Origin: Chitinophagaceae bacterium
GTDB taxonomy: Bacteria > Bacteroidota > Bacteroidia > Chitinophagales > Chitinophagaceae
Assembly (NCBI GenBank): GCA_003168265.1
Contig: PMSV01000024.1
Location: 372,001-436,000, forward strand
Reading direction: 5' to 3'
Length of the DNA: 64,000 nt
A program made the position numbers and the translations under genes. The stretch's first letter is position 1; the number at the start of each line of letters is the position of its first letter. This document shows positions 1 through 64,000 of the stretch, one piece after another. The notes under the pieces are model-generated. The model had not been told where the DNA came from, did no database searches, and saw only the letters and a list, made by a program, of their open reading frames with translations.

Positions 1-338
1 TTCACCATGAACTATCACCTCTTTGGTGGATGACCCTCGTGGGCCTGGGCCTCTATATGACCTATATACCTTTTAATTGTGTCTTTTTTGACCGCCTGAT
101 CGCCACATTCCGCTATGCAGGCAATGTGGGTTTTCTGATCTATGTAGCCGATTCCTTTGGATATTTCGGAAGCGTGGTGGTTCTTATCTCCAAAGAGATC
201 CTGCAAATCAAGCTGCAATGGGTGGAATTTTATTCCAGAGGGGTAATCGGATTATCCTTCCTTGGCATTCTGGGCGCTATTCTTTCGTTGATCTATTTTT
301 CAAATAAGTACAAAAAGATTTTAATTGAACATGGTTAA
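1..338 (+). CDS. DUF5690 family membrane protein, C-terminal part (cut by window start)
   Basis: The frame is open from base 3, so only the last ~110 residues are present. They contain hydrophobic segments typical of a transporter-like multi-pass membrane protein, with an aromatic-rich stretch (PLWW, MTYIPFNCVFFDR) and a basic cytoplasmic tail. I recognise the DUF5690 family, an MFS-like family of Bacteroidota that often sits next to a TIGR03364 FAD oxidoreductase and a phosphonatase. That is the arrangement here: the stop codon overlaps the ATG of the next gene, so the two are translationally coupled. The substrate is unknown; a phosphonate-related role is inferred only from the neighbour. 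Confidence 0.75.
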   Translation, partial: HHELSPLWWMTLVGLGLYMTYIPFNCVFFDRLIATFRYAGNVGFLIYVADSFGYFGSVVVLISKEILQIKLQWVEFYSRGVIGLSFLGILGAILSLIYFSNKYKKILIEHG

Positions 339-1461
339 TCATTCAGCCATCGTGATCGGTGCCGGAATAGTGGGAATAGCCACGGCAAGGGCACTAGCAG
401 AACAAGGTTATTCAGTTAGTGTTTTTGAAAGATCTGAAAGGGCCGTTGGAGCTTCGATCCGGAATTTCGGCATGGTATGGCCTATCGGACAGCCTTCCGG
501 AGCATTGTATGATCGTGCAAGGCGAAGCAGGGAGATCTGGACTGATATTTCTTCCCTTGGGGATATTTGGAGCGACCCGGTTGGAAGTTTACACCTGGCT
601 TATCATCCGGACGAATGGCAGGTTTTGGTGGAATTGTATGAGAATTTTTCAAAGGAGGGTAGAAACGTTTCATTGCTCAGTCCAAAAAAATTGGCTGAAA
701 AATCAGAGGCAGCAGTACTGGAAAACCTGATTGGAGGCCTCTACAGCGCTGATGAATTGATCGTCGACCCACGCGAAGCCCTCTCAGTTCTCCCTCTTTG
801 GCTGAAGGAAAAATACAAAGTGGATTTTCATTGGAAGAAATGTGTCTCCTATATTTCAGACCAGACCGCCTATGTGGGTAATGAAGAAGAATACGAGGCA
901 GATCTTATATTTATCTGCAGCGGAGCTGATCTCGAAACTCTCTATCCGGAAGAATACGTGAAACTTCCCTTGACGAAATGCAAGTTGCAAATGATGCGCA
1001 TGACCGCTCAGCCGGATGACTGGCGGATCGGACCCGCACTCTGCGGCGGCCTTTCCCTTGTCCATTACAAAAGCTTTGAGGCCGCTTCCTCCCTTCCTGC
1101 TTTGAAAAAAAGGTATGATAGAGAAATGGCCGACTACCTTGATTGGGGAATACATGTCATGGTTTCTCAAAATGCGGCGGGAGAACTTACAGTGGGAGAT
1201 TCTCACGAATATGCTCATACGCATGATCCCTTCGACAATGAATTGATAAATAAGATGATACTGGATTATCTGAAAAAATTCGCCAGGTTTAAAGATGAAC
1301 GCATCATGCAAACGTGGAATGGCATCTATCCAATACTTACCAATGGGGGAACCGATTGCTTTATAAGTCCGGATAGCAGTGTATATATCATCAATGCTGT
1401 GGGGGGTGCAGGCATGACACTTTCCTTCGGCCTTGCTGAAGAATTGGTGTCCGGACTCTGA
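331..1461 (+). CDS. TIGR03364-type FAD-dependent oxidoreductase
   Basis: A 376-residue flavoprotein of the DAO (glycine/D-amino-acid oxidase) fold. The N-terminal dinucleotide-binding loop GAGIVG lies at residues 10-15 and is followed by an acidic/basic FER strand end. A C-terminal GGAGMTLS closes the FAD site. The family is associated with phosphonate (aminoethylphosphonate-like) breakdown operons, where it would oxidise an amine. A TTG lies two codons upstream, but ATG 331 is preferred because it overlaps the previous stop in ATGGTTAA, a normal coupling. The product is cytoplasmic. No phosphonatase is visible in the window; it could lie upstream of base 1. Confidence 0.8.
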   Translation: MVNHSAIVIGAGIVGIATARALAEQGYSVSVFERSERAVGASIRNFGMVWPIGQPSGALYDRARRSREIWTDISSLGDIWSDPVGSLHLAYHPDEWQVLVELYENFSKEGRNVSLLSPKKLAEKSEAAVLENLIGGLYSADELIVDPREALSVLPLWLKEKYKVDFHWKKCVSYISDQTAYVGNEEEYEADLIFICSGADLETLYPEEYVKLPLTKCKLQMMRMTAQPDDWRIGPALCGGLSLVHYKSFEAASSLPALKKRYDREMADYLDWGIHVMVSQNAAGELTVGDSHEYAHTHDPFDNELINKMILDYLKKFARFKDERIMQTWNGIYPILTNGGTDCFISPDSSVYIINAVGGAGMTLSFGLAEELVSGL

Positions 1462-1555
1462 AAGGGATTTCGAATCCTTGAAAAAGGGTTATTTATCGGC
1501 TCTTTCACTTTCAGCTATTAAAACTGCCAAAAGGGGCAACTTCCCGGTTTATTTA

Positions 1556-1563
1556 TACTTTTG
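1556..1563 (+). promoter_or_regulatory. Bacteroidota -7 box (TACTTTTG)
   Basis: Exact match to the TAnnTTTG -7 element, 30 bases before the PAP2 gene start. I see no good -33 TTG at the usual distance. It would drive the three-gene PAP2-GT2-ArnT operon. Confidence 0.5.
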
Positions 1564-1593
1564 CAGCCTTAATCAACAATAGATCCCACTTAG

Positions 1594-2247
1594 ATGCAAA
1601 AGCCAGGGAGTATTTTTTTGGAAAACAGGATCTTCTTCACAGGTTATATATTGTTTCTGGCAATCTCCCTGTTTTTTTTGCTGATTTACGCCAAAGTCCC
1701 CGGGTTTTTTTTGCTCAATGGATACCATAGCGGACCCCTTGATATGTTTTTTCTGATCTATACGAATGTAGGGGATGGTTTGTTTTCCATCGGGATCTTC
1801 CTGTTCCTTCTTTGGCTTAGAAAACCATCGCCAGGCTGGGAAATCGTCTTTGCCTTTTTGCTTTCCGGGTTGGCTGTGCAGATATTGAAAAATGCTTTTC
1901 CCATGCCCCGGCCCAGAACCCTGATCGGTGACGAACATTACAATTATTTTATCAAGGAAGTCACACATGTCGGATACGCGAGTTTTCCATCCGGACATAC
2001 GGCTACCGCTTTTGGAACCGCAGCCCTGCTTTCCATTTTTACGAAAAAAAAGACATATACTTTGTTATTTTTAACGGCAGCCCTGCTGGTGGCTTATTCC
2101 CGGATTTATCTCGGACAACATTTTTTGCAGGATGTCTTCGCAGGCGCTCTTATCGGAGTTCCCTCTGCCCTTGTCGTTTATTCTGTTTTTAAAGCCCATC
2201 CGCGCTTGATTGATAAACTGACCAGGGAAAAAAGAAAATTAAAATGA
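1594..2247 (+). CDS. PAP2-family membrane phosphatase
   Basis: A 217-residue integral membrane phosphatase. The three signature motifs of the type 2 phosphatidic acid phosphatase family are present: K99 with RP at 106-107, PSGH at 132-135, and SR at 169-170 with H176 and D180. The histidines are the catalytic pair. Five or six hydrophobic segments surround them. Family members dephosphorylate lipid phosphates such as undecaprenyl pyrophosphate or phosphatidic acid on the outer face of the inner membrane. The stop overlaps the start of a glycosyltransferase (ATGA), and an ArnT-like transferase follows. Recycling of a polyprenyl phosphate carrier, or dephosphorylation of lipid A, is therefore the likely role. 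Confidence 0.85.
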   Translation: MQKPGSIFLENRIFFTGYILFLAISLFFLLIYAKVPGFFLLNGYHSGPLDMFFLIYTNVGDGLFSIGIFLFLLWLRKPSPGWEIVFAFLLSGLAVQILKNAFPMPRPRTLIGDEHYNYFIKEVTHVGYASFPSGHTATAFGTAALLSIFTKKKTYTLLFLTAALLVAYSRIYLGQHFLQDVFAGALIGVPSALVVYSVFKAHPRLIDKLTREKRKLK

Positions 2248-3005
2248 TCAATGGGAAAAAATTAGTGATTGTGCTTCCGGCGTATAACGCGGCTCTTACG
2301 CTGAAAAAAACCTATCTGGAAATCCCCTTCGATATTGTGGACGAAGTCATTCTGGTAGACGATAACAGCAGCGACGAGACAGTGAGGATCGGCCATGAGC
2401 TCGGTATTTCACATATCATCAGGCACGACAGGAACAGGGGCTATGGAGGCAACCAGAAAACCTGTTATAATAAGGCGCTGGAGATTGGTGGTGATATTGT
2501 AATTATGCTCCATCCGGATTATCAATACACGCCCAAACTTATTCCTTCCATGGCCTACCTGATTGCCAATCAGGTCTACCAGGTGGTTCTTGGTTCCAGG
2601 ACTCTCGGAAAGGGTGCTTTGAGCGGGGGAATGCCGCTTTATAAATACATTGCCAACAGGGCCCTGACTTTTTTTCAAAATGTATTGCTAAGACAAAAAG
2701 TGGCGGAATATCACACCGGTTACCGTGCCTTTTCGCGTGAATTGTTAGAGCGGATCAATTATGAGATCAATTCGGAAGATTTTGTATTTGACAACGAAAT
2801 GCTTTCCCAGATCATCTACCTGGGTTATGAGATTGCGGAGATCACTTGCCCGACCAAATATTTTGACGAAGCCTCAAGCATCAATCTGCGCCGGAGCATT
2901 ACCTATGGACTCGGAGTTCTAAGGGTTTCGGTGGTTCACCGGCTTTGCAAATGGGGAGTGATGAAGAGAAAAATGTATGACCCCCTTACCGTACAGAATG
3001 ATTAA
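2244..3005 (+). CDS. Glycosyltransferase family 2 (polyprenyl-phosphate glycosyltransferase type)
   Basis: A 253-residue GT-A fold enzyme. LPAYNA (residues 11-16) and VDDNSSD (38-44) form the nucleotide-sugar site, and HPDYQY at 90-95 occupies the metal-binding position. There is no C-terminal membrane extension, so it resembles soluble dolichol/undecaprenyl-phosphate mannose or glucose synthases. It starts inside the stop of the PAP2 gene (ATGA) and is followed 11 bases later by an ArnT-like transferase. The inferred job is to load a sugar onto undecaprenyl phosphate, which the next gene uses as donor. Sugar identity cannot be read from sequence. Confidence 0.85.
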   Translation: MINGKKLVIVLPAYNAALTLKKTYLEIPFDIVDEVILVDDNSSDETVRIGHELGISHIIRHDRNRGYGGNQKTCYNKALEIGGDIVIMLHPDYQYTPKLIPSMAYLIANQVYQVVLGSRTLGKGALSGGMPLYKYIANRALTFFQNVLLRQKVAEYHTGYRAFSRELLERINYEINSEDFVFDNEMLSQIIYLGYEIAEITCPTKYFDEASSINLRRSITYGLGVLRVSVVHRLCKWGVMKRKMYDPLTVQND

Positions 3006-3016
3006 TTTTCCCCTAA

Positions 3017-4687
3017 ATGCAATTCAGTAAAAGATCTTTCTTGATGATTATCGCGGCCACGGCCGCTCTTTTTTTCATACCCTTTCTTGGGAAAGTGCAT
3101 CTTTTTGATTGGGACGAGATCAATTTTGCAGAATGTGCCAGGGAAATGATGAAGCTCCACGACTATAGCAGGATTTATATTAATTTTAAGCCTTTCTGGG
3201 AAAAGCCGCCGATGTTCATGTGGATGCAGATCATCTCGATGAAGATATTCGGAGTCAATGAATTTGCAGCCCGCTTCCCTAACGCAGTATGCGGCATATT
3301 CACCCTGATGTCCGTTTTTTCCTGCGGTGCCAGAATCTATAACAGGAAATTCGGAATCCTTTGGGCCCTCGCATTCGGAGGATCTCTTTTCCCAAACATG
3401 TATTTTAAATCCGGGATCATCGATCCCTGGTTCAACCTATTCACCTTTTTATCGGTCTATCATTTCATCCTATATCATTGGATGAGAAATGGCTTTGACA
3501 AACCGGGATTAAGCGGATGGCCCTTGAACCATGTACTATGGTCCGGCTTCTTCATGGGACTGGCCATACTGACCAAGGGCCAGGTCTCTTTGATGATCTT
3601 CCTCATATGCCTGGGATCTTATTGGATCTATAACCGATTCAGGTTTTATTTCAATTGGGGCCATGCCCTTCTTTACCTGGTTATAGCCTTCGCAGTGACC
3701 ACCACCTGGTATGGCTATGAAACTCTCAAACACGGCCCTTGGTTCATCACCGAATTCATCAAGTATCAATACAGGCTTTTTACCACCCATGACGCGGACC
3801 AAAAAGGGTTTCTCGGCTACCATTATGTGGTTCTCCTGATCGGTTGTTTCCCTGCTTCCATATTGGCCATTCCCTCTTTTTTCAAGACCTCTTATACCAG
3901 CCATTTTGATAAGGATTTCAAAAAATGGATGCAGATCCTTTTCTGGGTGGTCACCATCCTGTTTACCATCGTGCAGTCGCGCATCATTCATTATTCTTCC
4001 ATGGCCTGGTTCCCCCTGACCTTTCTTTCTGCCTATACGATCTATAAATGGGACGCGAAAGCTCTTTCTTACAAAAAATATGCAGGATGGTTTCTCGCCA
4101 TTCTCGGCGGCATAATTTCCCTGGTGCTTCTGGCCACGCCCTATCTGGCAATGAATATCAATAAACTCATTCCTTATGTGGATGACAAATTCGCTCAGGG
4201 CAATATGGAAGCCTCTGTTCAATGGGGTGGTTGGGAAGCCATCGTCGGACTGCTGCTGGCCGCTTCCCTGGTCTTCGGGATCATTCAATTGAGGAAAAAT
4301 CATTTCCTCAAGGCAGCAGTGATTTTATTCGGGGGAACAGCTATCGTCATTTTTTTGGCATCCGCCATCATCGTGCCGAAGGTCGAAAAATATTCTCAGG
4401 GGGCTGCGATCGATTTTTTCATTCTACGGCAGGGAGAATCCTGTTATGTTAATACATTGGGTTATTTCAGCTATGCGCAGCTTTTCTATGTGAAAAAAGA
4501 TGTACCGACCAATCCCAATTCCTACAATGAGCAATGGTTGCTCACAGGCCCCACTGACAAGCCTGTATATTTTGTATCCAAAGTAGACCGGCTGGATCCC
4601 TACCTCAAATACAGAGATCTGAAGGAGCTCTACCGGAAAAATGGTTTTGTATTCCTGGAAAGATTGCCCCCGGCTGCCCCGAAATAA
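3017..4687 (+). CDS. ArnT/PMT-like membrane glycosyltransferase
   Basis: A 556-residue GT-C enzyme with about a dozen hydrophobic segments. The first extracytoplasmic loop carries the acidic motif DWDE (31-34) followed by FAEC, and then a KPP motif. These correspond to the catalytic Asp/Glu loop and the KPP of the ArnT (4-amino-4-deoxyarabinose transferase) and protein mannosyltransferase families. It would transfer a sugar from a lipid-phosphate donor to lipid A or an envelope protein, outside the inner membrane. Last gene of the PAP2-GT2-GT-C operon. It converges on the 2OG oxygenase gene with 5 bases between stops. Confidence 0.8.
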   Translation: MQFSKRSFLMIIAATAALFFIPFLGKVHLFDWDEINFAECAREMMKLHDYSRIYINFKPFWEKPPMFMWMQIISMKIFGVNEFAARFPNAVCGIFTLMSVFSCGARIYNRKFGILWALAFGGSLFPNMYFKSGIIDPWFNLFTFLSVYHFILYHWMRNGFDKPGLSGWPLNHVLWSGFFMGLAILTKGQVSLMIFLICLGSYWIYNRFRFYFNWGHALLYLVIAFAVTTTWYGYETLKHGPWFITEFIKYQYRLFTTHDADQKGFLGYHYVVLLIGCFPASILAIPSFFKTSYTSHFDKDFKKWMQILFWVVTILFTIVQSRIIHYSSMAWFPLTFLSAYTIYKWDAKALSYKKYAGWFLAILGGIISLVLLATPYLAMNINKLIPYVDDKFAQGNMEASVQWGGWEAIVGLLLAASLVFGIIQLRKNHFLKAAVILFGGTAIVIFLASAIIVPKVEKYSQGAAIDFFILRQGESCYVNTLGYFSYAQLFYVKKDVPTNPNSYNEQWLLTGPTDKPVYFVSKVDRLDPYLKYRDLKELYRKNGFVFLERLPPAAPK

Positions 4688-4692
4688 GCGTG

Positions 4693-5559
4693 TTATTTCT
4701 TTTTGCCTCCGAAGATCTTAAGGATCCTGCTGATGAATTTATCATTTGCTCCCAATTTCCCCTTGATAGCGGTGTAGGCGGCCAGCATGGCATTGTCGAT
4801 CTTGATCATGAATTTATTGTTCCCGTCTCCAGGCCTCGCCTGGTAGAAAGTGGCCCGGCGAAAGGGCTTTGACTCTTCTGTATAATAATAAAGTGCGATG
4901 GAACGCCGATGACGGTCCTCCGGGCAGGTCATGGGAATCGGGTGTCCGTGATAGGAATCGGCATCTGTACTAAAGACAACACAGCGGTTGAAGATGGGTA
5001 GGACTTCCTGCTCGCAACCCTTCATTTTCTTATCCCAGAGTTCAAGTTTGCCACCCCATTCTTCTTTCCAATCTTCATTGAGATAGACCAGGACATTGAC
5101 CCTGCGCTGCCAGGATTTTTGATGGGGATGGGCGGTGAAATCCGCATGTATGTTCAAAAACCCTCCGCGGCCGGATTGGTGTATGCCGCCACCCTCCAGG
5201 CTGTCATCCTCGTGCAGGTTTTGTATACCGGTCAATTCACTGAGAAATTTCAGAAAAGCGGGAGAATTAAGTTCATTGATGGTTTCCTTAATGGTCTGAG
5301 GGAGCAGGTCGATCTTGTTCAGGCCCTTTTTCTTTTCATTATAGTGGGAATAATTGATCCAGCCGTCTGAAGCATTCAACTCTTTGAATTCACGGATGCA
5401 TTCGTCCAGCGCTTCAGGATTCAGGAAATCCTCCAGCACGATGTGGGGGTAGGGATTGGCTGACTGGTATTTCTTGCTTAAAGAGGGGAGCTGTGCAGTC
5501 CACCTGGCATAATCGAAGATCTTTAAGACCGTTTCCACTGTGATTGATTTATTAGGCAA
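4693..5559 (-). CDS. 2-oxoglutarate/Fe(II)-dependent oxygenase (prolyl 4-hydroxylase-like)
   Basis: A 288-residue protein with the facial triad of the P4Hc/2OG-Fe(II) superfamily: H138 and D140 in IHADF, and distal H204 in SYHGHP. An arginine follows in RHRRS (about 218-219) to bind 2-oxoglutarate. Between them lie VNVLVYLN and EEWGGKLELW, typical of the jelly-roll core. Bacterial relatives hydroxylate proline or other residues in proteins or small molecules. The substrate cannot be assigned. It is transcribed alone, with stops almost touching the convergent GT-C gene, and is 36 bases upstream (in window coordinates) of the histidine kinase gene, which reads in the same direction. Confidence 0.8.
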   Translation of the reverse strand: MPNKSITVETVLKIFDYARWTAQLPSLSKKYQSANPYPHIVLEDFLNPEALDECIREFKELNASDGWINYSHYNEKKKGLNKIDLLPQTIKETINELNSPAFLKFLSELTGIQNLHEDDSLEGGGIHQSGRGGFLNIHADFTAHPHQKSWQRRVNVLVYLNEDWKEEWGGKLELWDKKMKGCEQEVLPIFNRCVVFSTDADSYHGHPIPMTCPEDRHRRSIALYYYTEESKPFRRATFYQARPGDGNNKFMIKIDNAMLAAYTAIKGKLGANDKFISRILKIFGGKKK

Positions 5560-5595
5560 ATATAGCTGGATTGCGTGAGCCAGCCCGGCCCCAGG

Positions 5596-6645
5596 TCAAT
5601 CCCTCCTGGCTTCCAGTGTGAATCCCACCGTGGTGCCAACGTCAGGGGTACTGCGCACGTGAATGCGCTGCTCATGGGCTTCGACGATATGTTTGCAAAT
5701 GGCCAGACCGAGTCCTGTGCCTCCCCTGTCCCGGCTCCTGCCCTCATCTGTGCGGTAAAATCGCTCGAATATCCTGGGAAGATGCTCTTCCTCGATCCCA
5801 ATTCCGTCGTCGCTGACCTCGATCAGGACATGTTTTTCATCCGTTTTGTAAATGCTAGCCATGATGACCCCGCTTGATCTGCCATATTTGCTCGCATTTT
5901 CCACCAGGTTGATCAAGACCATCCTTATCTTCTCCTTGTCTGCGAAAACCGTGATGGGGAACTCGCAGCCTTTCTTGATGAATGGGGTGATAAGCTTGTC
6001 CTGGGTCTTGATCGATAGGGATTCGAATACTTCCCTGATCAGGTCCTGGATGACAAAATTTAGTTTGTACAAGAGTTGTTCTCCGCGCTCCAGTTTTGAA
6101 ATTTCATCGAGGTCATTGACCAGGTTCACCAGCCGATCTATGTTTCTCGAAGCATTTTCCAGGAATTTCTTGCTGACCTCTGAATCCTCCATGGCCCCAT
6201 TCAGCAGCGTATCGACATATCCCTGTATGGAAAATATCGGAGTTTTGAATTCATGGGCCAGGTTCTGAAGGAATTCCTTCCGGTAGGCTTCATTTTTTTT
6301 CAGTATTTCGATTTCTTCATTCCTTTTCTCCCCCCATTTCTCGACGTCCTCCCGCACTTCATCAATGCTTTTCTTTGGAAGTATGTATTTGAAATAAACT
6401 TCTTCCTTCTTTGTAGCCTTGGTCTTGTAAATGAGTTTGTAGATCAGTTTGATCTTGCGGTAAATAAAAACTTCCAGTGTGAAAAGCACAAGAATGTATC
6501 CGAATCCAAAGATCAGCAGGAGAGAAAGAAGGCTGATCTTCCAATTATTGTCCGTAAAATAAATGCCTATAGAGACTGGCAGGGCAATCAGTCCTGCGGT
6601 AAATGCCGACAATTGTTTGGGAGAGAGATTTTTGGTCGAAAACAT
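5596..6645 (-). CDS. PhoR-like sensor histidine kinase
   Basis: A 349-residue membrane sensor. Two N-terminal hydrophobic segments (about 11-30 and 36-60) are separated by only a few residues, so there is almost no periplasmic sensor domain. A linker leads to the H-box QNLAHEFKTP with phospho-accepting H131. The N-box (NLVENASKYG), DNGIGI and GGTGLGLAI build the ATP-binding domain. I start at the ATG at 6645 rather than the alternative start 33 bases upstream, because MFSTKNLSPKQ immediately precedes the first membrane span. The cognate regulator lies upstream, reading in the same direction. This pair matches the PhoB/PhoR type common in Bacteroidota, but I see no phosphate transport genes nearby. 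Confidence 0.85.
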   Translation of the reverse strand: MFSTKNLSPKQLSAFTAGLIALPVSIGIYFTDNNWKISLLSLLLIFGFGYILVLFTLEVFIYRKIKLIYKLIYKTKATKKEEVYFKYILPKKSIDEVREDVEKWGEKRNEEIEILKKNEAYRKEFLQNLAHEFKTPIFSIQGYVDTLLNGAMEDSEVSKKFLENASRNIDRLVNLVNDLDEISKLERGEQLLYKLNFVIQDLIREVFESLSIKTQDKLITPFIKKGCEFPITVFADKEKIRMVLINLVENASKYGRSSGVIMASIYKTDEKHVLIEVSDDGIGIEEEHLPRIFERFYRTDEGRSRDRGGTGLGLAICKHIVEAHEQRIHVRSTPDVGTTVGFTLEARRD

Positions 6646-6736
6646 GATTGTGAACGGCTTTCGGTCGGGAAGGCCCAAAATATTAGATGCAAATGCAATT
6701 TCATCAATTTTTCCCTTAAATGCAGCATCAGTCCTG

Positions 6737-7417
6737 CTACATATCGAATTTATATCCTACCCCTTTAATGGTAGTGATGCAATCCAACCCCAGTTTTTGC
6801 CTGACTTTTCGGATATGCACGTCGATTGTTCGGTCGCCTACGATCACATCATTGCCCCAGACCTGGTTCAGTATCTCATTGCGAAGGAATACACGGCCTG
6901 GCCTGGAAGCCAGTAAGAATAGCAACTCGAATTCTTTTTTAGCCAGTATGATGTTCTTGTCCGATACCATCACTTCATACCTTTCCGCATCGATGCTCAG
7001 GTTGTCGATTTTCAGTGCCTTTCCTTCCGGTCCCTTGTTAACTCTTCTGAAAATCGCATTAACACGGCTGACGAGCACTTTCGGGCTGATGGGCTTGCTG
7101 ATATAGTCATCGGCGCCGGTTTCCAGACCCTTAATATGATTGCTCTCATCGTTGAGAGCAGTGAGAAAAATGATCAGCACATCCTTGAAAGCCGGTTGAG
7201 CGCGCAAGATCTCACATACTTCCATGCCGTTTTTCCTGGGCATCATGATATCCAGAATGATCAGATCGGGTTTGGTGGATTTCGCCTTGACCAGGGCATC
7301 TTCCCCGTCTTTGGCCGTCACTACCTCATAGCCTTCCTTTGAAAGATTATAATGCACGATTTCCAGGATATCGGGCTCGTCATCTGCGATCAATACCTTC
7401 TTTCCTTTAGGGTCCAT
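6737..7417 (-). CDS. PhoB/OmpR-family response regulator
   Basis: A 226-residue regulator. The receiver domain (1-120) has ADDEP for the acidic pocket, phospho-acceptor D56 in ILDIMMP, FLTAL and the conserved lysine in ISKPI. A C-terminal winged helix (about 130-226) has the expected DRTIDVHIRKVRQKLG recognition helix and a GVGYKF wing. It should act as a DNA-binding dimer when phosphorylated by the histidine kinase encoded just downstream. The two genes are 91 bases apart on the same strand. The 239-base divergent gap to the gene at 7657 probably holds promoters for both directions. Confidence 0.88.
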   Translation of the reverse strand: MDPKGKKVLIADDEPDILEIVHYNLSKEGYEVVTAKDGEDALVKAKSTKPDLIILDIMMPRKNGMEVCEILRAQPAFKDVLIIFLTALNDESNHIKGLETGADDYISKPISPKVLVSRVNAIFRRVNKGPEGKALKIDNLSIDAERYEVMVSDKNIILAKKEFELLFLLASRPGRVFLRNEILNQVWGNDVIVGDRTIDVHIRKVRQKLGLDCITTIKGVGYKFDM

Positions 7418-7656
7418 TATGTAAAAATTTACGCAAACCTAATAGAAATAACAGTCTTAGGGCGTTTTGATTGGGGACTTTACAATTTTTTAATATATAG
7501 ATAGCATAAAATAACGGAATATTTCGGGCGGAATCCTTATGTATATGAATTGACGGAGCCTGGTCCTTGTTCTCTATTATTTCCCCGTGCTTAGCTAATT
7601 CGTAGTAAATTCGTGTCTGGCTTATTCTTGGAAATATCAATGAAAAGACTATCCAG

Positions 7657-9927
7657 ATGGCTGATTTTTTAATGCAAAAAGATATTCCTCTTCCAAAAAA
7701 AATATTCTCCAACAAATTATTGAAAAGATCTTATCTAAATCTGATTTTATCGCTTTTGATCCTGCCGGCATCCCTGAACCGGGTTTTGGCTCAGACCTCC
7801 TATCCCTTTAAAGTGGCCCAGGATCGCATGTTTTTTCACGATGAGATCGACCGGGAACAGAAACGTTACCAGAAATTGGAAAGCATTGTGCTGGTATCTC
7901 TGGATTCAGTAATGAAAATCAAGGTCCATGACGCGATCATCCTTAAAATAGATGACCTGCAGCAAAGGATCGAGGGGGACAGCAGCATGAATACCAACGT
8001 AAAGAAGCGGTATTTGCGCGGCCTCCAAGCCTTGGTGCGGGGCTTCAATGACTATGTGAACCGCAGGGATTTCCCGCCTTCGATGGCTCTCGCCCTGGTG
8101 GAAGCCTTCCGGAAAGCCATGGTTCTGGACAGAAAAAATGAAAGCATTGAGCCCATTGTGGAAGAATACTCCTATGGGGTAGGGGTAATCCTTGTCGATT
8201 GCTTTCTGCTTCCCTATGAAAATCAGGGGATCAGGCCCAGCCGTTATATCCTCTTGCGGAAATATTGCGGATTGCACCCTTCTGAAATTTTGAACCAATT
8301 GCAAAATCATCTTGACGCACCCTTTGCAGATAGCCTGATCATCGTAGCAGGGCATCGGGACCTGGGTCAATTATATGATTTTGCCTCCGCACATAATTCA
8401 CTGGGGGCCCGGATCAGGGAGAGCCAGGATACCCTGGTCCATGTGATCGGCCAGATGGCCAGCAGCCGGAGCGGCCAGCTCTATTTGCCCTTTCTCGACA
8501 ATCTTTTGAAAGGCCGGATAAGGATGGAAGACATCGACCGCGTGAAGGATGATGGAGTGGCTTATTACAAACTGCTGGTGAAAACCAGACTGGATTATGC
8601 CGCCCGCCTGCTTCCTCCACAAAGGGATACGGCCTTGGAAATGGATAAGCTGACCCAGATGCTTACAAATAAGGCCAGGGACGTATTCGTCAATATCATT
8701 AACGGGCTTCATGACAAACCGGATCCGGTTCGGTTCAAAGTGCTCGAACCGCTGAGCGCAGAGGAACTCTATTACCTCATCGTTCTTAGCGAGGATGTGA
8801 TATATACTTCCAGTTATGTACGCGGTGTTTACCCCGGGATCTTCCAGCGTATGAAGATTCCCCGCGGCGATAGCCTGATCATGTGGACCCATGGAGATTA
8901 TTTCCGCAAATTCATCAAAATGGCTGCAGCCTACAATACGCTGGATCAGTTTCTGGGAACCATGACTAAGGAAAATGGGTATACGGTGATGAAGGCCTTC
9001 GTGATCGGATTGGAAAAAGCCAGCGAAGAAGATGCCGTGGATGTGGCCGATTCCTATAGCAGCATATTCGAGAAAAATAAGTCCCTGGCCCGTTTTGTGC
9101 TCAATGCCGTAAAATGGAATTACAGCAGGAATCTTTCTGCGGGTAATCGAAAGGGTATTGTTATCTATAATTTGCTCCAGACCTTGTTCGAATCTGCTGA
9201 CAGTTCGAGCAAGGTCGACCTCTCGGAGAAGCTGGGAATTCCTCCAATTTATTCGGTGAACTACAATTCCCTGAAGGATTCGATGGGCCGGGTAGTTGAA
9301 CAGGCTTTTTTTTATGGCGGTGATGAGGATAAGGACGGCCTGGTCTCTTTTTCCGATTTTTTGGGCCTGTTTCGTGGAAAACCTGAATGGAAGATCACGG
9401 AAAATCCTCAGTGGGTAACGATCAATTCCACACGAGGAAAGCCGGTTTGGATTTTTGCAAACAAACCTCTTACAGGAGAAAACGATCCGGATGAAAATGC
9501 AACGGATGCGCTCGACGAATTCCTGGAAAAGAAAAATATGCACCCCGCGATTTATATTCACAGAGGACATAGCTACCATGTTTCTTCCACACTTAAAAGG
9601 CTTCGTGCCTCGGCCAAGATCGTGGTCCTGGGCTCATGCGGCGGTTATAATAGCCTGAGTGAGGTTTTAAAGATCAGCGATGATGCTCATATCATCTCTT
9701 CCAAACAGGTGGGCACCCGGACGGTCAACGAACCCATCCTGCAGGCGATCAACAACGATCTGATTTCAGGCAAGAATATCGATTGGCTGAATATGTGGAA
9801 GGACCTGGGTTATAAATTCCGCAATGACCCGGTCGCCAAAGACCGATTTGACGACTATATCCCGCCTTACAAAAACCTCGGCGCCATCTTCATAAAAGCA
9901 TACCGCCGGGCAATGGAACAACCCTAA
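7657..9927 (+). CDS. Secreted protein with EF-hand and possible clan CD cysteine-peptidase domain
   Basis: A 756-residue protein not assigned to a named family. The N-terminus is a signal peptide: basic residues, a leucine-rich core, then LAQ/TS as cleavage site near residue 46. The middle ~500 residues are helical with no motif I recognise. A calcium-type loop DEDKDGLVSFSD lies at 556-567. In the C-terminal ~150 residues, a hydrophobic strand ends in HRGH (635-638) and a second strand IVVLGSCGG carries C661. That layout, strand-HG and strand-x-C-G, is the hallmark of clan CD peptidases such as caspases and gingipains, but the assignment is inference. ATG at 7672 is an alternative start. The stop overlaps the convergent transporter gene. 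Confidence 0.7.
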   Translation: MADFLMQKDIPLPKKIFSNKLLKRSYLNLILSLLILPASLNRVLAQTSYPFKVAQDRMFFHDEIDREQKRYQKLESIVLVSLDSVMKIKVHDAIILKIDDLQQRIEGDSSMNTNVKKRYLRGLQALVRGFNDYVNRRDFPPSMALALVEAFRKAMVLDRKNESIEPIVEEYSYGVGVILVDCFLLPYENQGIRPSRYILLRKYCGLHPSEILNQLQNHLDAPFADSLIIVAGHRDLGQLYDFASAHNSLGARIRESQDTLVHVIGQMASSRSGQLYLPFLDNLLKGRIRMEDIDRVKDDGVAYYKLLVKTRLDYAARLLPPQRDTALEMDKLTQMLTNKARDVFVNIINGLHDKPDPVRFKVLEPLSAEELYYLIVLSEDVIYTSSYVRGVYPGIFQRMKIPRGDSLIMWTHGDYFRKFIKMAAAYNTLDQFLGTMTKENGYTVMKAFVIGLEKASEEDAVDVADSYSSIFEKNKSLARFVLNAVKWNYSRNLSAGNRKGIVIYNLLQTLFESADSSSKVDLSEKLGIPPIYSVNYNSLKDSMGRVVEQAFFYGGDEDKDGLVSFSDFLGLFRGKPEWKITENPQWVTINSTRGKPVWIFANKPLTGENDPDENATDALDEFLEKKNMHPAIYIHRGHSYHVSSTLKRLRASAKIVVLGSCGGYNSLSEVLKISDDAHIISSKQVGTRTVNEPILQAINNDLISGKNIDWLNMWKDLGYKFRNDPVAKDRFDDYIPPYKNLGAIFIKAYRRAMEQP

Positions 9928-11588
9928 TCTTCCGATGCCGTAGCCTCCACTACCACCTTGTTCAATCTCTTGGTAAGCGGGAATAACAATATGCCTGCTA
10001 CCAGGGCTGCAATGGCACTGATCGAAAAGAACAGGGCCTTGTTATCAAAATAATCCCAGAATCCGGCCATGATCCCGGATATCTTCGTCCCTAGCGAAGT
10101 CGTGATAAACCATCCGCCCATCATCAGGGCAGTAAGTCGTCGGGGCGCTACTTTGGATACCAGGGACAATCCAACCGGGCTCATGAATAGTTCGCTGATG
10201 GTGAATATGCCATAACTGGAAAAGATCCACCAGGAGGATACTTTATTCTGATAAACATTTGTAGAAAGGCAGGCGGCCACCATGATCAGGGAAGATAGTC
10301 CGGCAATGATGGTTCCCCATGCAAATTTGCTTGGAGTCGAGGGCTCCTTTCCACGGGCCCGCAAAAATCCAAATAAGCCAACGATAAAAGGCGTTAGCAC
10401 AACGATCCAGAAAGGATTGATCGATTGGTAAATCTCAGTGGATAATAATTTGAGGTCCTGACCTTCAGGCGGCCATTTGTCTTTTGGCAGGTTCTGGAAA
10501 TAAGGGTCGAGTCCCTGGTGGGTGATCACGCGGTCATGAGCGTCCGTTTTTGCCCGAAATTGTTCATCCATTACCGGAACGTCCTTTGGCTGTGTATTGA
10601 CCATTTGCATGAAATGGAAGGGCTGAACCACTTTTTCAAGACTCTGCGGCATTTTCCTGTCCGTGTAGGAATCCGCCCAAATGGTCAGGGAAGTGGCGTT
10701 CTGTCCATATATATTCCAGAAAATGATAGCTACTCCAAATAAAGTGAACAAGGTCCCCACCCTTCTTCTGTCAAAGGGGTTGGAACGCAACCAGATGCTG
10801 AAATAGAAGATGATGATCGGGATGCAGGCGAACACAAATGCATCGTTGGAATCCGAGCCCATCAGGTTTCCGGGGATATACCAGCCAATGATTCCTGCTA
10901 CGATGGCGGGAAGGAAAACATAGCTTACGATTTTCGAAATAGGCATATCTTCCTTTTGCATGGGTTTGATTATATCTGCCTTCCTGATATGTTTTTGTCC
11001 GCTGCTGAAGAAGATCAGGCCGAGAAGCATGCCGAATCCTGCGGCTGAGAAAGCCCACCCCCAGGAATAATTATTTCTCAGGTAAGCAGCCACGAAATTG
11101 CAGATGAATGCGCCGATATTGATGCCCATATAAAAAATATTATAGGCCACATCTTTTTTAGGTTTGAGTTCCTCCACATTATACATATTGCCGAGGAGGG
11201 TGCTGATATTGGGTTTGAAAAAACCATTGCCTACGATGACAAAACCTAGAGCCACATAGAGAGAAGGCCCGGTTCCCGGAATAGACATGAGAAAATAACC
11301 GATGGCCATTAATGTGCCTCCGAAATAAATGGCTTTCCGGTATCCGATATACCGGTCGGCGATCAGTCCGCCGATAAAGGGAGTAAGATAAATCAGCGCA
11401 ACATAAGTACCCACGATATCGGCGGCGAGCGCCGTATCCATTCCCCGGCCTCCATGGCTGACCGTATCATGCAGATAGAGAAAAAGAATGCCTACCATCA
11501 GGTAGTAGCCGAATCGCTCCCACATTTCGGTGAAGAACAAAACATATAATCCGCGAGGATGACCTTTTTTAACCGGATTTGGGACCAT
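9924..11588 (-). CDS. POT-family proton-dependent oligopeptide transporter
   Basis: A 554-residue major facilitator of the PTR2/POT family. Helix 1 carries the proton-coupling signature E-x-x-E-R-F-x-Y-Y (E21, E24, R25, YY28-29), preceded by HPRGLYVLFFTEMW. GNGFFKPNISTLLG and the later transmembrane segments fit the family. It is longer than E. coli DtpA-type proteins because of an extra hydrophilic loop (about residues 315-375) containing the PQSLEKV and DVPVMDEQ stretches, common in Bacteroidota members. Predicted to import di- and tripeptides with protons across the inner membrane. Its stop (CTA on the plus strand at 9924-9926) lies inside the end of the convergent gene. It is transcribed alone. 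Confidence 0.9.
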   Translation of the reverse strand: MVPNPVKKGHPRGLYVLFFTEMWERFGYYLMVGILFLYLHDTVSHGGRGMDTALAADIVGTYVALIYLTPFIGGLIADRYIGYRKAIYFGGTLMAIGYFLMSIPGTGPSLYVALGFVIVGNGFFKPNISTLLGNMYNVEELKPKKDVAYNIFYMGINIGAFICNFVAAYLRNNYSWGWAFSAAGFGMLLGLIFFSSGQKHIRKADIIKPMQKEDMPISKIVSYVFLPAIVAGIIGWYIPGNLMGSDSNDAFVFACIPIIIFYFSIWLRSNPFDRRRVGTLFTLFGVAIIFWNIYGQNATSLTIWADSYTDRKMPQSLEKVVQPFHFMQMVNTQPKDVPVMDEQFRAKTDAHDRVITHQGLDPYFQNLPKDKWPPEGQDLKLLSTEIYQSINPFWIVVLTPFIVGLFGFLRARGKEPSTPSKFAWGTIIAGLSSLIMVAACLSTNVYQNKVSSWWIFSSYGIFTISELFMSPVGLSLVSKVAPRRLTALMMGGWFITTSLGTKISGIMAGFWDYFDNKALFFSISAIAALVAGILLFPLTKRLNKVVVEATASED

Positions 11589-11746
11589 GGAAATGGATGT
11601 TTGGGGTTTAGAAAATATTCAAAACAATCACGTAAAGTAATGAATAATTCGATATGTGATAAAGCCGCCAGGCTTTTATTGCCGATTGTAAAAATGATTT
11701 TAGTATATGCTGCTGAATGCTCAATTTCGGGTCTGAAACTGAACCG

Positions 11747-13027
11747 ATGAATATTCTACTGCTTGGTTCAGGCGGGCGCGAACACGCTTTAGCCTGGAAA
11801 TTGAATCAAAGTGTGTGGACCAACCCGCTCTATATTGCCCCGGGAAACGCGGGCACCTCCCAATGTGGATTCAATGTCGATTTGGATATAAACGATTTTG
11901 AAGCGATCGGTAAATTCTGTGAAAAAAAACAGATTGAGATGATAGTAGTAGGCCCTGAAGAACCGCTGGTGAAGGGTCTGGGTGATTATTTTAAATCCAA
12001 ACTTTCGCTGGAAAAAATATATTTTATCGGGCCTTCTGCAGATGGAGCCCGCCTCGAAGGGAGCAAGGCCTTCGCCAAATCCTTCATGCTGAATCATGGC
12101 ATTCCAACCGCCGGATACAAGGAATTTACGATCGATAATTACGAAGAAGGAGTGGAATGGCTCAAGAGCAGTGAACTACCCATCGTCCTAAAAGCCGATG
12201 GCCTGGCAGCCGGAAAAGGCGTCGTCATTTGCCAGAGCCAGGTAGAGGCGATTGCAGAATTCGAGCTCATGATACATCGGTCCAAATTCGGGGATGCCAG
12301 CAAAAAAGTCGTAGTGGAAGAATTCCTGGAAGGCATCGAATTGAGCGTCTTTATCCTCACCGATGGAAAGAACTATATCCTTCTTCCGGAAGCAAAGGAT
12401 TACAAGCGCATCGGTGAGGGGGATAAAGGTCTCAATACGGGCGGTATGGGAGCCGTCAGCCCGGTGCCCTTTGCCAGCCCTTCCTTCATGAAAAAAGTCG
12501 AAGAGCGTATTATTAAGCCGACCGTAAATGGACTGGCCAAAGAAGGCATCGACTATAAAGGCTTTATTTTCTTTGGCCTTATAAAGGTCAAAGAGGAGCC
12601 CTATCTGATCGAATACAATTGTCGCTTAGGAGACCCTGAAACGGAAGTCATTCTGCCGAGATTGGAGAACGACCTCGTAGGCCTCTTCATCAGCGCATGC
12701 AACCAGGAATTGGACCAGGTAAGGATCGCTGTGGATGAACGTATTGCCGTCACCGTCGTGGCTGTGAGTGAAGGCTATCCCAGCGCTTATGAAAAGGGCC
12801 ATATTATCGAAGGTCTCGAAGTCCCCGTTGCCAAGGACAGCCTGGTATTCCATTCAGGCACGAGGCCCGAAGGGTCAGATGTCCTCACAAATGGCGGCCG
12901 TGTCCTCTGTGTCACCTCTTTTGCCGAAACGGTTTACGAAGCCGTGGAAAAATCAAGGGATGTCCTGGAAGGTATCTATTATGAAGGAATTTACTTCCGC
13001 CGCGACATTGGTCACGAATTCCTTTGA
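11747..13027 (+). CDS. purD: Phosphoribosylamine-glycine ligase (GARS)
   Basis: A 426-residue ATP-grasp enzyme catalysing step 2 of purine synthesis: phosphoribosylamine + glycine + ATP to GAR. GSGGREHALAW at residues 6-16 is the PurD N-terminal signature. KADGLAAGKGV binds ATP, GLNTGGMGAVSP and YNCRLGDPETEV complete the active site. The reading frame extends 30 bases upstream to another ATG (11717), but the family starts at MNILLLGSGGRE, so 11747 is chosen. No other pur genes adjoin it. A hairpin (AAAGCC/GGCTTT, 11661-11676) lies in the divergent upstream gap. Confidence 0.95.
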   Translation: MNILLLGSGGREHALAWKLNQSVWTNPLYIAPGNAGTSQCGFNVDLDINDFEAIGKFCEKKQIEMIVVGPEEPLVKGLGDYFKSKLSLEKIYFIGPSADGARLEGSKAFAKSFMLNHGIPTAGYKEFTIDNYEEGVEWLKSSELPIVLKADGLAAGKGVVICQSQVEAIAEFELMIHRSKFGDASKKVVVEEFLEGIELSVFILTDGKNYILLPEAKDYKRIGEGDKGLNTGGMGAVSPVPFASPSFMKKVEERIIKPTVNGLAKEGIDYKGFIFFGLIKVKEEPYLIEYNCRLGDPETEVILPRLENDLVGLFISACNQELDQVRIAVDERIAVTVVAVSEGYPSAYEKGHIIEGLEVPVAKDSLVFHSGTRPEGSDVLTNGGRVLCVTSFAETVYEAVEKSRDVLEGIYYEGIYFRRDIGHEFL

Positions 13028-13112
13028 CGGATCGCACAATTGGCCGAATTTTTCTCATTGATCACTTCGATTTTGCCACTCATCCAGAACTTAGACCCCG
13101 GCAAAAAAAATT

Positions 13113-13128
13113 CAGACAAACCTGTCTG
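13113..13128. promoter_or_regulatory. Inverted repeat, likely TetR operator
   Basis: CAGACA-AACC-TGTCTG is a perfect 6+6 inverted repeat ending 8 bases before the -7 box and 20 bases before the start of the TetR-family gene. Its place in the promoter suggests autorepression and perhaps control of the efflux genes behind it. Binding is inferred, not seen. Confidence 0.5.
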
Positions 13129-13135
13129 GCTGTAA

Positions 13136-13143
13136 TATTTTTG
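13136..13143 (+). promoter_or_regulatory. Bacteroidota -7 box (TATTTTTG)
   Basis: Matches TAnnTTTG, with only 4 bases between the box and the ATG at 13148. Transcription would then begin at or next to the start codon, giving a leaderless mRNA. Confidence 0.5.
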
Positions 13144-13147
13144 CGCC

Positions 13148-13711
13148 ATGATTTCCACAGACCATTCCGTTAAGGAGCAGATTGTTTCCACTGCGGACCG
13201 GTTATTTTACAGGCAGGGATACAACCTCACAGGGATCAATCAAATCATCGAAGAAGCAGGAGTGGCTAAAGCCAGTCTTTACTATCATTTTCCCTCCAAA
13301 GAAGACTTATGCGTCGCCTATCTTAAACGCCGCTATGAAAAATGGTCTTCCATGCTCTCCCGCTATCTGGAAGGAGTTTCCGACCCCGCGAAGGCCATTG
13401 TCCGCTGCTTCGAATGCAGGTCCGAATATTTGATCTCCAATGATTTCAGCGGATGCAGTTATATCCGGATCATCGCCGAAATGCCACAGCGCAGCGATAA
13501 GATCAATCAGCAGGCGGTGCTCAACAAGGAAAAGCAACACCAGTTTTTCATAGACCAGGTGAAAAGAATGAAAGATATTCCCTCAGACAATGTGCTTGAT
13601 TTGGCCAATACCATTTATCTTTTATTCGACGGGGCCACGGTGCAGAGCCAGGTTTACCGCAATGTTTTACCTATCGAAAATGCGATCCGGGCATTGCAGA
13701 AATTAATCTGA
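13148..13711 (+). CDS. TetR/AcrR-family transcriptional repressor
   Basis: A 187-residue protein. The N-terminal helix-turn-helix (about 8-55) has the family pattern ADRLFYRQGYNLTGINQI followed by AGVAKASLYYHFPSKEDL. The C-terminal ligand-binding domain is all-helical and contains several cysteines (residues near 80-105). It begins 46 bases before the TolC gene of an RND efflux system, so repression of that system until an inducer binds is the natural reading. An inverted repeat in its own promoter supports autoregulation. Inducer unknown. Confidence 0.85.
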   Translation: MISTDHSVKEQIVSTADRLFYRQGYNLTGINQIIEEAGVAKASLYYHFPSKEDLCVAYLKRRYEKWSSMLSRYLEGVSDPAKAIVRCFECRSEYLISNDFSGCSYIRIIAEMPQRSDKINQQAVLNKEKQHQFFIDQVKRMKDIPSDNVLDLANTIYLLFDGATVQSQVYRNVLPIENAIRALQKLI

Positions 13712-13757
13712 TATTGTACGATTAATATGCCATAGAACAATTTGAGATAAGAATAAG

Positions 13758-15167
13758 ATGAACAACTATTCATTGAAGAAAAAGCTGTTTTTTTTTGCAG
13801 CCTTTTTTATTAAAGTCATTATTGCACAAGCCCAACCGCTTTCCCTGAGCATGACGGACGCCATTCATAGGGGGCTGACCAATTACCAAAGCATATTGGC
13901 TAAAAGAAATCTGGTAAATGCCTCTACTGCCCTGGTGCAAAATGCACGTAACCAATACCTGCCGGATGTAACTGCTTCCATTCAGCAGGCCTATGGCACG
14001 GTCAATGGGCAGTTCGGCGTCTACAGTTCTTATTCAGGCTTTAGTACGCTTGCCACTTCGGGTCCAACCTCCCCTTCACAAAACTGGAGCGCGGCTTTTG
14101 GATCGATCTACCTGCTAAATACCAATTGGGAATTCGTGACTTTCGGCCGTTTGCAATCAAGGATTGATGAAGCCTACAAACAATTGCTCCTGGATTCTGC
14201 CGACCTTACTCAGGAAAAATTCGTGCAGGGGGTGAAAATTGCAGGGGCCTATCTGAATCTGCTGATCTCCCAACGTTTTATCAAAGATGCACAGTCCAAT
14301 CTGGACAGGACGGTATTCGTGCAGAAGACGGTCAGGGCCCGTACGCAATCCGGATTGAATGCAGGAGTCGATTCTTCAATTGCAAACGCAGAGGTTTCTT
14401 CTGCAAGACTCGCATTGATTCAGGCGGTCAATGTGGAACAGCAACAGCGGGTGCAGCTTTGCCAGCTCATCAATATAGCGCCGGGCGAACTTAGCCTGGA
14501 CAGCAGTTTTTTTGAGCATTCTCCCGGAACTTTCAGCACCAGTTTTCAGGTGGCTAACAATCCGCAGGTTCAATACTTCAAGAGTCGGATCGATTTGAGT
14601 ACTTCAACTGAAAAATTACTTCAAAAAAGTATCAATCCGGGCTTGAATGTCTTTGGAACCTTTCAGGGTAAGGGCACCGGATTTGATTACAATTATTCTG
14701 CTCAGAATCCTTATGATTATTCGAAGAACTATTTTGACGGGGTTAATCCCAACCGCTATAATTACCTTCTCGGTATCGGCCTTGGCTGGAATATCATAAG
14801 CATGGCTAAGATCAGGCAGCAGGTGAAGGCGCAGGAATTTGTGACAGAGGCTTTTCGGAATCAATATGACCTGATCAGTACTCAGCTCAGGGATCAGTTG
14901 ATCCTGAGCGACGAGCAAATCGACAATGCATTGAAGAGCCTGCTGGAAGTGCCCATCGAATACAAAGCTGCTTCCGATGCCTATCTTCAAAAGACGGTCC
15001 TTTATAAGAACGGACTTTCCAATATCGTGGATGTGCAGCAGGCTTTGTATAACCTGAACAAGGCGGAGATTGATCTGAGCGTGGCCTATATCAATATCTG
15101 GCAGGCCTTGCTTCTTAAATCGGCTGCATCGGGTGATTTTGATTTATTTGTTAAGCAGGTGAAATGA
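13758..15167 (+). CDS. TolC-family outer membrane efflux protein
   Basis: A 469-residue outer membrane factor. A signal peptide (KKKLFFFAAFFIKVIIAQAQ) gives a mature N-terminus near residue 26. Two OEP repeats follow with long coiled helices, including NARNQYLPDVTAS in the first and GLSNIVDVQQALYNLNKAE in the second, both typical of the TolC duplicated fold. It forms the trimeric exit duct for the RND pump encoded next. Gene order here is TetR-TolC-RND-adaptor, so the adaptor is last rather than first, a frequent variation in Bacteroidota. Confidence 0.88.
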   Translation: MNNYSLKKKLFFFAAFFIKVIIAQAQPLSLSMTDAIHRGLTNYQSILAKRNLVNASTALVQNARNQYLPDVTASIQQAYGTVNGQFGVYSSYSGFSTLATSGPTSPSQNWSAAFGSIYLLNTNWEFVTFGRLQSRIDEAYKQLLLDSADLTQEKFVQGVKIAGAYLNLLISQRFIKDAQSNLDRTVFVQKTVRARTQSGLNAGVDSSIANAEVSSARLALIQAVNVEQQQRVQLCQLINIAPGELSLDSSFFEHSPGTFSTSFQVANNPQVQYFKSRIDLSTSTEKLLQKSINPGLNVFGTFQGKGTGFDYNYSAQNPYDYSKNYFDGVNPNRYNYLLGIGLGWNIISMAKIRQQVKAQEFVTEAFRNQYDLISTQLRDQLILSDEQIDNALKSLLEVPIEYKAASDAYLQKTVLYKNGLSNIVDVQQALYNLNKAEIDLSVAYINIWQALLLKSAASGDFDLFVKQVK

Positions 15168-15242
15168 TCCTTCCGGCGCCGGGGGATATATTATGCCTGT
15201 TTTTCTTACAATTCCCCGGGACCGGATTTAAAACTTTCAAAT

Positions 15243-18200
15243 ATGAATTTGATCAGAGCGGCATTAAGAAGACCCATTACCATACTTGTTCTCGTAGCGG
15301 GATTATTCTTCTTTGGGGTGAAGGCGGTTCTTACTGCCAAGATCGATATTTTCCCCGCCATGGACCTGCCTGTAATCTATCTTTCTCATCCTTACGGCGG
15401 TTTTACTCCCGACCAGATGGAAGGCTATTTTGGAAAGAACTATGTGAACCTCATGCTCTATGTATCCGGTGTAAAAAGCATCGAGACAAGGAATATACAG
15501 GGATTGACCCTAATGAAGCTCACTTTTTATGAAGGGACGAATATGGCCCAGGCTGCCGCAGAGGTTTCGGCATTCAGCAACCGCGCCCAGACCATTTTTC
15601 CACCGGGCAGCAATCCTCCCTTTATCATCCGTTTTGATGCCTCCACTCTCCCTGTCGGACAACTGATCCTGAGCAGTTCAAAAAGAAACAACAATGAATT
15701 ACAGGACCTCGGCAATGTATATGTACGTGCTGGTTTTTCTTCCATTCCGGGTCTTGTATCCCCTGCACCTTTCGGAGGGAATGCCCGCACCATTGTGATC
15801 AAAGCGGACCCCGAACTCATGCGGGAACATCATATTACCCCGGATCAGCTAGTGACTGCGCTGAGGATCAATAACCAGGCCACTCCGGCGGGAGTGGTGA
15901 GGATCGGGGATAAGAACTATTTCACGCCGGCCAACACCAACATCAAAGATGTTAAGGACTTTGGAAATATTCCGCTCTACACAGGCGGGGTGCAAAACCT
16001 TTATTTAAAAGATGTCGCTACCGTGGAGGATGCTGCCGACATAACTACAGGCTTCGTGTTGGTTAACGGGAAGCGTTCGGTTTACATGCCTATTACCAAA
16101 TCTGCTGCCGCTTCTACCTGGGAAGTGGTCCAAAACCTGAAGAAGGCCATTCCGCGTTTTCAGTCCATCTTGCCTGAGGATGTAAAACTGACTTATGAAT
16201 TCGATCAATCCGTTTACGTTATCAATTCGGTCAAGAACCTGCTCACGGAAGGGGCAATAGGCGCTCTTCTGACCGGCCTCATGGTTTTGCTTTTTCTTGG
16301 TGATGCACGCGGGGCGCTGATCGTGATCCTGACCATTCCAACCTGTATTATTTCGGGGGTTCTCTTTCTCACACTCTTTAATCAAACCATCAATATCATG
16401 ACCCTTAGCGGTCTGGCCCTTGCAATCGGGATATTGGTGGACGAGAGTACGGTGACGATTGAAAATATCCATCAGCATATGGATATGGGCAAACCCAAGG
16501 CATTGGCTATCTGGGATGCCTGTAAGGAAATTGCCTTTTCAAAGCTGCTGATCCTTTTTTGCATCCTTGCCGTTTTTGCGCCGGCCTTTACGATGGGAGG
16601 CATACCGGGTTCCCTCTTCCTGCCGCTTTCCCTTGCCATCGGATTTTCTATGATCACTTCCTATCTGATGGCCCAGACCCTGGTGCCAGTTCTCTCGAAC
16701 TGGCTCATGAAAGAACACCACCCTTCAGATAAAAAACAGAACGCTCCCGCGGGAAGCCACCTCAAAAACCGGACTCCTGACGATCTGGCATTCATCGAAT
16801 CGGGCATTTCAAAAGAATCCGAACAGGATACCTGGCAGCAGCGCGACAAACTTATATCCAAACATCAGAAAAAAAGAAAGAAGATCTCAGGCTTCGACAA
16901 ATTCAAACTGCTCTATGGCCGCCAGATGAACAGGTTCATGCCCTTCAGGCGCATCATCGTCTGGGTTTATATTGCAGGCGGTCTGGGTATTGCCTGGCTG
17001 CTCCTGAACAGGATCGGCCGAGACGTATTGCCCAAATCCAATGTCAGTCAGTTCCAGGTCCGCATGCGGGATGAAGACGGAACCCGCATAGAAAAGACGG
17101 AAAAGGATGTGCTCAGAGCCCTGGAAGTTTTGAATGAAATGGTAGGTAAGGAAAATATTTCCATCACTTCGGCCATGGTGGGTATGCATGGTTCCACTTT
17201 TTCTACGAATCCCATTTACCTGTTCATGGCGGGCCCACAGGAAGCGGTTCTTCAGGTTGCCCTGAAAGAAGGGTACAAGACGAATATGGATGAGCTCAAA
17301 GACCGTTTCCGGGAAAAAATAAAAGAAGCCCTGCCCAACGTAAAACTCTCCTTCGAACCCATAGAATTGACAGATAAGATCCTTAGCCAGGGATCTCCGA
17401 CGCCTATAGAAGTGAAGATCATCGGAAAAGACAAGAAACAGAACGAGCAATTCGCTTACAAGATCATTGACAAACTGAGTCAGATTTCTTATCTGCGGGA
17501 TGTGCAGTTGGGACAGGCAATCCATTATCCATCCATCAATGTGAATATTGACCGGGTAAGGGCTGCCCAGCTCGGCACCAATGTAAATGACATTGCACGT
17601 TCCATAGTGGCGGCAACTTCCTCTTCACGTTTTACGGAAAAAAATATATGGCTCGATCAGAAGATCAGCCTGGGTTATAACGTTCAGGTTGAAGTGCCGG
17701 AAAATGAAATGACCAGCATACAGGATGTGAGCGAGATCCCGGTGAATCCTGACCAGGCCAGGCCCGTCCTCGGTGACGTGGCGACGATCAGCCTGGACAG
17801 CATGTATGGAGAGGATGATAATATCGGCGCCGTGCCTGTATTGTCGGTCACTGCCAATATTTATAAAAAAGACCTGGGAACGGCAACCCGCGACGTCAAC
17901 CGCTCAATCGAATCCCTCGGTACCCTTCCGCGCGGTTTGACAGTGGAAACCCGGGGCCTCACCCAGGTCCTGACCGAAACCCTTGACAGCCTTCAATCCG
18001 GGTTGATCGTGGCCATTGTGGTGATCTTCCTGATGCTTGCTGCGAACTTCCAGTCCTTTAAGGTTTCACTGGTTGTGCTATGTACAGTGCCGGCTGTACT
18101 CGTTGGTTCCCTGGGTTTGTTAATCCTTACAGATTCCACGCTGAACCTGCAGTCTTATATGGGTATCATTATGTCGGTGGGTGTCTCGATATCCAATTCT

Positions 18201-18575
18201 GTTTTGCTCGTGACGAATGCGGAGGAAATGCGGGTTAAAAACGGCAATGCCCTGCTTTCTGCAAGACAGGCCGCTTCGGTGCGAATCCGGCCGATCATCA
18301 TGACCAGCCTGGCCATGGTCGTGGGCATGATCCCCATGGCTTCCGGGCTCGGTGAAGGTGGCGATCAATCAGCTCCACTGGGCCGGGCTGTGATCGGAGG
18401 ACTCATAGCCTCCACATTTGCAGCCTTGCTGATCCTGCCGATGGTATTTGCCTGGGTTCAGCAAAAAACGGGTATACAGTCCGTTTCGCTTGATCCTGAA
18501 GATCCGGGAAGCATACATTATATTGCCTCACTCTATGGAGAAAAGGAAACTAAGGAAGGCCCAGCCGGCAATTGA
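15243..18575 (+). CDS. RND-family efflux transporter, inner membrane pump
   Basis: A 1110-residue AcrB/MexB-like permease with twelve expected transmembrane segments in two halves, and porter domains after TM1 and TM7. TM4 contains LAIGILVDESTVTIENI, with one acidic residue of the proton relay where AcrB has two (VDD). It is longer than the usual ~1040 residues because of a charged insert after TM6 (about residues 495-560, rich in Lys, Ser and Glu). The pump exports substrates from the periplasm by proton antiport. The single acid in TM4 and the divergence from HAE-1 pumps leave the substrate class (drugs, lipids, metals) open. 75 bases separate it from tolC. Confidence 0.9.
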   Translation: MNLIRAALRRPITILVLVAGLFFFGVKAVLTAKIDIFPAMDLPVIYLSHPYGGFTPDQMEGYFGKNYVNLMLYVSGVKSIETRNIQGLTLMKLTFYEGTNMAQAAAEVSAFSNRAQTIFPPGSNPPFIIRFDASTLPVGQLILSSSKRNNNELQDLGNVYVRAGFSSIPGLVSPAPFGGNARTIVIKADPELMREHHITPDQLVTALRINNQATPAGVVRIGDKNYFTPANTNIKDVKDFGNIPLYTGGVQNLYLKDVATVEDAADITTGFVLVNGKRSVYMPITKSAAASTWEVVQNLKKAIPRFQSILPEDVKLTYEFDQSVYVINSVKNLLTEGAIGALLTGLMVLLFLGDARGALIVILTIPTCIISGVLFLTLFNQTINIMTLSGLALAIGILVDESTVTIENIHQHMDMGKPKALAIWDACKEIAFSKLLILFCILAVFAPAFTMGGIPGSLFLPLSLAIGFSMITSYLMAQTLVPVLSNWLMKEHHPSDKKQNAPAGSHLKNRTPDDLAFIESGISKESEQDTWQQRDKLISKHQKKRKKISGFDKFKLLYGRQMNRFMPFRRIIVWVYIAGGLGIAWLLLNRIGRDVLPKSNVSQFQVRMRDEDGTRIEKTEKDVLRALEVLNEMVGKENISITSAMVGMHGSTFSTNPIYLFMAGPQEAVLQVALKEGYKTNMDELKDRFREKIKEALPNVKLSFEPIELTDKILSQGSPTPIEVKIIGKDKKQNEQFAYKIIDKLSQISYLRDVQLGQAIHYPSINVNIDRVRAAQLGTNVNDIARSIVAATSSSRFTEKNIWLDQKISLGYNVQVEVPENEMTSIQDVSEIPVNPDQARPVLGDVATISLDSMYGEDDNIGAVPVLSVTANIYKKDLGTATRDVNRSIESLGTLPRGLTVETRGLTQVLTETLDSLQSGLIVAIVVIFLMLAANFQSFKVSLVVLCTVPAVLVGSLGLLILTDSTLNLQSYMGIIMSVGVSISNSVLLVTNAEEMRVKNGNALLSARQAASVRIRPIIMTSLAMVVGMIPMASGLGEGGDQSAPLGRAVIGGLIASTFAALLILPMVFAWVQQKTGIQSVSLDPEDPGSIHYIASLYGEKETKEGPAGN

Positions 18576-18603
18576 ATTTTGAATAAATGAAAACGATAAA
18601 CAG

Positions 18604-18683
18604 GAAACCAAGCACTATAATTTATTACACTGTATGTGCGAGGTCCCATCCGACAAACAGAAAAAATTAAAAATATGCAGATG
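18604..18683 (+). repeat. Copy A of a duplicated gene leader
   Basis: This leader runs from GAAACCAAGCA to CAGATGAAA at the start of the efflux adaptor gene. The last 47 bases match the sequence just before and including the atpF start (37378-37424) at 39 of 47 positions by hand alignment; the first 11 bases also match. The middle differs in length by 10 bases. A short GCAC/GTGC pairing is possible around the middle. Function unknown. Confidence 0.6.
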
Positions 18684-19847
18684 AAACATCCTTTAACTGC
18701 AGTGTTCGGTTTTGCGTCAGGTTCACCAAGTTGGATGAACTATATGCTCTCCCTTTTATTGGGAGCTTCACTCCTAACGCAAATGGGTTGCGGTTCCTCG
18801 ACTGCTCACGAGGAAAATAAGGGTAAGGCAGAGCAGACGGAAGCGCCTCCCCTGGAGACCTTTGCGTTGAGTTCAGGTCAATTGAACTCCACGCTGCAAC
18901 TACCCGGGGAATTGATAAGTTTTCAGCAGGTCGATCTCTATGCAAAGGTCAACAGCTTTATAAAAAAGCTATACGTTGATGTTGGATCTGAAGTCAGGCA
19001 GGGGCAATTGCTGGCGCTGATGGAAGCGCCGGAAATTAATTCACAGTTAGCGGCTTCCGAATCCAGGCTCAAATCACAGGAAGCAATTTATTTTGCCAGT
19101 AAAGCCACTTATGACCGTTTACTGGAAACCAGCAAGACCCCCGGTACGGTTTCACCAAACGACCTGGAAATCGCATTGTCCAAAGAAAAATCCGATATGG
19201 CCCAACTCGAAGCGGACAAAGCTTCCTACCGGGAGATTGCGGATACGAAGGATTATCTTGAGATCAGGGCCCCCTTTTCGGGTGTTATCAGCATGCGAAA
19301 TGTAAGCGCCGGTGCCTATGTTGGCCCTTCCGGAAAAGGTTCGGACCTCCCGATATTCACTCTGCAGGAACAGAAAAAACTGCGCCTCGTGATTAGTGTT
19401 CCAGAAGCCTATGCAAGCTATCTAAACGGGAAGAGCAGTGTTTCTTTTATGGTAAGGGGCCTGCCCAACCAAAGCTTCAAAGCCAGGGTCTCCAGGCTTG
19501 CAGGTGCGCTTGACATCAAACTGCGTTCCCAGCGTACGGAAATGGATGTGGACAACAGCAATGGAAAATTATTGCCTGGCATGGTATCGGAAGTCAATAT
19601 CCCTCTGGATGGTCAGCCCAATACATTCATAGTACCCAAATCGGCCATCGTCAATTCAACGGTCAAGCCCTTCGTAGTCCGTGTTGTCAACAATAAAGCC
19701 CAATGGGTCAATGTGGAAATGGGAAGATCAGGCAATGGCAAGCAGGAAGTATTCGGCAATCTGTCTCTGCATGATACCCTGGTGCGTGCAGCCACGGAAG
19801 AGATCCGTGACGGATCGCGATTGAAAACTGTCTTTAAGCAGGATTAA
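18681..19847 (+). CDS. RND efflux membrane-fusion (periplasmic adaptor) protein
   Basis: A 388-residue HlyD/AcrA-type adaptor. An N-terminal hydrophobic segment ends in TQMGCGSS, a lipoprotein-like cysteine (around residue 37). A lipoyl/barrel-sandwich half follows (LYAKVNSFIKKLYVDVGSEVRQGQLLALM), then a coiled-coil hairpin (about 90-150), the second lipoyl half (IRAPFSGVI) and a beta-barrel domain. Upstream in-frame starts exist at 18636 (GTG) and 18675 (ATG). I chose 18681 because the duplicated leader aligns this ATG with the atpF start. It links pump and TolC channel in the periplasm and is the last gene of the efflux operon. Confidence 0.85.
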   Translation: MKHPLTAVFGFASGSPSWMNYMLSLLLGASLLTQMGCGSSTAHEENKGKAEQTEAPPLETFALSSGQLNSTLQLPGELISFQQVDLYAKVNSFIKKLYVDVGSEVRQGQLLALMEAPEINSQLAASESRLKSQEAIYFASKATYDRLLETSKTPGTVSPNDLEIALSKEKSDMAQLEADKASYREIADTKDYLEIRAPFSGVISMRNVSAGAYVGPSGKGSDLPIFTLQEQKKLRLVISVPEAYASYLNGKSSVSFMVRGLPNQSFKARVSRLAGALDIKLRSQRTEMDVDNSNGKLLPGMVSEVNIPLDGQPNTFIVPKSAIVNSTVKPFVVRVVNNKAQWVNVEMGRSGNGKQEVFGNLSLHDTLVRAATEEIRDGSRLKTVFKQD

Positions 19848-19868
19848 TCAGGCTTAATCCGGATTTTC
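19841..19868 (+). terminator. Weak hairpin terminator after the efflux operon
   Basis: GGATTAA-TCAGGC-TTAATCC forms a 7-bp stem that includes the adaptor stop codon, followed by GGATTTTC. The T-run is short, so termination would be partial. It separates the efflux operon from kynA. Confidence 0.35.
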
Positions 19869-19902
19869 AGATAATTTGGGGCGTAATTTTAAAACCGATC
19901 GC

Positions 19903-20955
19903 ATGCCACCTGAAGTTCATTACAGCGATTATCTTCAACTGGAGAAGATACTGCATGCCCAGGAAAGAGTAAGTGAAAAATTGGGTCAACCTGCACATGA
20001 TGAGATGCTTTTCATCATTATTCACCAGGCATATGAACTCTGGTTTCGCCAGATTTTGTTTGAAGTGAACAGCGTTTGCGCCATCATGCAGCAACCTGCC
20101 CTCAACGACAATTCGCCGGAATTGCAAACGGTAGTGCACCGGCTTTCCCGTTGCGTAACCATATTAAAGGTCCTGGTGCAACAAATGGATGTTATGGAGA
20201 CCATGAATCCGATGGATTTTCTGGATTTCCGCGATATGCTCAGACCTGCATCCGGTTTTCAAAGCTGGCAATTCAAAATCCTTGAAGGCAGGCTGGGATT
20301 GAAATATGAAGACCGGCACGGACAACACTATTATTTGTCGCAATTGCGAAAAGAGGAAATTCAACTCGTTAAAGATTCCGAAAAGGAGATTTCCCTTCTC
20401 CATCTCATCAACCAATGGCTGGAAAGAATGCCTTTTTTTGAGGAGGATGAAAATTGGAAAAATTTTTCAAGCAGGCATTCCTCCGGTAACCTTCATCCTT
20501 TCTGGGAAGAATACCGCGCATGTTACCGAGAGAGCCTTTCGGAAGTGGAAAAAAACAACCTCCAATTTTTTGACCAGTCATTCTTCAGAGAGCGAACCAA
20601 TGACTTGACGAACGCTGCCCTTTCTCTTTCTCCATCCGCCTCCCGTGCCGCCCTCTTCATCATGCTTTATCGGGGCTATCCCGTTCTGCAACTCCCTTAC
20701 CAATTATTGAATCAGTTGCTGGAATTGGATGAACAGCTTAGCACCTGGCGTTTCCGCCACCTTAGCATGGTCCAGCGGACCATCGGCGCCCGCATCGGAA
20801 CGGGAGGGAGTACCGGAAAGGACTACCTGCAGTCAGCGCTTCAGAAACACTCTATTTTCAGGGAGATCGCACAGTTGGCCAGCTTTCTCATTGAAAGGAA
20901 AAAACTGCCTCAACTTAGCAGGCAAATGGAAGGAAGGCTGGGTTTCATGCATTGA
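19903..20955 (+). CDS. kynA: Tryptophan 2,3-dioxygenase
   Basis: A 350-residue heme dioxygenase opening tryptophan to N-formylkynurenine. The N-terminal signature is present: VHYSDYLQLEKIL, then HDEMLFIIIHQAYELWFRQI, which shapes the substrate pocket. Later come GTGGSTGKDYL and the start of helix FSSRHSSG. I start at ATG 19903; the frame opens 27 bases earlier at a TTG, which is disfavoured. A TAATTTG box lies at 19872-19878, 24 bases before the start. No other kynurenine-pathway gene is in the window, though nadC, which takes quinolinate into NAD, lies 2.3 kb away on the other strand. Confidence 0.93.
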   Translation: MPPEVHYSDYLQLEKILHAQERVSEKLGQPAHDEMLFIIIHQAYELWFRQILFEVNSVCAIMQQPALNDNSPELQTVVHRLSRCVTILKVLVQQMDVMETMNPMDFLDFRDMLRPASGFQSWQFKILEGRLGLKYEDRHGQHYYLSQLRKEEIQLVKDSEKEISLLHLINQWLERMPFFEEDENWKNFSSRHSSGNLHPFWEEYRACYRESLSEVEKNNLQFFDQSFFRERTNDLTNAALSLSPSASRAALFIMLYRGYPVLQLPYQLLNQLLELDEQLSTWRFRHLSMVQRTIGARIGTGGSTGKDYLQSALQKHSIFREIAQLASFLIERKKLPQLSRQMEGRLGFMH

Positions 20956-20981
20956 TCCTCGTCTGAAGCGAAGGAGTCTCG

Positions 20982-21368
20982 TCAGCTCATTTTAAAAGGC
21001 ACTATCATTTCAAAAGCCGGAATATTGACTTCGAAGTTTTGTTTATTTTGCAGGTTCTCCATCGTATAGGTTCCATACATTTTCCCCATTTCTGTGCGCA
21101 GATTACAGCCTGAAATATATTGGTATCTTTCTTCCGGCTGTAGTGTGGGCTGTACTCCTACCACCCCTTCTCCTTCTACTTCGCGATAGGACCCGTTGCT
21201 GTCGAAAATATGCCAGTGACGCCGGTGCAATTTTACAGAGAAATGATTATGGTTTTCCAGGGTGATGCGATAAGCGAACATGTACTCTCCTGCCACAGGA
21301 TTGCTGTAATCCGGTTGATAAAAGGTTTCCACGCTTACTTCCACTCCCTCTGAAATTTTGCTAACCAT
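20982..21368 (-). CDS. apaG: ApaG domain protein
   Basis: A 128-residue protein matching the ApaG family along its whole length. It has an immunoglobulin-like fold with FAYRITLENHNHFSVKLHRRHWHIFDSNG and the glycine-rich VEGEGVVGVQPTLQPEERYQYISGC. In enterobacteria ApaG has been linked to Co/Mg resistance and binds phosphates; its molecular role is not settled. Start at the ATG 21368, not the adjacent TTG. It converges on kynA and is divergent from icd. Confidence 0.9.
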   Translation of the reverse strand: MVSKISEGVEVSVETFYQPDYSNPVAGEYMFAYRITLENHNHFSVKLHRRHWHIFDSNGSYREVEGEGVVGVQPTLQPEERYQYISGCNLRTEMGKMYGTYTMENLQNKQNFEVNIPAFEMIVPFKMS

Positions 21369-21494
21369 CAAAACAATTTACATTAAAATTAAACAAAACA
21401 GGGCGTTGGTAAAAGATTTGAGCGATTTAATTTTCCAATAAAAAACTACCCTATTTTTACTTCGTCTTTCTCATCGAAACCTGAAATTATCAAT

Positions 21495-22946
21495 ATGAAG
21501 ATAGCAGTTGCCAAGGGGGATGGCATTGGTCCCGAGATCATGGAAGCCGTTCTGAAAATCTTTGAGGCCAACAAAGTGCCTATCGAATACCAGTTTGTAG
21601 ATATGGGGAAATGGGTGTTTGACAAAGGGTTTTCCAATGGGATGACTCCTGAGGCCAAACATAGCATCGAAGAAATGGGCCTCCTTTTCAAGGGGCCCAT
21701 GGAGACTCCCAAAGGGAAGGGGGTAAAAAGCGTTAACGTGACAGCCAGGAAGACCTGGAATACGTATGCGAATAAAAGGGTCTTTCAGACCCTCCACGGT
21801 GTGGACACGGTTTTTTCAAAAGCAGGAATACCCATTGATATCACCGTAGTGAGGGAGAATATTGAGGACACCTACGGAGGCATAGAACATATGCCAACAC
21901 ATGATGTAGCCCTGAGCAGGCGATTCATCACAAGGCCCGGAAGCCTGCAGGTCATCAAATATGCCTTCGAAATGGCCAAGAAAAAGGGGACAAGGCGTAT
22001 TACCTGCGGCCACAAGGCCAATATTATGAAGCTTACAGATGGCCTCTTCCTGGATTGTTTCTACGAGGTGGCAAAGGAATACCCCGAGCTCAAGGCGGAC
22101 GATGTCATAGTGGACGACCTGTGCATGAAACTCGTTACCCGCCCCGACCAGTTCGATGTGATGGTACTGACCAATTTGCAGGGCGATATCGTATCGGATC
22201 TATGTGCGGGTCTGGTAGGAGGTCTTGGCTTTGCCCCCTCGGCCAATATTGGAGACCATATTTCGATATTCGAAGCCGTGCATGGCACAGCTCCGGATAT
22301 TGCCGGGAAGAATATAGCCAATCCTACGGCCCTTTTGCTCAGCGGCATTGCCATGCTGAGGCATTTGGGTTTGATGGAGAATGCGGCCATTATCGAGAAC
22401 TCCCTTCTCTATACATTGGAAAGTGGTGTTCATACGGGAGATTTTGGAGACAAATCGATTCCACCTGTAAATACAACCCAGTTTGCAGAAACCATCATCA
22501 ACAATTTCGGGAAAACCCCGGAACATGGGGCAAGGCCATTACTTCCCAATATGCCTGTTACCCCCACCCATTTCCATTTGGACGAGAACCCCATGTTGGT
22601 TAGTAAGGAAATGAGTGAAGAAAAGATCGTGGGCGTGGATATGTTTATAGAAAGCTCGGAACAGCCCGAAGTGATTGCAAAAAAATGCCAGCGGCATGCT
22701 GGTGTAAAATTCAACCTCGTCAGTATCAGCAATCGGGGAACCCAGGTCTGGCCAACGGGATCGATCTATACCAACCTGGTTAACGAATACAATGTACGTT
22801 TTGAAAGCATCGACACTTATCCTCTTAACCAGCAGGATGTTATCGGACTCTATGTAAGCCTTAGCGGAGACTTTAAGATCTGTTCATCCGAGCTCCTGAA
22901 TATGTGGGGGGATAAGAAGGCTTATTCCCTGGCACAGGGTCAATAG
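21495..22946 (+). CDS. icd: Isocitrate dehydrogenase (Thermus-type, probably NADP-dependent)
   Basis: A 483-residue beta-decarboxylating dehydrogenase. KGDGIGPEIMEAVL begins the fold. RENIEDTYGGIEHM carries the substrate arginine region, and VDDLCMKLVTRPDQFDVMVLTNLQGDIVSDL is the metal and family signature. HGTAPDIAGKNIANPTA closes the cofactor site. A C-terminal extension of about 140 residues (from roughly 345) distinguishes the Thermus-type isocitrate dehydrogenase from isopropylmalate dehydrogenase, which is shorter. It catalyses isocitrate to 2-oxoglutarate in the TCA cycle. Stops of this gene and the SUI1 gene are separated by one base. Confidence 0.85.
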   Translation: MKIAVAKGDGIGPEIMEAVLKIFEANKVPIEYQFVDMGKWVFDKGFSNGMTPEAKHSIEEMGLLFKGPMETPKGKGVKSVNVTARKTWNTYANKRVFQTLHGVDTVFSKAGIPIDITVVRENIEDTYGGIEHMPTHDVALSRRFITRPGSLQVIKYAFEMAKKKGTRRITCGHKANIMKLTDGLFLDCFYEVAKEYPELKADDVIVDDLCMKLVTRPDQFDVMVLTNLQGDIVSDLCAGLVGGLGFAPSANIGDHISIFEAVHGTAPDIAGKNIANPTALLLSGIAMLRHLGLMENAAIIENSLLYTLESGVHTGDFGDKSIPPVNTTQFAETIINNFGKTPEHGARPLLPNMPVTPTHFHLDENPMLVSKEMSEEKIVGVDMFIESSEQPEVIAKKCQRHAGVKFNLVSISNRGTQVWPTGSIYTNLVNEYNVRFESIDTYPLNQQDVIGLYVSLSGDFKICSSELLNMWGDKKAYSLAQGQ

Positions 22947-22947
22947 T

Positions 22948-23289
22948 TTATACTTTTTTTGATTGCCTGTAATCATTCTTCAGCAGCCATTGCAGAATCT
23001 TTTCGCGCTGATCTCCCTGGATGATGATCTCTCCGTCTTTGACGGAGCCCCCTGTTCCGCAAAATGACCTTAACTTTTTTCCAAGTTCATCCAGATCATC
23101 CTCCTTGCCGTTAAAGCCCTGTATCAGTGTTACAGTCTTCCCGGCCCGTTGGTTTTTATCGAGCCTTATCCTTAATTTCTGTTGCCCGCTTGGGCTTGTA
23201 TCTTCGGCGGCCTGTTCCTCCTTCCATTTGAAATCAGGATCGGTGCTATATACCAATCCTGTGCTGTTCGATTTGTTTTTCTTGCTCAT
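22948..23289 (-). CDS. SUI1/eIF1-family translation factor
   Basis: A 113-residue protein. The C-terminal ~75 residues are the SUI1 fold (KLRIRLDKNQRAGKTVTLIQGF, LGKKLRSFCGTGGSVKDGEIIIQGDQREKI), which binds the small ribosomal subunit in eukaryotes and archaea. The bacterial relatives are called YciH. The N-terminal 35 residues are polar and probably disordered. The start codon follows directly on the nadC stop with no intervening base, so translation is probably coupled with nadC. Confidence 0.9.
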   Translation of the reverse strand: MSKKNKSNSTGLVYSTDPDFKWKEEQAAEDTSPSGQQKLRIRLDKNQRAGKTVTLIQGFNGKEDDLDELGKKLRSFCGTGGSVKDGEIIIQGDQREKILQWLLKNDYRQSKKV

Positions 23290-24138
23290 TTAATATGCTT
23301 TAAGGCTGAGATCCAGGCTCCTTGCCTGATGGATAAGGGCGCCGATACTGATATAGTCCACTCCGGTCTCCGCAAAATCCCGGACATTGTCCAGGTTTAT
23401 TCCTCCGCTGGCCTCGGTTTCAATTCGGCCTTTTATGATTTCCAGCGCTTTCGAAATTTCCGAAGGGGAAAAATTATCCATCATGATACGGTCCACTTTT
23501 CCAGTCTCCATCACTTGTTTCACTTCAGAAAGATTCCTTGTTTCCACTTCTATTTTAAGAGGTATTTTCAAACCCTGCACATAGTTGCTGGCTTTTTCAA
23601 TGGCTCTTTCAATGCTTCCGCAGTAATCAATATGATTGTCCTTCAGCATGATCATGTCGTAGAGCCCGAAACGGTGATTCAAACCCCCGCCGATTCGGAC
23701 AGCCTCCTTTTCCAGCAAACGGAAATTCGGGGTTGTCTTCCTGGTATCCAGTATCCTGGTCCTGCAGCCCTTGATTTTTTCGCAATACTGTCGGGTAAGA
23801 GTGGCAATGCCGGACATCCGTTGCATACAGTTCAATACCAATCTCTCGCAGGCCAGAATGCAACGCACTGAGGATTCAACTTCAAAAGCGATTTCGCCCG
23901 CCCGCATCTCTTCTCCGTCTTTCTTGAATGCTTCGAAACGGGATCCGTTTTCTTTCCAGGAAAATATTTTTTCGGCGACTATTAGGCCGGCAAGTACACC
24001 ATCTTCCTTGATCTTCAGAACTGCATTGCCCCTGTCCTTTTCCCCGATACAGCAAAGGCTGGAAAAATCTCCCCCGCCTAGATCTTCTTCTATGGCGGAC
24101 TCGACCAATGCCTTCAATTTGACTTCAAAATTTTCCAT
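23290..24138 (-). CDS. nadC: Nicotinate-nucleotide pyrophosphorylase (carboxylating)
   Basis: A 282-residue enzyme converting quinolinate and PRPP to nicotinate mononucleotide, the entry into NAD. EEDLGGGDFSS begins the family signature. CERLVLNCMQRMSGIATLT and ILDTRKTTPNFRLLEKEAVRIGGGLNHRFGL carry the phosphoribosyl-binding arginines and lysine. EVETRNL and IMMDNFSP line the barrel. An in-frame start 27 bases upstream is possible, but MENFEVKL fits the family. Together with kynA and nadE this window holds three genes touching tryptophan/NAD metabolism, though they are not in one operon. Confidence 0.93.
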   Translation of the reverse strand: MENFEVKLKALVESAIEEDLGGGDFSSLCCIGEKDRGNAVLKIKEDGVLAGLIVAEKIFSWKENGSRFEAFKKDGEEMRAGEIAFEVESSVRCILACERLVLNCMQRMSGIATLTRQYCEKIKGCRTRILDTRKTTPNFRLLEKEAVRIGGGLNHRFGLYDMIMLKDNHIDYCGSIERAIEKASNYVQGLKIPLKIEVETRNLSEVKQVMETGKVDRIMMDNFSPSEISKALEIIKGRIETEASGGINLDNVRDFAETGVDYISIGALIHQARSLDLSLKAY

Positions 24139-24209
24139 AAGCAAAACTAACCTTTCAGGAGACATTGAAAGGGAAGCGGTCCGAGAACTGTACTATAGAT
24201 CTACCCGGT

Positions 24210-25616
24210 TTAATTTAACACACTGTTTTCCTTGGCAAGAGGAATATTCGGAATTTGCTGTATGCTGTTCCAGCCGCCTATGATATTGTGCAGATTGTGG
24301 ATTCCCTGCCTTTTCATCAGGGATGCCGCTATTACGCTTCGGTAGCCGCTTCCGCAATACAGGTAAATATTATGATGATCTTCGAGCGTGGCCATGCTGG
24401 CGGGGTCCATCATTTCGTTAAGTGGCATATTCAGCGCCTCCTTGACATGTCCGTCTGCAAATTCGGTTTCCCTTCTGACATCAACCACTACCAGATTCTC
24501 GTCAAAAGGAAGATCCATTGCCAATTCTTCGCCATCAACATTTACGATCATATCAATGCTCCTGCCATCGTTTTTCCAGGCTTCAAAACCGCCGTCGATA
24601 TATCCGATAATTTCTTCAAATCCCACGCGGCTCAGACGCACGATGGTTTCCTTTTCCTTACCGGCTTCAGTTAACAGGATCAGGGGTTTTTCAAAAGGAA
24701 GCAGGCTTCCTGCCCATTCTGCAAAACGCCCGTTCAGTCCGATACCAACTGAACCGGGAATAAATCCTTCGCAGAATATATTTTCATTGCGGGTATCAAG
24801 TAAAATGACTTCGTCCTTTTCGAGCAAATTGGCCACCTGAACTGGGGACAGGGGGCTAAGGCCTTTCTCTAGAATTTTGTCCAGGCTGCGATATCCTTCT
24901 TTGTTGATCCGCGCATTGAGCGGAAAATATTGCGGGGGAGGAGTCAAACCTTCCGTGACCGCATCAATGAATGCCTCTTTTGAAGGTGCTTGTAAAGCAT
25001 AATTGGTTTTCTTTTCTACTCCGATGCTGCTATAGGTTGATGGACCCAGGTTTTTTCCACAACTGCTGCCTGCACCGTGGGCAGGATATACCAATACATC
25101 GTCGGGAAGGGTCAGGATCTTTTCATGCAGGGAATCATAAAGCATTCCGGCTAATTCTGTTTTTGAAAGATTGCCGCTGCTCAGGTCAGGCCTCCCAACA
25201 TCACCTACAAAAAGCGTATCTCCGGAGAAGAGGGCGCTTGGTGCTCCTTTTTCATCCCTGACCAGATAACAGGAAGACTCGATGGTATGGCCGGGGGTAT
25301 GAAGCACTTCAATGGAAATCCCCCCCAGTTTAAAGGATTCCCCGTCTGCAGCATGATAAATATCGAAACTCGTTTCTGTCTTCGGTCCGTAGATGATGGG
25401 GGCTCCTGTCTTTTTCCCCAATTCGAGGTGACCACTCACAAAATCAGCGTGGAAATGGGTTTCAAAAATATAGCGGATCACGGCATTCCTTTCCTTAGCT
25501 AAATCCTCATAAACATCTACATCCCGCAGCGGATCAATAATCGCAGCTTCTCCCTCGCTTTCAACATAATAAGCTGCTTCGCTTAGGCAATTGGTATATA
25601 ATTGCTTGATGAACAT
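24210..25616 (-). CDS. Persulfide dioxygenase-like metallo-beta-lactamase protein with two rhodanese domains
   Basis: A 468-residue fusion. Residues 1-240 are an ETHE1-like metallo-hydrolase with THFHADFVSGH, HTPGHT, FSGDTLFVGDVGRPDL and YPAHG supplying the iron ligands. Two rhodanese domains follow. The first (about 270-365) lacks the catalytic cysteine: the loop reads LLTEAGK. The second (about 375-460) has it in YLYCGSGYRS. The protein should oxidise glutathione-type persulfide and move sulfane sulfur. It lies downstream of an ArsR-type gene on the same strand, 66 bases away, as in many sulfide-response operons. Confidence 0.88.
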   Translation of the reverse strand: MFIKQLYTNCLSEAAYYVESEGEAAIIDPLRDVDVYEDLAKERNAVIRYIFETHFHADFVSGHLELGKKTGAPIIYGPKTETSFDIYHAADGESFKLGGISIEVLHTPGHTIESSCYLVRDEKGAPSALFSGDTLFVGDVGRPDLSSGNLSKTELAGMLYDSLHEKILTLPDDVLVYPAHGAGSSCGKNLGPSTYSSIGVEKKTNYALQAPSKEAFIDAVTEGLTPPPQYFPLNARINKEGYRSLDKILEKGLSPLSPVQVANLLEKDEVILLDTRNENIFCEGFIPGSVGIGLNGRFAEWAGSLLPFEKPLILLTEAGKEKETIVRLSRVGFEEIIGYIDGGFEAWKNDGRSIDMIVNVDGEELAMDLPFDENLVVVDVRRETEFADGHVKEALNMPLNEMMDPASMATLEDHHNIYLYCGSGYRSVIAASLMKRQGIHNLHNIIGGWNSIQQIPNIPLAKENSVLN

Positions 25617-25648
25617 GGTCCTTTTTTTGTAAAAATACTCTAAAATAG

Positions 25649-25667
25649 TGCAATTTGAAAGCTTGCA
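25649..25667. promoter_or_regulatory. Inverted repeat between arsR-like and persulfide dioxygenase genes
   Basis: TGCAA-TTTGAAAGC-TTGCA is an inverted repeat; with a one-base bulge it extends to AGT/ACT on both sides. It lies 33 bases before the dioxygenase start and just after the regulator stop. It could be the operator of the ArsR-type protein. Assignment by position only. Confidence 0.3.
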
Positions 25668-25682
25668 ACTGTACCGAAACGG

Positions 25683-26027
25683 CTATTCGATCAGGCTGGC
25701 GACACTTCTCATGATATGCGCAACCCTATCGCCGCTAACGGTGTAATAAATGAATTTTCCATCACGCTCTGTTGTGACGATTCCAGCTTTGCGAAGGATA
25801 GCAAGGTGCTGTGATGCAACGGATTGCTCCAGACGGAGTTGTATATAAATTTCTGTGACTGTCAATCTTTTATTGTCGTCCAGTAATTTGACGATCTGTT
25901 GTCTGAGCTTATGATTGAGGGCACGAAGGATCATGGAAGCTTTTTTCAAACTCACAAAATCTATTCTGACTGGATTACCCTCAGATCCGTTAATAACCAT
26001 CCAGTGATTAGTTGAAACTAATGTCAT
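25683..26027 (-). CDS. ArsR-family winged-helix regulator without cysteines
   Basis: A 114-residue repressor-type protein. The winged helix runs from about 28 to 105: LRALNHKLRQQIVKLL, then TVTEIYIQLRLEQSVASQHLAILRKAGIV as helix-turn-helix and RDGKFIYYTVSG as wing. There is no cysteine in the whole protein, so the thiol switch of sulfide sensors BigR/SqrR and the metal site of ArsR are both absent. It sits immediately upstream of the persulfide dioxygenase gene and probably controls it. The start could also be the internal ATG at 26000. Confidence 0.85.
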   Translation of the reverse strand: MTLVSTNHWMVINGSEGNPVRIDFVSLKKASMILRALNHKLRQQIVKLLDDNKRLTVTEIYIQLRLEQSVASQHLAILRKAGIVTTERDGKFIYYTVSGDRVAHIMRSVASLIE

Positions 26028-26114
26028 TGTGATTGAGCTTAAATTAGGAGATATGCAAAATTACTACTGACCAACGAATTATAAGACTTCTATATTCGAA
26101 ATATCTCATTTTTT

Positions 26115-26792
26115 TCAATTTTTATTATAAGTGTGAAAATCTTTTATATAAGCGGGTTGGCTATACACCACATCGGTGAATTCATCCTTTAAGAATTTGG
26201 CATAGGACAATTTCCCCAAAGAACCTGCATTGAATTCAAAATCTGGGAATCCCGCAAGGGGCGAATGGCAGATTTTTCTCCATTTCCCGCTGCCGGAACC
26301 GAAAAACAAGATGGATTGCCCCCTGTTTAGCATGGGAAAGCTATCCGGTGTAAGTTCAAGGGCTACAGGAACCCCCCGTTCCTCTAAATTTCGGTTAAAT
26401 ATTGCCGTAAAAACCTCCATCCTTCTCGCGTCGATCATGGGGCAAAACAGAAGAACCTCATTATCCTCCGATTGACCGATAGCCGCAAAAGCCATTACTT
26501 TGAGGGTATTTTCGGTAATCAATGGAATTTTAAGGGCGTAGCAGATTCCCTTTGCTGCAGCAAGCCCTACTCTTAGACCGGTGTATGATCCGGGCCCCTC
26601 TGTCACGGCAATGGCATTCAGGTCGCTGACCTTTACCCCCTGTTCTTTTAATAGGTGGGAGATGGCAGGATGAAGCCAGGAAGAATGCTCCTTTTGTTCC
26701 AAGTTCTCGCTGAGACCCGCACACACTCCTTTATTGCAAAGGCAAATACTGGCTTTTTCAGAGGAGGTATCAATATTAAGGATCAATGCCAT
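26115..26792 (-). CDS. tsaB: tRNA threonylcarbamoyladenosine synthesis protein TsaB
   Basis: A 225-residue pseudo-kinase-fold protein. ILNIDTSSEKASICL opens the ASKHA domain, and AVTEGPGSYTGLRVGLAAAKGICYAL is the TsaB signature. It forms the dimer with TsaD that, with TsaC and TsaE, makes t6A37 in ANN-decoding tRNAs. It does not catalyse alone. It begins 1 base after the stop of the upstream 3-hydroxyacyl-CoA dehydrogenase-like gene, so the two are co-transcribed. Confidence 0.92.
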   Translation of the reverse strand: MALILNIDTSSEKASICLCNKGVCAGLSENLEQKEHSSWLHPAISHLLKEQGVKVSDLNAIAVTEGPGSYTGLRVGLAAAKGICYALKIPLITENTLKVMAFAAIGQSEDNEVLLFCPMIDARRMEVFTAIFNRNLEERGVPVALELTPDSFPMLNRGQSILFFGSGSGKWRKICHSPLAGFPDFEFNAGSLGKLSYAKFLKDEFTDVVYSQPAYIKDFHTYNKN

Positions 26793-26793
26793 T

Positions 26794-27429
26794 TTAACTC
26801 ATTTTTGCTTCTTGCTCCAACAAATCGGATGATTGATAAAGGGGGGCATCCTGATTCAACCTACTCAACAATTCAAAAACATACCGGACTCCGATTAGTT
26901 CGCACCATTGAAATGGGCCGTATGGGTAATTCGTGCCCAATTTCATGGCAAGATCAATTTCTTCCCTTGAGCTAACTCCTTCCTGAAGGGCAAAATAGGC
27001 TTCGTTAATGATGTTGCAAAGAATGCGCGCTCCTACTAGTCCAGGCTGGTCAGGTACGATTCGAAAGGGGAGCTCTGTTTTATCCAGAAAAGCCTTGATT
27101 GAGGGGTCCATATGACCTTCGCGAAAAGCCAGTTCCCAGACCGGTCCTCCCAAAAAGCCCGGCCAACCGTTGAGCCTTATAAAAGGTTCTCCTATTTCAC
27201 TCAGGGTATGTGATATAGAGGATATAAAAACCAGGCTGGGAAGCAGTCCCTTAAGCATTTTTATCCTTGCCGGTTCATATTTGAAATCCAGATCGATATA
27301 AGCATCCGCTCCCCTGACCTCACAGAGTTCTTTCAGGCTACTGGTCCAGAGAAGGGATTCTGCCTTCTCCTTAAGTTTTCTGATCATTTCTTCCTTCTGT
27401 ATCCCGCTGGAAAGAATTGCGATGCTCAT
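26794..27429 (-). CDS. 3-hydroxyacyl-CoA dehydrogenase C-terminal domain protein, reduced N-domain
   Basis: A 211-residue protein. The C-terminal half (about 120-200) fits the 3HCDH helical domain: IVPDQPGLVGARILCNIINEAYFALQEGVSS, then IDLAMKLGTNYPYGPFQW. The N-terminal half has strands in Rossmann order but no GxGxxG; it begins MSIAILSSGIQ, and the protein is ~70-100 residues shorter than a full enzyme. NAD binding is therefore doubtful. It may be a diverged or non-catalytic paralogue. It is translated just upstream of tsaB. Confidence 0.65.
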   Translation of the reverse strand: MSIAILSSGIQKEEMIRKLKEKAESLLWTSSLKELCEVRGADAYIDLDFKYEPARIKMLKGLLPSLVFISSISHTLSEIGEPFIRLNGWPGFLGGPVWELAFREGHMDPSIKAFLDKTELPFRIVPDQPGLVGARILCNIINEAYFALQEGVSSREEIDLAMKLGTNYPYGPFQWCELIGVRYVFELLSRLNQDAPLYQSSDLLEQEAKMS

Positions 27430-27501
27430 AAATAATTTTTTTTATATTCTTGTTTGACGGAACTCTTTGAACAGCTACCGGCTTTTCCATAGTTTTGGCT
27501 C

Positions 27502-27882
27502 ATGGAAAGAAAAATAATCAATACTGAAAATGCTCCTGCCCCCATCGGCCCATATAGCCAGGCTGTTTTTGCCGGCAATCTTTTATTCGTTTCGGGGCAG
27601 ATTGCGATTAATCCTGCTTCCGGTAATGTGGAAGCTAAAGACATTATTGGAGAAACTCACCAGGTCATGCATAACCTGAAATCGGTTCTCTCCGAAGCGG
27701 GTCTGGATTTCAATCATGTAGTGAAAACCACCATTTTCCTTAGCGATATGTCTCTTTTTGCACAGGTCAATGAGATCTACGGAAAGTATTTTGCCGGCCA
27801 TTTCCCTGCCAGGGAAACCGTAGCAGTCAAAGGACTCCCTAAGAACGTCAATGTGGAGATTAGTGTAATCGCCAGCCGATAA
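27502..27882 (+). CDS. ridA: RidA-family enamine/imine deaminase
   Basis: A 126-residue trimeric protein of the YjgF/YER057c/UK114 family. APAPIGPYSQAV and LLFVSGQIAINPASG form the N-terminal signature. The catalytic arginine is in FPARETVAV (about residue 104), and VNVEISVIASR ends the protein. It hydrolyses reactive 2-aminoacrylate and related imines made by PLP enzymes. It converges on kbl, a PLP enzyme acting on glycine and threonine breakdown products. Confidence 0.93.
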   Translation: MERKIINTENAPAPIGPYSQAVFAGNLLFVSGQIAINPASGNVEAKDIIGETHQVMHNLKSVLSEAGLDFNHVVKTTIFLSDMSLFAQVNEIYGKYFAGHFPARETVAVKGLPKNVNVEISVIASR

Positions 27883-27915
27883 TAGGTAACGACTGAGCCA
27901 GCCGCCCCATTTGAA

Positions 27916-29103
27916 TCATTGCAGCACCTTTAGTTCTTTTCCCACCTTGGTAAATGCAGCTATGGCTTTATCCAGGTGTCCCGTTTCATGCGCAGCGCTG
28001 AGTTGAACCCTTATCCTGGCCTGTCCCTTCGCCACGACAGGATAAAAGAAACCGATCACATAGACTCCTTCGTCAAGCAATTTGGCTGCAAATTCCTGTG
28101 CGACAACTGCATCATAAAGCATGATGGGCACGATCGGATGGTCACCCGCTTTAATATCAAATCCGGCCTCAGTCATTTTTTTCCGGAAATAAAGGGTATT
28201 TAATTCGAGCTTATCCCGCAGTTCGGTTGTTTGGCTGAGCATTTCCAGGACGGCGATTGAGGCCCCCACGATCGAAGGTGCGACAGTGTTTGAAAACAAG
28301 TAGGGTCGGCTACGCTGGCGCAGGATTTCGATAATTTCCCTGCGCCCGCTCGTAAAGCCTCCGCTTGCGCCCCCTAAGGCTTTGCCCAGGGTCCCTGTCA
28401 GGATATCGACCCTTCCCATTACGCCTCTGTATTCATGAGTTCCCCTTCCTGTCTTCCCTAAGAATCCCGAAGAATGGCATTCATCGCTCATCACTATGGC
28501 ATCGAAACGATCGGCCAACTCGCAGATCTTATCCAGTTGCGCAATAGTCCCATCCATGCTGAATGACCCATCGGTCACAATGATGCGGCTTCTGAGATTT
28601 GCGCTTTCTTTCAATTTGGCCTCCAGATCAGCCATATTATTATGTTCATACCGGTAACGCTGGGCTTTACAGAGTCGCACACCGTCAATGATCGAAGCAT
28701 GGTTCAGGGCATCGCTGATGATGGCATCCTGTTCATTGAAAAGAGGCTCGAAGGCCCCGCCGTTGGCGTCGAAAGCGGCGGCATATAAAATAGTGTCTTC
28801 CGTTCCCACGAAGAGGGAGATCTTTTTTTCAAGTTCCTTATGAATATCCTGTGTTCCACAAATGAAACGGACGCTGCTCAGCCCATAACCACGGCTGTCA
28901 ATGGCCTTATGAGCGGCTTCGATTATTTTCGGATGAGATGAAAGCCCCAGGTAATTATTAGCACAAAAATTAAGTACCGTTCTGCCATTGACCAGGATTT
29001 CAGGTCCCTGTTCGCTGGCAATCACCCTTTCAGTCTTAAAAAGCCCGGAATTGCGGATTTCCTCCAGTTCAGTCCCTATCCTGTTTACAAAAGATTGATT
29101 CAT
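27916..29103 (-). CDS. kbl: Glycine C-acetyltransferase (2-amino-3-ketobutyrate CoA ligase)
   Basis: A 395-residue PLP enzyme of the alpha-oxoamine synthase family. NFCANNYLGLSSHP is the N-terminal signature, SDALNHASIIDGVRL and TDGSFSMDGTIAQLDKI follow, and the PLP lysine is in TGTLGKALGGASGG. It cleaves 2-amino-3-ketobutyrate with CoA to glycine and acetyl-CoA, completing threonine breakdown. The length and motifs fit KBL better than BioF or serine palmitoyltransferase. No threonine dehydrogenase is in the window. Confidence 0.92.
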   Translation of the reverse strand: MNQSFVNRIGTELEEIRNSGLFKTERVIASEQGPEILVNGRTVLNFCANNYLGLSSHPKIIEAAHKAIDSRGYGLSSVRFICGTQDIHKELEKKISLFVGTEDTILYAAAFDANGGAFEPLFNEQDAIISDALNHASIIDGVRLCKAQRYRYEHNNMADLEAKLKESANLRSRIIVTDGSFSMDGTIAQLDKICELADRFDAIVMSDECHSSGFLGKTGRGTHEYRGVMGRVDILTGTLGKALGGASGGFTSGRREIIEILRQRSRPYLFSNTVAPSIVGASIAVLEMLSQTTELRDKLELNTLYFRKKMTEAGFDIKAGDHPIVPIMLYDAVVAQEFAAKLLDEGVYVIGFFYPVVAKGQARIRVQLSAAHETGHLDKAIAAFTKVGKELKVLQ

Positions 29104-29209
29104 AAATGCTCATTTGGCCGGTAAAGATAAGCAGTTGGGAAATCATGGGCTTTTTCACCCCGGCTCAAATTAAATAGGCCAGAAAATGGCCATCTTTCGA
29201 TAATTTGCC

Positions 29210-29217
29210 TACTTTTG
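29210..29217 (+). promoter_or_regulatory. Bacteroidota -7 box (TACTTTTG)
   Basis: Exact TAnnTTTG, 12 bases before the ATG of the small membrane protein gene at 29230. A second, shorter TAATTTG lies at 29201-29207. Confidence 0.5.
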
Positions 29218-29229
29218 TACCGGATTTAC

Positions 29230-29433
29230 ATGAGCAACAAAACGATTAAAAGATTATTTTTAGTTGTGCTCCTTTTGTTGGTCTGCGGAATTCTCATCTC
29301 CTACAGACAAGCTAACAGCACAAGCAACTCGGAATGTTCGGGCAGTGAAAAGTGTGAACAAAAGAAAGCACAGACTGATCTCATTCTCCTGGAATCTCTT
29401 ACCAAACGTCTTCTTTCCGCTACGGAAAATTAA
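29230..29433 (+). CDS. Small membrane-anchored protein, unknown
   Basis: A 67-residue protein. A basic N-terminus (KTIKR) is followed by one hydrophobic helix (about 9-25, leucine/valine rich). The outer part has two cysteines five residues apart (ECSGSEKC) and an acidic helix. ATG 29230 is preferred to the TTG at 29215 because it sits 12 bases behind a -7 box. It lies 121 bases before the sigma factor gene. No family recognised. It may be a small envelope protein linked to the sigma system, but only position suggests it. Confidence 0.6.
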   Translation: MSNKTIKRLFLVVLLLLVCGILISYRQANSTSNSECSGSEKCEQKKAQTDLILLESLTKRLLSATEN

Positions 29434-29554
29434 ATCAATTCAAATTTTACTCCTAATACTGCTGTAACAAAACACAGTTGGCATTCGTATAGGATAGGAG
29501 AGAGCAATGGGATGATAGAAAGCTGGTTAACCAACCAATGTTTACGAAAGAAAA

Positions 29555-30043
29555 ATGACCGAAAAAGAGTACAATGACTGCGTGACCGAATATGCCGATG
29601 GCGTATACCGTTTCATTGTGAAAAATCTCAGGCATGAAGAGGACGCAAAGGATGTGGTGCAAACCGCATTTGAGAAATTGTGGAAGAACAGGCCTGAGAT
29701 CGATGGGTTAAAAGCGAAATCGTATTTGTTCACCATTGCTTATCACCAGATGATTGATCATATCAGAAAACAGAAACGTGTGCAGTTGAAAGAGGATTTT
29801 CCTGAACAGGCCAGGATACAGGAAAAACAGTCAAATCCCCAGCTCAGAAAGGTCCTTGAAACAGCTCTCGCCCGATTGAACGAAACCCAGCGCGCACTCA
29901 TTCTTTTAAAGGATTATGAAGGGTACAGTTATGAAGAAATCGGGCGGATCACGGGCCTGAATGAAAGTCAGGTGAAGGTCTATCTCCACCGGGCACGCAT
30001 TCAATTGAAAACTTTTTTGGTGAGCCTGGAAAACGTATTGTAA
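29555..30043 (+). CDS. ECF RNA polymerase sigma factor
   Basis: A 162-residue sigma-70 family protein of the extracytoplasmic-function group. Region 2 spans about 10-75 (DAKDVVQTAFEKLWKN, then AYHQMIDHIRKQKR, which contacts the -10). Region 4 spans about 100-155 (LNETQRALILLKDYEGYSYEEIGRITGLNESQVKVYLHRAR). The next gene starts 2 bases after its stop and encodes a single-span membrane protein that is the likely anti-sigma factor. Stress or envelope signals probably release it. Confidence 0.92.
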   Translation: MTEKEYNDCVTEYADGVYRFIVKNLRHEEDAKDVVQTAFEKLWKNRPEIDGLKAKSYLFTIAYHQMIDHIRKQKRVQLKEDFPEQARIQEKQSNPQLRKVLETALARLNETQRALILLKDYEGYSYEEIGRITGLNESQVKVYLHRARIQLKTFLVSLENVL

Positions 30044-30044
30044 A

Positions 30045-31187
30045 ATGATCAACAGGTATAATTACGAAGAATATTTTTTGCTTTATGTGGACAAGGAATT
30101 GTCCTCTGAAGACCGGGTTGCGGTTGAAGATTTTGTACTATTGAATCCGGACCTGGAAGAAGAACTCAATGTGCTGAAACAATCCGTACTAAGACCCGAT
30201 GAGCATATTGTTTATCCGGGCATAGATGGACTGTTCAAAGCGGAAATAGGCGGCCGGACCCTGAATCCGGAAAATTATCAGGAATATTTTCTTCTTTACC
30301 ACGATGGTGAATTGGATGGCTCTGATAAAAAGAAGGTGGAAGAATTTCTTGCCCTCCATCCCGGATTGGAAAAGGAATTCAAACTCCTGCTTCAGGCCAG
30401 ATTCGCGGCCGATCCATCGGTTGTCTTCCCGGATAAAAATATTCTTTATAGAAAGGTTAGGAAACCCATCCCTCTTTTATGGGCTCTTTCGGCTGCGGCT
30501 ATCGCCTTTTTGCTGGTTACGGGATTTCTTTTCTATGACAGGCATGACTTATTCAGTCCAGGGGCAGGCGCTCAGAATGGGACAGACCAGGCCTCAGGAA
30601 ATATTAAGGCAGATAATGTCAAAGGTCAACGCCATCCCCGCCAGGCTTCCGGGATCGCTTTCTCAAAGGACTCCTTGTCAAATAGAGCGGGAGCATCTTT
30701 GAACGGGCTGGTCCTGAATTCGATTCATAAGCCGATTCGGAACTCCACTCCACCTAAGAAAACGAGTGGAAAGCCTGATCATCTGCAGGGGATTGATCCG
30801 GACAATAAGCCAATTTCTCCTCAGGAGCCAGTCTCCGGTGATTCTTCTTTGGTTTCGGAATCGGCAATCGCACTGAAAATATCTACTGTGGTAAAGACGA
30901 CGGATCAGGCAATACTCAAACCCATCCTGCACGACCAGCCGAAGGGCCTGGCCCCGGACAAATTGATCGTGTTTGTTGATGACAGGAGTAACTATCTAAC
31001 CAATACGGCTTATGTAGATGATAATAATTCTCTGGCTTCAGACGATGAAGATCGTCCTGAAAGGAAAAACAGACTGCGTGGAATTTTCAGGACGGTATCC
31101 CGTGTTGTGAACAAGACTGCCAATGCTGATCAAACCGGCAACAGGCGGTCGGTAACCATCGGGAGTTTTCAAATCGCATTAAAATAA
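30045..31187 (+). CDS. Putative anti-sigma factor with duplicated N-terminal domain
   Basis: A 380-residue protein. Residues 6-66 and 77-139 are a tandem repeat: NYEEYFLLYVDKELS and NYQEYFLLYHDGELD begin the two copies, and NPDLEEE / HPGLEKE mark their middles. One transmembrane helix (about 143-163) follows, then a polar, low-complexity extracytoplasmic region with a basic end. Each repeat resembles the zinc-free anti-sigma fold (RsiW/RseA-like helices) without cysteine or histidine ligands. Together with the upstream ECF gene this suggests a membrane anti-sigma factor. Direct homology was not established. Confidence 0.65.
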   Translation: MINRYNYEEYFLLYVDKELSSEDRVAVEDFVLLNPDLEEELNVLKQSVLRPDEHIVYPGIDGLFKAEIGGRTLNPENYQEYFLLYHDGELDGSDKKKVEEFLALHPGLEKEFKLLLQARFAADPSVVFPDKNILYRKVRKPIPLLWALSAAAIAFLLVTGFLFYDRHDLFSPGAGAQNGTDQASGNIKADNVKGQRHPRQASGIAFSKDSLSNRAGASLNGLVLNSIHKPIRNSTPPKKTSGKPDHLQGIDPDNKPISPQEPVSGDSSLVSESAIALKISTVVKTTDQAILKPILHDQPKGLAPDKLIVFVDDRSNYLTNTAYVDDNNSLASDDEDRPERKNRLRGIFRTVSRVVNKTANADQTGNRRSVTIGSFQIALK

Positions 31188-31199
31188 TAGAAACAGATT

Positions 31200-32018
31200 A
31201 TGTTAAAGACAATTTTCTTCACGGCGGCATTTTTTGCCGTCCTGAATACGGACGCACAAAATGATTCAGTGGCAAAAAGCAATGTACGTGGAAATGATAC
31301 CCTGCATGTAGGCAATATGGTGATACTGCGAAACGGCAGCAATGATGAGGACACGATGAATATCAGGCCTAGGCATCATCGCAATTACCATCCTTCCAAT
31401 ATTACAACCAATTGGGTGATCGTGGATCTGGGATTCGCCAACTACAATGACATGACAGTTTATCCCTCCAGTTTTGCAAAAGGTTCCACAAAAGATTGGT
31501 TCAACCTGAAAACAGGCAAATCGGTGGATGTGAATATCTGGGTTTTCATGCAGCGGCTCAACCTGATCAAACATGTTGTCAATCTGAAATATGGCCTTGG
31601 TGTTGAATTGAACAATTATCGGTATGATGCTCCCATCCTGTTCAGCGAGAACCCGCAAACAGAAGTCACCTATGACAGCCTGAGGCATTATCACAAAAAC
31701 AAACTGGCCACAGATTATGCCACTATCCCCCTGATGCTCAATTTTAACTTTACTCCGCATAAACGCAGGGGATATGGCATCAGTCTGGGAGCAAGCGCCG
31801 GATACCTTTATTCCTCACGCCAGAAAACAATTACTTCCGAAAATGGGAAACAGAAAACGCACGATGAATTTGATTTGAATCCCTGGAAGATTTCCTGGAT
31901 CGGGGAAATACAACTGGGTATCATCGATTTGTATGGATCCTATGCTACCCGGAGCATGTTCCGCGATGGACTCGACCAGGTTCCTTATACTATCGGGATC
32001 AGGCTGGGCAATTGGTAA
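31200..32018 (+). CDS. Outer membrane beta-barrel protein
   Basis: A 272-residue protein. A signal peptide (about 1-20, ending TDAQN) is followed by a polar stretch rich in His and Arg, then amphipathic strands typical of an 8-strand barrel: NWVIVDLGFANYNDM, VVNLKYGLGVELNNY, YGISLGASAGYLYSS, EIQLGIIDLYGSYATRSM. It ends in a tryptophan, like many outer membrane barrels. It matches the PorT/OmpW-like barrel style of Bacteroidota. It is the third gene of the sigma-anti-sigma unit (12 bases after), so it may be a target of that sigma factor. Confidence 0.75.
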   Translation: MLKTIFFTAAFFAVLNTDAQNDSVAKSNVRGNDTLHVGNMVILRNGSNDEDTMNIRPRHHRNYHPSNITTNWVIVDLGFANYNDMTVYPSSFAKGSTKDWFNLKTGKSVDVNIWVFMQRLNLIKHVVNLKYGLGVELNNYRYDAPILFSENPQTEVTYDSLRHYHKNKLATDYATIPLMLNFNFTPHKRRGYGISLGASAGYLYSSRQKTITSENGKQKTHDEFDLNPWKISWIGEIQLGIIDLYGSYATRSMFRDGLDQVPYTIGIRLGNW

Positions 32019-32146
32019 TAGCGGGACCAGGCATTACCTGGGTCTTCTTCCCCGGAAATACTGAATAAATAGTTAAAGAACAGCTCATCCAAAATAATTG
32101 GAAATGGCATGGCGTTTGAACCATTATTAACTTTAATTCGGATGGT

Positions 32147-32704
32147 ATGCGCCCTGTAAGAACCCTTCTGTTTCTAATGGTTTCACTTGCTTTTTTCTCT
32201 TTTCATCACAGCAATTTCAGGCATTCCATGAAAAATCCCTTTCACAGGGTTTTGGACAGGGAGGGAGAGGTCTATATCATCATCGTGAAATCTGATTATG
32301 AATTGAAACTTTATGATAAAGAGGGTTGGTATGCGACCTATCCCGTAGTATTTGGAAGCAAATCCCTGGAAGATAAAATGGTGGAGGGCGACCGCAGGAC
32401 GCCGGAAGGGGAATACCATATCATTATCAAAAGACCTGATTCCAAATGGGACCGCATGATGCTTCTCGACTATCCTACCAGGGCAGATATCACCAAATTC
32501 AACGATCGGAAAGCAAGGGGCCTGATCCCCGCAGGGGCCAGGATCGGCAGCGGCATTGGGATCCATGGAACCTGGAATCACGACGAAATGGCCGTCGACA
32601 TGTTTCAAAACTGGACTAACGGATGCATTTCCCTGAAAAGGGAAGACGTGGAAGAGCTTTATGACCTTGTTCCCAAAGGCACAAGAGTGATCATTCAAAA
32701 ATGA
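32147..32704 (+). CDS. L,D-transpeptidase (YkuD domain)
   Basis: A 185-residue periplasmic enzyme. A short N-terminal hydrophobic segment (about 5-20) acts as signal or anchor. The YkuD domain covers about 40-185: EVYIIIVKSDYELKLYDKEGWY, then TPEGEYHI, and the active-site motif GIHGTWN followed by NGCISL with the catalytic cysteine. The expected arginine after the cysteine loop is replaced (ISLKRED). It would cross-link peptidoglycan or attach proteins to it using meso-DAP. It stands alone between the sigma-operon barrel and the ABC exporter. Confidence 0.85.
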   Translation: MRPVRTLLFLMVSLAFFSFHHSNFRHSMKNPFHRVLDREGEVYIIIVKSDYELKLYDKEGWYATYPVVFGSKSLEDKMVEGDRRTPEGEYHIIIKRPDSKWDRMMLLDYPTRADITKFNDRKARGLIPAGARIGSGIGIHGTWNHDEMAVDMFQNWTNGCISLKREDVEELYDLVPKGTRVIIQK

Positions 32705-32785
32705 TAACGAAGGATGGCCATTCAGACTGACCGGCTAATACCCGTCCGGCACCGCCTTCTTATTCCCCAGAGTTCCGAAACCAGT

Positions 32786-32793
32786 TATATTTG
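32786..32793 (+). promoter_or_regulatory. Bacteroidota -7 box (TATATTTG)
   Basis: Exact TAnnTTTG, 8 bases before the ATG of the ABC exporter at 32802. The transcript would be nearly leaderless. Confidence 0.5.
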
Positions 32794-32801
32794 CAGTTTC
32801 T

Positions 32802-34637
32802 ATGCCGGGCAATGTCAAAGCAAAAAAAATTTTCGACTTTAGCGCTTTAAAAAAGGTTTTTGAATATACCAGGCCATATAATGGAAGGGTTTATCTCTCC
32901 GTGTTGCTTTCAATTCTCCTGGCCCTGGTTTCCCCTTTAAGGCCCTATCTTATCCAGGTCACAGTCAATAATTATATCCGCCGCAGCGTCACGACCGACC
33001 ATTCCTTCAGTGAACTCATGGTCAAAATGGTCATCTGGATAACCCTTCTGCAAATCGGTTTGCTGATCCTTGAAACGATTTGCCGTTTCTATTTCGCTTA
33101 TATTACTGCGTGGCTGGGACAGACGGTTGTCAAGGACCTCAGAACAACAGTCTATCGCAAAGTTCTTGGTCTCAACCTTTCCCAATTTGATAAGACTCCC
33201 ATCGGAACACTGACCACCCGGACCATCAATGACATAGAAGCGGTAAACGATATCTTTTCCGATGGCATAATACCCATCATTGCCGATCTGCTCTCGATCA
33301 TTTCCATACTGGCCTTCATGTTTTATGTGGACTGGAAACTCACTCTGATCTGCATGGCCCCATTTCCCCTGCTAATCGCGGCAACCAATCTATTCAAGGA
33401 AACCGTCAACAAATCCTTTATCAGGGTGCGCAATGCGGTGGCCAGCCTCAATGCCTTTGTCCAGGAACATATCACAGGAATGCAGATCGTACAGGCATTT
33501 GCCGCAGAAGGGAGAGAATTTGAAAAATTTAAAAAGATCAACCGCGAACACCGCAATGCGAATATCCATGCGATTTTCGCTTATTCAATTTTTTATCCCT
33601 TTGTAGAGATCATTATTGCGATTTCTATGGGCTTGCTCGTTTGGTGGGAGGCTAGACAGGTATTTCATGTATCTCATCTGTATGCTGCTGAACTTTCAGG
33701 TAAGATCATTTCCTTCACACTTTTCCTCAACCTGCTATTCCGTCCTTTACGGGTGATCGCAGACAAATTCAACGTCATCCAGATGGGCATGGTCGCCAGC
33801 GAAAGGGTATTCAAGGTCCTGGACAATCAGGATTATATCAATACAGAAGGAAGCTATTCACCGGAACTCATGGAAGGCAAAATAGAATTCGACCATGTCA
33901 GTTTTGCTTATAACGAGGACCGATATGTACTGAAAGATATTTCTTTTGAAGTAAACTCCGGGGAAACGATTGCCCTTGTCGGTCATACCGGCAGCGGAAA
34001 AACCTCCATCATCAGCCTGCTCAACAGGCTTTATCATATTCAGAAGGGGCAGATCCGGATCGACGATATACCCATTGAAGATTATAGGCTTCAGTCCCTG
34101 CGCAGCCATATCGGGGTGGTCCTCCAGGATGTATTTCTTTTCTCCGGATCCATACTGGATAATATTACTCTTCGAAACGATTCCATACCCAAAGAAAAAA
34201 TCATCGAAGCTGCGGAGCTCATGGGCATGCATGAATTCATAATGGATTTACCCGGTGGATACGATTTCAATGTCATGGAAAGAGGAAGCACACTTTCTTT
34301 AGGCCAAAGACAACTGCTTTCCTTTATCCGTGCCTTATTATACAATCCTTCCATCCTCATTTTGGATGAAGCTACTTCCTCCGTAGATACGGAATCGGAG
34401 ATCCTCATCCAGAAAGCGATCGATCGTCTCGTGGCAGGCAGGACTTCGATCGTGATCGCTCACCGGCTTTCGACCATCAGGAAAGCCAGCAAGATCATCG
34501 TGCTGGACAAAGGAGAAATAATCGAATCCGGTACTCATGAGGAATTACTGGCCCGAGGTGGGTTCTATAGTAAATTGCACGAGATGCAGTTCAACAAACA
34601 ACTCCACGGAGTGAAAATCAGGGACATTGAGGTTTAG
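32802..34637 (+). CDS. ABC exporter, fused membrane and ATPase domains (MsbA-like)
   Basis: A 611-residue half-transporter. Six transmembrane helices span about 25-320 and hold the coupling-helix segment LGLNLSQFDKTPIGTLTTR. The nucleotide-binding domain follows. Walker A GHTGSGKTS lies at about 393-401, the signature LSLGQRQ at about 497-503, Walker B ILILDEATSS at about 517-526, and an H-loop AHRLST after it. It dimerises and exports lipids, lipid A or drugs. A strong hairpin after it is oriented for the opposite-strand gene. Confidence 0.9.
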   Translation: MPGNVKAKKIFDFSALKKVFEYTRPYNGRVYLSVLLSILLALVSPLRPYLIQVTVNNYIRRSVTTDHSFSELMVKMVIWITLLQIGLLILETICRFYFAYITAWLGQTVVKDLRTTVYRKVLGLNLSQFDKTPIGTLTTRTINDIEAVNDIFSDGIIPIIADLLSIISILAFMFYVDWKLTLICMAPFPLLIAATNLFKETVNKSFIRVRNAVASLNAFVQEHITGMQIVQAFAAEGREFEKFKKINREHRNANIHAIFAYSIFYPFVEIIIAISMGLLVWWEARQVFHVSHLYAAELSGKIISFTLFLNLLFRPLRVIADKFNVIQMGMVASERVFKVLDNQDYINTEGSYSPELMEGKIEFDHVSFAYNEDRYVLKDISFEVNSGETIALVGHTGSGKTSIISLLNRLYHIQKGQIRIDDIPIEDYRLQSLRSHIGVVLQDVFLFSGSILDNITLRNDSIPKEKIIEAAELMGMHEFIMDLPGGYDFNVMERGSTLSLGQRQLLSFIRALLYNPSILILDEATSSVDTESEILIQKAIDRLVAGRTSIVIAHRLSTIRKASKIIVLDKGEIIESGTHEELLARGGFYSKLHEMQFNKQLHGVKIRDIEV

Positions 34638-34640
34638 GTC

Positions 34641-34673
34641 TAAAAAAAACAGGTTGCCCCAGGGCAACCTGTT
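34641..34673 (-). terminator. Rho-independent terminator of the lipoprotein gene
   Basis: AACAGGTTGCCC and GGGCAACCTGTT form a 12-bp stem with a 2-base loop at 34648-34673. On the minus strand it is followed by a run of T (plus strand A8, 34642-34649). It ends transcription of the lipoprotein gene at 34696. Read from the other side there is no T-run, so it is a poor terminator for the ABC gene. Confidence 0.85.
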
Positions 34674-34695
34674 CAGTATATGCTAAGGAATTTCT

Positions 34696-35592
34696 TTAAA
34701 GAATGGTAATCTCTTCCGTAAAGGAACCGATCTCGATCTCTGCCAGATTATCGCAGGTCCCGCTTCCATAATCCAGGGTTCCACTTACGCTCACGCCAGC
34801 CTTGGAATAGGTAAATGATACGATGCCGGAATCAACCCAATTGCAGGTCTCCTTTCTTTCGAGCGGAGAAGTGATGGTAGCGGTGAGGCTATCGCCAAAT
34901 GAACTGCCGAAGGAAAAATTACCTGTGATATTGAAGACCAGGCTTGAGATATCGCTGATGCTTCCTGAGACCACCGCAACCGTCTTGGTCCTGTTCAGAT
35001 AATAGGTAGTGTCGCTTGGGAAAGTAATATTTCCATTGCTGAGTGTGGTAGTCAACTGAGGACTGGAAATATTTGTGGTGGAATTTGTTATCGAATAAGT
35101 GCCGTTCAACTCATAGCCGTTTACGACATAATTATTGAAAGATGCGGAAATGGTGGTTCCGGGTACGCTCAGATGTCCGGAAAATACATAGGTAATGGAT
35201 CCTGAACGGCTGATGCTATCCGCACTCTTACAACCGCTTCCGAAATCCACTGTGACAGTGACTGGAAAAGTACTTCCGGAAACAGTAACCATGGCGCAGT
35301 AATAGGCGCCAGCGATATTATCTCCCAAAGTGGATGAGCCGACCTTTCCCTTTCCTTGCATCAGGTTATCCAATCCCTCATTATTGCCTGTCTGGACGGC
35401 TATATTGAACGCATCGTCATAGGCATAGTCTGCGGCGGCGGCTTTGGCCGTTGTATTTGCCGCATTGTTGTCGTTTGTCTGGTTGTCTGAATTGTTTGAA
35501 CTGGAATTGCTGCTCTTGCTGCAGGAATTAGGCAGAATAATGGCTGCGCCGAATATTGCCAGAATAGTCAGAATTCTTACACTTTTTTTCAT
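34696..35592 (-). CDS. Secreted lipoprotein, unknown, beta-rich
   Basis: A 298-residue protein. The signal segment (KKSVRILTILAIFGAAIILPNSCSK) ends in a lipoprotein-type cysteine near residue 24, followed by a Ser/Asn-rich linker of ~25 residues. The rest is threonine/serine rich with alternating strands (VTVTVDFGSGC, LDYGSGTC) and three further cysteines in GC / TC contexts, plus ETCNW. It looks like an all-beta surface protein. I do not recognise a family. The ATG at 35592 is chosen over the upstream in-frame start because it directly precedes the signal peptide. Confidence 0.7.
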   Translation of the reverse strand: MKKSVRILTILAIFGAAIILPNSCSKSSNSSSNNSDNQTNDNNAANTTAKAAAADYAYDDAFNIAVQTGNNEGLDNLMQGKGKVGSSTLGDNIAGAYYCAMVTVSGSTFPVTVTVDFGSGCKSADSISRSGSITYVFSGHLSVPGTTISASFNNYVVNGYELNGTYSITNSTTNISSPQLTTTLSNGNITFPSDTTYYLNRTKTVAVVSGSISDISSLVFNITGNFSFGSSFGDSLTATITSPLERKETCNWVDSGIVSFTYSKAGVSVSGTLDYGSGTCDNLAEIEIGSFTEEITIL

Positions 35593-35778
35593 GGTTCTTG
35601 TTTTTTCTTTTAACCCGGTGGATACCAAAAAGAACGCCAGAATGGGGCCGATAGTGTCCGGGACTATAGAATATGGAATTAATTAATAATTGAATGGGTC
35701 AAAATAGACAATTCAAAGCGGAATTTCAAGGTAGTTTTACGAATTAAAACCCGATTTCATATTTCCATGCTTCGCCCT

Positions 35779-35786
35779 TATCTTTG
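35779..35786 (+). promoter_or_regulatory. Bacteroidota -7 box (TATCTTTG) for the ATP synthase operon
   Basis: Exact TAnnTTTG, 20 bases before the atpB ATG. No clear -33 TTG at the usual distance. Confidence 0.55.
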
Positions 35787-35806
35787 CGCAAATTTTAGGG
35801 TAGACC

Positions 35807-36973
35807 ATGATGCCAAATAGCTTAAGACCTTTATTGGTAGCGGCTTTCAGCCTTTTTTGCATCGGGATTTTGAACAAGGTCCAGGCTCAGGATGGCAATG
35901 GCAAAAAGGACGAAAAAAAGGGCTTTGATGCAAAAGAAGTGATTTTCGGTCATGTTCTGAACAACCATGATTTTCATATCCTGGACATGGTTGGAGATAA
36001 CGGTGAAAAAACCCCCATTTCCTTCCCCCTTCCGGTCATACTTTACTCCCAACAAAGGGGATTGGATCTTTTTATGTCATCCCATTTTCATCATGGGGAA
36101 GAATCCTATCATAACTACCTGATGCTGACTGATTCCAGAATTCAGGAATTGGGTCTGGATCCGACCTTTTACAATGCTCAGGATATTGTCGCCCTCGACG
36201 AAAACGGAAAGATTGACGCAGGAATCAGGATCTTTGATATATCAATTACCCGTAATGTAGTGCAAATGCTGATCGCACTCGCATTTTTCATCTGGGTCAT
36301 GCTACGGATCGCAAAAAAATACAGGATGGGTTATGGAGTGACATCTGCTCCTAAAGGCTCTCAGGGTCTACTTGAACCTGTCATAACCTTTGTTCGTGAT
36401 GAAGTGGCAAAACCTAACCTGGGAACTTCCTATGACAAATACCTTCCCTTCCTGCTCACTATTTTCTTTTTCATTCTTATCAACAATCTATTTGGTCTGA
36501 TCCCCGGTTCGGCCAATGTATCGGGCAATATCGCTTTTACTGCGGTGCTTGGAATAATCTCCTTTGTCGTCATATTGTTCAGCTCTGATAAGCATTACTG
36601 GGGCCACATCATCAACCCGCCCGGCGTGCCTTTAGGGGTTAAATTCATCCTTGTGCCCGTAGAACTCATCAGCGTATTTATCAAGCCCTTTGCTTTGATC
36701 ATACGTTTGTTCGCCAATATGGTCGCAGGTCATATCATCATCATCTGCCTTATCTCCCTGATATTTATTTTCGCGAATCTGAGTAAATATGCGGGCTGGG
36801 GTACAGCCCCGTTTTCCATCGCATTTACTGTATTTATTTATATGATCGAAGTGCTGGTTGCTTTCCTGCAGGCATTCATTTTCACCATGCTGACGGCAGT
36901 CTTCATTGGCCAGGCCATTGAGAGCAAATTGCATCAGCATCATGAAAAGGCAGAGGATTCGATGCTGGCTTAA
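35807..36973 (+). CDS. atpB: ATP synthase F0 subunit a
   Basis: A 388-residue membrane subunit. It has an N-terminal signal-like segment (NSLRPLLVAAFSLFCIGILNKVQAQ) and ~110 periplasmic residues before the first channel helix, longer than the ~270 of E. coli, as is usual in Bacteroidota. The essential channel arginine is in KPFALIIRLFANMVAGHI (about R299), with a helix pair of family type around it. It forms the proton half-channels against the c-ring in the inner membrane. First gene of atpBEFHA. A second ATG follows directly at 35810. Confidence 0.93.
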   Translation: MMPNSLRPLLVAAFSLFCIGILNKVQAQDGNGKKDEKKGFDAKEVIFGHVLNNHDFHILDMVGDNGEKTPISFPLPVILYSQQRGLDLFMSSHFHHGEESYHNYLMLTDSRIQELGLDPTFYNAQDIVALDENGKIDAGIRIFDISITRNVVQMLIALAFFIWVMLRIAKKYRMGYGVTSAPKGSQGLLEPVITFVRDEVAKPNLGTSYDKYLPFLLTIFFFILINNLFGLIPGSANVSGNIAFTAVLGIISFVVILFSSDKHYWGHIINPPGVPLGVKFILVPVELISVFIKPFALIIRLFANMVAGHIIIICLISLIFIFANLSKYAGWGTAPFSIAFTVFIYMIEVLVAFLQAFIFTMLTAVFIGQAIESKLHQHHEKAEDSMLA

Positions 36974-37252
<279 letters not shown>

Positions 37253-37334
37253 TATCATGTACTGCAATTTGGCTGCATTTGAAGCACAGGGCTGAGAATG
37301 CAGCTAATTTTTGAAATTTAAAATTATTAAAGGT

Positions 37335-37424
37335 GAAACCAAGCATGAGCAATTTGGCTCAAACAGGGAAATGTAAAAGTGAGGTTACATCTGACAGACA
37401 GAAAAAACTAAATATTTACAGATG
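37335..37424 (+). repeat. Copy B of a duplicated gene leader, upstream of atpF
   Basis: This leader begins GAAACCAAGCA and ends at the atpF ATG in CAGATGAAA. It matches the leader of the efflux adaptor (18604-18683), 39 of 47 in the last 47 bases. Here ATGTAA (37371-37376) and TTACAT (37385-37390) form a 6-bp hairpin around AAGTGAGG, and GAGC/GCTC pair upstream. Origin and function unknown. Confidence 0.6.
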
Positions 37425-37916
37425 AAATTGCTACTTCCTGAATTCGGATTGCTGGTTTGGACCTTACTCGCTTTCCTTGTGGTTTTCTTCATACTGGGAA
37501 AATTTGCATGGCCGGCCATTGTAAAAGGATTGGCGGAAAGAGAGAAGGGCATCGCGGATTCGCTCGCGACAGCGGAAAAAGTGAAAGCGGAAATGGCGCA
37601 GCTCCAATCGGAGAACGAAGCATTATTAGCCAAAGCCAGGGAAGAACGCGCCCTGTTACTGAAAGAAGCCCGTGACCTGAAAGATAAGATCATCAATGAA
37701 GCGAGGGAACAGGCCAAGCTAGATGCCGGGAAGATCATATCCGATGCCCAGTCGGTGATCGAACAGCATAAAATGGCAGCCTTGATAGACGTGAAAAATC
37801 AGGTGGGCAGCCTTGTGATCGACATTAGTGAGAAGATCCTGCGCAGGGAGCTTTCAAACAAATCCGAGCAGGAGAATTATATCAGACAACTGGCTGGAGA
37901 AGTTAGGCTTAACTAA
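37422..37916 (+). CDS. atpF: ATP synthase F0 subunit b
   Basis: A 164-residue stator subunit. One N-terminal transmembrane helix (about 5-27; FGLLVWTLLAFLVVFFILG) is followed by a long charged alpha-helix rich in Glu, Lys and Ala that forms the peripheral stalk dimer. The end VIDISEKILRRELSNKSEQENYIRQL fits the delta-binding tail. Placed between atpE and atpH in the standard order. The start is preceded by the duplicated leader, so it may have its own promoter or post-transcriptional control separate from atpBE. Confidence 0.93.
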   Translation: MKLLLPEFGLLVWTLLAFLVVFFILGKFAWPAIVKGLAEREKGIADSLATAEKVKAEMAQLQSENEALLAKAREERALLLKEARDLKDKIINEAREQAKLDAGKIISDAQSVIEQHKMAALIDVKNQVGSLVIDISEKILRRELSNKSEQENYIRQLAGEVRLN

Positions 37917-37928
37917 AACCGATTCCCA

Positions 37929-38495
37929 ATGATGCCCAATCCCCGTTTAGCTGCCCGTTATGCAAAAAGCCTTTTCGATCTGTCACTTGAAAAGGGGTCA
38001 TTGGATTCCATTTATCAGGACATGGTCTATTTGCAGGCGGTTTGCAAGGCCAGCAGGGAATTCGTGATCTTGCTCAAAAGCCCTGTTATAAAGGCAGATA
38101 AAAAAGAAAAGGCTTTTGCCGCCGTTACACAAGGAAATATCGGTTCGATCACTTCTTTGTTCGTCCGTTTGCTGATCTCCAAAAACAGAGAAAATGTGCT
38201 GCCTGAGATCATACCCGCTTTTATCCGACAATACAAGGACTTAAAGGGCATTTACCAGGTTAAACTCACTACGGCCCAGCCTATCGCTGAAGAAGTGAAA
38301 CAAGCCATTCTGGATAAGGTGAATATCAATCATGCCTCTCAGGCAATTGAACTGAATACCGTTTTGGATGAGTCCCTGATCGGCGGATTCATTTTGGAAG
38401 CAGGGGGGCAGATGGTGGATACCAGCGTGGCCTACAAATTGAATACCGTGCGCAAAGAATTTGAGAAAAATGAATTTATTTATAGAATTCGATAA
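37929..38495 (+). CDS. atpH: ATP synthase F1 subunit delta
   Basis: A 188-residue subunit of the OSCP/delta family. The N-terminal six-helix bundle begins NPRLAARYAKSLFDLSLEKG. The C-terminal part holds LTTAQPIAEEVKQAIL and the signature ELNTVLDESLIGGFILEAGGQMVDTSVAYKLNTVRKEF. It joins the stator stalk (atpF) to the top of the alpha/beta hexamer. Starts 12 bases after atpF; two adjacent ATG codons (37929, 37932) are possible. Confidence 0.93.
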   Translation: MMPNPRLAARYAKSLFDLSLEKGSLDSIYQDMVYLQAVCKASREFVILLKSPVIKADKKEKAFAAVTQGNIGSITSLFVRLLISKNRENVLPEIIPAFIRQYKDLKGIYQVKLTTAQPIAEEVKQAILDKVNINHASQAIELNTVLDESLIGGFILEAGGQMVDTSVAYKLNTVRKEFEKNEFIYRIR

Positions 38496-38515
38496 ATCAT
38501 AAACAGTGATCATTT

Positions 38516-40093
38516 ATGCCAGAAATTAAACCGGATGAAATTTCAGCGATACTGAGGCAGCAGCTCAGCAATTTCAATGCAGCCGCTGAAATAGAAGAAG
38601 TTGGAACAGTACTGCAGGTGGGTGACGGTATTGCCCGGGTGTACGGGTTGAATAACGTAAAAAGCGGAGAACTCGTAGAATTCGAAAACAGTGTGCTGGC
38701 GATTGCATTGAACCTCGAAGAAGACAATGTAGGGGTGGTGCTAATGGGAGAAAGCGGAGATATTAAGGAAGGAGCAAAAGTCAGGAGGACCGGTAAAATT
38801 GCCTCGATTGAGGTTGGAGAAGGCATGCTTGGCCGCGTTGTGAATACGCTTGGAGAAGCCATTGATGGGAAGGGCCCCATTACAGGGAAAAGATTTGAAA
38901 TGCCCCTGGAGAGAAAGGCGCCAGGAGTAATCTTCAGAGAGCCCGTGAAAGAGCCTTTACAAACGGGAATCAAGGCTATCGATGCCATGATTCCAATCGG
39001 AAGAGGACAGCGTGAGCTGATTATCGGCGACCGCCAGACAGGAAAGACCGCCATTGCCCTGGACACCATAATCAATCAGAAGGAATTCTACAAAGCCGGC
39101 AAACCGGTATTCTGCATCTATGTGGCCATCGGCCAAAAGGCATCCACGATCGCAGGGGTGATGAAAACCCTGACCGACTACGGCGCCATGGAATATACCG
39201 TGATTGTAGCTGCATCGGCTTCTGATCCCGCTCCTCTGCAATTCTATGCACCCTTTGCAGGTGCTGCAATCGGGGAATACTTCCGCGATAGCGGAAGACC
39301 CGCCCTGATCATCTATGATGACCTTTCCAAACAGGCTGTTGCTTACCGGGAAGTATCGCTCCTGCTCCGCCGCCCGCCTGGGCGCGAAGCCTATCCCGGA
39401 GATGTGTTCTACCTTCACAGCCGTTTGTTGGAAAGAGCCGCCAAGATCATCAGCGATGATGGCGTGGCTAAGAACATGAACGACCTGCCCGAATCGATCC
39501 GCTCATTGGTAAAAGGAGGAGGCTCCCTGACAGCGTTGCCGATCATCGAAACCCAGGCAGGTGATGTTTCCGCCTATATTCCAACCAACGTGATTTCCAT
39601 TACAGACGGACAGATATTCCTTGAGGGCAACCTCTTTAACTCCGGTATCCGGCCGGCAATCAATGTCGGGATTTCTGTAAGCAGGGTAGGCGGGAATGCC
39701 CAGATCAAATCCATGAAAAAGGTGGCCGGTACCCTCAAACTGGACCAGGCGCTCTATCGTGAAATGGAAGCATTTTCAAAATTCGGGGGAGACCTGGATG
39801 CTGCTACCAAGCTCGTGCTGGACAAGGGCTCCCGTAACGTGGAAATCCTGAAACAGCCCCAGTTCGCTCCCTTTCCTGTTGAAAAACAGGTTGCAATCAT
39901 CTACCTGGGGACTCAGGGTCTGCTGAGGACGGTGCCTGTTAGAAAGGTGAAGGAATTTGAAGAACATTTCCTACTAGAAATGGAAAACAAATTGCCGGAA
40001 GTCATGGCTGAGTTCAAGAAGGGCAATCTCCCCGATGATGGGGTGAAAAAGATGACCGAACTGGCTAATCAAATCATGCCGCATTATAAATAG
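38516..40093 (+). CDS. atpA: ATP synthase F1 subunit alpha
   Basis: A 525-residue non-catalytic nucleotide-binding subunit. The N-terminal beta-barrel holds [14 protein letters not shown]. The P-loop [14 protein letters not shown] lies at about 170-183. [12 protein letters not shown] and the family signature [17 protein letters not shown] follow. It forms the hexamer with beta. It is the last gene of this cluster: atpG (gamma), which normally follows, is not there, and neither atpD nor atpC is in the window. They must be elsewhere on the chromosome. Confidence 0.95.
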
Positions 40094-40472
40094 AGTTTAA
40101 GTAACTGAATACCAATGGACCCAATATTAGGCCACCCTTTTTTTCCAAATTTCTTTCCCTGATAATTTGCATTTATCAAATAAAAAATGAATCTTTGTCC
40201 TGTTGTAGCATAGTACCCAATCTCCTTAAAACCAATTCCCATCCAATTTTCCGATCACGATTTAAAGCGCCATTGAACTTTATTGAGAGATTTTAGAAAG
40301 GCTTGCAAAAGCCCGCGTCAAACTATCCAATTTTTCTGATTGAATTTCTGGTCCAATCTCCAATAGACATAGATTTTTTTCCTATATATATTCCGTCTCC
40401 TAGAAAACTTCCGTCTGTCCAATAACTGTGGTTACCTGAAAAAAAATCATCGTACCCTAAGCAAACACAGTT
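40084..40472 (-). other. AT-rich region after atpA with two short minus-strand open frames, possible decayed gene
   Basis: Between atpA and the T9SS gene lie 379 bases with no convincing gene and a lower GC content than the flanks. Two minus-strand frames look protein-like. One (40325-40511, ending at 40323) encodes SYWTDGSFLGDGIYIG. The other (start 40242, stop 40084, overlapping the atpA end) encodes EIGYYATTGQRFIFYLINA. They are in different frames and separated by ~80 bases with stops. This would fit a degraded gene, but I have no family match. Confidence 0.3.
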
Positions 40473-41243
40473 ATGCAAAATCTGTACCGCAGAAATATTA
40501 TCGCAAACCAAACAAAATACACAAGAAATTCACTTGGAATTTTTTTTCTGCTACTAGCTATGAATACATATTCACAAAGGTTACCTTATAAATACAACAT
40601 ACTTGAACAGGAAGGTTCGGCTATTCCCACCGCCCAGGTGAATCCTCATAATATAAATTCTGCTGCTAATATTACCCTCTCTTATTTCAGTGCAGAAATC
40701 AAAACCGACCAGCAACACAAAGCCCTGCTCAAATGGGCCACCGGCCAGGAAATCAACGCAAATTATTTCTCTATTCAGCGCAGCGGGGATGGCATTCAGT
40801 TTGATGATGCAGCCATTGTCTTCGCACAGGAAGGGAATAGCAAAAGCGAACGCGTATACTATTATAAAGACGATCTGGACAACCTGAATGGCTCATCCGT
40901 TTACTACCGCCTTAAATCGGTGGACATGAATGGAAACATATCTTATTCGGATATGCAATTGCTACGGATAGCTACGACAGGAAACTACCTTACCGGGATA
41001 TCGGTTTATCCCAATACCCAGCAAACGGAACTGCGCTTTAGCATCCCCCAGGATTGGCAGGGTAAATCACTGGCTTTCGACCTCTATAATACGCATGGGA
41101 ACCTGCTGAAAGAAAAAACTGCGGCAGATGCCGGTCAGACGGAACTGCTCAATATTTCGGACGTACCTGTGGGCATCTACCTGGTGAAGGCCGTCAATGG
41201 AAATGAAACATACAGTCAGAAAATAGTTAAGTTAACCAATTAA
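40473..41243 (+). CDS. Type IX secretion cargo protein with C-terminal sorting domain
   Basis: A 256-residue secreted protein. The N-terminus has basic residues and a hydrophobic core (LGIFFLLLAMNTYS) as signal peptide. The middle (about 55-160) is a fibronectin-like fold (LLKWATGQEINANYFSIQRSGDG, SVYYRLKSVDMNGNISYSDM), which in Bacteroidota often precedes the sorting domain. The last ~85 residues are a type A sorting domain: ISVYPN, IPQDWQGKSLAFDLYNTHGN, and ISDVPVGIYLVKAVNGNETYSQKIVKL. It would cross the outer membrane by the type IX system and be anchored or released. There is no enzymatic domain. Confidence 0.88.
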   Translation: MQNLYRRNIIANQTKYTRNSLGIFFLLLAMNTYSQRLPYKYNILEQEGSAIPTAQVNPHNINSAANITLSYFSAEIKTDQQHKALLKWATGQEINANYFSIQRSGDGIQFDDAAIVFAQEGNSKSERVYYYKDDLDNLNGSSVYYRLKSVDMNGNISYSDMQLLRIATTGNYLTGISVYPNTQQTELRFSIPQDWQGKSLAFDLYNTHGNLLKEKTAADAGQTELLNISDVPVGIYLVKAVNGNETYSQKIVKLTN

Positions 41244-41274
41244 GAGTTTAGTTTTAAAGGGTACGATCAACAAC

Positions 41275-41309
41275 GGCCGGACTTTTCTAAGTCTGGCCTT
41301 TTTCTTTTT
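41275..41309 (+). terminator. Rho-independent terminator after the T9SS cargo gene
   Basis: GGCCGGACTT-TTCT-AAGTCTGGCC forms a 10-bp stem with one G-U pair, followed by TTTTTCTTTTT. It lies 32 bases after the stop and insulates the regulator gene downstream. Confidence 0.88.
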
Positions 41310-41398
41310 GACCGAAACCGGTTTACCGATGGTCAATTTCTGGTTCCGGCAATCTCCAATTTCATTACATTTATCGGAATATTTTTAAATTGAGCCCC

Positions 41399-42133
41399 AT
41401 GATAAAGACCATTATCATCGATGATGAAAGACTGGCCAGAAATGAGCTGAAAAAGCTGCTGACAGATTTTCCTGAAATAGAAGTTATCGCGGAAGCGGCT
41501 AATGCAAATGAAGGAATTGAAAAAATTGACAGCCTGGACCCCGATCTGATTTTCCTGGATATCCAGATGCCCGGCAAAACGGGTTTTGACATGCTTTCCG
41601 AACTGGACAAGGCCCCGGATGTGATATTTACAACAGCCTATGACGAATATGCGCTCAAAGCCTTTGAGGTGAACGCCCTTGATTATCTGCTCAAACCGGT
41701 GGAGCCTAAGAGGCTGGCTGACGCCATTCAGAAACTGCATCTGGAAGACGATAGAGAACTCCTTCATGAAAATGAAGCTTCCGCGAACAAGAGCATCCTC
41801 GCTGAGCATGACCAGGTCTTTGTCAAGGACGGGGAACGTTGCTGGTTTGTGAGGCTTTCCGATATACGGCTCTTCGAAAGTGTCGGGAATTATGCTAAAG
41901 TATATTTTGGACCGAATAAGCCCCTTATTCTGAAATCGCTCAATGCACTGGAAGAAAGGCTGGACGAAAAGACCTTCTTCCGCGCCAACCGTAAGCATAT
42001 TGTCAATCTGAGAATGATCGAGAAGATCGAACCCTATTTCAACGGGGGATTGCTGCTTGAATTGAAGGGTGGTGAAAAGATCGAAGTCAGCCGCCGCCAG
42101 ACCGTAAAATTCAAGGAGATGATGAGCTTATAA
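41399..42133 (+). CDS. LytTR-family response regulator
   Basis: A 244-residue regulator. The receiver domain (about 1-120) has DDE at 8-10 and phospho-acceptor D54 in FLDIQMPG. The C-terminal LytTR DNA-binding domain (about 135-240) holds VGNYAKVYF, RANRKHIVNLRMI and GGEKIEVSRRQTVKFKEMM. Bacteroidota members usually pair with a histidine kinase of the LytS type. No kinase gene lies next to it, so it is an orphan in this window. ATG 41399 is chosen over a TTG three codons upstream. Confidence 0.9.
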   Translation: MIKTIIIDDERLARNELKKLLTDFPEIEVIAEAANANEGIEKIDSLDPDLIFLDIQMPGKTGFDMLSELDKAPDVIFTTAYDEYALKAFEVNALDYLLKPVEPKRLADAIQKLHLEDDRELLHENEASANKSILAEHDQVFVKDGERCWFVRLSDIRLFESVGNYAKVYFGPNKPLILKSLNALEERLDEKTFFRANRKHIVNLRMIEKIEPYFNGGLLLELKGGEKIEVSRRQTVKFKEMMSL

Positions 42134-42137
42134 TCTC

Positions 42138-42629
42138 CTATTGCAAATACCCGTTAAAGGAAATGGCTTGCCTATTTAAGCAGGTAACCTGGAGATTGGC
42201 ATAACCGATGGATGAGATCGTCAGGATCATTTGACGGGTATCCCCTGCATTTTTGGGCAGGATCGTAATTGTCCATCCCTGCTTCTTACCCGGGACAGTT
42301 TTGTATTCGAATTCAGAGGTCTTGAATACAAGGCTGCCTTCCTCATTGCCATAGCCAGCCGTATATGCCGTCCCAAAATAGGGCAACTGTGATTCTATAG
42401 TATCCGGGTAGATCCTTAACCCATAATTGCCATACAATTCTCTGCTTTCCATACCCAGTGGGAGGACCATTTGCATGATAATTGTAAAATTCCTTCCTTC
42501 CACTTTTTTCCGGATCTCCGCCTCATTTTTTTGCTCCTTTTTCTGTTTGGTTTGCTGGGCATTGATATTCAATCGAAAAGAAATGCAAAAAATAAGCGAT
42601 AAGATAGTCACTGCAGAACAGCTTTTCAT
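42138..42629 (-). CDS. DUF4251 domain protein
   Basis: A 163-residue secreted protein. The signal segment (KSCSAVTILSLIFCISFRLNINAQQ) is followed by a basic, glutamine-rich stretch and a domain (about 45-163) that I recognise as DUF4251, with NGYLQ at the very end. Family members are small periplasmic or surface proteins of Bacteroidota with no established role. The start at 42629 is chosen because it precedes the signal. It converges with the LytTR gene, 4 bases apart. Confidence 0.7.
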   Translation of the reverse strand: MKSCSAVTILSLIFCISFRLNINAQQTKQKKEQKNEAEIRKKVEGRNFTIIMQMVLPLGMESRELYGNYGLRIYPDTIESQLPYFGTAYTAGYGNEEGSLVFKTSEFEYKTVPGKKQGWTITILPKNAGDTRQMILTISSIGYANLQVTCLNRQAISFNGYLQ

Positions 42630-42704
42630 ATGCTTAATTTGTATAAAGTTAAGAATTTGCAAGGCCTTTCTGCCATGATTAACTTTTCATAAATTAAGTA
42701 TCCC

Positions 42705-44006
42705 TCAAGAAAATTTATCAAGCACTTTCTCCATTTCCGAAGCGATCTGGTCGTTGCATAAGTTGCCGATACTCCCTTCGTGAGTATGCTGTAGGCCCTT
42801 GCCAGGGTCGAAGGAGAATTTCCCCTGCTCGATCTGATTGCCCACCTGCTTATAAGCTTCCCGGAAAGGGAGACCCTGGTTCACCAGCTCATTCACGGCT
42901 TCGACGCTAAAGAGGTATTTGTATTTTTCATCACTCAGGATATCTTCCCGTATCTCGATCTGTGAAATCAAGAGTTGGATGATCTCCAGACAGGACTTGA
43001 GTTCCCCGATAGCCGGAAACAGGATCTCTTTGGTCAATTGAAGGTCCCTGTGATAGCCGGAAGGCAGGTTATTGATCAGGAGGGTCAGTTCGTTGGGAAT
43101 AGATTGAATGCGGTTGCATTTGGCCCGGATCAGTTCAAGGACATCGGGATTCTTTTTATGCGGCATGATGCTGCTTCCTGTCGTCAGTTCTGCTGGAAAG
43201 GAAATAAAACCGAAATTCTGGTTAATGTAAAGACAGGCATCCATGGAAAGTCTGCTGATTGTACCTGCAATTCCTGCGATCGCCATTGCCACGGTCTTCT
43301 CTGTTTTACCCCTGCTCATTTGGGAATAAACGGAATTGAAATTCAGCGTCCTGAAATTCATCAGTTGCGTGGTCCTTGTCCTGTTCAGGGGGAAAGAAGA
43401 TCCATATCCTGCTCCGCTGCCCAGGGGATTTTTATTGGCCACATGGTAAGAGGCTGCCAGTAATTCGAGGTCATCAACCAGGCTTTCCGCATAAGCGCCG
43501 AACCAGAGCCCGAAAGAGGAAGGCATTGCGATTTGCAGGTGGGTATATCCAGGAAGCAGTCTGTCTTTGTAGGCCTCGCTCTGCCTGAGCAGCAGGCTGA
43601 ACAGAGAATGGACAAGGTCACGGATCTGCAGGATCTCCGCCCGCAGATAAAGTTTGATATCCAATGCCACCTGATCGTTCCGGCTTCTTCCGCTATGTAT
43701 TTTTTTTCCGGCTTCCCCGATTTTATTCGTCAGCATGGATTCGATCTGTGAATGGATATCCTCGGAATCTGGTTCGATGGAAAATCTGGAATGAAGGATC
43801 TGTTCGAGGATCGATTGAAGTTCACCCTGAATCAGCTCCCATTCCGCCTTGCTGAGCAATCCGGCCTCAAACAACATTTCGGTATGAGCCAAAGAACCGA
43901 TGACATCGTATTTTGCCAGGGCCAGGTCGAATTCCCGGTCCCGGCCAACCGTAAAAGCCTCAACCTGTTCCGATGTGCTGGTATTGTCCTTGTTCCAGAG
44001 TTTCAT
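42705..44006 (-). CDS. argH: Argininosuccinate lyase
   Basis: A 433-residue member of the fumarase/aspartase superfamily. IESMLTNKIGEAGKKIHSGRSRNDQVALD holds the substrate-binding serine-arginine loop. GYTHLQIAMP carries a catalytic histidine, and GSSIMPHKKNPDVLE is the signature with the flexible loop. It splits argininosuccinate to arginine and fumarate, the last step. Last gene of the minus-strand arginine operon, 23 bases after the M20 gene. Slightly shorter than the usual ~460. Confidence 0.95.
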   Translation of the reverse strand: MKLWNKDNTSTSEQVEAFTVGRDREFDLALAKYDVIGSLAHTEMLFEAGLLSKAEWELIQGELQSILEQILHSRFSIEPDSEDIHSQIESMLTNKIGEAGKKIHSGRSRNDQVALDIKLYLRAEILQIRDLVHSLFSLLLRQSEAYKDRLLPGYTHLQIAMPSSFGLWFGAYAESLVDDLELLAASYHVANKNPLGSGAGYGSSFPLNRTRTTQLMNFRTLNFNSVYSQMSRGKTEKTVAMAIAGIAGTISRLSMDACLYINQNFGFISFPAELTTGSSIMPHKKNPDVLELIRAKCNRIQSIPNELTLLINNLPSGYHRDLQLTKEILFPAIGELKSCLEIIQLLISQIEIREDILSDEKYKYLFSVEAVNELVNQGLPFREAYKQVGNQIEQGKFSFDPGKGLQHTHEGSIGNLCNDQIASEMEKVLDKFS

Positions 44007-44029
44007 GATTTCGTTCTTTTAATAATCGA

Positions 44030-45103
44030 TCAAATGAATTCATCCAACAACTGAATATAGGTTTCCATCCCCTCCCTTATTTCATCTATATAAATGTATT
44101 CGTTCGCGGTATGGCTCCTGGCAGAATCTCCCGGCCCCATTTTCAGGGTAGGGAAGGGCATCAGCGCCTTATCCGAAGTGGTGGGAGATCCATAATAACC
44201 CTTGCCGAGGGCAAGCCCGGCTTTCACTAAAGGGTGGTCCATTGCGATGGAAGTCGGCTTCATCCGGGTGGTCCGGGGTTTGAATTGGCTATTCAAATTC
44301 AATCGCAACTCATCCAGGATTTCATCGAATGAATAGAGCTCATTCACACGAACATCGATGACGAATTTGCATTGGGAAGGGACCACATTGTGCTGTTTGT
44401 TCTCAGTCTCAATAACGGTAACGGTCATATGCGAATCTCCAAGCAGGGGGCTGACCTTCTCAAACCGGTAATGCCGTATCCAGTTAATATCATCGAGTGC
44501 CTTATAGAGGGCATTCTCTCCTTCGTTTCGGGCGGCATGACCCGAATGACCGGCCGCTGTGCAATCAATCACCATCAGCCCCCTTTCCGCAACTGCCATT
44601 TCGAGACGGGTCGGTTCTCCGACTACTCCGAAATCGATCCTTCCCAGGTAGGGCAATACGAGTTCAATTCCGTTGACGCCGCTGATCTCTTCTTCAGCGC
44701 TTGCGGCGAAAACCACGTTATGATTAAGTTCTTGCTGGTCGTAGAAATAAAGAAAGCTGGCGATCAGGCTTACGAGGCATCCGCCCGCGTCATTGCTGCC
44801 AAGTCCGAAAATCTTCCCATCCTGTTCGATCGGGTCAAAGGGGTCATGCGTATATCCCTTGTTCGGTTTGACCGTATCATGGTGGGAGTTCATCAGGATG
44901 CTGGGTTTGGATGGGTCATAATGCCTGTTTCTTGCAAAAACATTGTTGCCAATCCGGGAAAAGTCTACCTGGTGCCTGGAAAAAAATCCGCAGATCAGTT
45001 CCGCCGTGTCATTTTCCTCCTTCGAAAAGGAAGGAGTCGAGATCAGTTGCTTCAGCAACCCGATGACCTCATTCTGCAATTTGGCGATATCATGTTTATT
45101 CAT
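44030..45103 (-). CDS. argE: M20 metallopeptidase, N-acylcitrulline (or acylornithine) deacylase
   Basis: A 357-residue binuclear zinc amidohydrolase of the ArgE/DapE/LysK group. MNSHHDTVKP gives the first zinc histidine and Asp. GSNDAGGC, SAEEEISGVNG (general base glutamate pair) and GEPT complete the site, and a SGHAARN lid-domain motif follows. In this operon the carbamoyltransferase is the acylornithine type, so the substrate to deacylate is N-acylcitrulline rather than N-acetylornithine. That makes it functionally ArgE'. It overlaps the argB end by 8 bases. The acyl group (acetyl or succinyl) is not known. Confidence 0.8.
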   Translation of the reverse strand: MNKHDIAKLQNEVIGLLKQLISTPSFSKEENDTAELICGFFSRHQVDFSRIGNNVFARNRHYDPSKPSILMNSHHDTVKPNKGYTHDPFDPIEQDGKIFGLGSNDAGGCLVSLIASFLYFYDQQELNHNVVFAASAEEEISGVNGIELVLPYLGRIDFGVVGEPTRLEMAVAERGLMVIDCTAAGHSGHAARNEGENALYKALDDINWIRHYRFEKVSPLLGDSHMTVTVIETENKQHNVVPSQCKFVIDVRVNELYSFDEILDELRLNLNSQFKPRTTRMKPTSIAMDHPLVKAGLALGKGYYGSPTTSDKALMPFPTLKMGPGDSARSHTANEYIYIDEIREGMETYIQLLDEFI

Positions 45104-45881
45104 TGCTGATTTTTGTTCCGGATTTATTATTTATGAGGTCTGACAGTTCTTCTGCCTTGCCGATCAGGACAGTGCTCACACCGTTGCGCAATGCAGCAAA
45201 TGCATTGTCGATCTTCGGGATCATACCCGCAAATATTTTCTTTTCTTCCTTTAATTGTGCATAATAGGCGGGACCAATCCGGGGTATGACCGTGCTTTCA
45301 TCCTGTGCATCCAACAACACCCCGCTTTTCTCAAAAGAATAAACCAATTGGACCTCGTAATTCCGGCTCATGGCCCGGGCGATCTCCTGGGCAATCGTAT
45401 CCGCATTCGTGTTCAGGAGCTGCCCTTTTCCATCATGGGTGATGGGGGCCACCACGATCGAAATGCCGCTCTCAAGCAAGGACAGCAGGAATTCATCACG
45501 AACCCCGTCAATGTCCCCCACAAATCCATAGTCCATAAAGGCATTCACGCGCCGATGCGCTTGAATAAAGCCCCCATCCGCGCCGCAAAGCCCTGCGGCA
45601 CGACACTGGTTTGCCTCTAGCTTCGCGACAATGCTTTTATTGATCAGACCGGCATAGACCATCGTCACGATCTTAAGCGTTTCGGAATCCGTGATCCTGC
45701 GTCCATCCACCAATTGCTGAGGCACATTTAATTTCAAAGCAAGTTCTGTAGCCAATTTTCCCCCGCCATGAACCAGGATCTTTTTTTCCCTGATGAGGGA
45801 AAAATCTTTCAGGAAACCGGCCAGTTTAGATTCATCATCAATCACCCGGCCTCCGATTTTTATGACATAAAGTTTTTCCAT
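45096..45881 (-). CDS. argB: N-acylglutamate kinase
   Basis: A 261-residue amino-acid kinase. VIKIGGRVIDD and ILVHGGGKLATELALKL form the phosphate-binding loops. NTNADTIAQEIARAM binds the acylglutamate and ATP. It phosphorylates N-acetyl- or N-succinylglutamate, step 2 of arginine synthesis. Without the N-terminal helix of arginine-inhibited enzymes (the protein begins MEKLYVIKIGG), feedback inhibition by arginine is less likely. It begins 2 bases after argF' and overlaps the next gene, so translation is coupled. Confidence 0.93.
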   Translation of the reverse strand: MEKLYVIKIGGRVIDDESKLAGFLKDFSLIREKKILVHGGGKLATELALKLNVPQQLVDGRRITDSETLKIVTMVYAGLINKSIVAKLEANQCRAAGLCGADGGFIQAHRRVNAFMDYGFVGDIDGVRDEFLLSLLESGISIVVAPITHDGKGQLLNTNADTIAQEIARAMSRNYEVQLVYSFEKSGVLLDAQDESTVIPRIGPAYYAQLKEEKKIFAGMIPKIDNAFAALRNGVSTVLIGKAEELSDLINNKSGTKISNE

Positions 45882-45883
45882 TT

Positions 45884-46858
45884 TTAGCGAGTCCAGTTTT
45901 TTAAGACCTCACTCAGTACGGCCTGGGCTGCCCATACGCGGTTTCCTGCCTGCCTGCTCACGATGCTGCCAGGGCTGTCAAGCACTTCATCGCTCAATTC
46001 CACATTGCGTCGGACCGGCAGGCAATGCATCACACGGGCCGAGTTCGTTGCCTTTAGCTTTTCCAGGTTCAGCATCCATTCCGGATCATTGCAATAGATC
46101 TTGCCATAATCCTTGAAGGTGCTCCAGTTCTTAACATAGACAAAATCCGCGTTTTTCAGGGCCTCATCCTGGTTATTGGTGATCTCTGCCCCCCGGGTAA
46201 ACTTTTCGTCCAGTTCATAATCTTCCGGATGCGTGATCACGAATTCGGCCTTTCCCCAGGCGTTCACCCATTGAGAAAAGCTATTGGCTACACACTGGGG
46301 CAGCGGTTTCATATGCGGTGCCCAGGTCAAAACGATCTTGGGACGGCGATCCGGATTAGCCCCTCCGGACTCCAATTCCTCACGGATCGTCACCAGGTCC
46401 GTCAGCGATTGAAGGGGATGAAGGGTTGAGCTTTCAAGGCTCACCACCGGGATGCCTGCATACTTCATAAATTGCCGGATATGCAGTTCACTGTAATCAT
46501 CCTCCTTATTCTTGAGTGAAGGAAAGGTCCTGATGCAAAGTATATCGAAATATTTTCCCATGATCGGTGCAGCTTCCTTCACATGCTCAACCGTATTGCC
46601 GCTCATAATCGCCTCTTCTTCGAATTCCAGGGCCCAACCCTCCTTATCAACGTTGAACACAATTGGTTCCATCCCCAGGTTCTGTGCGGCGATCTGAGTG
46701 CTGATACGGGTCCTCATACTGGGATTCAAGAAGATAAGGCCGATGCATTTATCGGCTCCCAGCTTCCTGTCCGCAAATGGGTTCGATTTGTAGAAAAGAG
46801 CCTTTTTTATCAATGCCTCGATGTCAGTTACATCTCCGACAGAAATAAAATTATTCAT
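45884..46858 (-). CDS. argF': N-acylornithine carbamoyltransferase
   Basis: A 324-residue transcarbamylase. The carbamoyl-phosphate loop reads NPSMRTRIST, compared with STRTR in ordinary ornithine carbamoyltransferase. The proline/acid-rich loop (EEEAIMSGNTVEHVKEAAP) and HCLPVRRNVE are of the AOTCase/SOTCase group. These enzymes carbamoylate N-acetyl- or N-succinylornithine, giving acylcitrulline, so ornithine itself is skipped. Which acyl group is used depends on a loop residue I cannot settle by eye. No ordinary argF is in the window. Confidence 0.88.
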   Translation of the reverse strand: MNNFISVGDVTDIEALIKKALFYKSNPFADRKLGADKCIGLIFLNPSMRTRISTQIAAQNLGMEPIVFNVDKEGWALEFEEEAIMSGNTVEHVKEAAPIMGKYFDILCIRTFPSLKNKEDDYSELHIRQFMKYAGIPVVSLESSTLHPLQSLTDLVTIREELESGGANPDRRPKIVLTWAPHMKPLPQCVANSFSQWVNAWGKAEFVITHPEDYELDEKFTRGAEITNNQDEALKNADFVYVKNWSTFKDYGKIYCNDPEWMLNLEKLKATNSARVMHCLPVRRNVELSDEVLDSPGSIVSRQAGNRVWAAQAVLSEVLKNWTR

Positions 46859-46965
46859 GGTGATCAGTTTGACGGTTCCATTAAAATTAAGACCAGTCCC
46901 TCATTTGCGATAATCTGTCCGGGTCAGAGCCTGCAGCTTGCGAAGGCTCGTTAAAGCAAACAGGG

Positions 46966-48129
46966 TCATACGGTCACAGGATCCTTCTGCTCCATACATT
47001 GCTGGATCTCTTCAAACATCGCTTCGAGAAATTGATCGGCGTCTTTTTTTCGCAAAGCCAGAGAGGGCAGAAGCCGGATAACATTCGGTTTGGCCTCACC
47101 GGTAAAAATATGCTGGTTGAATAATAAATTTTTTCTCAGGTCTTTCAGGGAATCAGGAACATCGAAACCGATCATCAGTCCGCGGCCACGCAGGTTCAGC
47201 AATTGCGGAATCTTCTTCAATTCAGTCATCAGGTATTCGCCGACGACCTGCGCATTTGCAATCAATTCTTCTTTTTCGATCACTTCCAGCACGGCCAATG
47301 CCGCTGCACAGGCCAGGTGATTGCCGCCAAAAGTTGTGCCCAGCATCGAGTGCGTGGCCTTTATCGAAGGAGAAATAATTATGCCCGCGACAGGGAAGCC
47401 ATTGCCCATGCCCTTGGCCATGGTATAAATATCGGCTTTTACACCACTATGGTCATGTGAAAAGAACCGGCCGCTGCGCCCATAGCCGCATTGTATGCTG
47501 TCTGCAATGAAAACGGAGCCATGTTCATCGCAACACTTGCGGATGGTTTTCAGGAAACCGTCCGAAGCCGCGTGGATGCCGCCAACACCCTGAATTCCTT
47601 CAATGATTACGGAAGATATTTCCGAACCGTTTTTCCGGAAATATTCCAGCAGCGCTTCTTCATCATTAAAAGGCAGGAAGATCACATTATCGGTTTCGTT
47701 CACCGGAGCCACGATCTTCGGATTATCCGTAGCGGCTACTGCCAGGGAAGTTCTTCCATGAAAGGAACCACGGAAAGCAACCAGTTTTTTTCTTCCATTA
47801 TGAAATGAGGCCAACTTCAGCGCATTTTCATTGGCCTCCGCTCCAGAATTGCAAAGGAAAAGCTGGTAGTCCGGATAACCGGATAGTTTGCCCAGTTTGT
47901 CGGCAAGTTCTTCCTGTAAAGGTATTCGTATGGAATTGGAATAAAATCCGATCAGGCCGAGTTGCTTATTGATCCTTTCCACATAATGCGGGTGGGTATG
48001 CCCGATAGAGATCACTGCATGGCCTCCGTACATGTCAAGGTATTGCTGACCCAGGTCATCCCATACATAGGAACCCCTGGCCTTCACAATAGTGATATCA
48101 TTCACCGGGTAAACATCAAATAATTTCAT
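46966..48129 (-). CDS. argD: Acylornithine aminotransferase (class III)
   Basis: A 387-residue PLP aminotransferase. NSGAEANENALKLA and FHGRTSLAVAAT are family signatures. ADSIQCGYGRSGRFFSHD carries the Asp, and AKGMGNGFPVAGI the PLP lysine. It converts N-acylglutamate semialdehyde to N-acylornithine. It starts 11 bases after argC. The 107-base gap to argF' downstream is the widest inside the operon and shows no clear hairpin. Confidence 0.92.
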   Translation of the reverse strand: MKLFDVYPVNDITIVKARGSYVWDDLGQQYLDMYGGHAVISIGHTHPHYVERINKQLGLIGFYSNSIRIPLQEELADKLGKLSGYPDYQLFLCNSGAEANENALKLASFHNGRKKLVAFRGSFHGRTSLAVAATDNPKIVAPVNETDNVIFLPFNDEEALLEYFRKNGSEISSVIIEGIQGVGGIHAASDGFLKTIRKCCDEHGSVFIADSIQCGYGRSGRFFSHDHSGVKADIYTMAKGMGNGFPVAGIIISPSIKATHSMLGTTFGGNHLACAAALAVLEVIEKEELIANAQVVGEYLMTELKKIPQLLNLRGRGLMIGFDVPDSLKDLRKNLLFNQHIFTGEAKPNVIRLLPSLALRKKDADQFLEAMFEEIQQCMEQKDPVTV

Positions 48130-48140
48130 TTCTAATTTTT

Positions 48141-49133
48141 TTAAAATGCACTTGGTTTTAATCTTAAACCGGAACGCTCATCCAAACCGAATAGAAGGTT
48201 CATATTCTGAACTGCCTGACCCGAAGCCCCTTTAAGCAGATTGTCTATCGCCGAATGGACTACCAGATTGCCACCAACCTTTTCCAATTGAATCGCGCAT
48301 CTATTGGTATTGACTACCTGTTTCAGAAACAGGGTATCCTGGCTGATCATCGTGAAAGGATGCTCCGCGTAAAAATCCTTATAGAGTTCGATCAGTTTAT
48401 CCAGTTTCCAACCGCATTTGAGTTGCGAACTGATGAAAATGCCTCTTGTGAAATCTCCTCGCCAGGGCACGAAATGAAGCCCTCCTTCTTCTCCTTCTGA
48501 AAAATGCGCCTGCAACTGATCAATCGATTGGTTGATCTCTTTCAGGTGCTGGTGGGCCAGTGTTTTATAAGCCTGAATATTGCCCGCCCTCCAGGAAAAA
48601 TGCGAAGTATCCGACAAGCCCTGACCAGCTCCCGTTGAACCCGTAATCCCCGTACTAAATACCTGTTTCAGCAAACCCTCCCGGGCCAAAGGTAAAAGAC
48701 CCAATTGAATGGCTGTGGCAAAGCAACCAGGATTGGCAATATTGGCAGCCTTGCTTATCTCAGCCTTATTCAATTCTGGCAGGCCGTATACGAATTTTCG
48801 CGCTCCGGCAGTTGCATGAACACGTAAACGGAAATCCTGAGAAAGATCTATGATCCTGATCTTCTCGGAAACGACATTTTCATCCAGGAATTTTTTGGCC
48901 TCTCCATAACCTACACAGAGAAAAAGCACATCGATGTCCTGAAGGAGTTCTGAACTGAAATGCAGTTCCGTTTCTCCAAAGAGGTCCTTATGAACTTCAT
49001 GAAGCGGTCGATCGACCGAGCTTTTACTGTGCGCATAGCTGATTTCTGCGCGGGGATGATTCAGCAATAGCCGGATCAGTTCACCGCCGGTATATCCCGC
49101 TCCTCCAATAATGCCTGCCCTGATCTTTTTCAT
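48141..49133 (-). CDS. argC: N-acyl-gamma-glutamyl-phosphate reductase
   Basis: A 330-residue NADPH-dependent reductase. GIIGGAGYTGGELIRLLLNHP is the dinucleotide loop. The catalytic cysteine is in IANPGCFATAIQLGL, and HFVPWRGDFTRGI completes the active site. It reduces N-acylglutamyl phosphate to the semialdehyde. It lies 62 bases after the cupin gene. The family has two size types; 330 residues fits the bacterial type with a shorter C-terminus. Confidence 0.94.
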   Translation of the reverse strand: MKKIRAGIIGGAGYTGGELIRLLLNHPRAEISYAHSKSSVDRPLHEVHKDLFGETELHFSSELLQDIDVLFLCVGYGEAKKFLDENVVSEKIRIIDLSQDFRLRVHATAGARKFVYGLPELNKAEISKAANIANPGCFATAIQLGLLPLAREGLLKQVFSTGITGSTGAGQGLSDTSHFSWRAGNIQAYKTLAHQHLKEINQSIDQLQAHFSEGEEGGLHFVPWRGDFTRGIFISSQLKCGWKLDKLIELYKDFYAEHPFTMISQDTLFLKQVVNTNRCAIQLEKVGGNLVVHSAIDNLLKGASGQAVQNMNLLFGLDERSGLRLKPSAF

Positions 49134-49195
49134 CTTTATAACCTTAATTTTTTCTATATATCAGATGGAACCTCCCAATATGCACCTGCCCCGTT

Positions 49196-49555
49196 TCATC
49201 GATCTATATTTATTCTGTCCCATTTTGTCGATGGCCTGGAACTCAATACAAATTCCAGGTCCCCTGGCCCTTCATTCAAGATCCGGTGCTTTTGGCCTGG
49301 CTCGATCTGGATGCCTGCATGGCAATTCACGTGAATTCTTTCCCCCTCGATTTCAAATACGGCCTCTCCTTTGAGAATATAAAAAAACTGGCCGGCTTGC
49401 TGGTGGAAATGCTCTTGCTCGTCAGTGCCGGGTGGCATCCTTTCGTATTTCACGGAGAGGGAATCCCAATCCGCAAGATCCCATCCTTCGCATTGGTTCC
49501 CCCAGATATAATGTCTCATGGGATTCTCTTTGGAAACCTTTCTTGCTGTGCTCAT
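49196..49555 (-). CDS. Small cupin-domain protein inside the arginine operon
   Basis: A 119-residue single-domain cupin. Motif 1 is PPGTDEQEHFHQQAGQFFYILKGE, with histidines and glutamate as metal ligands. Motif 2 is IQIEPGQKHRILNEGPG. It starts inside the argG stop (ATGA), so it is translationally coupled to argG. Enzymatic role unknown. No cupin is required for arginine synthesis, so it may be regulatory or detoxifying. Its position is conserved only as far as I can infer from one genome. Confidence 0.8.
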   Translation of the reverse strand: MSTARKVSKENPMRHYIWGNQCEGWDLADWDSLSVKYERMPPGTDEQEHFHQQAGQFFYILKGEAVFEIEGERIHVNCHAGIQIEPGQKHRILNEGPGDLEFVLSSRPSTKWDRINIDR

Positions 49556-50745
49556 TTCGGTTCGTTGATCTTGTTGAAAATGGCGGTCTGGTTCCCGAAG
49601 ATCCGGGCAAAACCTTTTACGTCATCCCCGGTCCATCCCTTATTCATTTCCCCATAGGAACCGAACCGGGAACTCATAAGGTCATGAGGGCTCTCGATGC
49701 CAGTTACCGTATAACGATAGGGTTCCAGGGTGACAAAGACCTTTCCGCTCACCGTCTCCTGGGTATCCTGCAGGAATTTTTCCACATTGCGCATGGTCGG
49801 ATCCAGCATCTGGCCTTCGTGCAACCAGTTTCCATACCAATTACTCAGTTGTTCTTTCCAGTACAATTGCCATTTGGTAAGGGTATGTTTTTCCAGGAGA
49901 TGATGGGCTTTTATGATTATGACGGGTGCGGCGGCTTCGAAACCCACTCTGCCCTTGATCCCGATGATCGTGTCTCCCACATGGATATCCCGTCCGATTC
50001 CGAAAGGCTGGGCAAGGGCCTGCAAAAATTGAATGGCTTCCACCGGGTGTTCGAAAATCTGCTCATCGACCCCAACCAATTCTCCCCTTAGGAAGCTCAG
50101 ATTGATGTTTTTTTCACCCGATGACGTAACCTGGGTTGGCCAGGCTCCCTCTGGCAGATAATCCCTGGAATTCAAGGTCTCTTTTCCGCCAACTGAAGTG
50201 CCCCAAAGCCCCTTATTAATACTGTATTGTGCCTTTTCAAAATTCATCTCCACCTGGTGATCCTTCAGGAAACGAATCTCCTCTTCCCGGCTCAACTGAA
50301 GATCACGGATCGGAGTCAGGATCTCCGTTTCAGGTATCATTCCCTGGAAAACCATATCAAAGCGAACCTGGTCGTTCCCGGCACCCGTACTTCCATGTGC
50401 TACATAAGCAGCCCCGAGTTCCCGGACATAGCGGGCTGTTGTGATGGCCTGCACCATCCTTTCTGCGCTCACGCTTAAGGGATATGTCGCGTTTTTGAGC
50501 ACATTTCCAAAGACCAGGTATTTGATGCAGCTCTCATAATACTCCTTTTTCACATCCACAGACAGGAAGGATGCCACACCTAATTTCCTTGCACGAACTT
50601 CTATCTGGTCTATTTCCTCCTGCTGAAAACCCCCTGTATTGACGGTCAATGCATGTACTTCCAGATGCCTGACCTTATTCAGGTAAATCGCGCAGTAAGT
50701 GGTATCTAATCCGCCGCTGAATGCAAGTACAACCTTATTGTTCAT
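49552..50745 (-). CDS. argG: Argininosuccinate synthase
   Basis: A 397-residue N-type ATP pyrophosphatase. VLAFSGGLDTTYCAIYL holds the PP-loop. AYVAHGSTGAGNDQVRFD and EDGE-like ATP/citrulline residues follow, and VGDTIIGIKGRVGFEAAAP is family-specific. It joins citrulline and aspartate to argininosuccinate. In this pathway free citrulline is supplied by the M20 deacylase. It starts 15 bases after the GNAT gene. Confidence 0.94.
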   Translation of the reverse strand: MNNKVVLAFSGGLDTTYCAIYLNKVRHLEVHALTVNTGGFQQEEIDQIEVRARKLGVASFLSVDVKKEYYESCIKYLVFGNVLKNATYPLSVSAERMVQAITTARYVRELGAAYVAHGSTGAGNDQVRFDMVFQGMIPETEILTPIRDLQLSREEEIRFLKDHQVEMNFEKAQYSINKGLWGTSVGGKETLNSRDYLPEGAWPTQVTSSGEKNINLSFLRGELVGVDEQIFEHPVEAIQFLQALAQPFGIGRDIHVGDTIIGIKGRVGFEAAAPVIIIKAHHLLEKHTLTKWQLYWKEQLSNWYGNWLHEGQMLDPTMRNVEKFLQDTQETVSGKVFVTLEPYRYTVTGIESPHDLMSSRFGSYGEMNKGWTGDDVKGFARIFGNQTAIFNKINEPK

Positions 50746-50760
50746 CGCTTAGAAGATTGT

Positions 50761-51465
50761 TTATAACAGATTAAAAAAATAAAAGAGCATGGATTTGGGT
50801 CTGGTCTGGCCGTTGATTTCTTTTTTAAGGAATGGCTTTAACAATTTCCATTGTTTGATCTTCATGAAACGCTCATAAAGTTTACTGTGTTCCCTGAAAT
50901 CATTGGTCGTTTCCTCCGGCTCAAAATGGTCTTTAGGATCGTAGAGCATCGCTGTGCACATGCAGTTCTTCCTTTCCTTGCTCGTCAGGATCTCATAATT
51001 GACACAGCTCTTGCAGCCCGCCCAGAAAGCTTCGTCCTGGGTAAGCTCAGAATAGGTTACGGGCTCATAACCCAGTTCCGAATTGATCTTCATTACTGCC
51101 AATCCGGTGGTCAGGCCGAAGATCTTGGCTTCGGGGTATTGCTGACGGCTCAGGTTGAAGATCTTTTTCTTGATCAACCTGGCCACGCCGCTCTTCCGGA
51201 AATCAGGCGTTACGATCAATCCTGAATTAGCTACATATTCGCCATGACTCCAGGTCTCGATATAGCAGAACCCGGCCCAGATTCCGCTGGAAGTGAAGGC
51301 AATCACTGCCTTTCCTTCCCGCATTTTTTCTTTAATGTAATCCGGGCTTCTTTTGGCAATGCCCGTACCCCTGGCTTTAGCGGAAGACTCCATAACATCG
51401 CAGATGATCTGCGCAAAATCCTGGTGGGTTTCATCGGCAATCAATATTTTAAAATCCTGTTCCAT
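50761..51465 (-). CDS. GNAT acyltransferase heading the arginine operon, probable N-acylglutamate synthase
   Basis: A 234-residue protein. The GNAT core is about 1-150: VANSGLIVTPDFRKSGVARLIKKKIFNLS is the acyl-CoA loop (RKSGVA in place of Q/RxxGxG/A). A C-terminal segment holds four cysteines in WAGCKSCVNYE and KNCMCTAMLYD. As the first gene of a full arginine operon that lacks argA and argJ, it is the natural candidate for making N-acetyl- or N-succinylglutamate. From memory, a Bacteroides enzyme of this kind has been shown genetically to do so. I chose the ATG at 51465 because the upstream in-frame extension lies in leader sequence. Confidence 0.75.
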   Translation of the reverse strand: MEQDFKILIADETHQDFAQIICDVMESSAKARGTGIAKRSPDYIKEKMREGKAVIAFTSSGIWAGFCYIETWSHGEYVANSGLIVTPDFRKSGVARLIKKKIFNLSRQQYPEAKIFGLTTGLAVMKINSELGYEPVTYSELTQDEAFWAGCKSCVNYEILTSKERKNCMCTAMLYDPKDHFEPEETTNDFREHSKLYERFMKIKQWKLLKPFLKKEINGQTRPKSMLFYFFNLL

Positions 51466-51765
51466 TTTCTTTAGGTTAAATAAGTGTGAGTCAAATAGAT
51501 ACTGCAGGGATGGATACATGTCCTGCTGGCAGGACAACAGTACCGCCATAGCAGTGGACACTATTGTAAGCGAGTATCAACGTCGTACCCAAAAGGGAAT
51601 AACGGGACGAAGGGAAAAAATAACGCACGGAAGCGCTATAAAAAACCCACGCTTATTGAAGGCGTGCAATATCACCTGGGACATATGTGATATGGGTGAG
51701 TTTTTTTTCATTTCATAAATAGATGAAAATGAGTCAAAATAATTTAACGACGCAAAGAAAAACAA
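51466..51765 (-). promoter_or_regulatory. Structured leader of the arginine operon
   Basis: On the minus strand a -7-like TATTTTG (51741-51735) has CAA-complement TTG about 21 bases upstream (51765-51763). The leader of ~260 bases then holds an ATATCAC/GTGATAT inverted repeat (51669-51693), a GC-rich CACGC/GCGTG hairpin (51648-51666) followed by six T, and a perfect GTCCTGC/GCAGGAC repeat (51520-51535). A 44-codon frame (51711-51577) runs through these and ends in two arginine codons. Attenuation or operator control is possible but unproven. Confidence 0.4.
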
Positions 51766-51844
51766 TTTTTTTAAAGATTGCCCATATTTATTGTGAAATT
51801 TTGGTGAATTGAATTGGTTGGACTTAGAGGAACCTTCCGGATTT

Positions 51845-52603
51845 TCAGGGTTTAAGGACGGGCACGGAATGAACGGCATCGCTCATTTCCATGATCAGGG
51901 AAGAATTTTTCTCAATGGCATTTCCAACAACGATAAGGTCGGCTCCTGCCCTGCAATTGAGATAGGCTTTCTCCGGTTCCCTGATACCGCCTCCGACGAC
52001 CAGCGGGATCTCGATCTGTGCCCGGACGGCAGCGATCATGTCTTCATGAATGGCCTTACGTGCTCCGCTTCCTGCGTCCATATAAATGAGTTTCATACCA
52101 AGCATTTCGGCAGCCAAAGCTGTGCAGATAGCGATTTCGTTTTTATCGGCGGGGATGGGAGTTGCATTGCTGATATAGGACACCGTGGTCGGCGCTCCGC
52201 CATCAATCACCATATAACCGGTGGAGATGATTTCCAGGCCGCTTTGTTTGACAAAAGGCGCAGAAATTACATGCTGTCCGATCAGGAGTTCAGGATTTCT
52301 TCCGGAGATCAGAGAGAGATAGAGCAAACCATCCGCAAATTTGGAAACCTGGGATGGGGTGCCCGGAAAAAGAATTACGGGTATCGTACTGTTTTTTTTG
52401 ATTCGCTGGACCACTTCGTCCAGGTGATTGGAGATCACCAGGCTTCCGCCAACCAGCAAGTAATCTACAAGGGCCTTACTAGTGAGTTCGGTCAGTTCAT
52501 CGATTTTTTTTGCATCGGTCTTGTCAGGGTCAATGAGCACCGCCAGGGATTTTTGCCCTCTTTGTTTTCTGGTCCTGATGGATTCATAGATTTGATGCTT
52601 CAT
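51845..52603 (-). CDS. pcrB: Geranylgeranylglyceryl/heptaprenylglyceryl phosphate synthase
   Basis: A 252-residue TIM-barrel prenyltransferase. LAVLIDPDKTDAKKIDEL binds glycerol-1-phosphate. LFPGTPSQVSKFADGLLYLSLISGRNPELLIG and YMDAGSGARKAI, then VVGGGIREPEKA with the phosphate-binding glycines, complete it. It makes the ether lipid precursor by joining a prenyl diphosphate to sn-glycerol-1-phosphate, an archaeal-type reaction with homologues across Bacteroidota. The start is set at 52603. The upstream 24 bases are also open. Confidence 0.88.
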   Translation of the reverse strand: MKHQIYESIRTRKQRGQKSLAVLIDPDKTDAKKIDELTELTSKALVDYLLVGGSLVISNHLDEVVQRIKKNSTIPVILFPGTPSQVSKFADGLLYLSLISGRNPELLIGQHVISAPFVKQSGLEIISTGYMVIDGGAPTTVSYISNATPIPADKNEIAICTALAAEMLGMKLIYMDAGSGARKAIHEDMIAAVRAQIEIPLVVGGGIREPEKAYLNCRAGADLIVVGNAIEKNSSLIMEMSDAVHSVPVLKP

Positions 52604-52976
52604 TTTCCTTCCTTTCGATTCGTGCAAAAATGCAAAAACTTTTCGGGTTTAGATAATGATTAACGCAAAAAACAGGGAATCCGGATTTATCCGGATTAGG
52701 GCTGGGGGGAGCCAGGCTTCAGGAATCTTCAAAGTTATCATGAAACATTCGTGAAACGGCCTTTTCTCTAAGGCTAATTTTTTTTTTCATTTTCTCCAAA
52801 AATAACTTCTCGGAAAAATCCGCCAGAATGTGCAAAAATCAAGAGATTCAATGCCCGTCTGCACTTCAAAAACGAATAACTATTTTTTCCACAGTTTGTT
52901 GATATTTCAGGACGGGTAATATCAAAATCAAAAAATATTTTCGCTTTCCCCTTAACAATTTCTTAATACTACCCAG
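52604..52976 (+). promoter_or_regulatory. Intergenic region upstream of the ribonucleotide reductase
   Basis: The gap holds two ATCCGGAT palindromes exactly 10 bases apart (52679-52686 and 52689-52696), together an AATCCGGAT/ATCCGGATT inverted repeat. Further down, GCCTT-TTCTCT-AAGGC (52759-52774) is followed by TAA and ten T, a weak terminator. A -7-like TATTTTCG lies at 52936-52943. I found no cobalamin-riboswitch B12 box. Confidence 0.4.
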
Positions 52977-55900
52977 ATGAGCAATAAACAGTATAGCAAT
53001 AAAAAAGATTTTCCAATGAAAGGCCTGGCTATCACCCGCCGATTCACCCATGAAAATGTGGACCCTTTCAGCCAGTTCGAATATGATTACCGGTGCTCTG
53101 TAATCCGCAATCCTACAGGGGAAATCGTATTCGAAATGAACAATGTTGAAGTCCCCAGGCAATGGAGCCAGATCGCAACGGATATTCTGGCTCAAAAATA
53201 TTTCCGCAAAGCGGGAGTCCCCCAGCCGGACGGATCCCTGGGAAGGGAGACTTCCGTCAAACAGGTCGCCCACCGCCTGGCAAATTGCTGGCGTGTCTGG
53301 GGCGAGCGGTACAGTTATTTTGCTTCCTCAAAAGACGCCCAGATCTTCTATGAAGAGATGGTCTATTGCATTCTGAATCAGGCCTGCGTTCCGAATAGTC
53401 CTCAATGGTTCAATACCGGCCTTCATGAAAGCTATGGCATCAAAGGCAAAGCCCAGGGACATTATTTCGTGGACCAGGTCGACGGACAACTGAAAAAATC
53501 CACTTCCGCCTATGAAAGGCCCCAGCCTCATGCCTGTTTTATCCTGAGCGTTGAAGATGACCTCGTGAACGAGGGGGGGATCATGGATCTCTGGGTTCGG
53601 GAAGCCCGGATCTTCAAATACGGATCCGGAGTAGGCACTAATTTTTCCAGCATCCGGGGCGAGGGAGAAAAACTAAGCGGCGGAGGTACTTCCAGCGGCC
53701 TGATGAGCTTTCTTAAGATCGGGGACCGTGCTGCCGGAGCGATCAAATCCGGAGGCACCACCCGGCGGGCAGCAAAAATGGTCTGCCTGGACCTTGATCA
53801 TCCCGAAATAATAGATTTCATCAACTGGAAGGTCGAAGAAGAGAAAAAAGTGGGCGCCCTCATCGCTGCCGGTTATACCAGCGATTACGAAGGAGATGCC
53901 TACAAGACTGTTTCGGGACAGAATTCAAATAATTCAATCCGCATACCGAACGAATTTTTTGAGAAACTGGAAAAAGAAGAGGACTGGGAACTCAGGGCCC
54001 GCAGCGATGGCAGGGTTATGAAGAGATTTCCGGCAAGGGAAGTTTGGAATCAAATTGCGTATGCAGCATGGCGTTGCGCTGACCCGGGTACCCAATACGA
54101 CACCACCATCAATGAATGGCATACGTGCCCGAATGGTGGCCGTATCCGGGCTTCCAACCCTTGCATCACAGCCGATACCCTTATAACCACTGACAGGGGT
54201 CTCGAACGCATGGGCGATCTGGTTGGGCAATCAAGGGGGATCAAAAGTGCCGATGGTAAAATGCACTGGGTCGAAAATATCTTCCCGACAGGTACAAAAC
54301 AAGTATACACCCTGACAACCAGGTCGGGTTACAGGCTTAAGCTGACAGCCGATCATAAAGTCCTGACGGCTAACCGCGGAGATGTGCCTGCCGCAGAACT
54401 AACCAAAGATGACCTGGTCCTTCTTGTAAAAGGTCAATTCGGTCCTGAGACCTCCGGCTCTGCAGACATTGCCCAGTTGATAGGATTGCTGGTTGGGGAC
54501 GGATGCATCACTTCCCTGAACGAAACCGCCGCGGACGGTGAACGCAGACGGATAGCCTTCCTGAATATGGACAAGGAAGAAGGACTGGTGTTACAATGGG
54601 CGAATGAGCACATCAATATCCAGCTCTGCGCTCAATGGGGTGAGAACAATAAGCATGGAAATGTCCGTGAAAATGCCACCACCCTCCTTGTGTCCGTAGG
54701 CTCCCCACGGATACTCTCGTTGATGGAAAAGTTTGCCGTCCTGGATAAGGGAAGTGAAAGAAAGACCTTAAAAGATGTTTGCTTCCTGATGAACCGGGAA
54801 GAGCAGGCCGCAATTCTAAGAGGCTTATTCACGGCGGATGGATGTGTAGCCAATTACGGCGTCAAATCCCAATATATAGCCCTCGACTCTTGCTCGAAAG
54901 AGCTTTTGCAGCAGGTGCAACTGATGTTGTTAAATTTCGGGATCAAGTCCAAGCTTTATGGGAACCGTCGCGCCGGAAAACTTTCCAACCTGCTTGCAGA
55001 CGGGAAAGGTGGTACGAAGGAATATGAAGTGAAGGAAATGCATTCCCTTCGCATCAGTAGGAATTCGCGTCTCTTGTTTGAAGAGTGTATCGGATTTATG
55101 GAAGAAAGCCCCAAGGCGGCACAGTTGCGGCAGTTGAACAGCATGGTCTCCGCATATCGCGAATCGCTGTCGGACGAGGTCCTTTCCCTGGAATTCACCG
55201 GAGTTGAAGACGTATTCGATCTCACCGAGCCGGAGACCCACCACTTCGTGGCCAATGGGATAGCGATCCACAATTGCTCCGAATACATGTTCCTCGACAA
55301 TACGGCCTGTAACCTGGCCTCTGTAAACCTCCGCAAATTCTATGATGAGCAGACCAACCTTTTTGATGTGGAAGGTTTTGAATTCACCTGCAGGATCTGG
55401 ACCATCGTATTGGAAATCTCCGTACTGATGGCACAGTTCCCCAGTAAGGAAGTAGCGCAGCTTTCCTACGACTATCGGACCCTTGGACTAGGCTATGCCA
55501 ATCTCGGCTCCATGCTTATGGTGATGGGAATTCCTTATGACAGTGAGGAAGCGAGAGGCATTGCCGGAGCCGTCACGGCCATCATGACTGGGATTTCCTA
55601 CAAGACCTCAGCCGAAATGTCCGACGTGATGGGACCCTTCCCGAGGTATGAAGAAAACAAGGCCGACATGCTCAGGGTGATGCGCAACCATCGACTGGCG
55701 GCCTATGATGCCGACGAATATGAAATGCTTCAGATCAAGCCCCAGGGGATCAAGGCAAAGTATTGCCCGGATTACCTGCTTACTGCGGCTACGAAAGCAT
55801 GGGATGATGCTGTTCAACTGGGCGAGAAATTCGGATACAGAAATGCACAGACTACGGTGATCGCACCTACGGGTACGATCGGTCTGGTCATGGATTGCGA

Positions 55901-57527
55901 TACCACGGGCGTGGAACCAGATTTCGCCCTGGTCAAGTTCAAAAAACTGAGCGGTGGAGGCTATTTCAAGATCATCAACCAGTCAGTTCCGGCCGCTCTT
56001 AAGAATCTTGGTTATACTGCGAAAGAAAGCGATGCGATCGTGAAATATGCTGTAGGATCCGGCACTTTTGCGGGGACTCCCTATATCAACCATCAGTCTC
56101 TCAGCGAAAAGGGATTCATTGCCGAAGAGATCAAAAAACTGGATGTGTCGGTTTCTTCCGCCTTCGAAATCGGGTTCGTTTTCAATGTTTATACCCTTGG
56201 CGAAGAATGTCTGCAACGCCTGGGCTTCAAACCGGAAGAATATTTCAATTTCGAATGGAGCCTGCTCGAAGCCCTCGGATTCACAGAAGAACAAATAGAA
56301 GCCGCTAACGATTATGTCTGCGGCACCATGACTATTGAAGGCGCTCCGGCTCTCAGGGCCGAGCATCTGGCCGTTTTTGATTGTGCCAATAAATGCGGAA
56401 AAAAAGGTGAGCGATATATCCATGCTCATGGACATATCCGTATGATGGCCGCTGCCCAGCCCTTTATCAGCGGAGCCATCTCCAAGACCATCAATCTCCC
56501 GAATGAGGCGGTGATCGAGGAAATCGCAGATTCTTACATGTTGAGTTGGCAACTGGGCCTGAAAGCCTGTGCACTTTATCGCGACGGGTCCAAATTGTCT
56601 CAGCCCCTGAGCAACAAATCCGACAAAAAGAAAAAGACCGAAGAAGAAACAACGGAAAAATCGGCTTCCTCAACTGAACAATCTCACTCCGCTTCCCTTT
56701 CGATGTCGGAATCGAATATCGTGGACCTGAGCAAATTGACGGTTCAGGAATTACTGGAAGAAGTAACCAAAAGGGTACAGGCTTCTCCTGACACAAAATT
56801 GAAAAGAGCCCTGGCCACTATTGTTGAAAGAAGAACTCTACCGGCCAAACGCCGCGGATTTACGCAAAAGGCGAAGATCAATGGTCAGGCCTTATTCCTA
56901 AGGACCGGTGAATACACTGATGGGACGGTTGGTGAGATCTTCATTGATATGGCTAAGGAAGGAGCCACTATGCGCAGCATGCTCAACTGCTTTGCCATTT
57001 CCATTTCGATCGGCCTCCAATATGGAGTGCCTCTGGAAGAATTCGTTGAAAAATTTGTTTTCACCCGGTTCGAACCTTCGGGCATGGTAGATCACCCGAA
57101 TATCAAGAATGCCACTTCCATTGTGGATTTCATTTTCCGCGTGCTGGCATATGAATACCTGGGGAGGACGGACCTGGTGCATGTGCTGGACAAACCAGAA
57201 GTCATGAATACAGGGACGGATGACTGGGATGAAATCCCGACCTCCCTGGAATATGAAAAAAAAACGCCTGAATTAAGCGATGTCCGTGTAGTGGCCAAAT
57301 CCGCCTCCCAGGCTCCCGCTCAGAAAACAGCGCAGCCTCAGATCAAATCGACTGTAACGAATAGCAGAGCTTATTCAAAAGCAGAAGCCAATATGGATGC
57401 CCTGAATGCGGCGGCTAAAAGCATGCAAAGCGATGCGCCTGCTTGTAATACCTGCGGGCACATAACCATACGCAGCGGCACCTGTTATAAATGCCTCAAT
57501 TGCGGTAATAGCATGGGTTGCAGTTAA
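52977..57527 (+). CDS. nrdJ: Adenosylcobalamin-dependent ribonucleotide reductase with intein
   Basis: A 1516-codon gene encoding a class II reductase of ~1145 residues after splicing. N-terminal extein is 1-395, intein 396-766, C-terminal extein 767-1516. The active-site motif ASNP-C-SEYMFLD is rebuilt by splicing; the cysteine after the junction (767) is the thiyl-radical cysteine. NTACNLASVNL, APTGTIG and a radical-site region follow. The C-terminus has a TSCPD domain (about 1270-1390) and a cysteine-rich end (CNTCGHITIRSGTCYKCLNCGNSMGCS pattern) for redox relay and zinc. It reduces ribonucleotides using B12 and needs no oxygen. No nrdAB or nrdDG is in the window. Confidence 0.93.
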   Translation: MSNKQYSNKKDFPMKGLAITRRFTHENVDPFSQFEYDYRCSVIRNPTGEIVFEMNNVEVPRQWSQIATDILAQKYFRKAGVPQPDGSLGRETSVKQVAHRLANCWRVWGERYSYFASSKDAQIFYEEMVYCILNQACVPNSPQWFNTGLHESYGIKGKAQGHYFVDQVDGQLKKSTSAYERPQPHACFILSVEDDLVNEGGIMDLWVREARIFKYGSGVGTNFSSIRGEGEKLSGGGTSSGLMSFLKIGDRAAGAIKSGGTTRRAAKMVCLDLDHPEIIDFINWKVEEEKKVGALIAAGYTSDYEGDAYKTVSGQNSNNSIRIPNEFFEKLEKEEDWELRARSDGRVMKRFPAREVWNQIAYAAWRCADPGTQYDTTINEWHTCPNGGRIRASNPCITADTLITTDRGLERMGDLVGQSRGIKSADGKMHWVENIFPTGTKQVYTLTTRSGYRLKLTADHKVLTANRGDVPAAELTKDDLVLLVKGQFGPETSGSADIAQLIGLLVGDGCITSLNETAADGERRRIAFLNMDKEEGLVLQWANEHINIQLCAQWGENNKHGNVRENATTLLVSVGSPRILSLMEKFAVLDKGSERKTLKDVCFLMNREEQAAILRGLFTADGCVANYGVKSQYIALDSCSKELLQQVQLMLLNFGIKSKLYGNRRAGKLSNLLADGKGGTKEYEVKEMHSLRISRNSRLLFEECIGFMEESPKAAQLRQLNSMVSAYRESLSDEVLSLEFTGVEDVFDLTEPETHHFVANGIAIHNCSEYMFLDNTACNLASVNLRKFYDEQTNLFDVEGFEFTCRIWTIVLEISVLMAQFPSKEVAQLSYDYRTLGLGYANLGSMLMVMGIPYDSEEARGIAGAVTAIMTGISYKTSAEMSDVMGPFPRYEENKADMLRVMRNHRLAAYDADEYEMLQIKPQGIKAKYCPDYLLTAATKAWDDAVQLGEKFGYRNAQTTVIAPTGTIGLVMDCDTTGVEPDFALVKFKKLSGGGYFKIINQSVPAALKNLGYTAKESDAIVKYAVGSGTFAGTPYINHQSLSEKGFIAEEIKKLDVSVSSAFEIGFVFNVYTLGEECLQRLGFKPEEYFNFEWSLLEALGFTEEQIEAANDYVCGTMTIEGAPALRAEHLAVFDCANKCGKKGERYIHAHGHIRMMAAAQPFISGAISKTINLPNEAVIEEIADSYMLSWQLGLKACALYRDGSKLSQPLSNKSDKKKKTEEETTEKSASSTEQSHSASLSMSESNIVDLSKLTVQELLEEVTKRVQASPDTKLKRALATIVERRTLPAKRRGFTQKAKINGQALFLRTGEYTDGTVGEIFIDMAKEGATMRSMLNCFAISISIGLQYGVPLEEFVEKFVFTRFEPSGMVDHPNIKNATSIVDFIFRVLAYEYLGRTDLVHVLDKPEVMNTGTDDWDEIPTSLEYEKKTPELSDVRVVAKSASQAPAQKTAQPQIKSTVTNSRAYSKAEANMDALNAAAKSMQSDAPACNTCGHITIRSGTCYKCLNCGNSMGCS
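54162..55274 (+). mobile_element. Intein with LAGLIDADG homing endonuclease, in the RNR active site
   Basis: An in-frame insert of 371 codons (residues 396-766 of the precursor). Block A starts at C396 (CITADTLITTDRG). Block B has TADH with H460. The DOD endonuclease motifs are LIGLLVGDG (501-509, D508) and LRGLFTADG (614-622, D621), both with the catalytic acid intact. Block F reads VFDLTEPETHHFVANG, and block G ends IHN before C+1 (767). All splicing residues and both endonuclease acids are present, so it is probably an active mobile intein. Confidence 0.93.
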
Positions 57528-57585
57528 AAACTATTGTCAAACCCTATCAAAAAGACTAAGGACGGTTATTTATTATACTTCTATT

Positions 57586-57612
57586 CCCGCCCATTTCCAT
57601 GGGCGGGTTTTT
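57586..57612 (+). terminator. Rho-independent terminator after the ribonucleotide reductase
   Basis: CCCGCCCAT-TTCC-ATGGGCGGG is a perfect 9-bp GC-rich stem followed by five T. It lies 59 bases after the stop. Confidence 0.92.
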
Positions 57613-57741
57613 ATTTGAGCAAACTGCAACTGTAATTTTACGAACGGCTATAGTATATTTTCAAACGGCATGAATATATACGAAGCTATTGCAAGACAAT
57701 TTAATATGTCTATCTTCGTTAGAAGAAAAATCTCATTCCAC

Positions 57742-57867
57742 ATGAAAACCATGAGTCAAATCCTCGCTGTTATTTTGGTCATAGCATTTTTCGCTTCATG
57801 CAGCCGTTCTGTAACCCCCTTTGAAGCAGCCAATAACCATTATAACCGTTGCAGGGCCGTCAGATAA
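57742..57867 (+). CDS. Small lipoprotein (41 residues)
   Basis: A 41-residue peptide: KTMSQILAVILVIAFFASCSRS gives a signal with lipobox-like ASC, then a short polar tail with one further cysteine near the end (NRCRAVR). The frame extends upstream to 57670, but the downstream ATG starts just before the signal. It stands as its own unit between two strong terminators, so it is probably expressed. No family recognised; size and layout recall small entericidin-like lipoproteins, but I cannot claim homology. Confidence 0.6.
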   Translation: MKTMSQILAVILVIAFFASCSRSVTPFEAANNHYNRCRAVR

Positions 57868-57895
57868 AAAAATAATAAATTCATTTCTATTATAG

Positions 57896-57920
57896 AGGTT
57901 GTCCAGCGGACAACCTTTTT
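57896..57920 (+). terminator. Rho-independent terminator after the small lipoprotein gene
   Basis: AGGTTGTCC-AGC-GGACAACCT is a perfect 9-bp stem with a 3-base loop, followed by four more T. It starts 29 bases after the stop. Confidence 0.9.
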
Positions 57921-57954
57921 CATTATCTTGATTTAGCGAATCCAAACTGCTTAT

Positions 57955-58431
57955 ATGCTAATTCAATTCGGATATGAAAAAAAACAGGTATTACAGGCCC
58001 TTCGTTATCATTTTATTACCCGCACAGAAATAAAGTTCCTGATCATTATAGTTAACCTCTTCACCATCGCATCGGCTGCCCTGCTTTATATGCATTTGAT
58101 CCAACCCGTTGCCTTTTTAGCCTTTTCCATACTCTGGTTTTTGTTATTGATCTCGATATGGCGCATACTGCCCTTGAGCATCTATCAGAAAAACGAAACT
58201 TTCCGGGACCAGTTCACCATGTCGATCACCAGCTCCGAAATCATTCTTGGTACACGTAAGGGCGAGCATGGCTGGGCATGGACTGATTTCAGCACCTTCC
58301 TTGAAAGCACATATTTCTTTCATCTCTATTTCAACAGCAGATCCTTTTTCCTGATCCCCAAGGACGGATTCGAAGGACTGATTGAATTGCAGGAATTCCG
58401 GCAATTGCTCCGGGAAAAAATAGGGAAATGA
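57955..58431 (+). CDS. YcxB-like membrane protein
   Basis: A 158-residue protein. Two transmembrane helices (about 30-50 and 53-72) are followed by a soluble C-terminal domain (about 80-158) with FTMSITSSEIILGTRKGEHGWAWTDFSTFLES and FNSRSFFLIPKDGF. This fits the YcxB-like family, membrane proteins of unknown function often near transporters. It converges on gldB with 1 base between stops. Confidence 0.7.
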   Translation: MLIQFGYEKKQVLQALRYHFITRTEIKFLIIIVNLFTIASAALLYMHLIQPVAFLAFSILWFLLLISIWRILPLSIYQKNETFRDQFTMSITSSEIILGTRKGEHGWAWTDFSTFLESTYFFHLYFNSRSFFLIPKDGFEGLIELQEFRQLLREKIGK

Positions 58432-58432
58432 T

Positions 58433-59449
58433 TTACCTGGGATTGTATTTTGTCTCTTCGAAAATTTTCTTCGGATCCTTATTCATCAATTCCACCGGGG
58501 AGATCGAAGGGTTGTTTTCTACATATTTTTTGACGATCTGCCAGCCTACCCATTGGCCGATATTGCCGGGTGAAGCAGGAGGCATGCCCTGGGTATTGGG
58601 TGCATCCCCGATATAGTCCTTTATGACATCCGGATCAATAGTGTACAATGCATTGGTTTGCAGGAAAAAATTCCAGATCAAACCCTCATTGCCCTGACAC
58701 CAGTCCATTTGTTTTTGAGTAAATCCCGTGACCAGGCTATCCGGGCTCTCCGGAAGAAAAAGACTTGTCAGATACCAGTATTTTCCCTTCTCCACCATTT
58801 GTTCGATCAGGGATTTGTTCTCGCTCCGGTCTGCGAACAGATCTTCGGCGATCGCCTTCATGCAGTTCGGCGTAATATAATTGGGCTCAAAGCGTCTGGA
58901 AATATAGGTCGGATACATTTCCTGCCCCTGAAGGCTATTGTAAAATGAAAAATGTTGTCCTGCATAGAGCTGGAGGCCAATGGCCAGGCTGTATTGTGTG
59001 ATGGCTGCTCCGGGTGCGTCGAAGGGCCCGATAAAAGCAACGACTTCTTGCGGAAGCTGGTAATGGGGGAAATAGTATTTGACATATCGGAAAGACTGGG
59101 CCAGTTCTTTTTCGAGCCATCTCAGGTCTTCAAATTTATTGTCGATCGAGTCTTTCGCGGGCAGATAGCTGGTCAAAAACTGGCGGCAGGCAATAAAACT
59201 AATCTGGCTGGTATCGCTCAAGGGCTCTGCACCCAGGATATTGACGATAAAATCATTCAGGAAATAGGGAAATTCCCCGTTGAGTTTTTTCAGCCCTTCC
59301 ACTATGTGATTGCTATCCAGAGTGAAAAAAACCTTGTCGAAACGGTCAATCTTCACGGTTACTTTGATATCGGAAACATCAGGCAGGTTTTTTCCGTGGC
59401 GGCAGGCCGTCAGGCTCAGCAGCAGTAACAGGTAAGCTATTTTTTTCAT
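58433..59449 (-). CDS. gldB: Gliding motility lipoprotein GldB
   Basis: A 338-residue lipoprotein: MKKIAYLLLLLSLTACRHG gives a signal with lipobox TAC. The body contains LPDVSDIKVTVKIDRFDKVFF, NGEFPYFLNDFIVNILGA and a C-terminal SPVELMNKDPKKIFEETKYNPR region that matches the GldB family. GldB is needed for gliding in Flavobacterium and is linked to the type IX secretion machinery. The long in-frame extension upstream (to 59650) overlaps the divergent nadE promoter and is not used. gldC, often next to it, is not here. Confidence 0.85.
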   Translation of the reverse strand: MKKIAYLLLLLSLTACRHGKNLPDVSDIKVTVKIDRFDKVFFTLDSNHIVEGLKKLNGEFPYFLNDFIVNILGAEPLSDTSQISFIACRQFLTSYLPAKDSIDNKFEDLRWLEKELAQSFRYVKYYFPHYQLPQEVVAFIGPFDAPGAAITQYSLAIGLQLYAGQHFSFYNSLQGQEMYPTYISRRFEPNYITPNCMKAIAEDLFADRSENKSLIEQMVEKGKYWYLTSLFLPESPDSLVTGFTQKQMDWCQGNEGLIWNFFLQTNALYTIDPDVIKDYIGDAPNTQGMPPASPGNIGQWVGWQIVKKYVENNPSISPVELMNKDPKKIFEETKYNPR

Positions 59450-59542
59450 GATTTTTGTAAACGGAATTAATAAACGATTTGGAAAAGAATTTATGCGGCT
59501 CCGCATTTCCATCCTGTCTGGGGCCGTGAATCCGGTTTGACG

Positions 59543-59550
59543 TAAATTTG
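59543..59550 (+). promoter_or_regulatory. Bacteroidota -7 box (TAAATTTG)
   Basis: Exact TAnnTTTG with 4 bases to the nadE ATG, predicting a leaderless transcript. Confidence 0.5.
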
Positions 59551-59554
59551 TTTT

Positions 59555-61270
59555 ATGAAAATTGCAATGGCCCAGCAAAACTACCACATTGGTAATTTTG
59601 AAAAAAACCTTCAGAAAATAAAAGAAGGCATTGAACGGGCAAAGGAACAAAAAGCAGACCTGGTCTTATTTTCCGAATTATCAGTTTGCGGTTATCCTCC
59701 CCGGGATTTTTTGGAATTCGACGACTTTATCCTCAAATGCTATGATTCGATTAACCAGATCAGGGAACTGGCCGATACCATTGCAGTGGTCGTAGGCGCA
59801 CCCTGCCGCAATGATTCAGATAAGGGGAAACCCCTTTTCAATGCAGCCTGGCTGCTCTATGAGAAAGAGGTAAAAGGCATCGCCCATAAAACCTGCCTGC
59901 CTACCTATGATATTTTTGACGAATACAGGTATTTTGAACCGGGTTTTGAATGGAATTTGATTCCTTTCAAAGGCAAAAAGATTGCGTTGACCATCTGTGA
60001 AGATATCTGGACCCTGGGCGATAACCCGCTTTACAGGCAATGGCCGATGGAAGCCCTGAGTAGGCAAATGCCCGACCTCATTCTCAATATCTCGGCCTCA
60101 CCCTTCGATTATGATCATGATGATGACCGCAAAGAAGTGATCCGGGCCAATGTTTTGAAATACCAGTTGCCGCTTTTCTATTGCAATGCCGTCGGGTCAC
60201 AGACCGAAATAGTATTTGACGGGGGAAGCCTGGCCTATGACGCTTCGGGGAATATCCTCAGGGAAATGAGTTATTTCGAAGAAGACTTCGCCGTCATCGA
60301 ACTGGATGCAAACACAGTAATTGCAAAATCGCAAAACACCCTGCCCGCAGCCAGGACGCTCGACCGTGAAATGAGGGTCTACAAGCAAAATGAGCCCTCC
60401 CGAATCATTGAATACCTGACCGCCGAAAACAATATCCGCCAGATACATGATGCCCTGATCCTGGGTATCAGGGATTATTTCGGAAAAATGGGTTTCAGAA
60501 AAGCCATTCTTGGAAGCAGCGGGGGCATCGACAGCGCGGTCACCCTTTGCCTCGCCTGCGAGGCCCTCGGCGAGGATCATGTCAAAGCCATTCTAATGCC
60601 CTCTCCCTATTCCAGCGAACATTCCGTAAGCGATGCCAGGGCTCTTTCCGAAAACCTCCGCAATGATTACAGGGTCATCCCTATCCATGATATATACGAA
60701 GATTACCTGAAGACCCTGAAACCCATATTCGGAGACCTACCCTTCGGTCTTGCAGAAGAAAATGTTCAGAGCCGGATAAGGGGTAACCTCCTCATGTCCA
60801 TGGCCAATAAATTCAGTTATATCCTCCTTAATACATCCAACAAAAGCGAATTAGCAACGGGATACGGCACCCTCTATGGGGATATGGCTGGCGGCCTCAG
60901 CGTATTGGGAGACCTCTATAAATTGCAGGTTTATGCACTCGCCCGTTATATCAATCGCAAGCGGAATCTGATCCCCATAAACATCATCGAAAAGCCGCCT
61001 TCGGCAGAACTGAGGCCGGAACAGAAAGACAGTGACAGCCTGCCTGATTATGCGATCCTGGATAAAGTACTCTACCAGTACATAGAAAAAAGACAGGGGC
61101 CCAGGGAGATCATTGCCATGGGAGTAGAGGAGGCCCTTGTGAAAAGAATCTTAAAACTGGTCAATACGAATGAATACAAACGCAACCAGTTTTGCCCTAT
61201 CATCCGTGTAAGCTGTAAGGCCTTTGGAGTAGGACGACGGGTGCCCATCGTAGGCAAATACCTCGGTTGA
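59555..61270 (+). CDS. nadE: Glutamine-dependent NAD+ synthetase
   Basis: A 571-residue two-domain enzyme. The nitrilase-type glutaminase (about 1-270) has its Glu in LFSELSVCGYPP, Lys in AHKTCLPTYDIFDE and Cys in LTICEDIWT. The synthetase domain (about 290-571) has the PP-loop GSSGGIDSAV and NTSNKSELATGYGTLYGDMAGG. It amidates nicotinate adenine dinucleotide to NAD with glutamine. In Bacteroidota nadE often neighbours gldB; here they are divergent. Confidence 0.95.
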   Translation: MKIAMAQQNYHIGNFEKNLQKIKEGIERAKEQKADLVLFSELSVCGYPPRDFLEFDDFILKCYDSINQIRELADTIAVVVGAPCRNDSDKGKPLFNAAWLLYEKEVKGIAHKTCLPTYDIFDEYRYFEPGFEWNLIPFKGKKIALTICEDIWTLGDNPLYRQWPMEALSRQMPDLILNISASPFDYDHDDDRKEVIRANVLKYQLPLFYCNAVGSQTEIVFDGGSLAYDASGNILREMSYFEEDFAVIELDANTVIAKSQNTLPAARTLDREMRVYKQNEPSRIIEYLTAENNIRQIHDALILGIRDYFGKMGFRKAILGSSGGIDSAVTLCLACEALGEDHVKAILMPSPYSSEHSVSDARALSENLRNDYRVIPIHDIYEDYLKTLKPIFGDLPFGLAEENVQSRIRGNLLMSMANKFSYILLNTSNKSELATGYGTLYGDMAGGLSVLGDLYKLQVYALARYINRKRNLIPINIIEKPPSAELRPEQKDSDSLPDYAILDKVLYQYIEKRQGPREIIAMGVEEALVKRILKLVNTNEYKRNQFCPIIRVSCKAFGVGRRVPIVGKYLG

Positions 61271-61335
61271 GACCAGATTCGTCTGCCTTTCGTGTCCGTA
61301 AAATCAAATTGTTAAAAATCCCACGGGGCATAATA

Positions 61336-61362
61336 TTTGTTGAAACCCTTATTCGTATTTTG
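61336..61362 (+). promoter_or_regulatory. Promoter of the moxR operon
   Basis: TTTG (61336-61339) and TATTTTG (61356-61362) are 16 bases apart, resembling the Bacteroidota TTG/TAnnTTTG pair with one base missing from the -7 box. The moxR ATG follows 19 bases later. Confidence 0.45.
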
Positions 61363-61381
61363 CACAACCTAATAAAAATCT

Positions 61382-62383
61382 ATGGTTTATACAGCGGAAG
61401 AAATCAGGCAATTAAATGAGAAGATTCAATACCAGGGCGTATTCATAGACCGGCTTAGGGATGAGATCAGCCGGGTCATCATCGGACAACAGCATATGCT
61501 TGATCGCCTGTTGATCGGACTGCTAAGCAACGGGCATATTTTATTGGAAGGCGTTCCGGGACTGGCAAAAACCTTATCCATCAAATCCATGGCCCAGGCC
61601 ATTCGTGCGAACTTCAGCAGGATCCAATTCACGCCCGACCTCTTGCCGGCCGATGTGACAGGCACCATGATCTATAACCAGCAACGACATGAATTTGTGG
61701 TCAGGAAAGGCCCCATATTCGCCAATTTCGTTCTGGCCGATGAAATCAACAGGGCTCCCGCCAAAGTTCAGAGCGCATTGCTGGAAGCAATGCAGGAAAG
61801 GCAGGTAACAATTGGAGATTCCAGCTACAAACTGGAAGAGCCTTTTTTGGTAATGGCCACCCAGAACCCGCTTGAACAGGAAGGCACCTATCCTTTGCCT
61901 GAAGCACAGCAGGATCGTTTTCTGATGAAAGTGATCGTGGGCTATCCGACGAAATCCGAAGAGCAACTCATCATTCGCCAGAATGTGCAGGGCACCGGAT
62001 TCCCGAAGGTAGGCCAGGTTGTATCCATTCAGGAGATATTGACGGCCAGGGAACTGACCAAACAGGTGTACATGGATGAAAAGGTGGAGCATTATATTTT
62101 GGATATCGTCTTTGCCACCCGCAGTCCGGAAAAATACAGGCTCGAAAAGCTAAAGTCCATGATCGCTTACGGAGGATCGCCGAGAGCCAGCATTAACCTG
62201 GCCCTTGGAGCCAAGGCCCACGCATTCCTGAATAAGCGGGGTTACGTGATTCCTGAAGATGTGCGCAGCATTTCCAAAGATGTGATGAGACACCGAATCG
62301 GTCTGACATATGAAGCGGAAGCGGAAAACGTGAATACGGAAAATGTGATCGACGATGTACTGCGGGCAATACCAGTTCCCTGA
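61382..62383 (+). CDS. moxR: MoxR-family AAA+ ATPase
   Basis: A 333-residue AAA+ protein. Walker A LLEGVPGLAKT (about 56-66), Walker B VLADEINRAPAKVQSALLEAMQERQ, and a sensor 1 TQNPLEQEGTYPLPEAQQDRF match the MoxR group. MoxR ATPases act as chaperones that load metal cofactors or assemble complexes containing von Willebrand A domains. DUF58 and BatD-like genes follow immediately, the standard aerotolerance (bat) operon start in Bacteroidota. Confidence 0.92.
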   Translation: MVYTAEEIRQLNEKIQYQGVFIDRLRDEISRVIIGQQHMLDRLLIGLLSNGHILLEGVPGLAKTLSIKSMAQAIRANFSRIQFTPDLLPADVTGTMIYNQQRHEFVVRKGPIFANFVLADEINRAPAKVQSALLEAMQERQVTIGDSSYKLEEPFLVMATQNPLEQEGTYPLPEAQQDRFLMKVIVGYPTKSEEQLIIRQNVQGTGFPKVGQVVSIQEILTARELTKQVYMDEKVEHYILDIVFATRSPEKYRLEKLKSMIAYGGSPRASINLALGAKAHAFLNKRGYVIPEDVRSISKDVMRHRIGLTYEAEAENVNTENVIDDVLRAIPVP

Positions 62384-62395
62384 TAAATAAAAAAA

Positions 62396-63274
62396 ATGCT
62401 CAGCACAGCAGAAATATTAAAAAAGGTACGTGAGCTTGAAATCCGGAGTAAAAAGCTTACCAACCATATTTTTACCGGCGAATACCATAGCGCCTTTAAA
62501 GGTCGTGGAATGAGTTTCAGGGAAGTGAGGGAATATGCGGCCGGAGACGATATCCGTTTCATCGACTGGAATCTATCAGCCCGTTTCAATCATCCATTCA
62601 GTAAACTCTTCGAAGAAGAGCGCGAGCTCACTGTGATACTGCTCATCGATATCAGCGCTAGCTCCCTGTTTGGAACTCTGCATGCCCTGAAAAAAGAGAT
62701 CATTATCGAAATCTGCGCCGTGCTGGCATTCTCAGCCATCAACAACAACGACAAAATAGGCGCGATTTTTTTCACAGACCGGATTGAAAAATACATTCCT
62801 CCAAAAAAAGGAAGACAACATGCCCTTTATATTGTCCGTGAAATGCTGACCATGGAACCCAAAAGGAAGGACACCCAGATCTCACAGGCCATTAGGTTTT
62901 TCAATAATACCATCCGGAACAAAAGCATTGCATTTTTGCTGAGCGATTTTTTGGACGATAAATTCGAAGATGCGCTGAAAGTGGCTGGAAAAAAACATGA
63001 TATCACGGGAATTAAGATTTATGACCGGATGGACATGCAAATGCCCGAACTCGGGATGCTGGAAATCCAGGACGCGGAGACAGGAGAGATACTCTGGGTC
63101 GATACGGAGGATTTCCTTGTGCGAAAGAATTACCAGGAAGAATTTTTCAAATCGACAGAATATTGTAAGAATGCTTTTCTGAAATCCGGTAGCGACCTGC
63201 TGCATATTCGCACGGATGAAGATTATGTCAAAGTGCTCAAGAAGTTTTTCATAGGAAGAAACAGAATGGCTTAG
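62396..63274 (+). CDS. DUF58 domain protein (vWA-like)
   Basis: A 292-residue cytoplasmic protein. FSFREV-type start GRGMSFREVREYAAGDDIRFIDWNLSARF is the DUF58 signature. A degenerate von Willebrand A domain follows with VILLIDISASSLFG in place of DxSxS (MIDAS). It works with MoxR in complex assembly. It starts 12 bases after moxR and the next gene starts 3 bases after it. Confidence 0.9.
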   Translation: MLSTAEILKKVRELEIRSKKLTNHIFTGEYHSAFKGRGMSFREVREYAAGDDIRFIDWNLSARFNHPFSKLFEEERELTVILLIDISASSLFGTLHALKKEIIIEICAVLAFSAINNNDKIGAIFFTDRIEKYIPPKKGRQHALYIVREMLTMEPKRKDTQISQAIRFFNNTIRNKSIAFLLSDFLDDKFEDALKVAGKKHDITGIKIYDRMDMQMPELGMLEIQDAETGEILWVDTEDFLVRKNYQEEFFKSTEYCKNAFLKSGSDLLHIRTDEDYVKVLKKFFIGRNRMA

Positions 63275-63277
63275 ATC

Positions 63278-64000
63278 ATGATCGGGAAATGTCTATATAG
63301 CTTATTTGTGGCATTTTGGCTACTGGCCGCAGGGCCGCTTTTCTCCCAATCCGCGGCCACAGTGAATGCAGCAGTGGACAAATCGGAAATAATCATAGGC
63401 GAGCACATCAGGCTCTCCCTGGACCTCAGGCTTTCACTGGGCCTCAACCCTGTCTGGTTTCAGCAAGACAGCATTCCGCATTTTGATTTGATAAAAAAGG
63501 GGAAAATCGATTCCGTACTCAGCACGACAGGAGAAGCCTATCACCAGGAATGGATCCTGACCAGTTTCGATTCGGGCGTGCATGTCATCCCCTCCATGGC
63601 GATCCTGATCGGTGGTAAAAAATTCTATACTGATTCCATCCCGATCACTGTGAAATTCACGCCGCTTGATCCCAAACAGGATTACCATGATATCAAAGAT
63701 ATTGTGGATGTCCGCAATCCTTATTCGTCCTATATTCTCTGGTCTGTGACGGCCCTTACCCTGGTCTCCCTTATTCTGGCCTTTTATTTCATAACCAGGA
63801 AACAAAGGAAAAGAACGGTTGCAGCCATTCAGGAATCGTACCGTATGAATCCCTTCGATGAAGCAGTGAAGGCCCTTGAGACTTTAAAGAAGGAAAGGCT
63901 TCCGGAGAAGGGGGAAACCAAACAATATTATAGCCGGATGAATGATATACTACGGGTATTCATATTGAGAAGGTTTGGTATTTCCAGCATGGAAAAGACC
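63278..64000 (+). CDS. BatD-like membrane protein, N-terminal part (cut by window end)
   Basis: At least 241 residues, open to the end. A signal peptide (LYSLFVAFWLLAAGPLFSQSA) is followed by a beta-rich periplasmic domain (about 25-130; VDKSEIIIGEHIRLSLDL). A transmembrane helix (about 150-170) precedes a cytoplasmic helical domain (FDEAVKALETLKKERLP, YYSRMNDILRVFILRRFGI). This layout fits the BatD / DUF4381-like proteins that follow DUF58 in bat operons. vWA proteins BatA/BatB probably lie downstream, outside the window. Confidence 0.75.
   Translation, partial: MIGKCLYSLFVAFWLLAAGPLFSQSAATVNAAVDKSEIIIGEHIRLSLDLRLSLGLNPVWFQQDSIPHFDLIKKGKIDSVLSTTGEAYHQEWILTSFDSGVHVIPSMAILIGGKKFYTDSIPITVKFTPLDPKQDYHDIKDIVDVRNPYSSYILWSVTALTLVSLILAFYFITRKQRKRTVAAIQESYRMNPFDEAVKALETLKKERLPEKGETKQYYSRMNDILRVFILRRFGISSMEKT

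Follow-up and report, generated by a model that had tools for sequence, protein, structure and literature searches.

It was found that the nrdJ gene of a Chitinophagaceae bacterium almost certainly carries a class 1 intein with a homing endonuclease at the NP/C site (the slash marks the insertion point) of the only ribonucleotide reductase (RNR) gene detected in the genome. There it would live as a selfish element that its insertion site protects and that is lost at times and gained horizontally at others. The window, i.e. the whole 64,000-nucleotide stretch that was analyzed, lies on contig PMSV01000024.1 of assembly GCA_003168265.1, and all coordinates refer to it. This kind of NP/C intein is already known, and the intein of the window is a new member; what sets it apart is its place in the only reductase detected. 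It offers a clean natural case of a selfish element inside the catalytic motif of an apparently sole reductase, in one genus with intein-bearing and intein-free members. Thus, while the phenomenon itself is well known, the system lends itself to measurements of what an intein costs and to tests of conditional splicing.

The insert and its host gene

The nrdJ ORF (52977-57527, forward strand) encodes 1516 amino acids, a class II RNR with the intein inside (Table 1). Residue numbers of the precursor assume the ATG at 52977 as the start, while the alignments of family homologues begin at about residue 7-15, so that translation may in fact start from the ATG at residue 14. The NrdJ models PRK06556 and TIGR02504 match above their cut-offs, and PRK07562 matches with an E-value of 0, just below its cut-off. 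The alignment of the N-extein plus C396 with PDB 1xje (Thermotoga maritima NrdJ) ends at residue 322, which I take to be the radical cysteine, and in the match of the C-extein to PDB 7b9p, C767 opens at residue 476. C187 and C778 (C407 after splicing) are presumably the second and third active-site cysteines, respectively. The assignment to class II follows from the B12-dependent RNR models, from C187, C396 and C407 in the spliced product, and from the Glu of NPCSE. The tail of the protein resembles a cysteine-rich domain described in PMC5704485. Upstream of nrdJ, on the reverse strand (46966-52627), lie genes for a class III aminotransferase, a semialdehyde dehydrogenase and an argininosuccinate synthase (arginine-biosynthesis-like) and a PcrB-family gene, as well as an ORF without a Pfam match (50761-51561). 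Downstream (57955-63274) lie YcxB-like, GldB gliding lipoprotein, NAD synthase, MoxR-type AAA ATPase and DUF58 genes.

Table 1. Features of the intein-bearing nrdJ gene in window coordinates
Feature	Position	Strand	Evidence
N-extein of NrdJ, residues 1-395	52977..54161	+	Ribonuc_red_2_N and Ribonuc_red_lgC matches
C187 (PQPHACF)	53535..53537	+	position from alignment
Intein, 371 aa, C396-N766; splicing domain (class 1 type) split by LAGLIDADG endonuclease	54162..55274	+	
Intein Cys1 (C396), first nucleophile; residue -1 is Pro	54162..54164	+	C in 63/63 aligned relatives
Block B TxxH, intein T62-H65 (H65 = precursor H460)	54345..54356	+	
Endonuclease region, approximate limits chosen by hand, intein residues 101-325	54462..55136	+	
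First LAGLIDADG aspartate, intein D113 = precursor D508	54498..54500	+	
Second LAGLIDADG aspartate, intein D226 = precursor D621	54837..54839	+	
Penultimate His and terminal Asn, precursor H765-N766 = intein H370-N371	55269..55274	+	
C-extein of NrdJ including stop codon; first residue C767	55275..57527	+	PDB 7b9p match
C778 (C407 after splicing; NTACNLAS)	55308..55310	+	position from alignment
Cysteine-rich C-terminal tail of NrdJ (CNTCG...CYKCLNCG...GCS)	57441..57524	+	sequence

In the precursor, residue 395 is the last of ASNP; the insert follows as C396 to N766, and C767 opens CSEYMFLD. The original prediction had placed a LAGLIDADG intein at 54162-55274, directly before the radical cysteine. 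This proved correct to the base, with intein and LAGLIDADG models matching the insert, and the residues it had named (C396, H460, D508, D621, H765, N766 and C767) are all there. In Pfam, the precursor matches LAGLIDADG_3 (E 1.1e-18, residues 608-706) and Intein_splicing (E 1.1e-14, above cut-off); in NCBIfam, intein_Nterm (TIGR01445, residues 396-464, E 2.3e-09) and intein_Cterm (TIGR01443, residues 745-767, E 6.8e-06) both match above cut-off. Both ends of the intein also match solved inteins in a sequence search of the PDB. C1, TxxH in block B, the C-terminal His-Asn and the cysteine at +1 make it a class 1 intein by sequence, and its two motifs with the acidic residues D113 and D226 are those of a LAGLIDADG endonuclease. 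A degenerate pattern for the SNPC codons has three matches in the window against 0.69 expected, and as many were found in 6 of 100 shuffles, which makes this pattern uninformative.

Empty sites and distribution of the NP/C allele

Is the insert absent from related reductases? The original prediction had called for an alignment with intein-free nrdJ genes; same-genus and same-family homologues indeed read SNPCSEY without an insert, and all 29 family loci that were fetched (L005-L033) have an empty site, as does one further locus, L034. Therefore, the idea that the 371 residues are a normal domain of the enzyme, which the original prediction had itself raised, is excluded; nothing but the in-frame position of the insert speaks for it, and the match of intein and LAGLIDADG models to the insert likewise makes it practically impossible.

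The genus set comprised 33 genomes, including that of the window, whose rows were read by eye. The N segment (to residue 396) and the C segment (from 766/767) are contiguous in 27 of the 32 other genomes, counting the intein-free contig of bin G775, while the rows do not resolve the intein state of G776, G778, G779 and G783. The intein is sporadic, being present in two of the 32, one of them cut off at a contig end. Chitinophagaceae bacterium LS_FP_2_bin.143 (G796; locus L065, JAICXX010000046.1) has a full intein. The other, the metagenome-type bin G775, has a contig that ends within the intein (C211, locus L170) and also an intein-free contig (C605, L171). A population polymorphism in this bin was considered and rejected; the 76-bp overlap of the two contigs is 87% identical, which indicates two separate lineages or copies, not a single pair of alleles.

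In a sample of 394 genomes of the family, the allele occurs in the window's own genome alone (0 of 393 others). Three other genomes gave matches of 28-34% (L158, L159 and L160); the inteins of L159 and L160 sit before C187, and L158 ends in a different context, IHN/CGVGIDIST. The different intein before C187 (PQPHA/CFILS) was seen in several family or genus members, namely G030 (L034/L160), G570 (L159), G788 (L173) and G781 (L174). In L034, L173 and L174, the NP/C site is empty.

A protein search of 395 genomes of the phylum gave 40 with matches; in 28 of them, the genome of the window not counted, the allele sits between SNP and C. The splice residues are present in 28 of 28, and D113/D226 and K201/K235 are conserved in 26 of 28. 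The L062 intein (361 aa) has lost the endonuclease acids and the L063 intein (229 aa) has lost most of the endonuclease, both with intact splice residues; these two fit the decay stage of the homing cycle. The remaining 11 genomes gave weaker matches, among them L064 with an insert before C187.

Scanning named genome contigs yielded 217 confirmed relatives. Among the best 80 of the 217 loci, all 80 have the NP/C placement as judged by the flanking residues, and positions +1 to +3 read CSE in 78 and CVE in one and are cut off in one. The record titles of the same best 80 include Chlorobiota, Planctomycetota, Chloroflexota, Acidobacteriota, Rhodothermota, archaeal bins and others, many of them metagenome bins. 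The invariance of D226 in the alignment of scan relatives is partly due to construction, as the scan pattern was GLFTADG, and the phylum protein search (26 of 28) gives the fairer count. A shared insertion point and sequence kinship both place the intein of the window in the NP/C allele family of RNR inteins.

The three active-site cysteines of NrdJ (C187, C396 and C407, window numbering after splicing) each have an intein ending directly before them in some relatives (loci including L102, L112 and L155), so that in these relatives each of the three acts as the +1 nucleophile of an intein, the C407 site being occupied in three loci. A 2345-aa ORF of an Eremiobacterota bin (L102, JAQBPK010000242.1) appears to carry all three and one more at 595/596.

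Viral-type loci have the intein at NP/C in 12 of 13 cases, L155 having it before C407; for L152 and L153, no match to the extein of the window was obtained at the threshold used. A plasmid or phage vector was considered and rejected. The best match in the viral_contigs search was 49% identical. Phage records gave 67 matches, each below 60% identity, the best-ranked being 29.7% among the 20 of 67 listed, and two plasmid records matched (29.0% and 31.0% identity). In the literature within reach, which left out most subscription journals, no intein is named for this organism or family.

Descent of the intein and constraint on its endonuclease

In the intein tree, the intein of the window pairs with that of L065, and the two join Chlorobi, Ignavibacteria, a Kapabacterium and a SAR324 bin in a single group with good support. 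The host-gene tree places nrdJ of the window with that of L065 among genomes of family f1. From these two to Chlorobiaceae, the median distance is 0.74 for the intein and 1.21 for the host gene, a ratio of 0.61, which is weak evidence since ratios of 0.82 (within Ignavibacteria/Kapabacteria) and 0.93 (between these and Chlorobiaceae) are also seen among other groups; among other carriers, the ratio spans 0.23-2.68.

Vertical inheritance from a common ancestor of Chitinophagaceae and Chlorobi/Ignavibacteria, followed by loss almost everywhere, has to be weighed here. A host-gene tree uniting the two groups was not rejected (AU p 0.67; likelihood 8.3 units above the quick free tree), and the intein/extein ratio of 1.45 between the window and L065 is near the median of 1.37 within Chlorobiaceae, as co-inheritance within the genus would give. 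Nevertheless, this history is unlikely, given the absence of the allele from all 393 other family genomes sampled and, more weakly, the lower divergence of the intein than of the host gene across the groups. Since the AU test leaves the alternative tree standing, the horizontal reading rests on the sporadic distribution and, weakly, on the divergence ratios; these favour horizontal spread of the intein, with Chlorobi/Ignavibacteria as its nearest relatives outside the genus.

A recent acquisition finds no support: synonymous sites of the window and L065 are saturated relative to each other, in intein and extein alike, and give no date for the entry into the genus. The dN value between the two is 0.170 for the endonuclease region and 0.160 for the splicing region. 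The endonuclease region is thus as constrained as the splicing region, which is consistent with, but not proof of, function.

Expected splicing, its possible control, and known RNR inteins

By established intein chemistry, Cys396 would attack the Pro395-Cys396 bond in an N-S acyl shift, C767 would take over the N-extein via trans-thioesterification, Asn766 would cyclise with the assistance of His765, and an S-N shift would yield the native ...SNPCSEY... bond. C767 would therefore serve first as a splicing nucleophile and afterwards as the thiyl-radical residue. In an intein-free nrdJ, the endonuclease would cut the same conserved coding site and repair would copy the element in; the intein would persist, shielded by its site, with losses and horizontal gains. 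With 371 residues between Asn-Pro and the radical cysteine C767, the precursor is expected to be inactive. Many inteins tolerate Pro at -1 poorly, and the reaction may therefore be slow.

Does the host depend on splicing? The genome is a 4.30-Mb draft in 24 contigs with an estimated completeness of 100%. The original prediction had made its case for dependence subject to another reductase not being encoded elsewhere, and none was detected: in a family search of the 24 contigs, PF02867 was found only in nrdJ, and PF00268 and PF13597 were not found. In control genomes, the same searches for PF02867, the class I small subunit (PF00268) and NrdD (PF13597) match in 11, 7 and 6 of 14, respectively. 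It follows that the viability of the host should depend on splicing, as far as gene content tells. In the genus, reading the rows by eye shows a distant alpha-like match on another contig in 18 of 33 genomes; G776 has no match apart from this one. Of the 28 further carriers in the phylum, eight have a class I small subunit, three others have NrdD, and 17 have neither, second NrdJ copies lying outside this count.

The original prediction also held that Cys1 could make splicing sensitive to redox state or zinc, for which no specific support was found. Most inteins begin with a cysteine. Across 63 aligned relatives, no cysteine other than C1 is invariant, and no conserved partner cysteine was found in their splicing domain; C115, conserved in 60 of 63, lies inside the endonuclease motif, and 26 of the 63 have Cys in column 78, where the intein of the window has none. 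The extein residues from -1 to -4 are P, N, S and A, without a cysteine. Pro at -1, which had gone unremarked, is a more pointed mechanistic question than redox or zinc. According to PMC6195587, redox control of the Mycobacterium smegmatis DnaBi1 intein acts through a disulfide of the catalytic cysteine with a second, non-conserved cysteine. Because that partner is itself non-conserved, non-conservation does not exclude gating here; it gives no reason to expect it.

The broader proposal that splicing is a control point, in which, given that no second reductase was detected, active NrdJ is limited either by the rate of an unfavourable splice at Pro-Cys or by Cys1 forming a reversible disulfide with the radical cysteine at +1, coupling the supply of DNA precursors to redox state, with catalytic thiols as conserved and irreplaceable landing places favoured by inteins, is very unlikely to hold. 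It is a most improbable explanation, too, that the intein is a beneficial switch, with redox, metal or temperature gating its splicing and dNTP synthesis held back until conditions are good. The absence of another detected RNR and the expected inactivity of the precursor would suit a switch, and precedents may be seen in the DnaBi1 disulfide (PMC6195587) and in Aquifex aeolicus NrdB, which has higher iron content and activity when made with its intein (PMC8772380). However, a conserved regulator would not be expected to show such sporadic presence, in two of the 32 other genomes of the genus, and neither the splicing domain nor positions -2 to -4 provide a conserved partner cysteine. A selfish element thus remains the preferred reading.

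RNR inteins are numerous, about 80 having been curated in RNRdb in 2009 (PMC2795772), and inteins generally insert close to active sites, on average 8.3 Å from active-site residues, compared with 21.1 Å for other C/S/T sites (PMC3359363). The L065 intein of the same genus shares the site, is also 371 aa long and is 76% identical, while its genome differs in having a distant second RNR alpha-like match. The RNR inteins of Chlorobi, Ignavibacteria and the Kapabacterium (within L066-L083, named after their record titles) share the NP/CSE junction and the architecture, with 370 aa and 61-67% identity; their hosts differ, the barrel core of NrdJ being about 61-67% identical to that of the window. 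The Mth RIR1 mini-intein is a class II RNR intein with Pro at -1, as in the window, but it is not known to carry an endonuclease, and neither is the NrdJ-1 split intein, whose PDB entry 8ubs is a weak sequence match to the intein of the window. NrdJ-1 occupies the same conserved RNR loop, which bears out the earlier statement that the region of the thiyl-radical cysteine is a known intein target; it differs in being split, with native exteins NPC and SEI, in its insertion one residue downstream, after the cysteine, and in having Ser at +1 (PMC13123727). The A. aeolicus NrdB intein is alike in being a LAGLIDADG intein (346 residues) between RNR active-site residues that splices to give active enzyme (PMC8772380), and differs in residing at another site, in the small subunit of a class I RNR.
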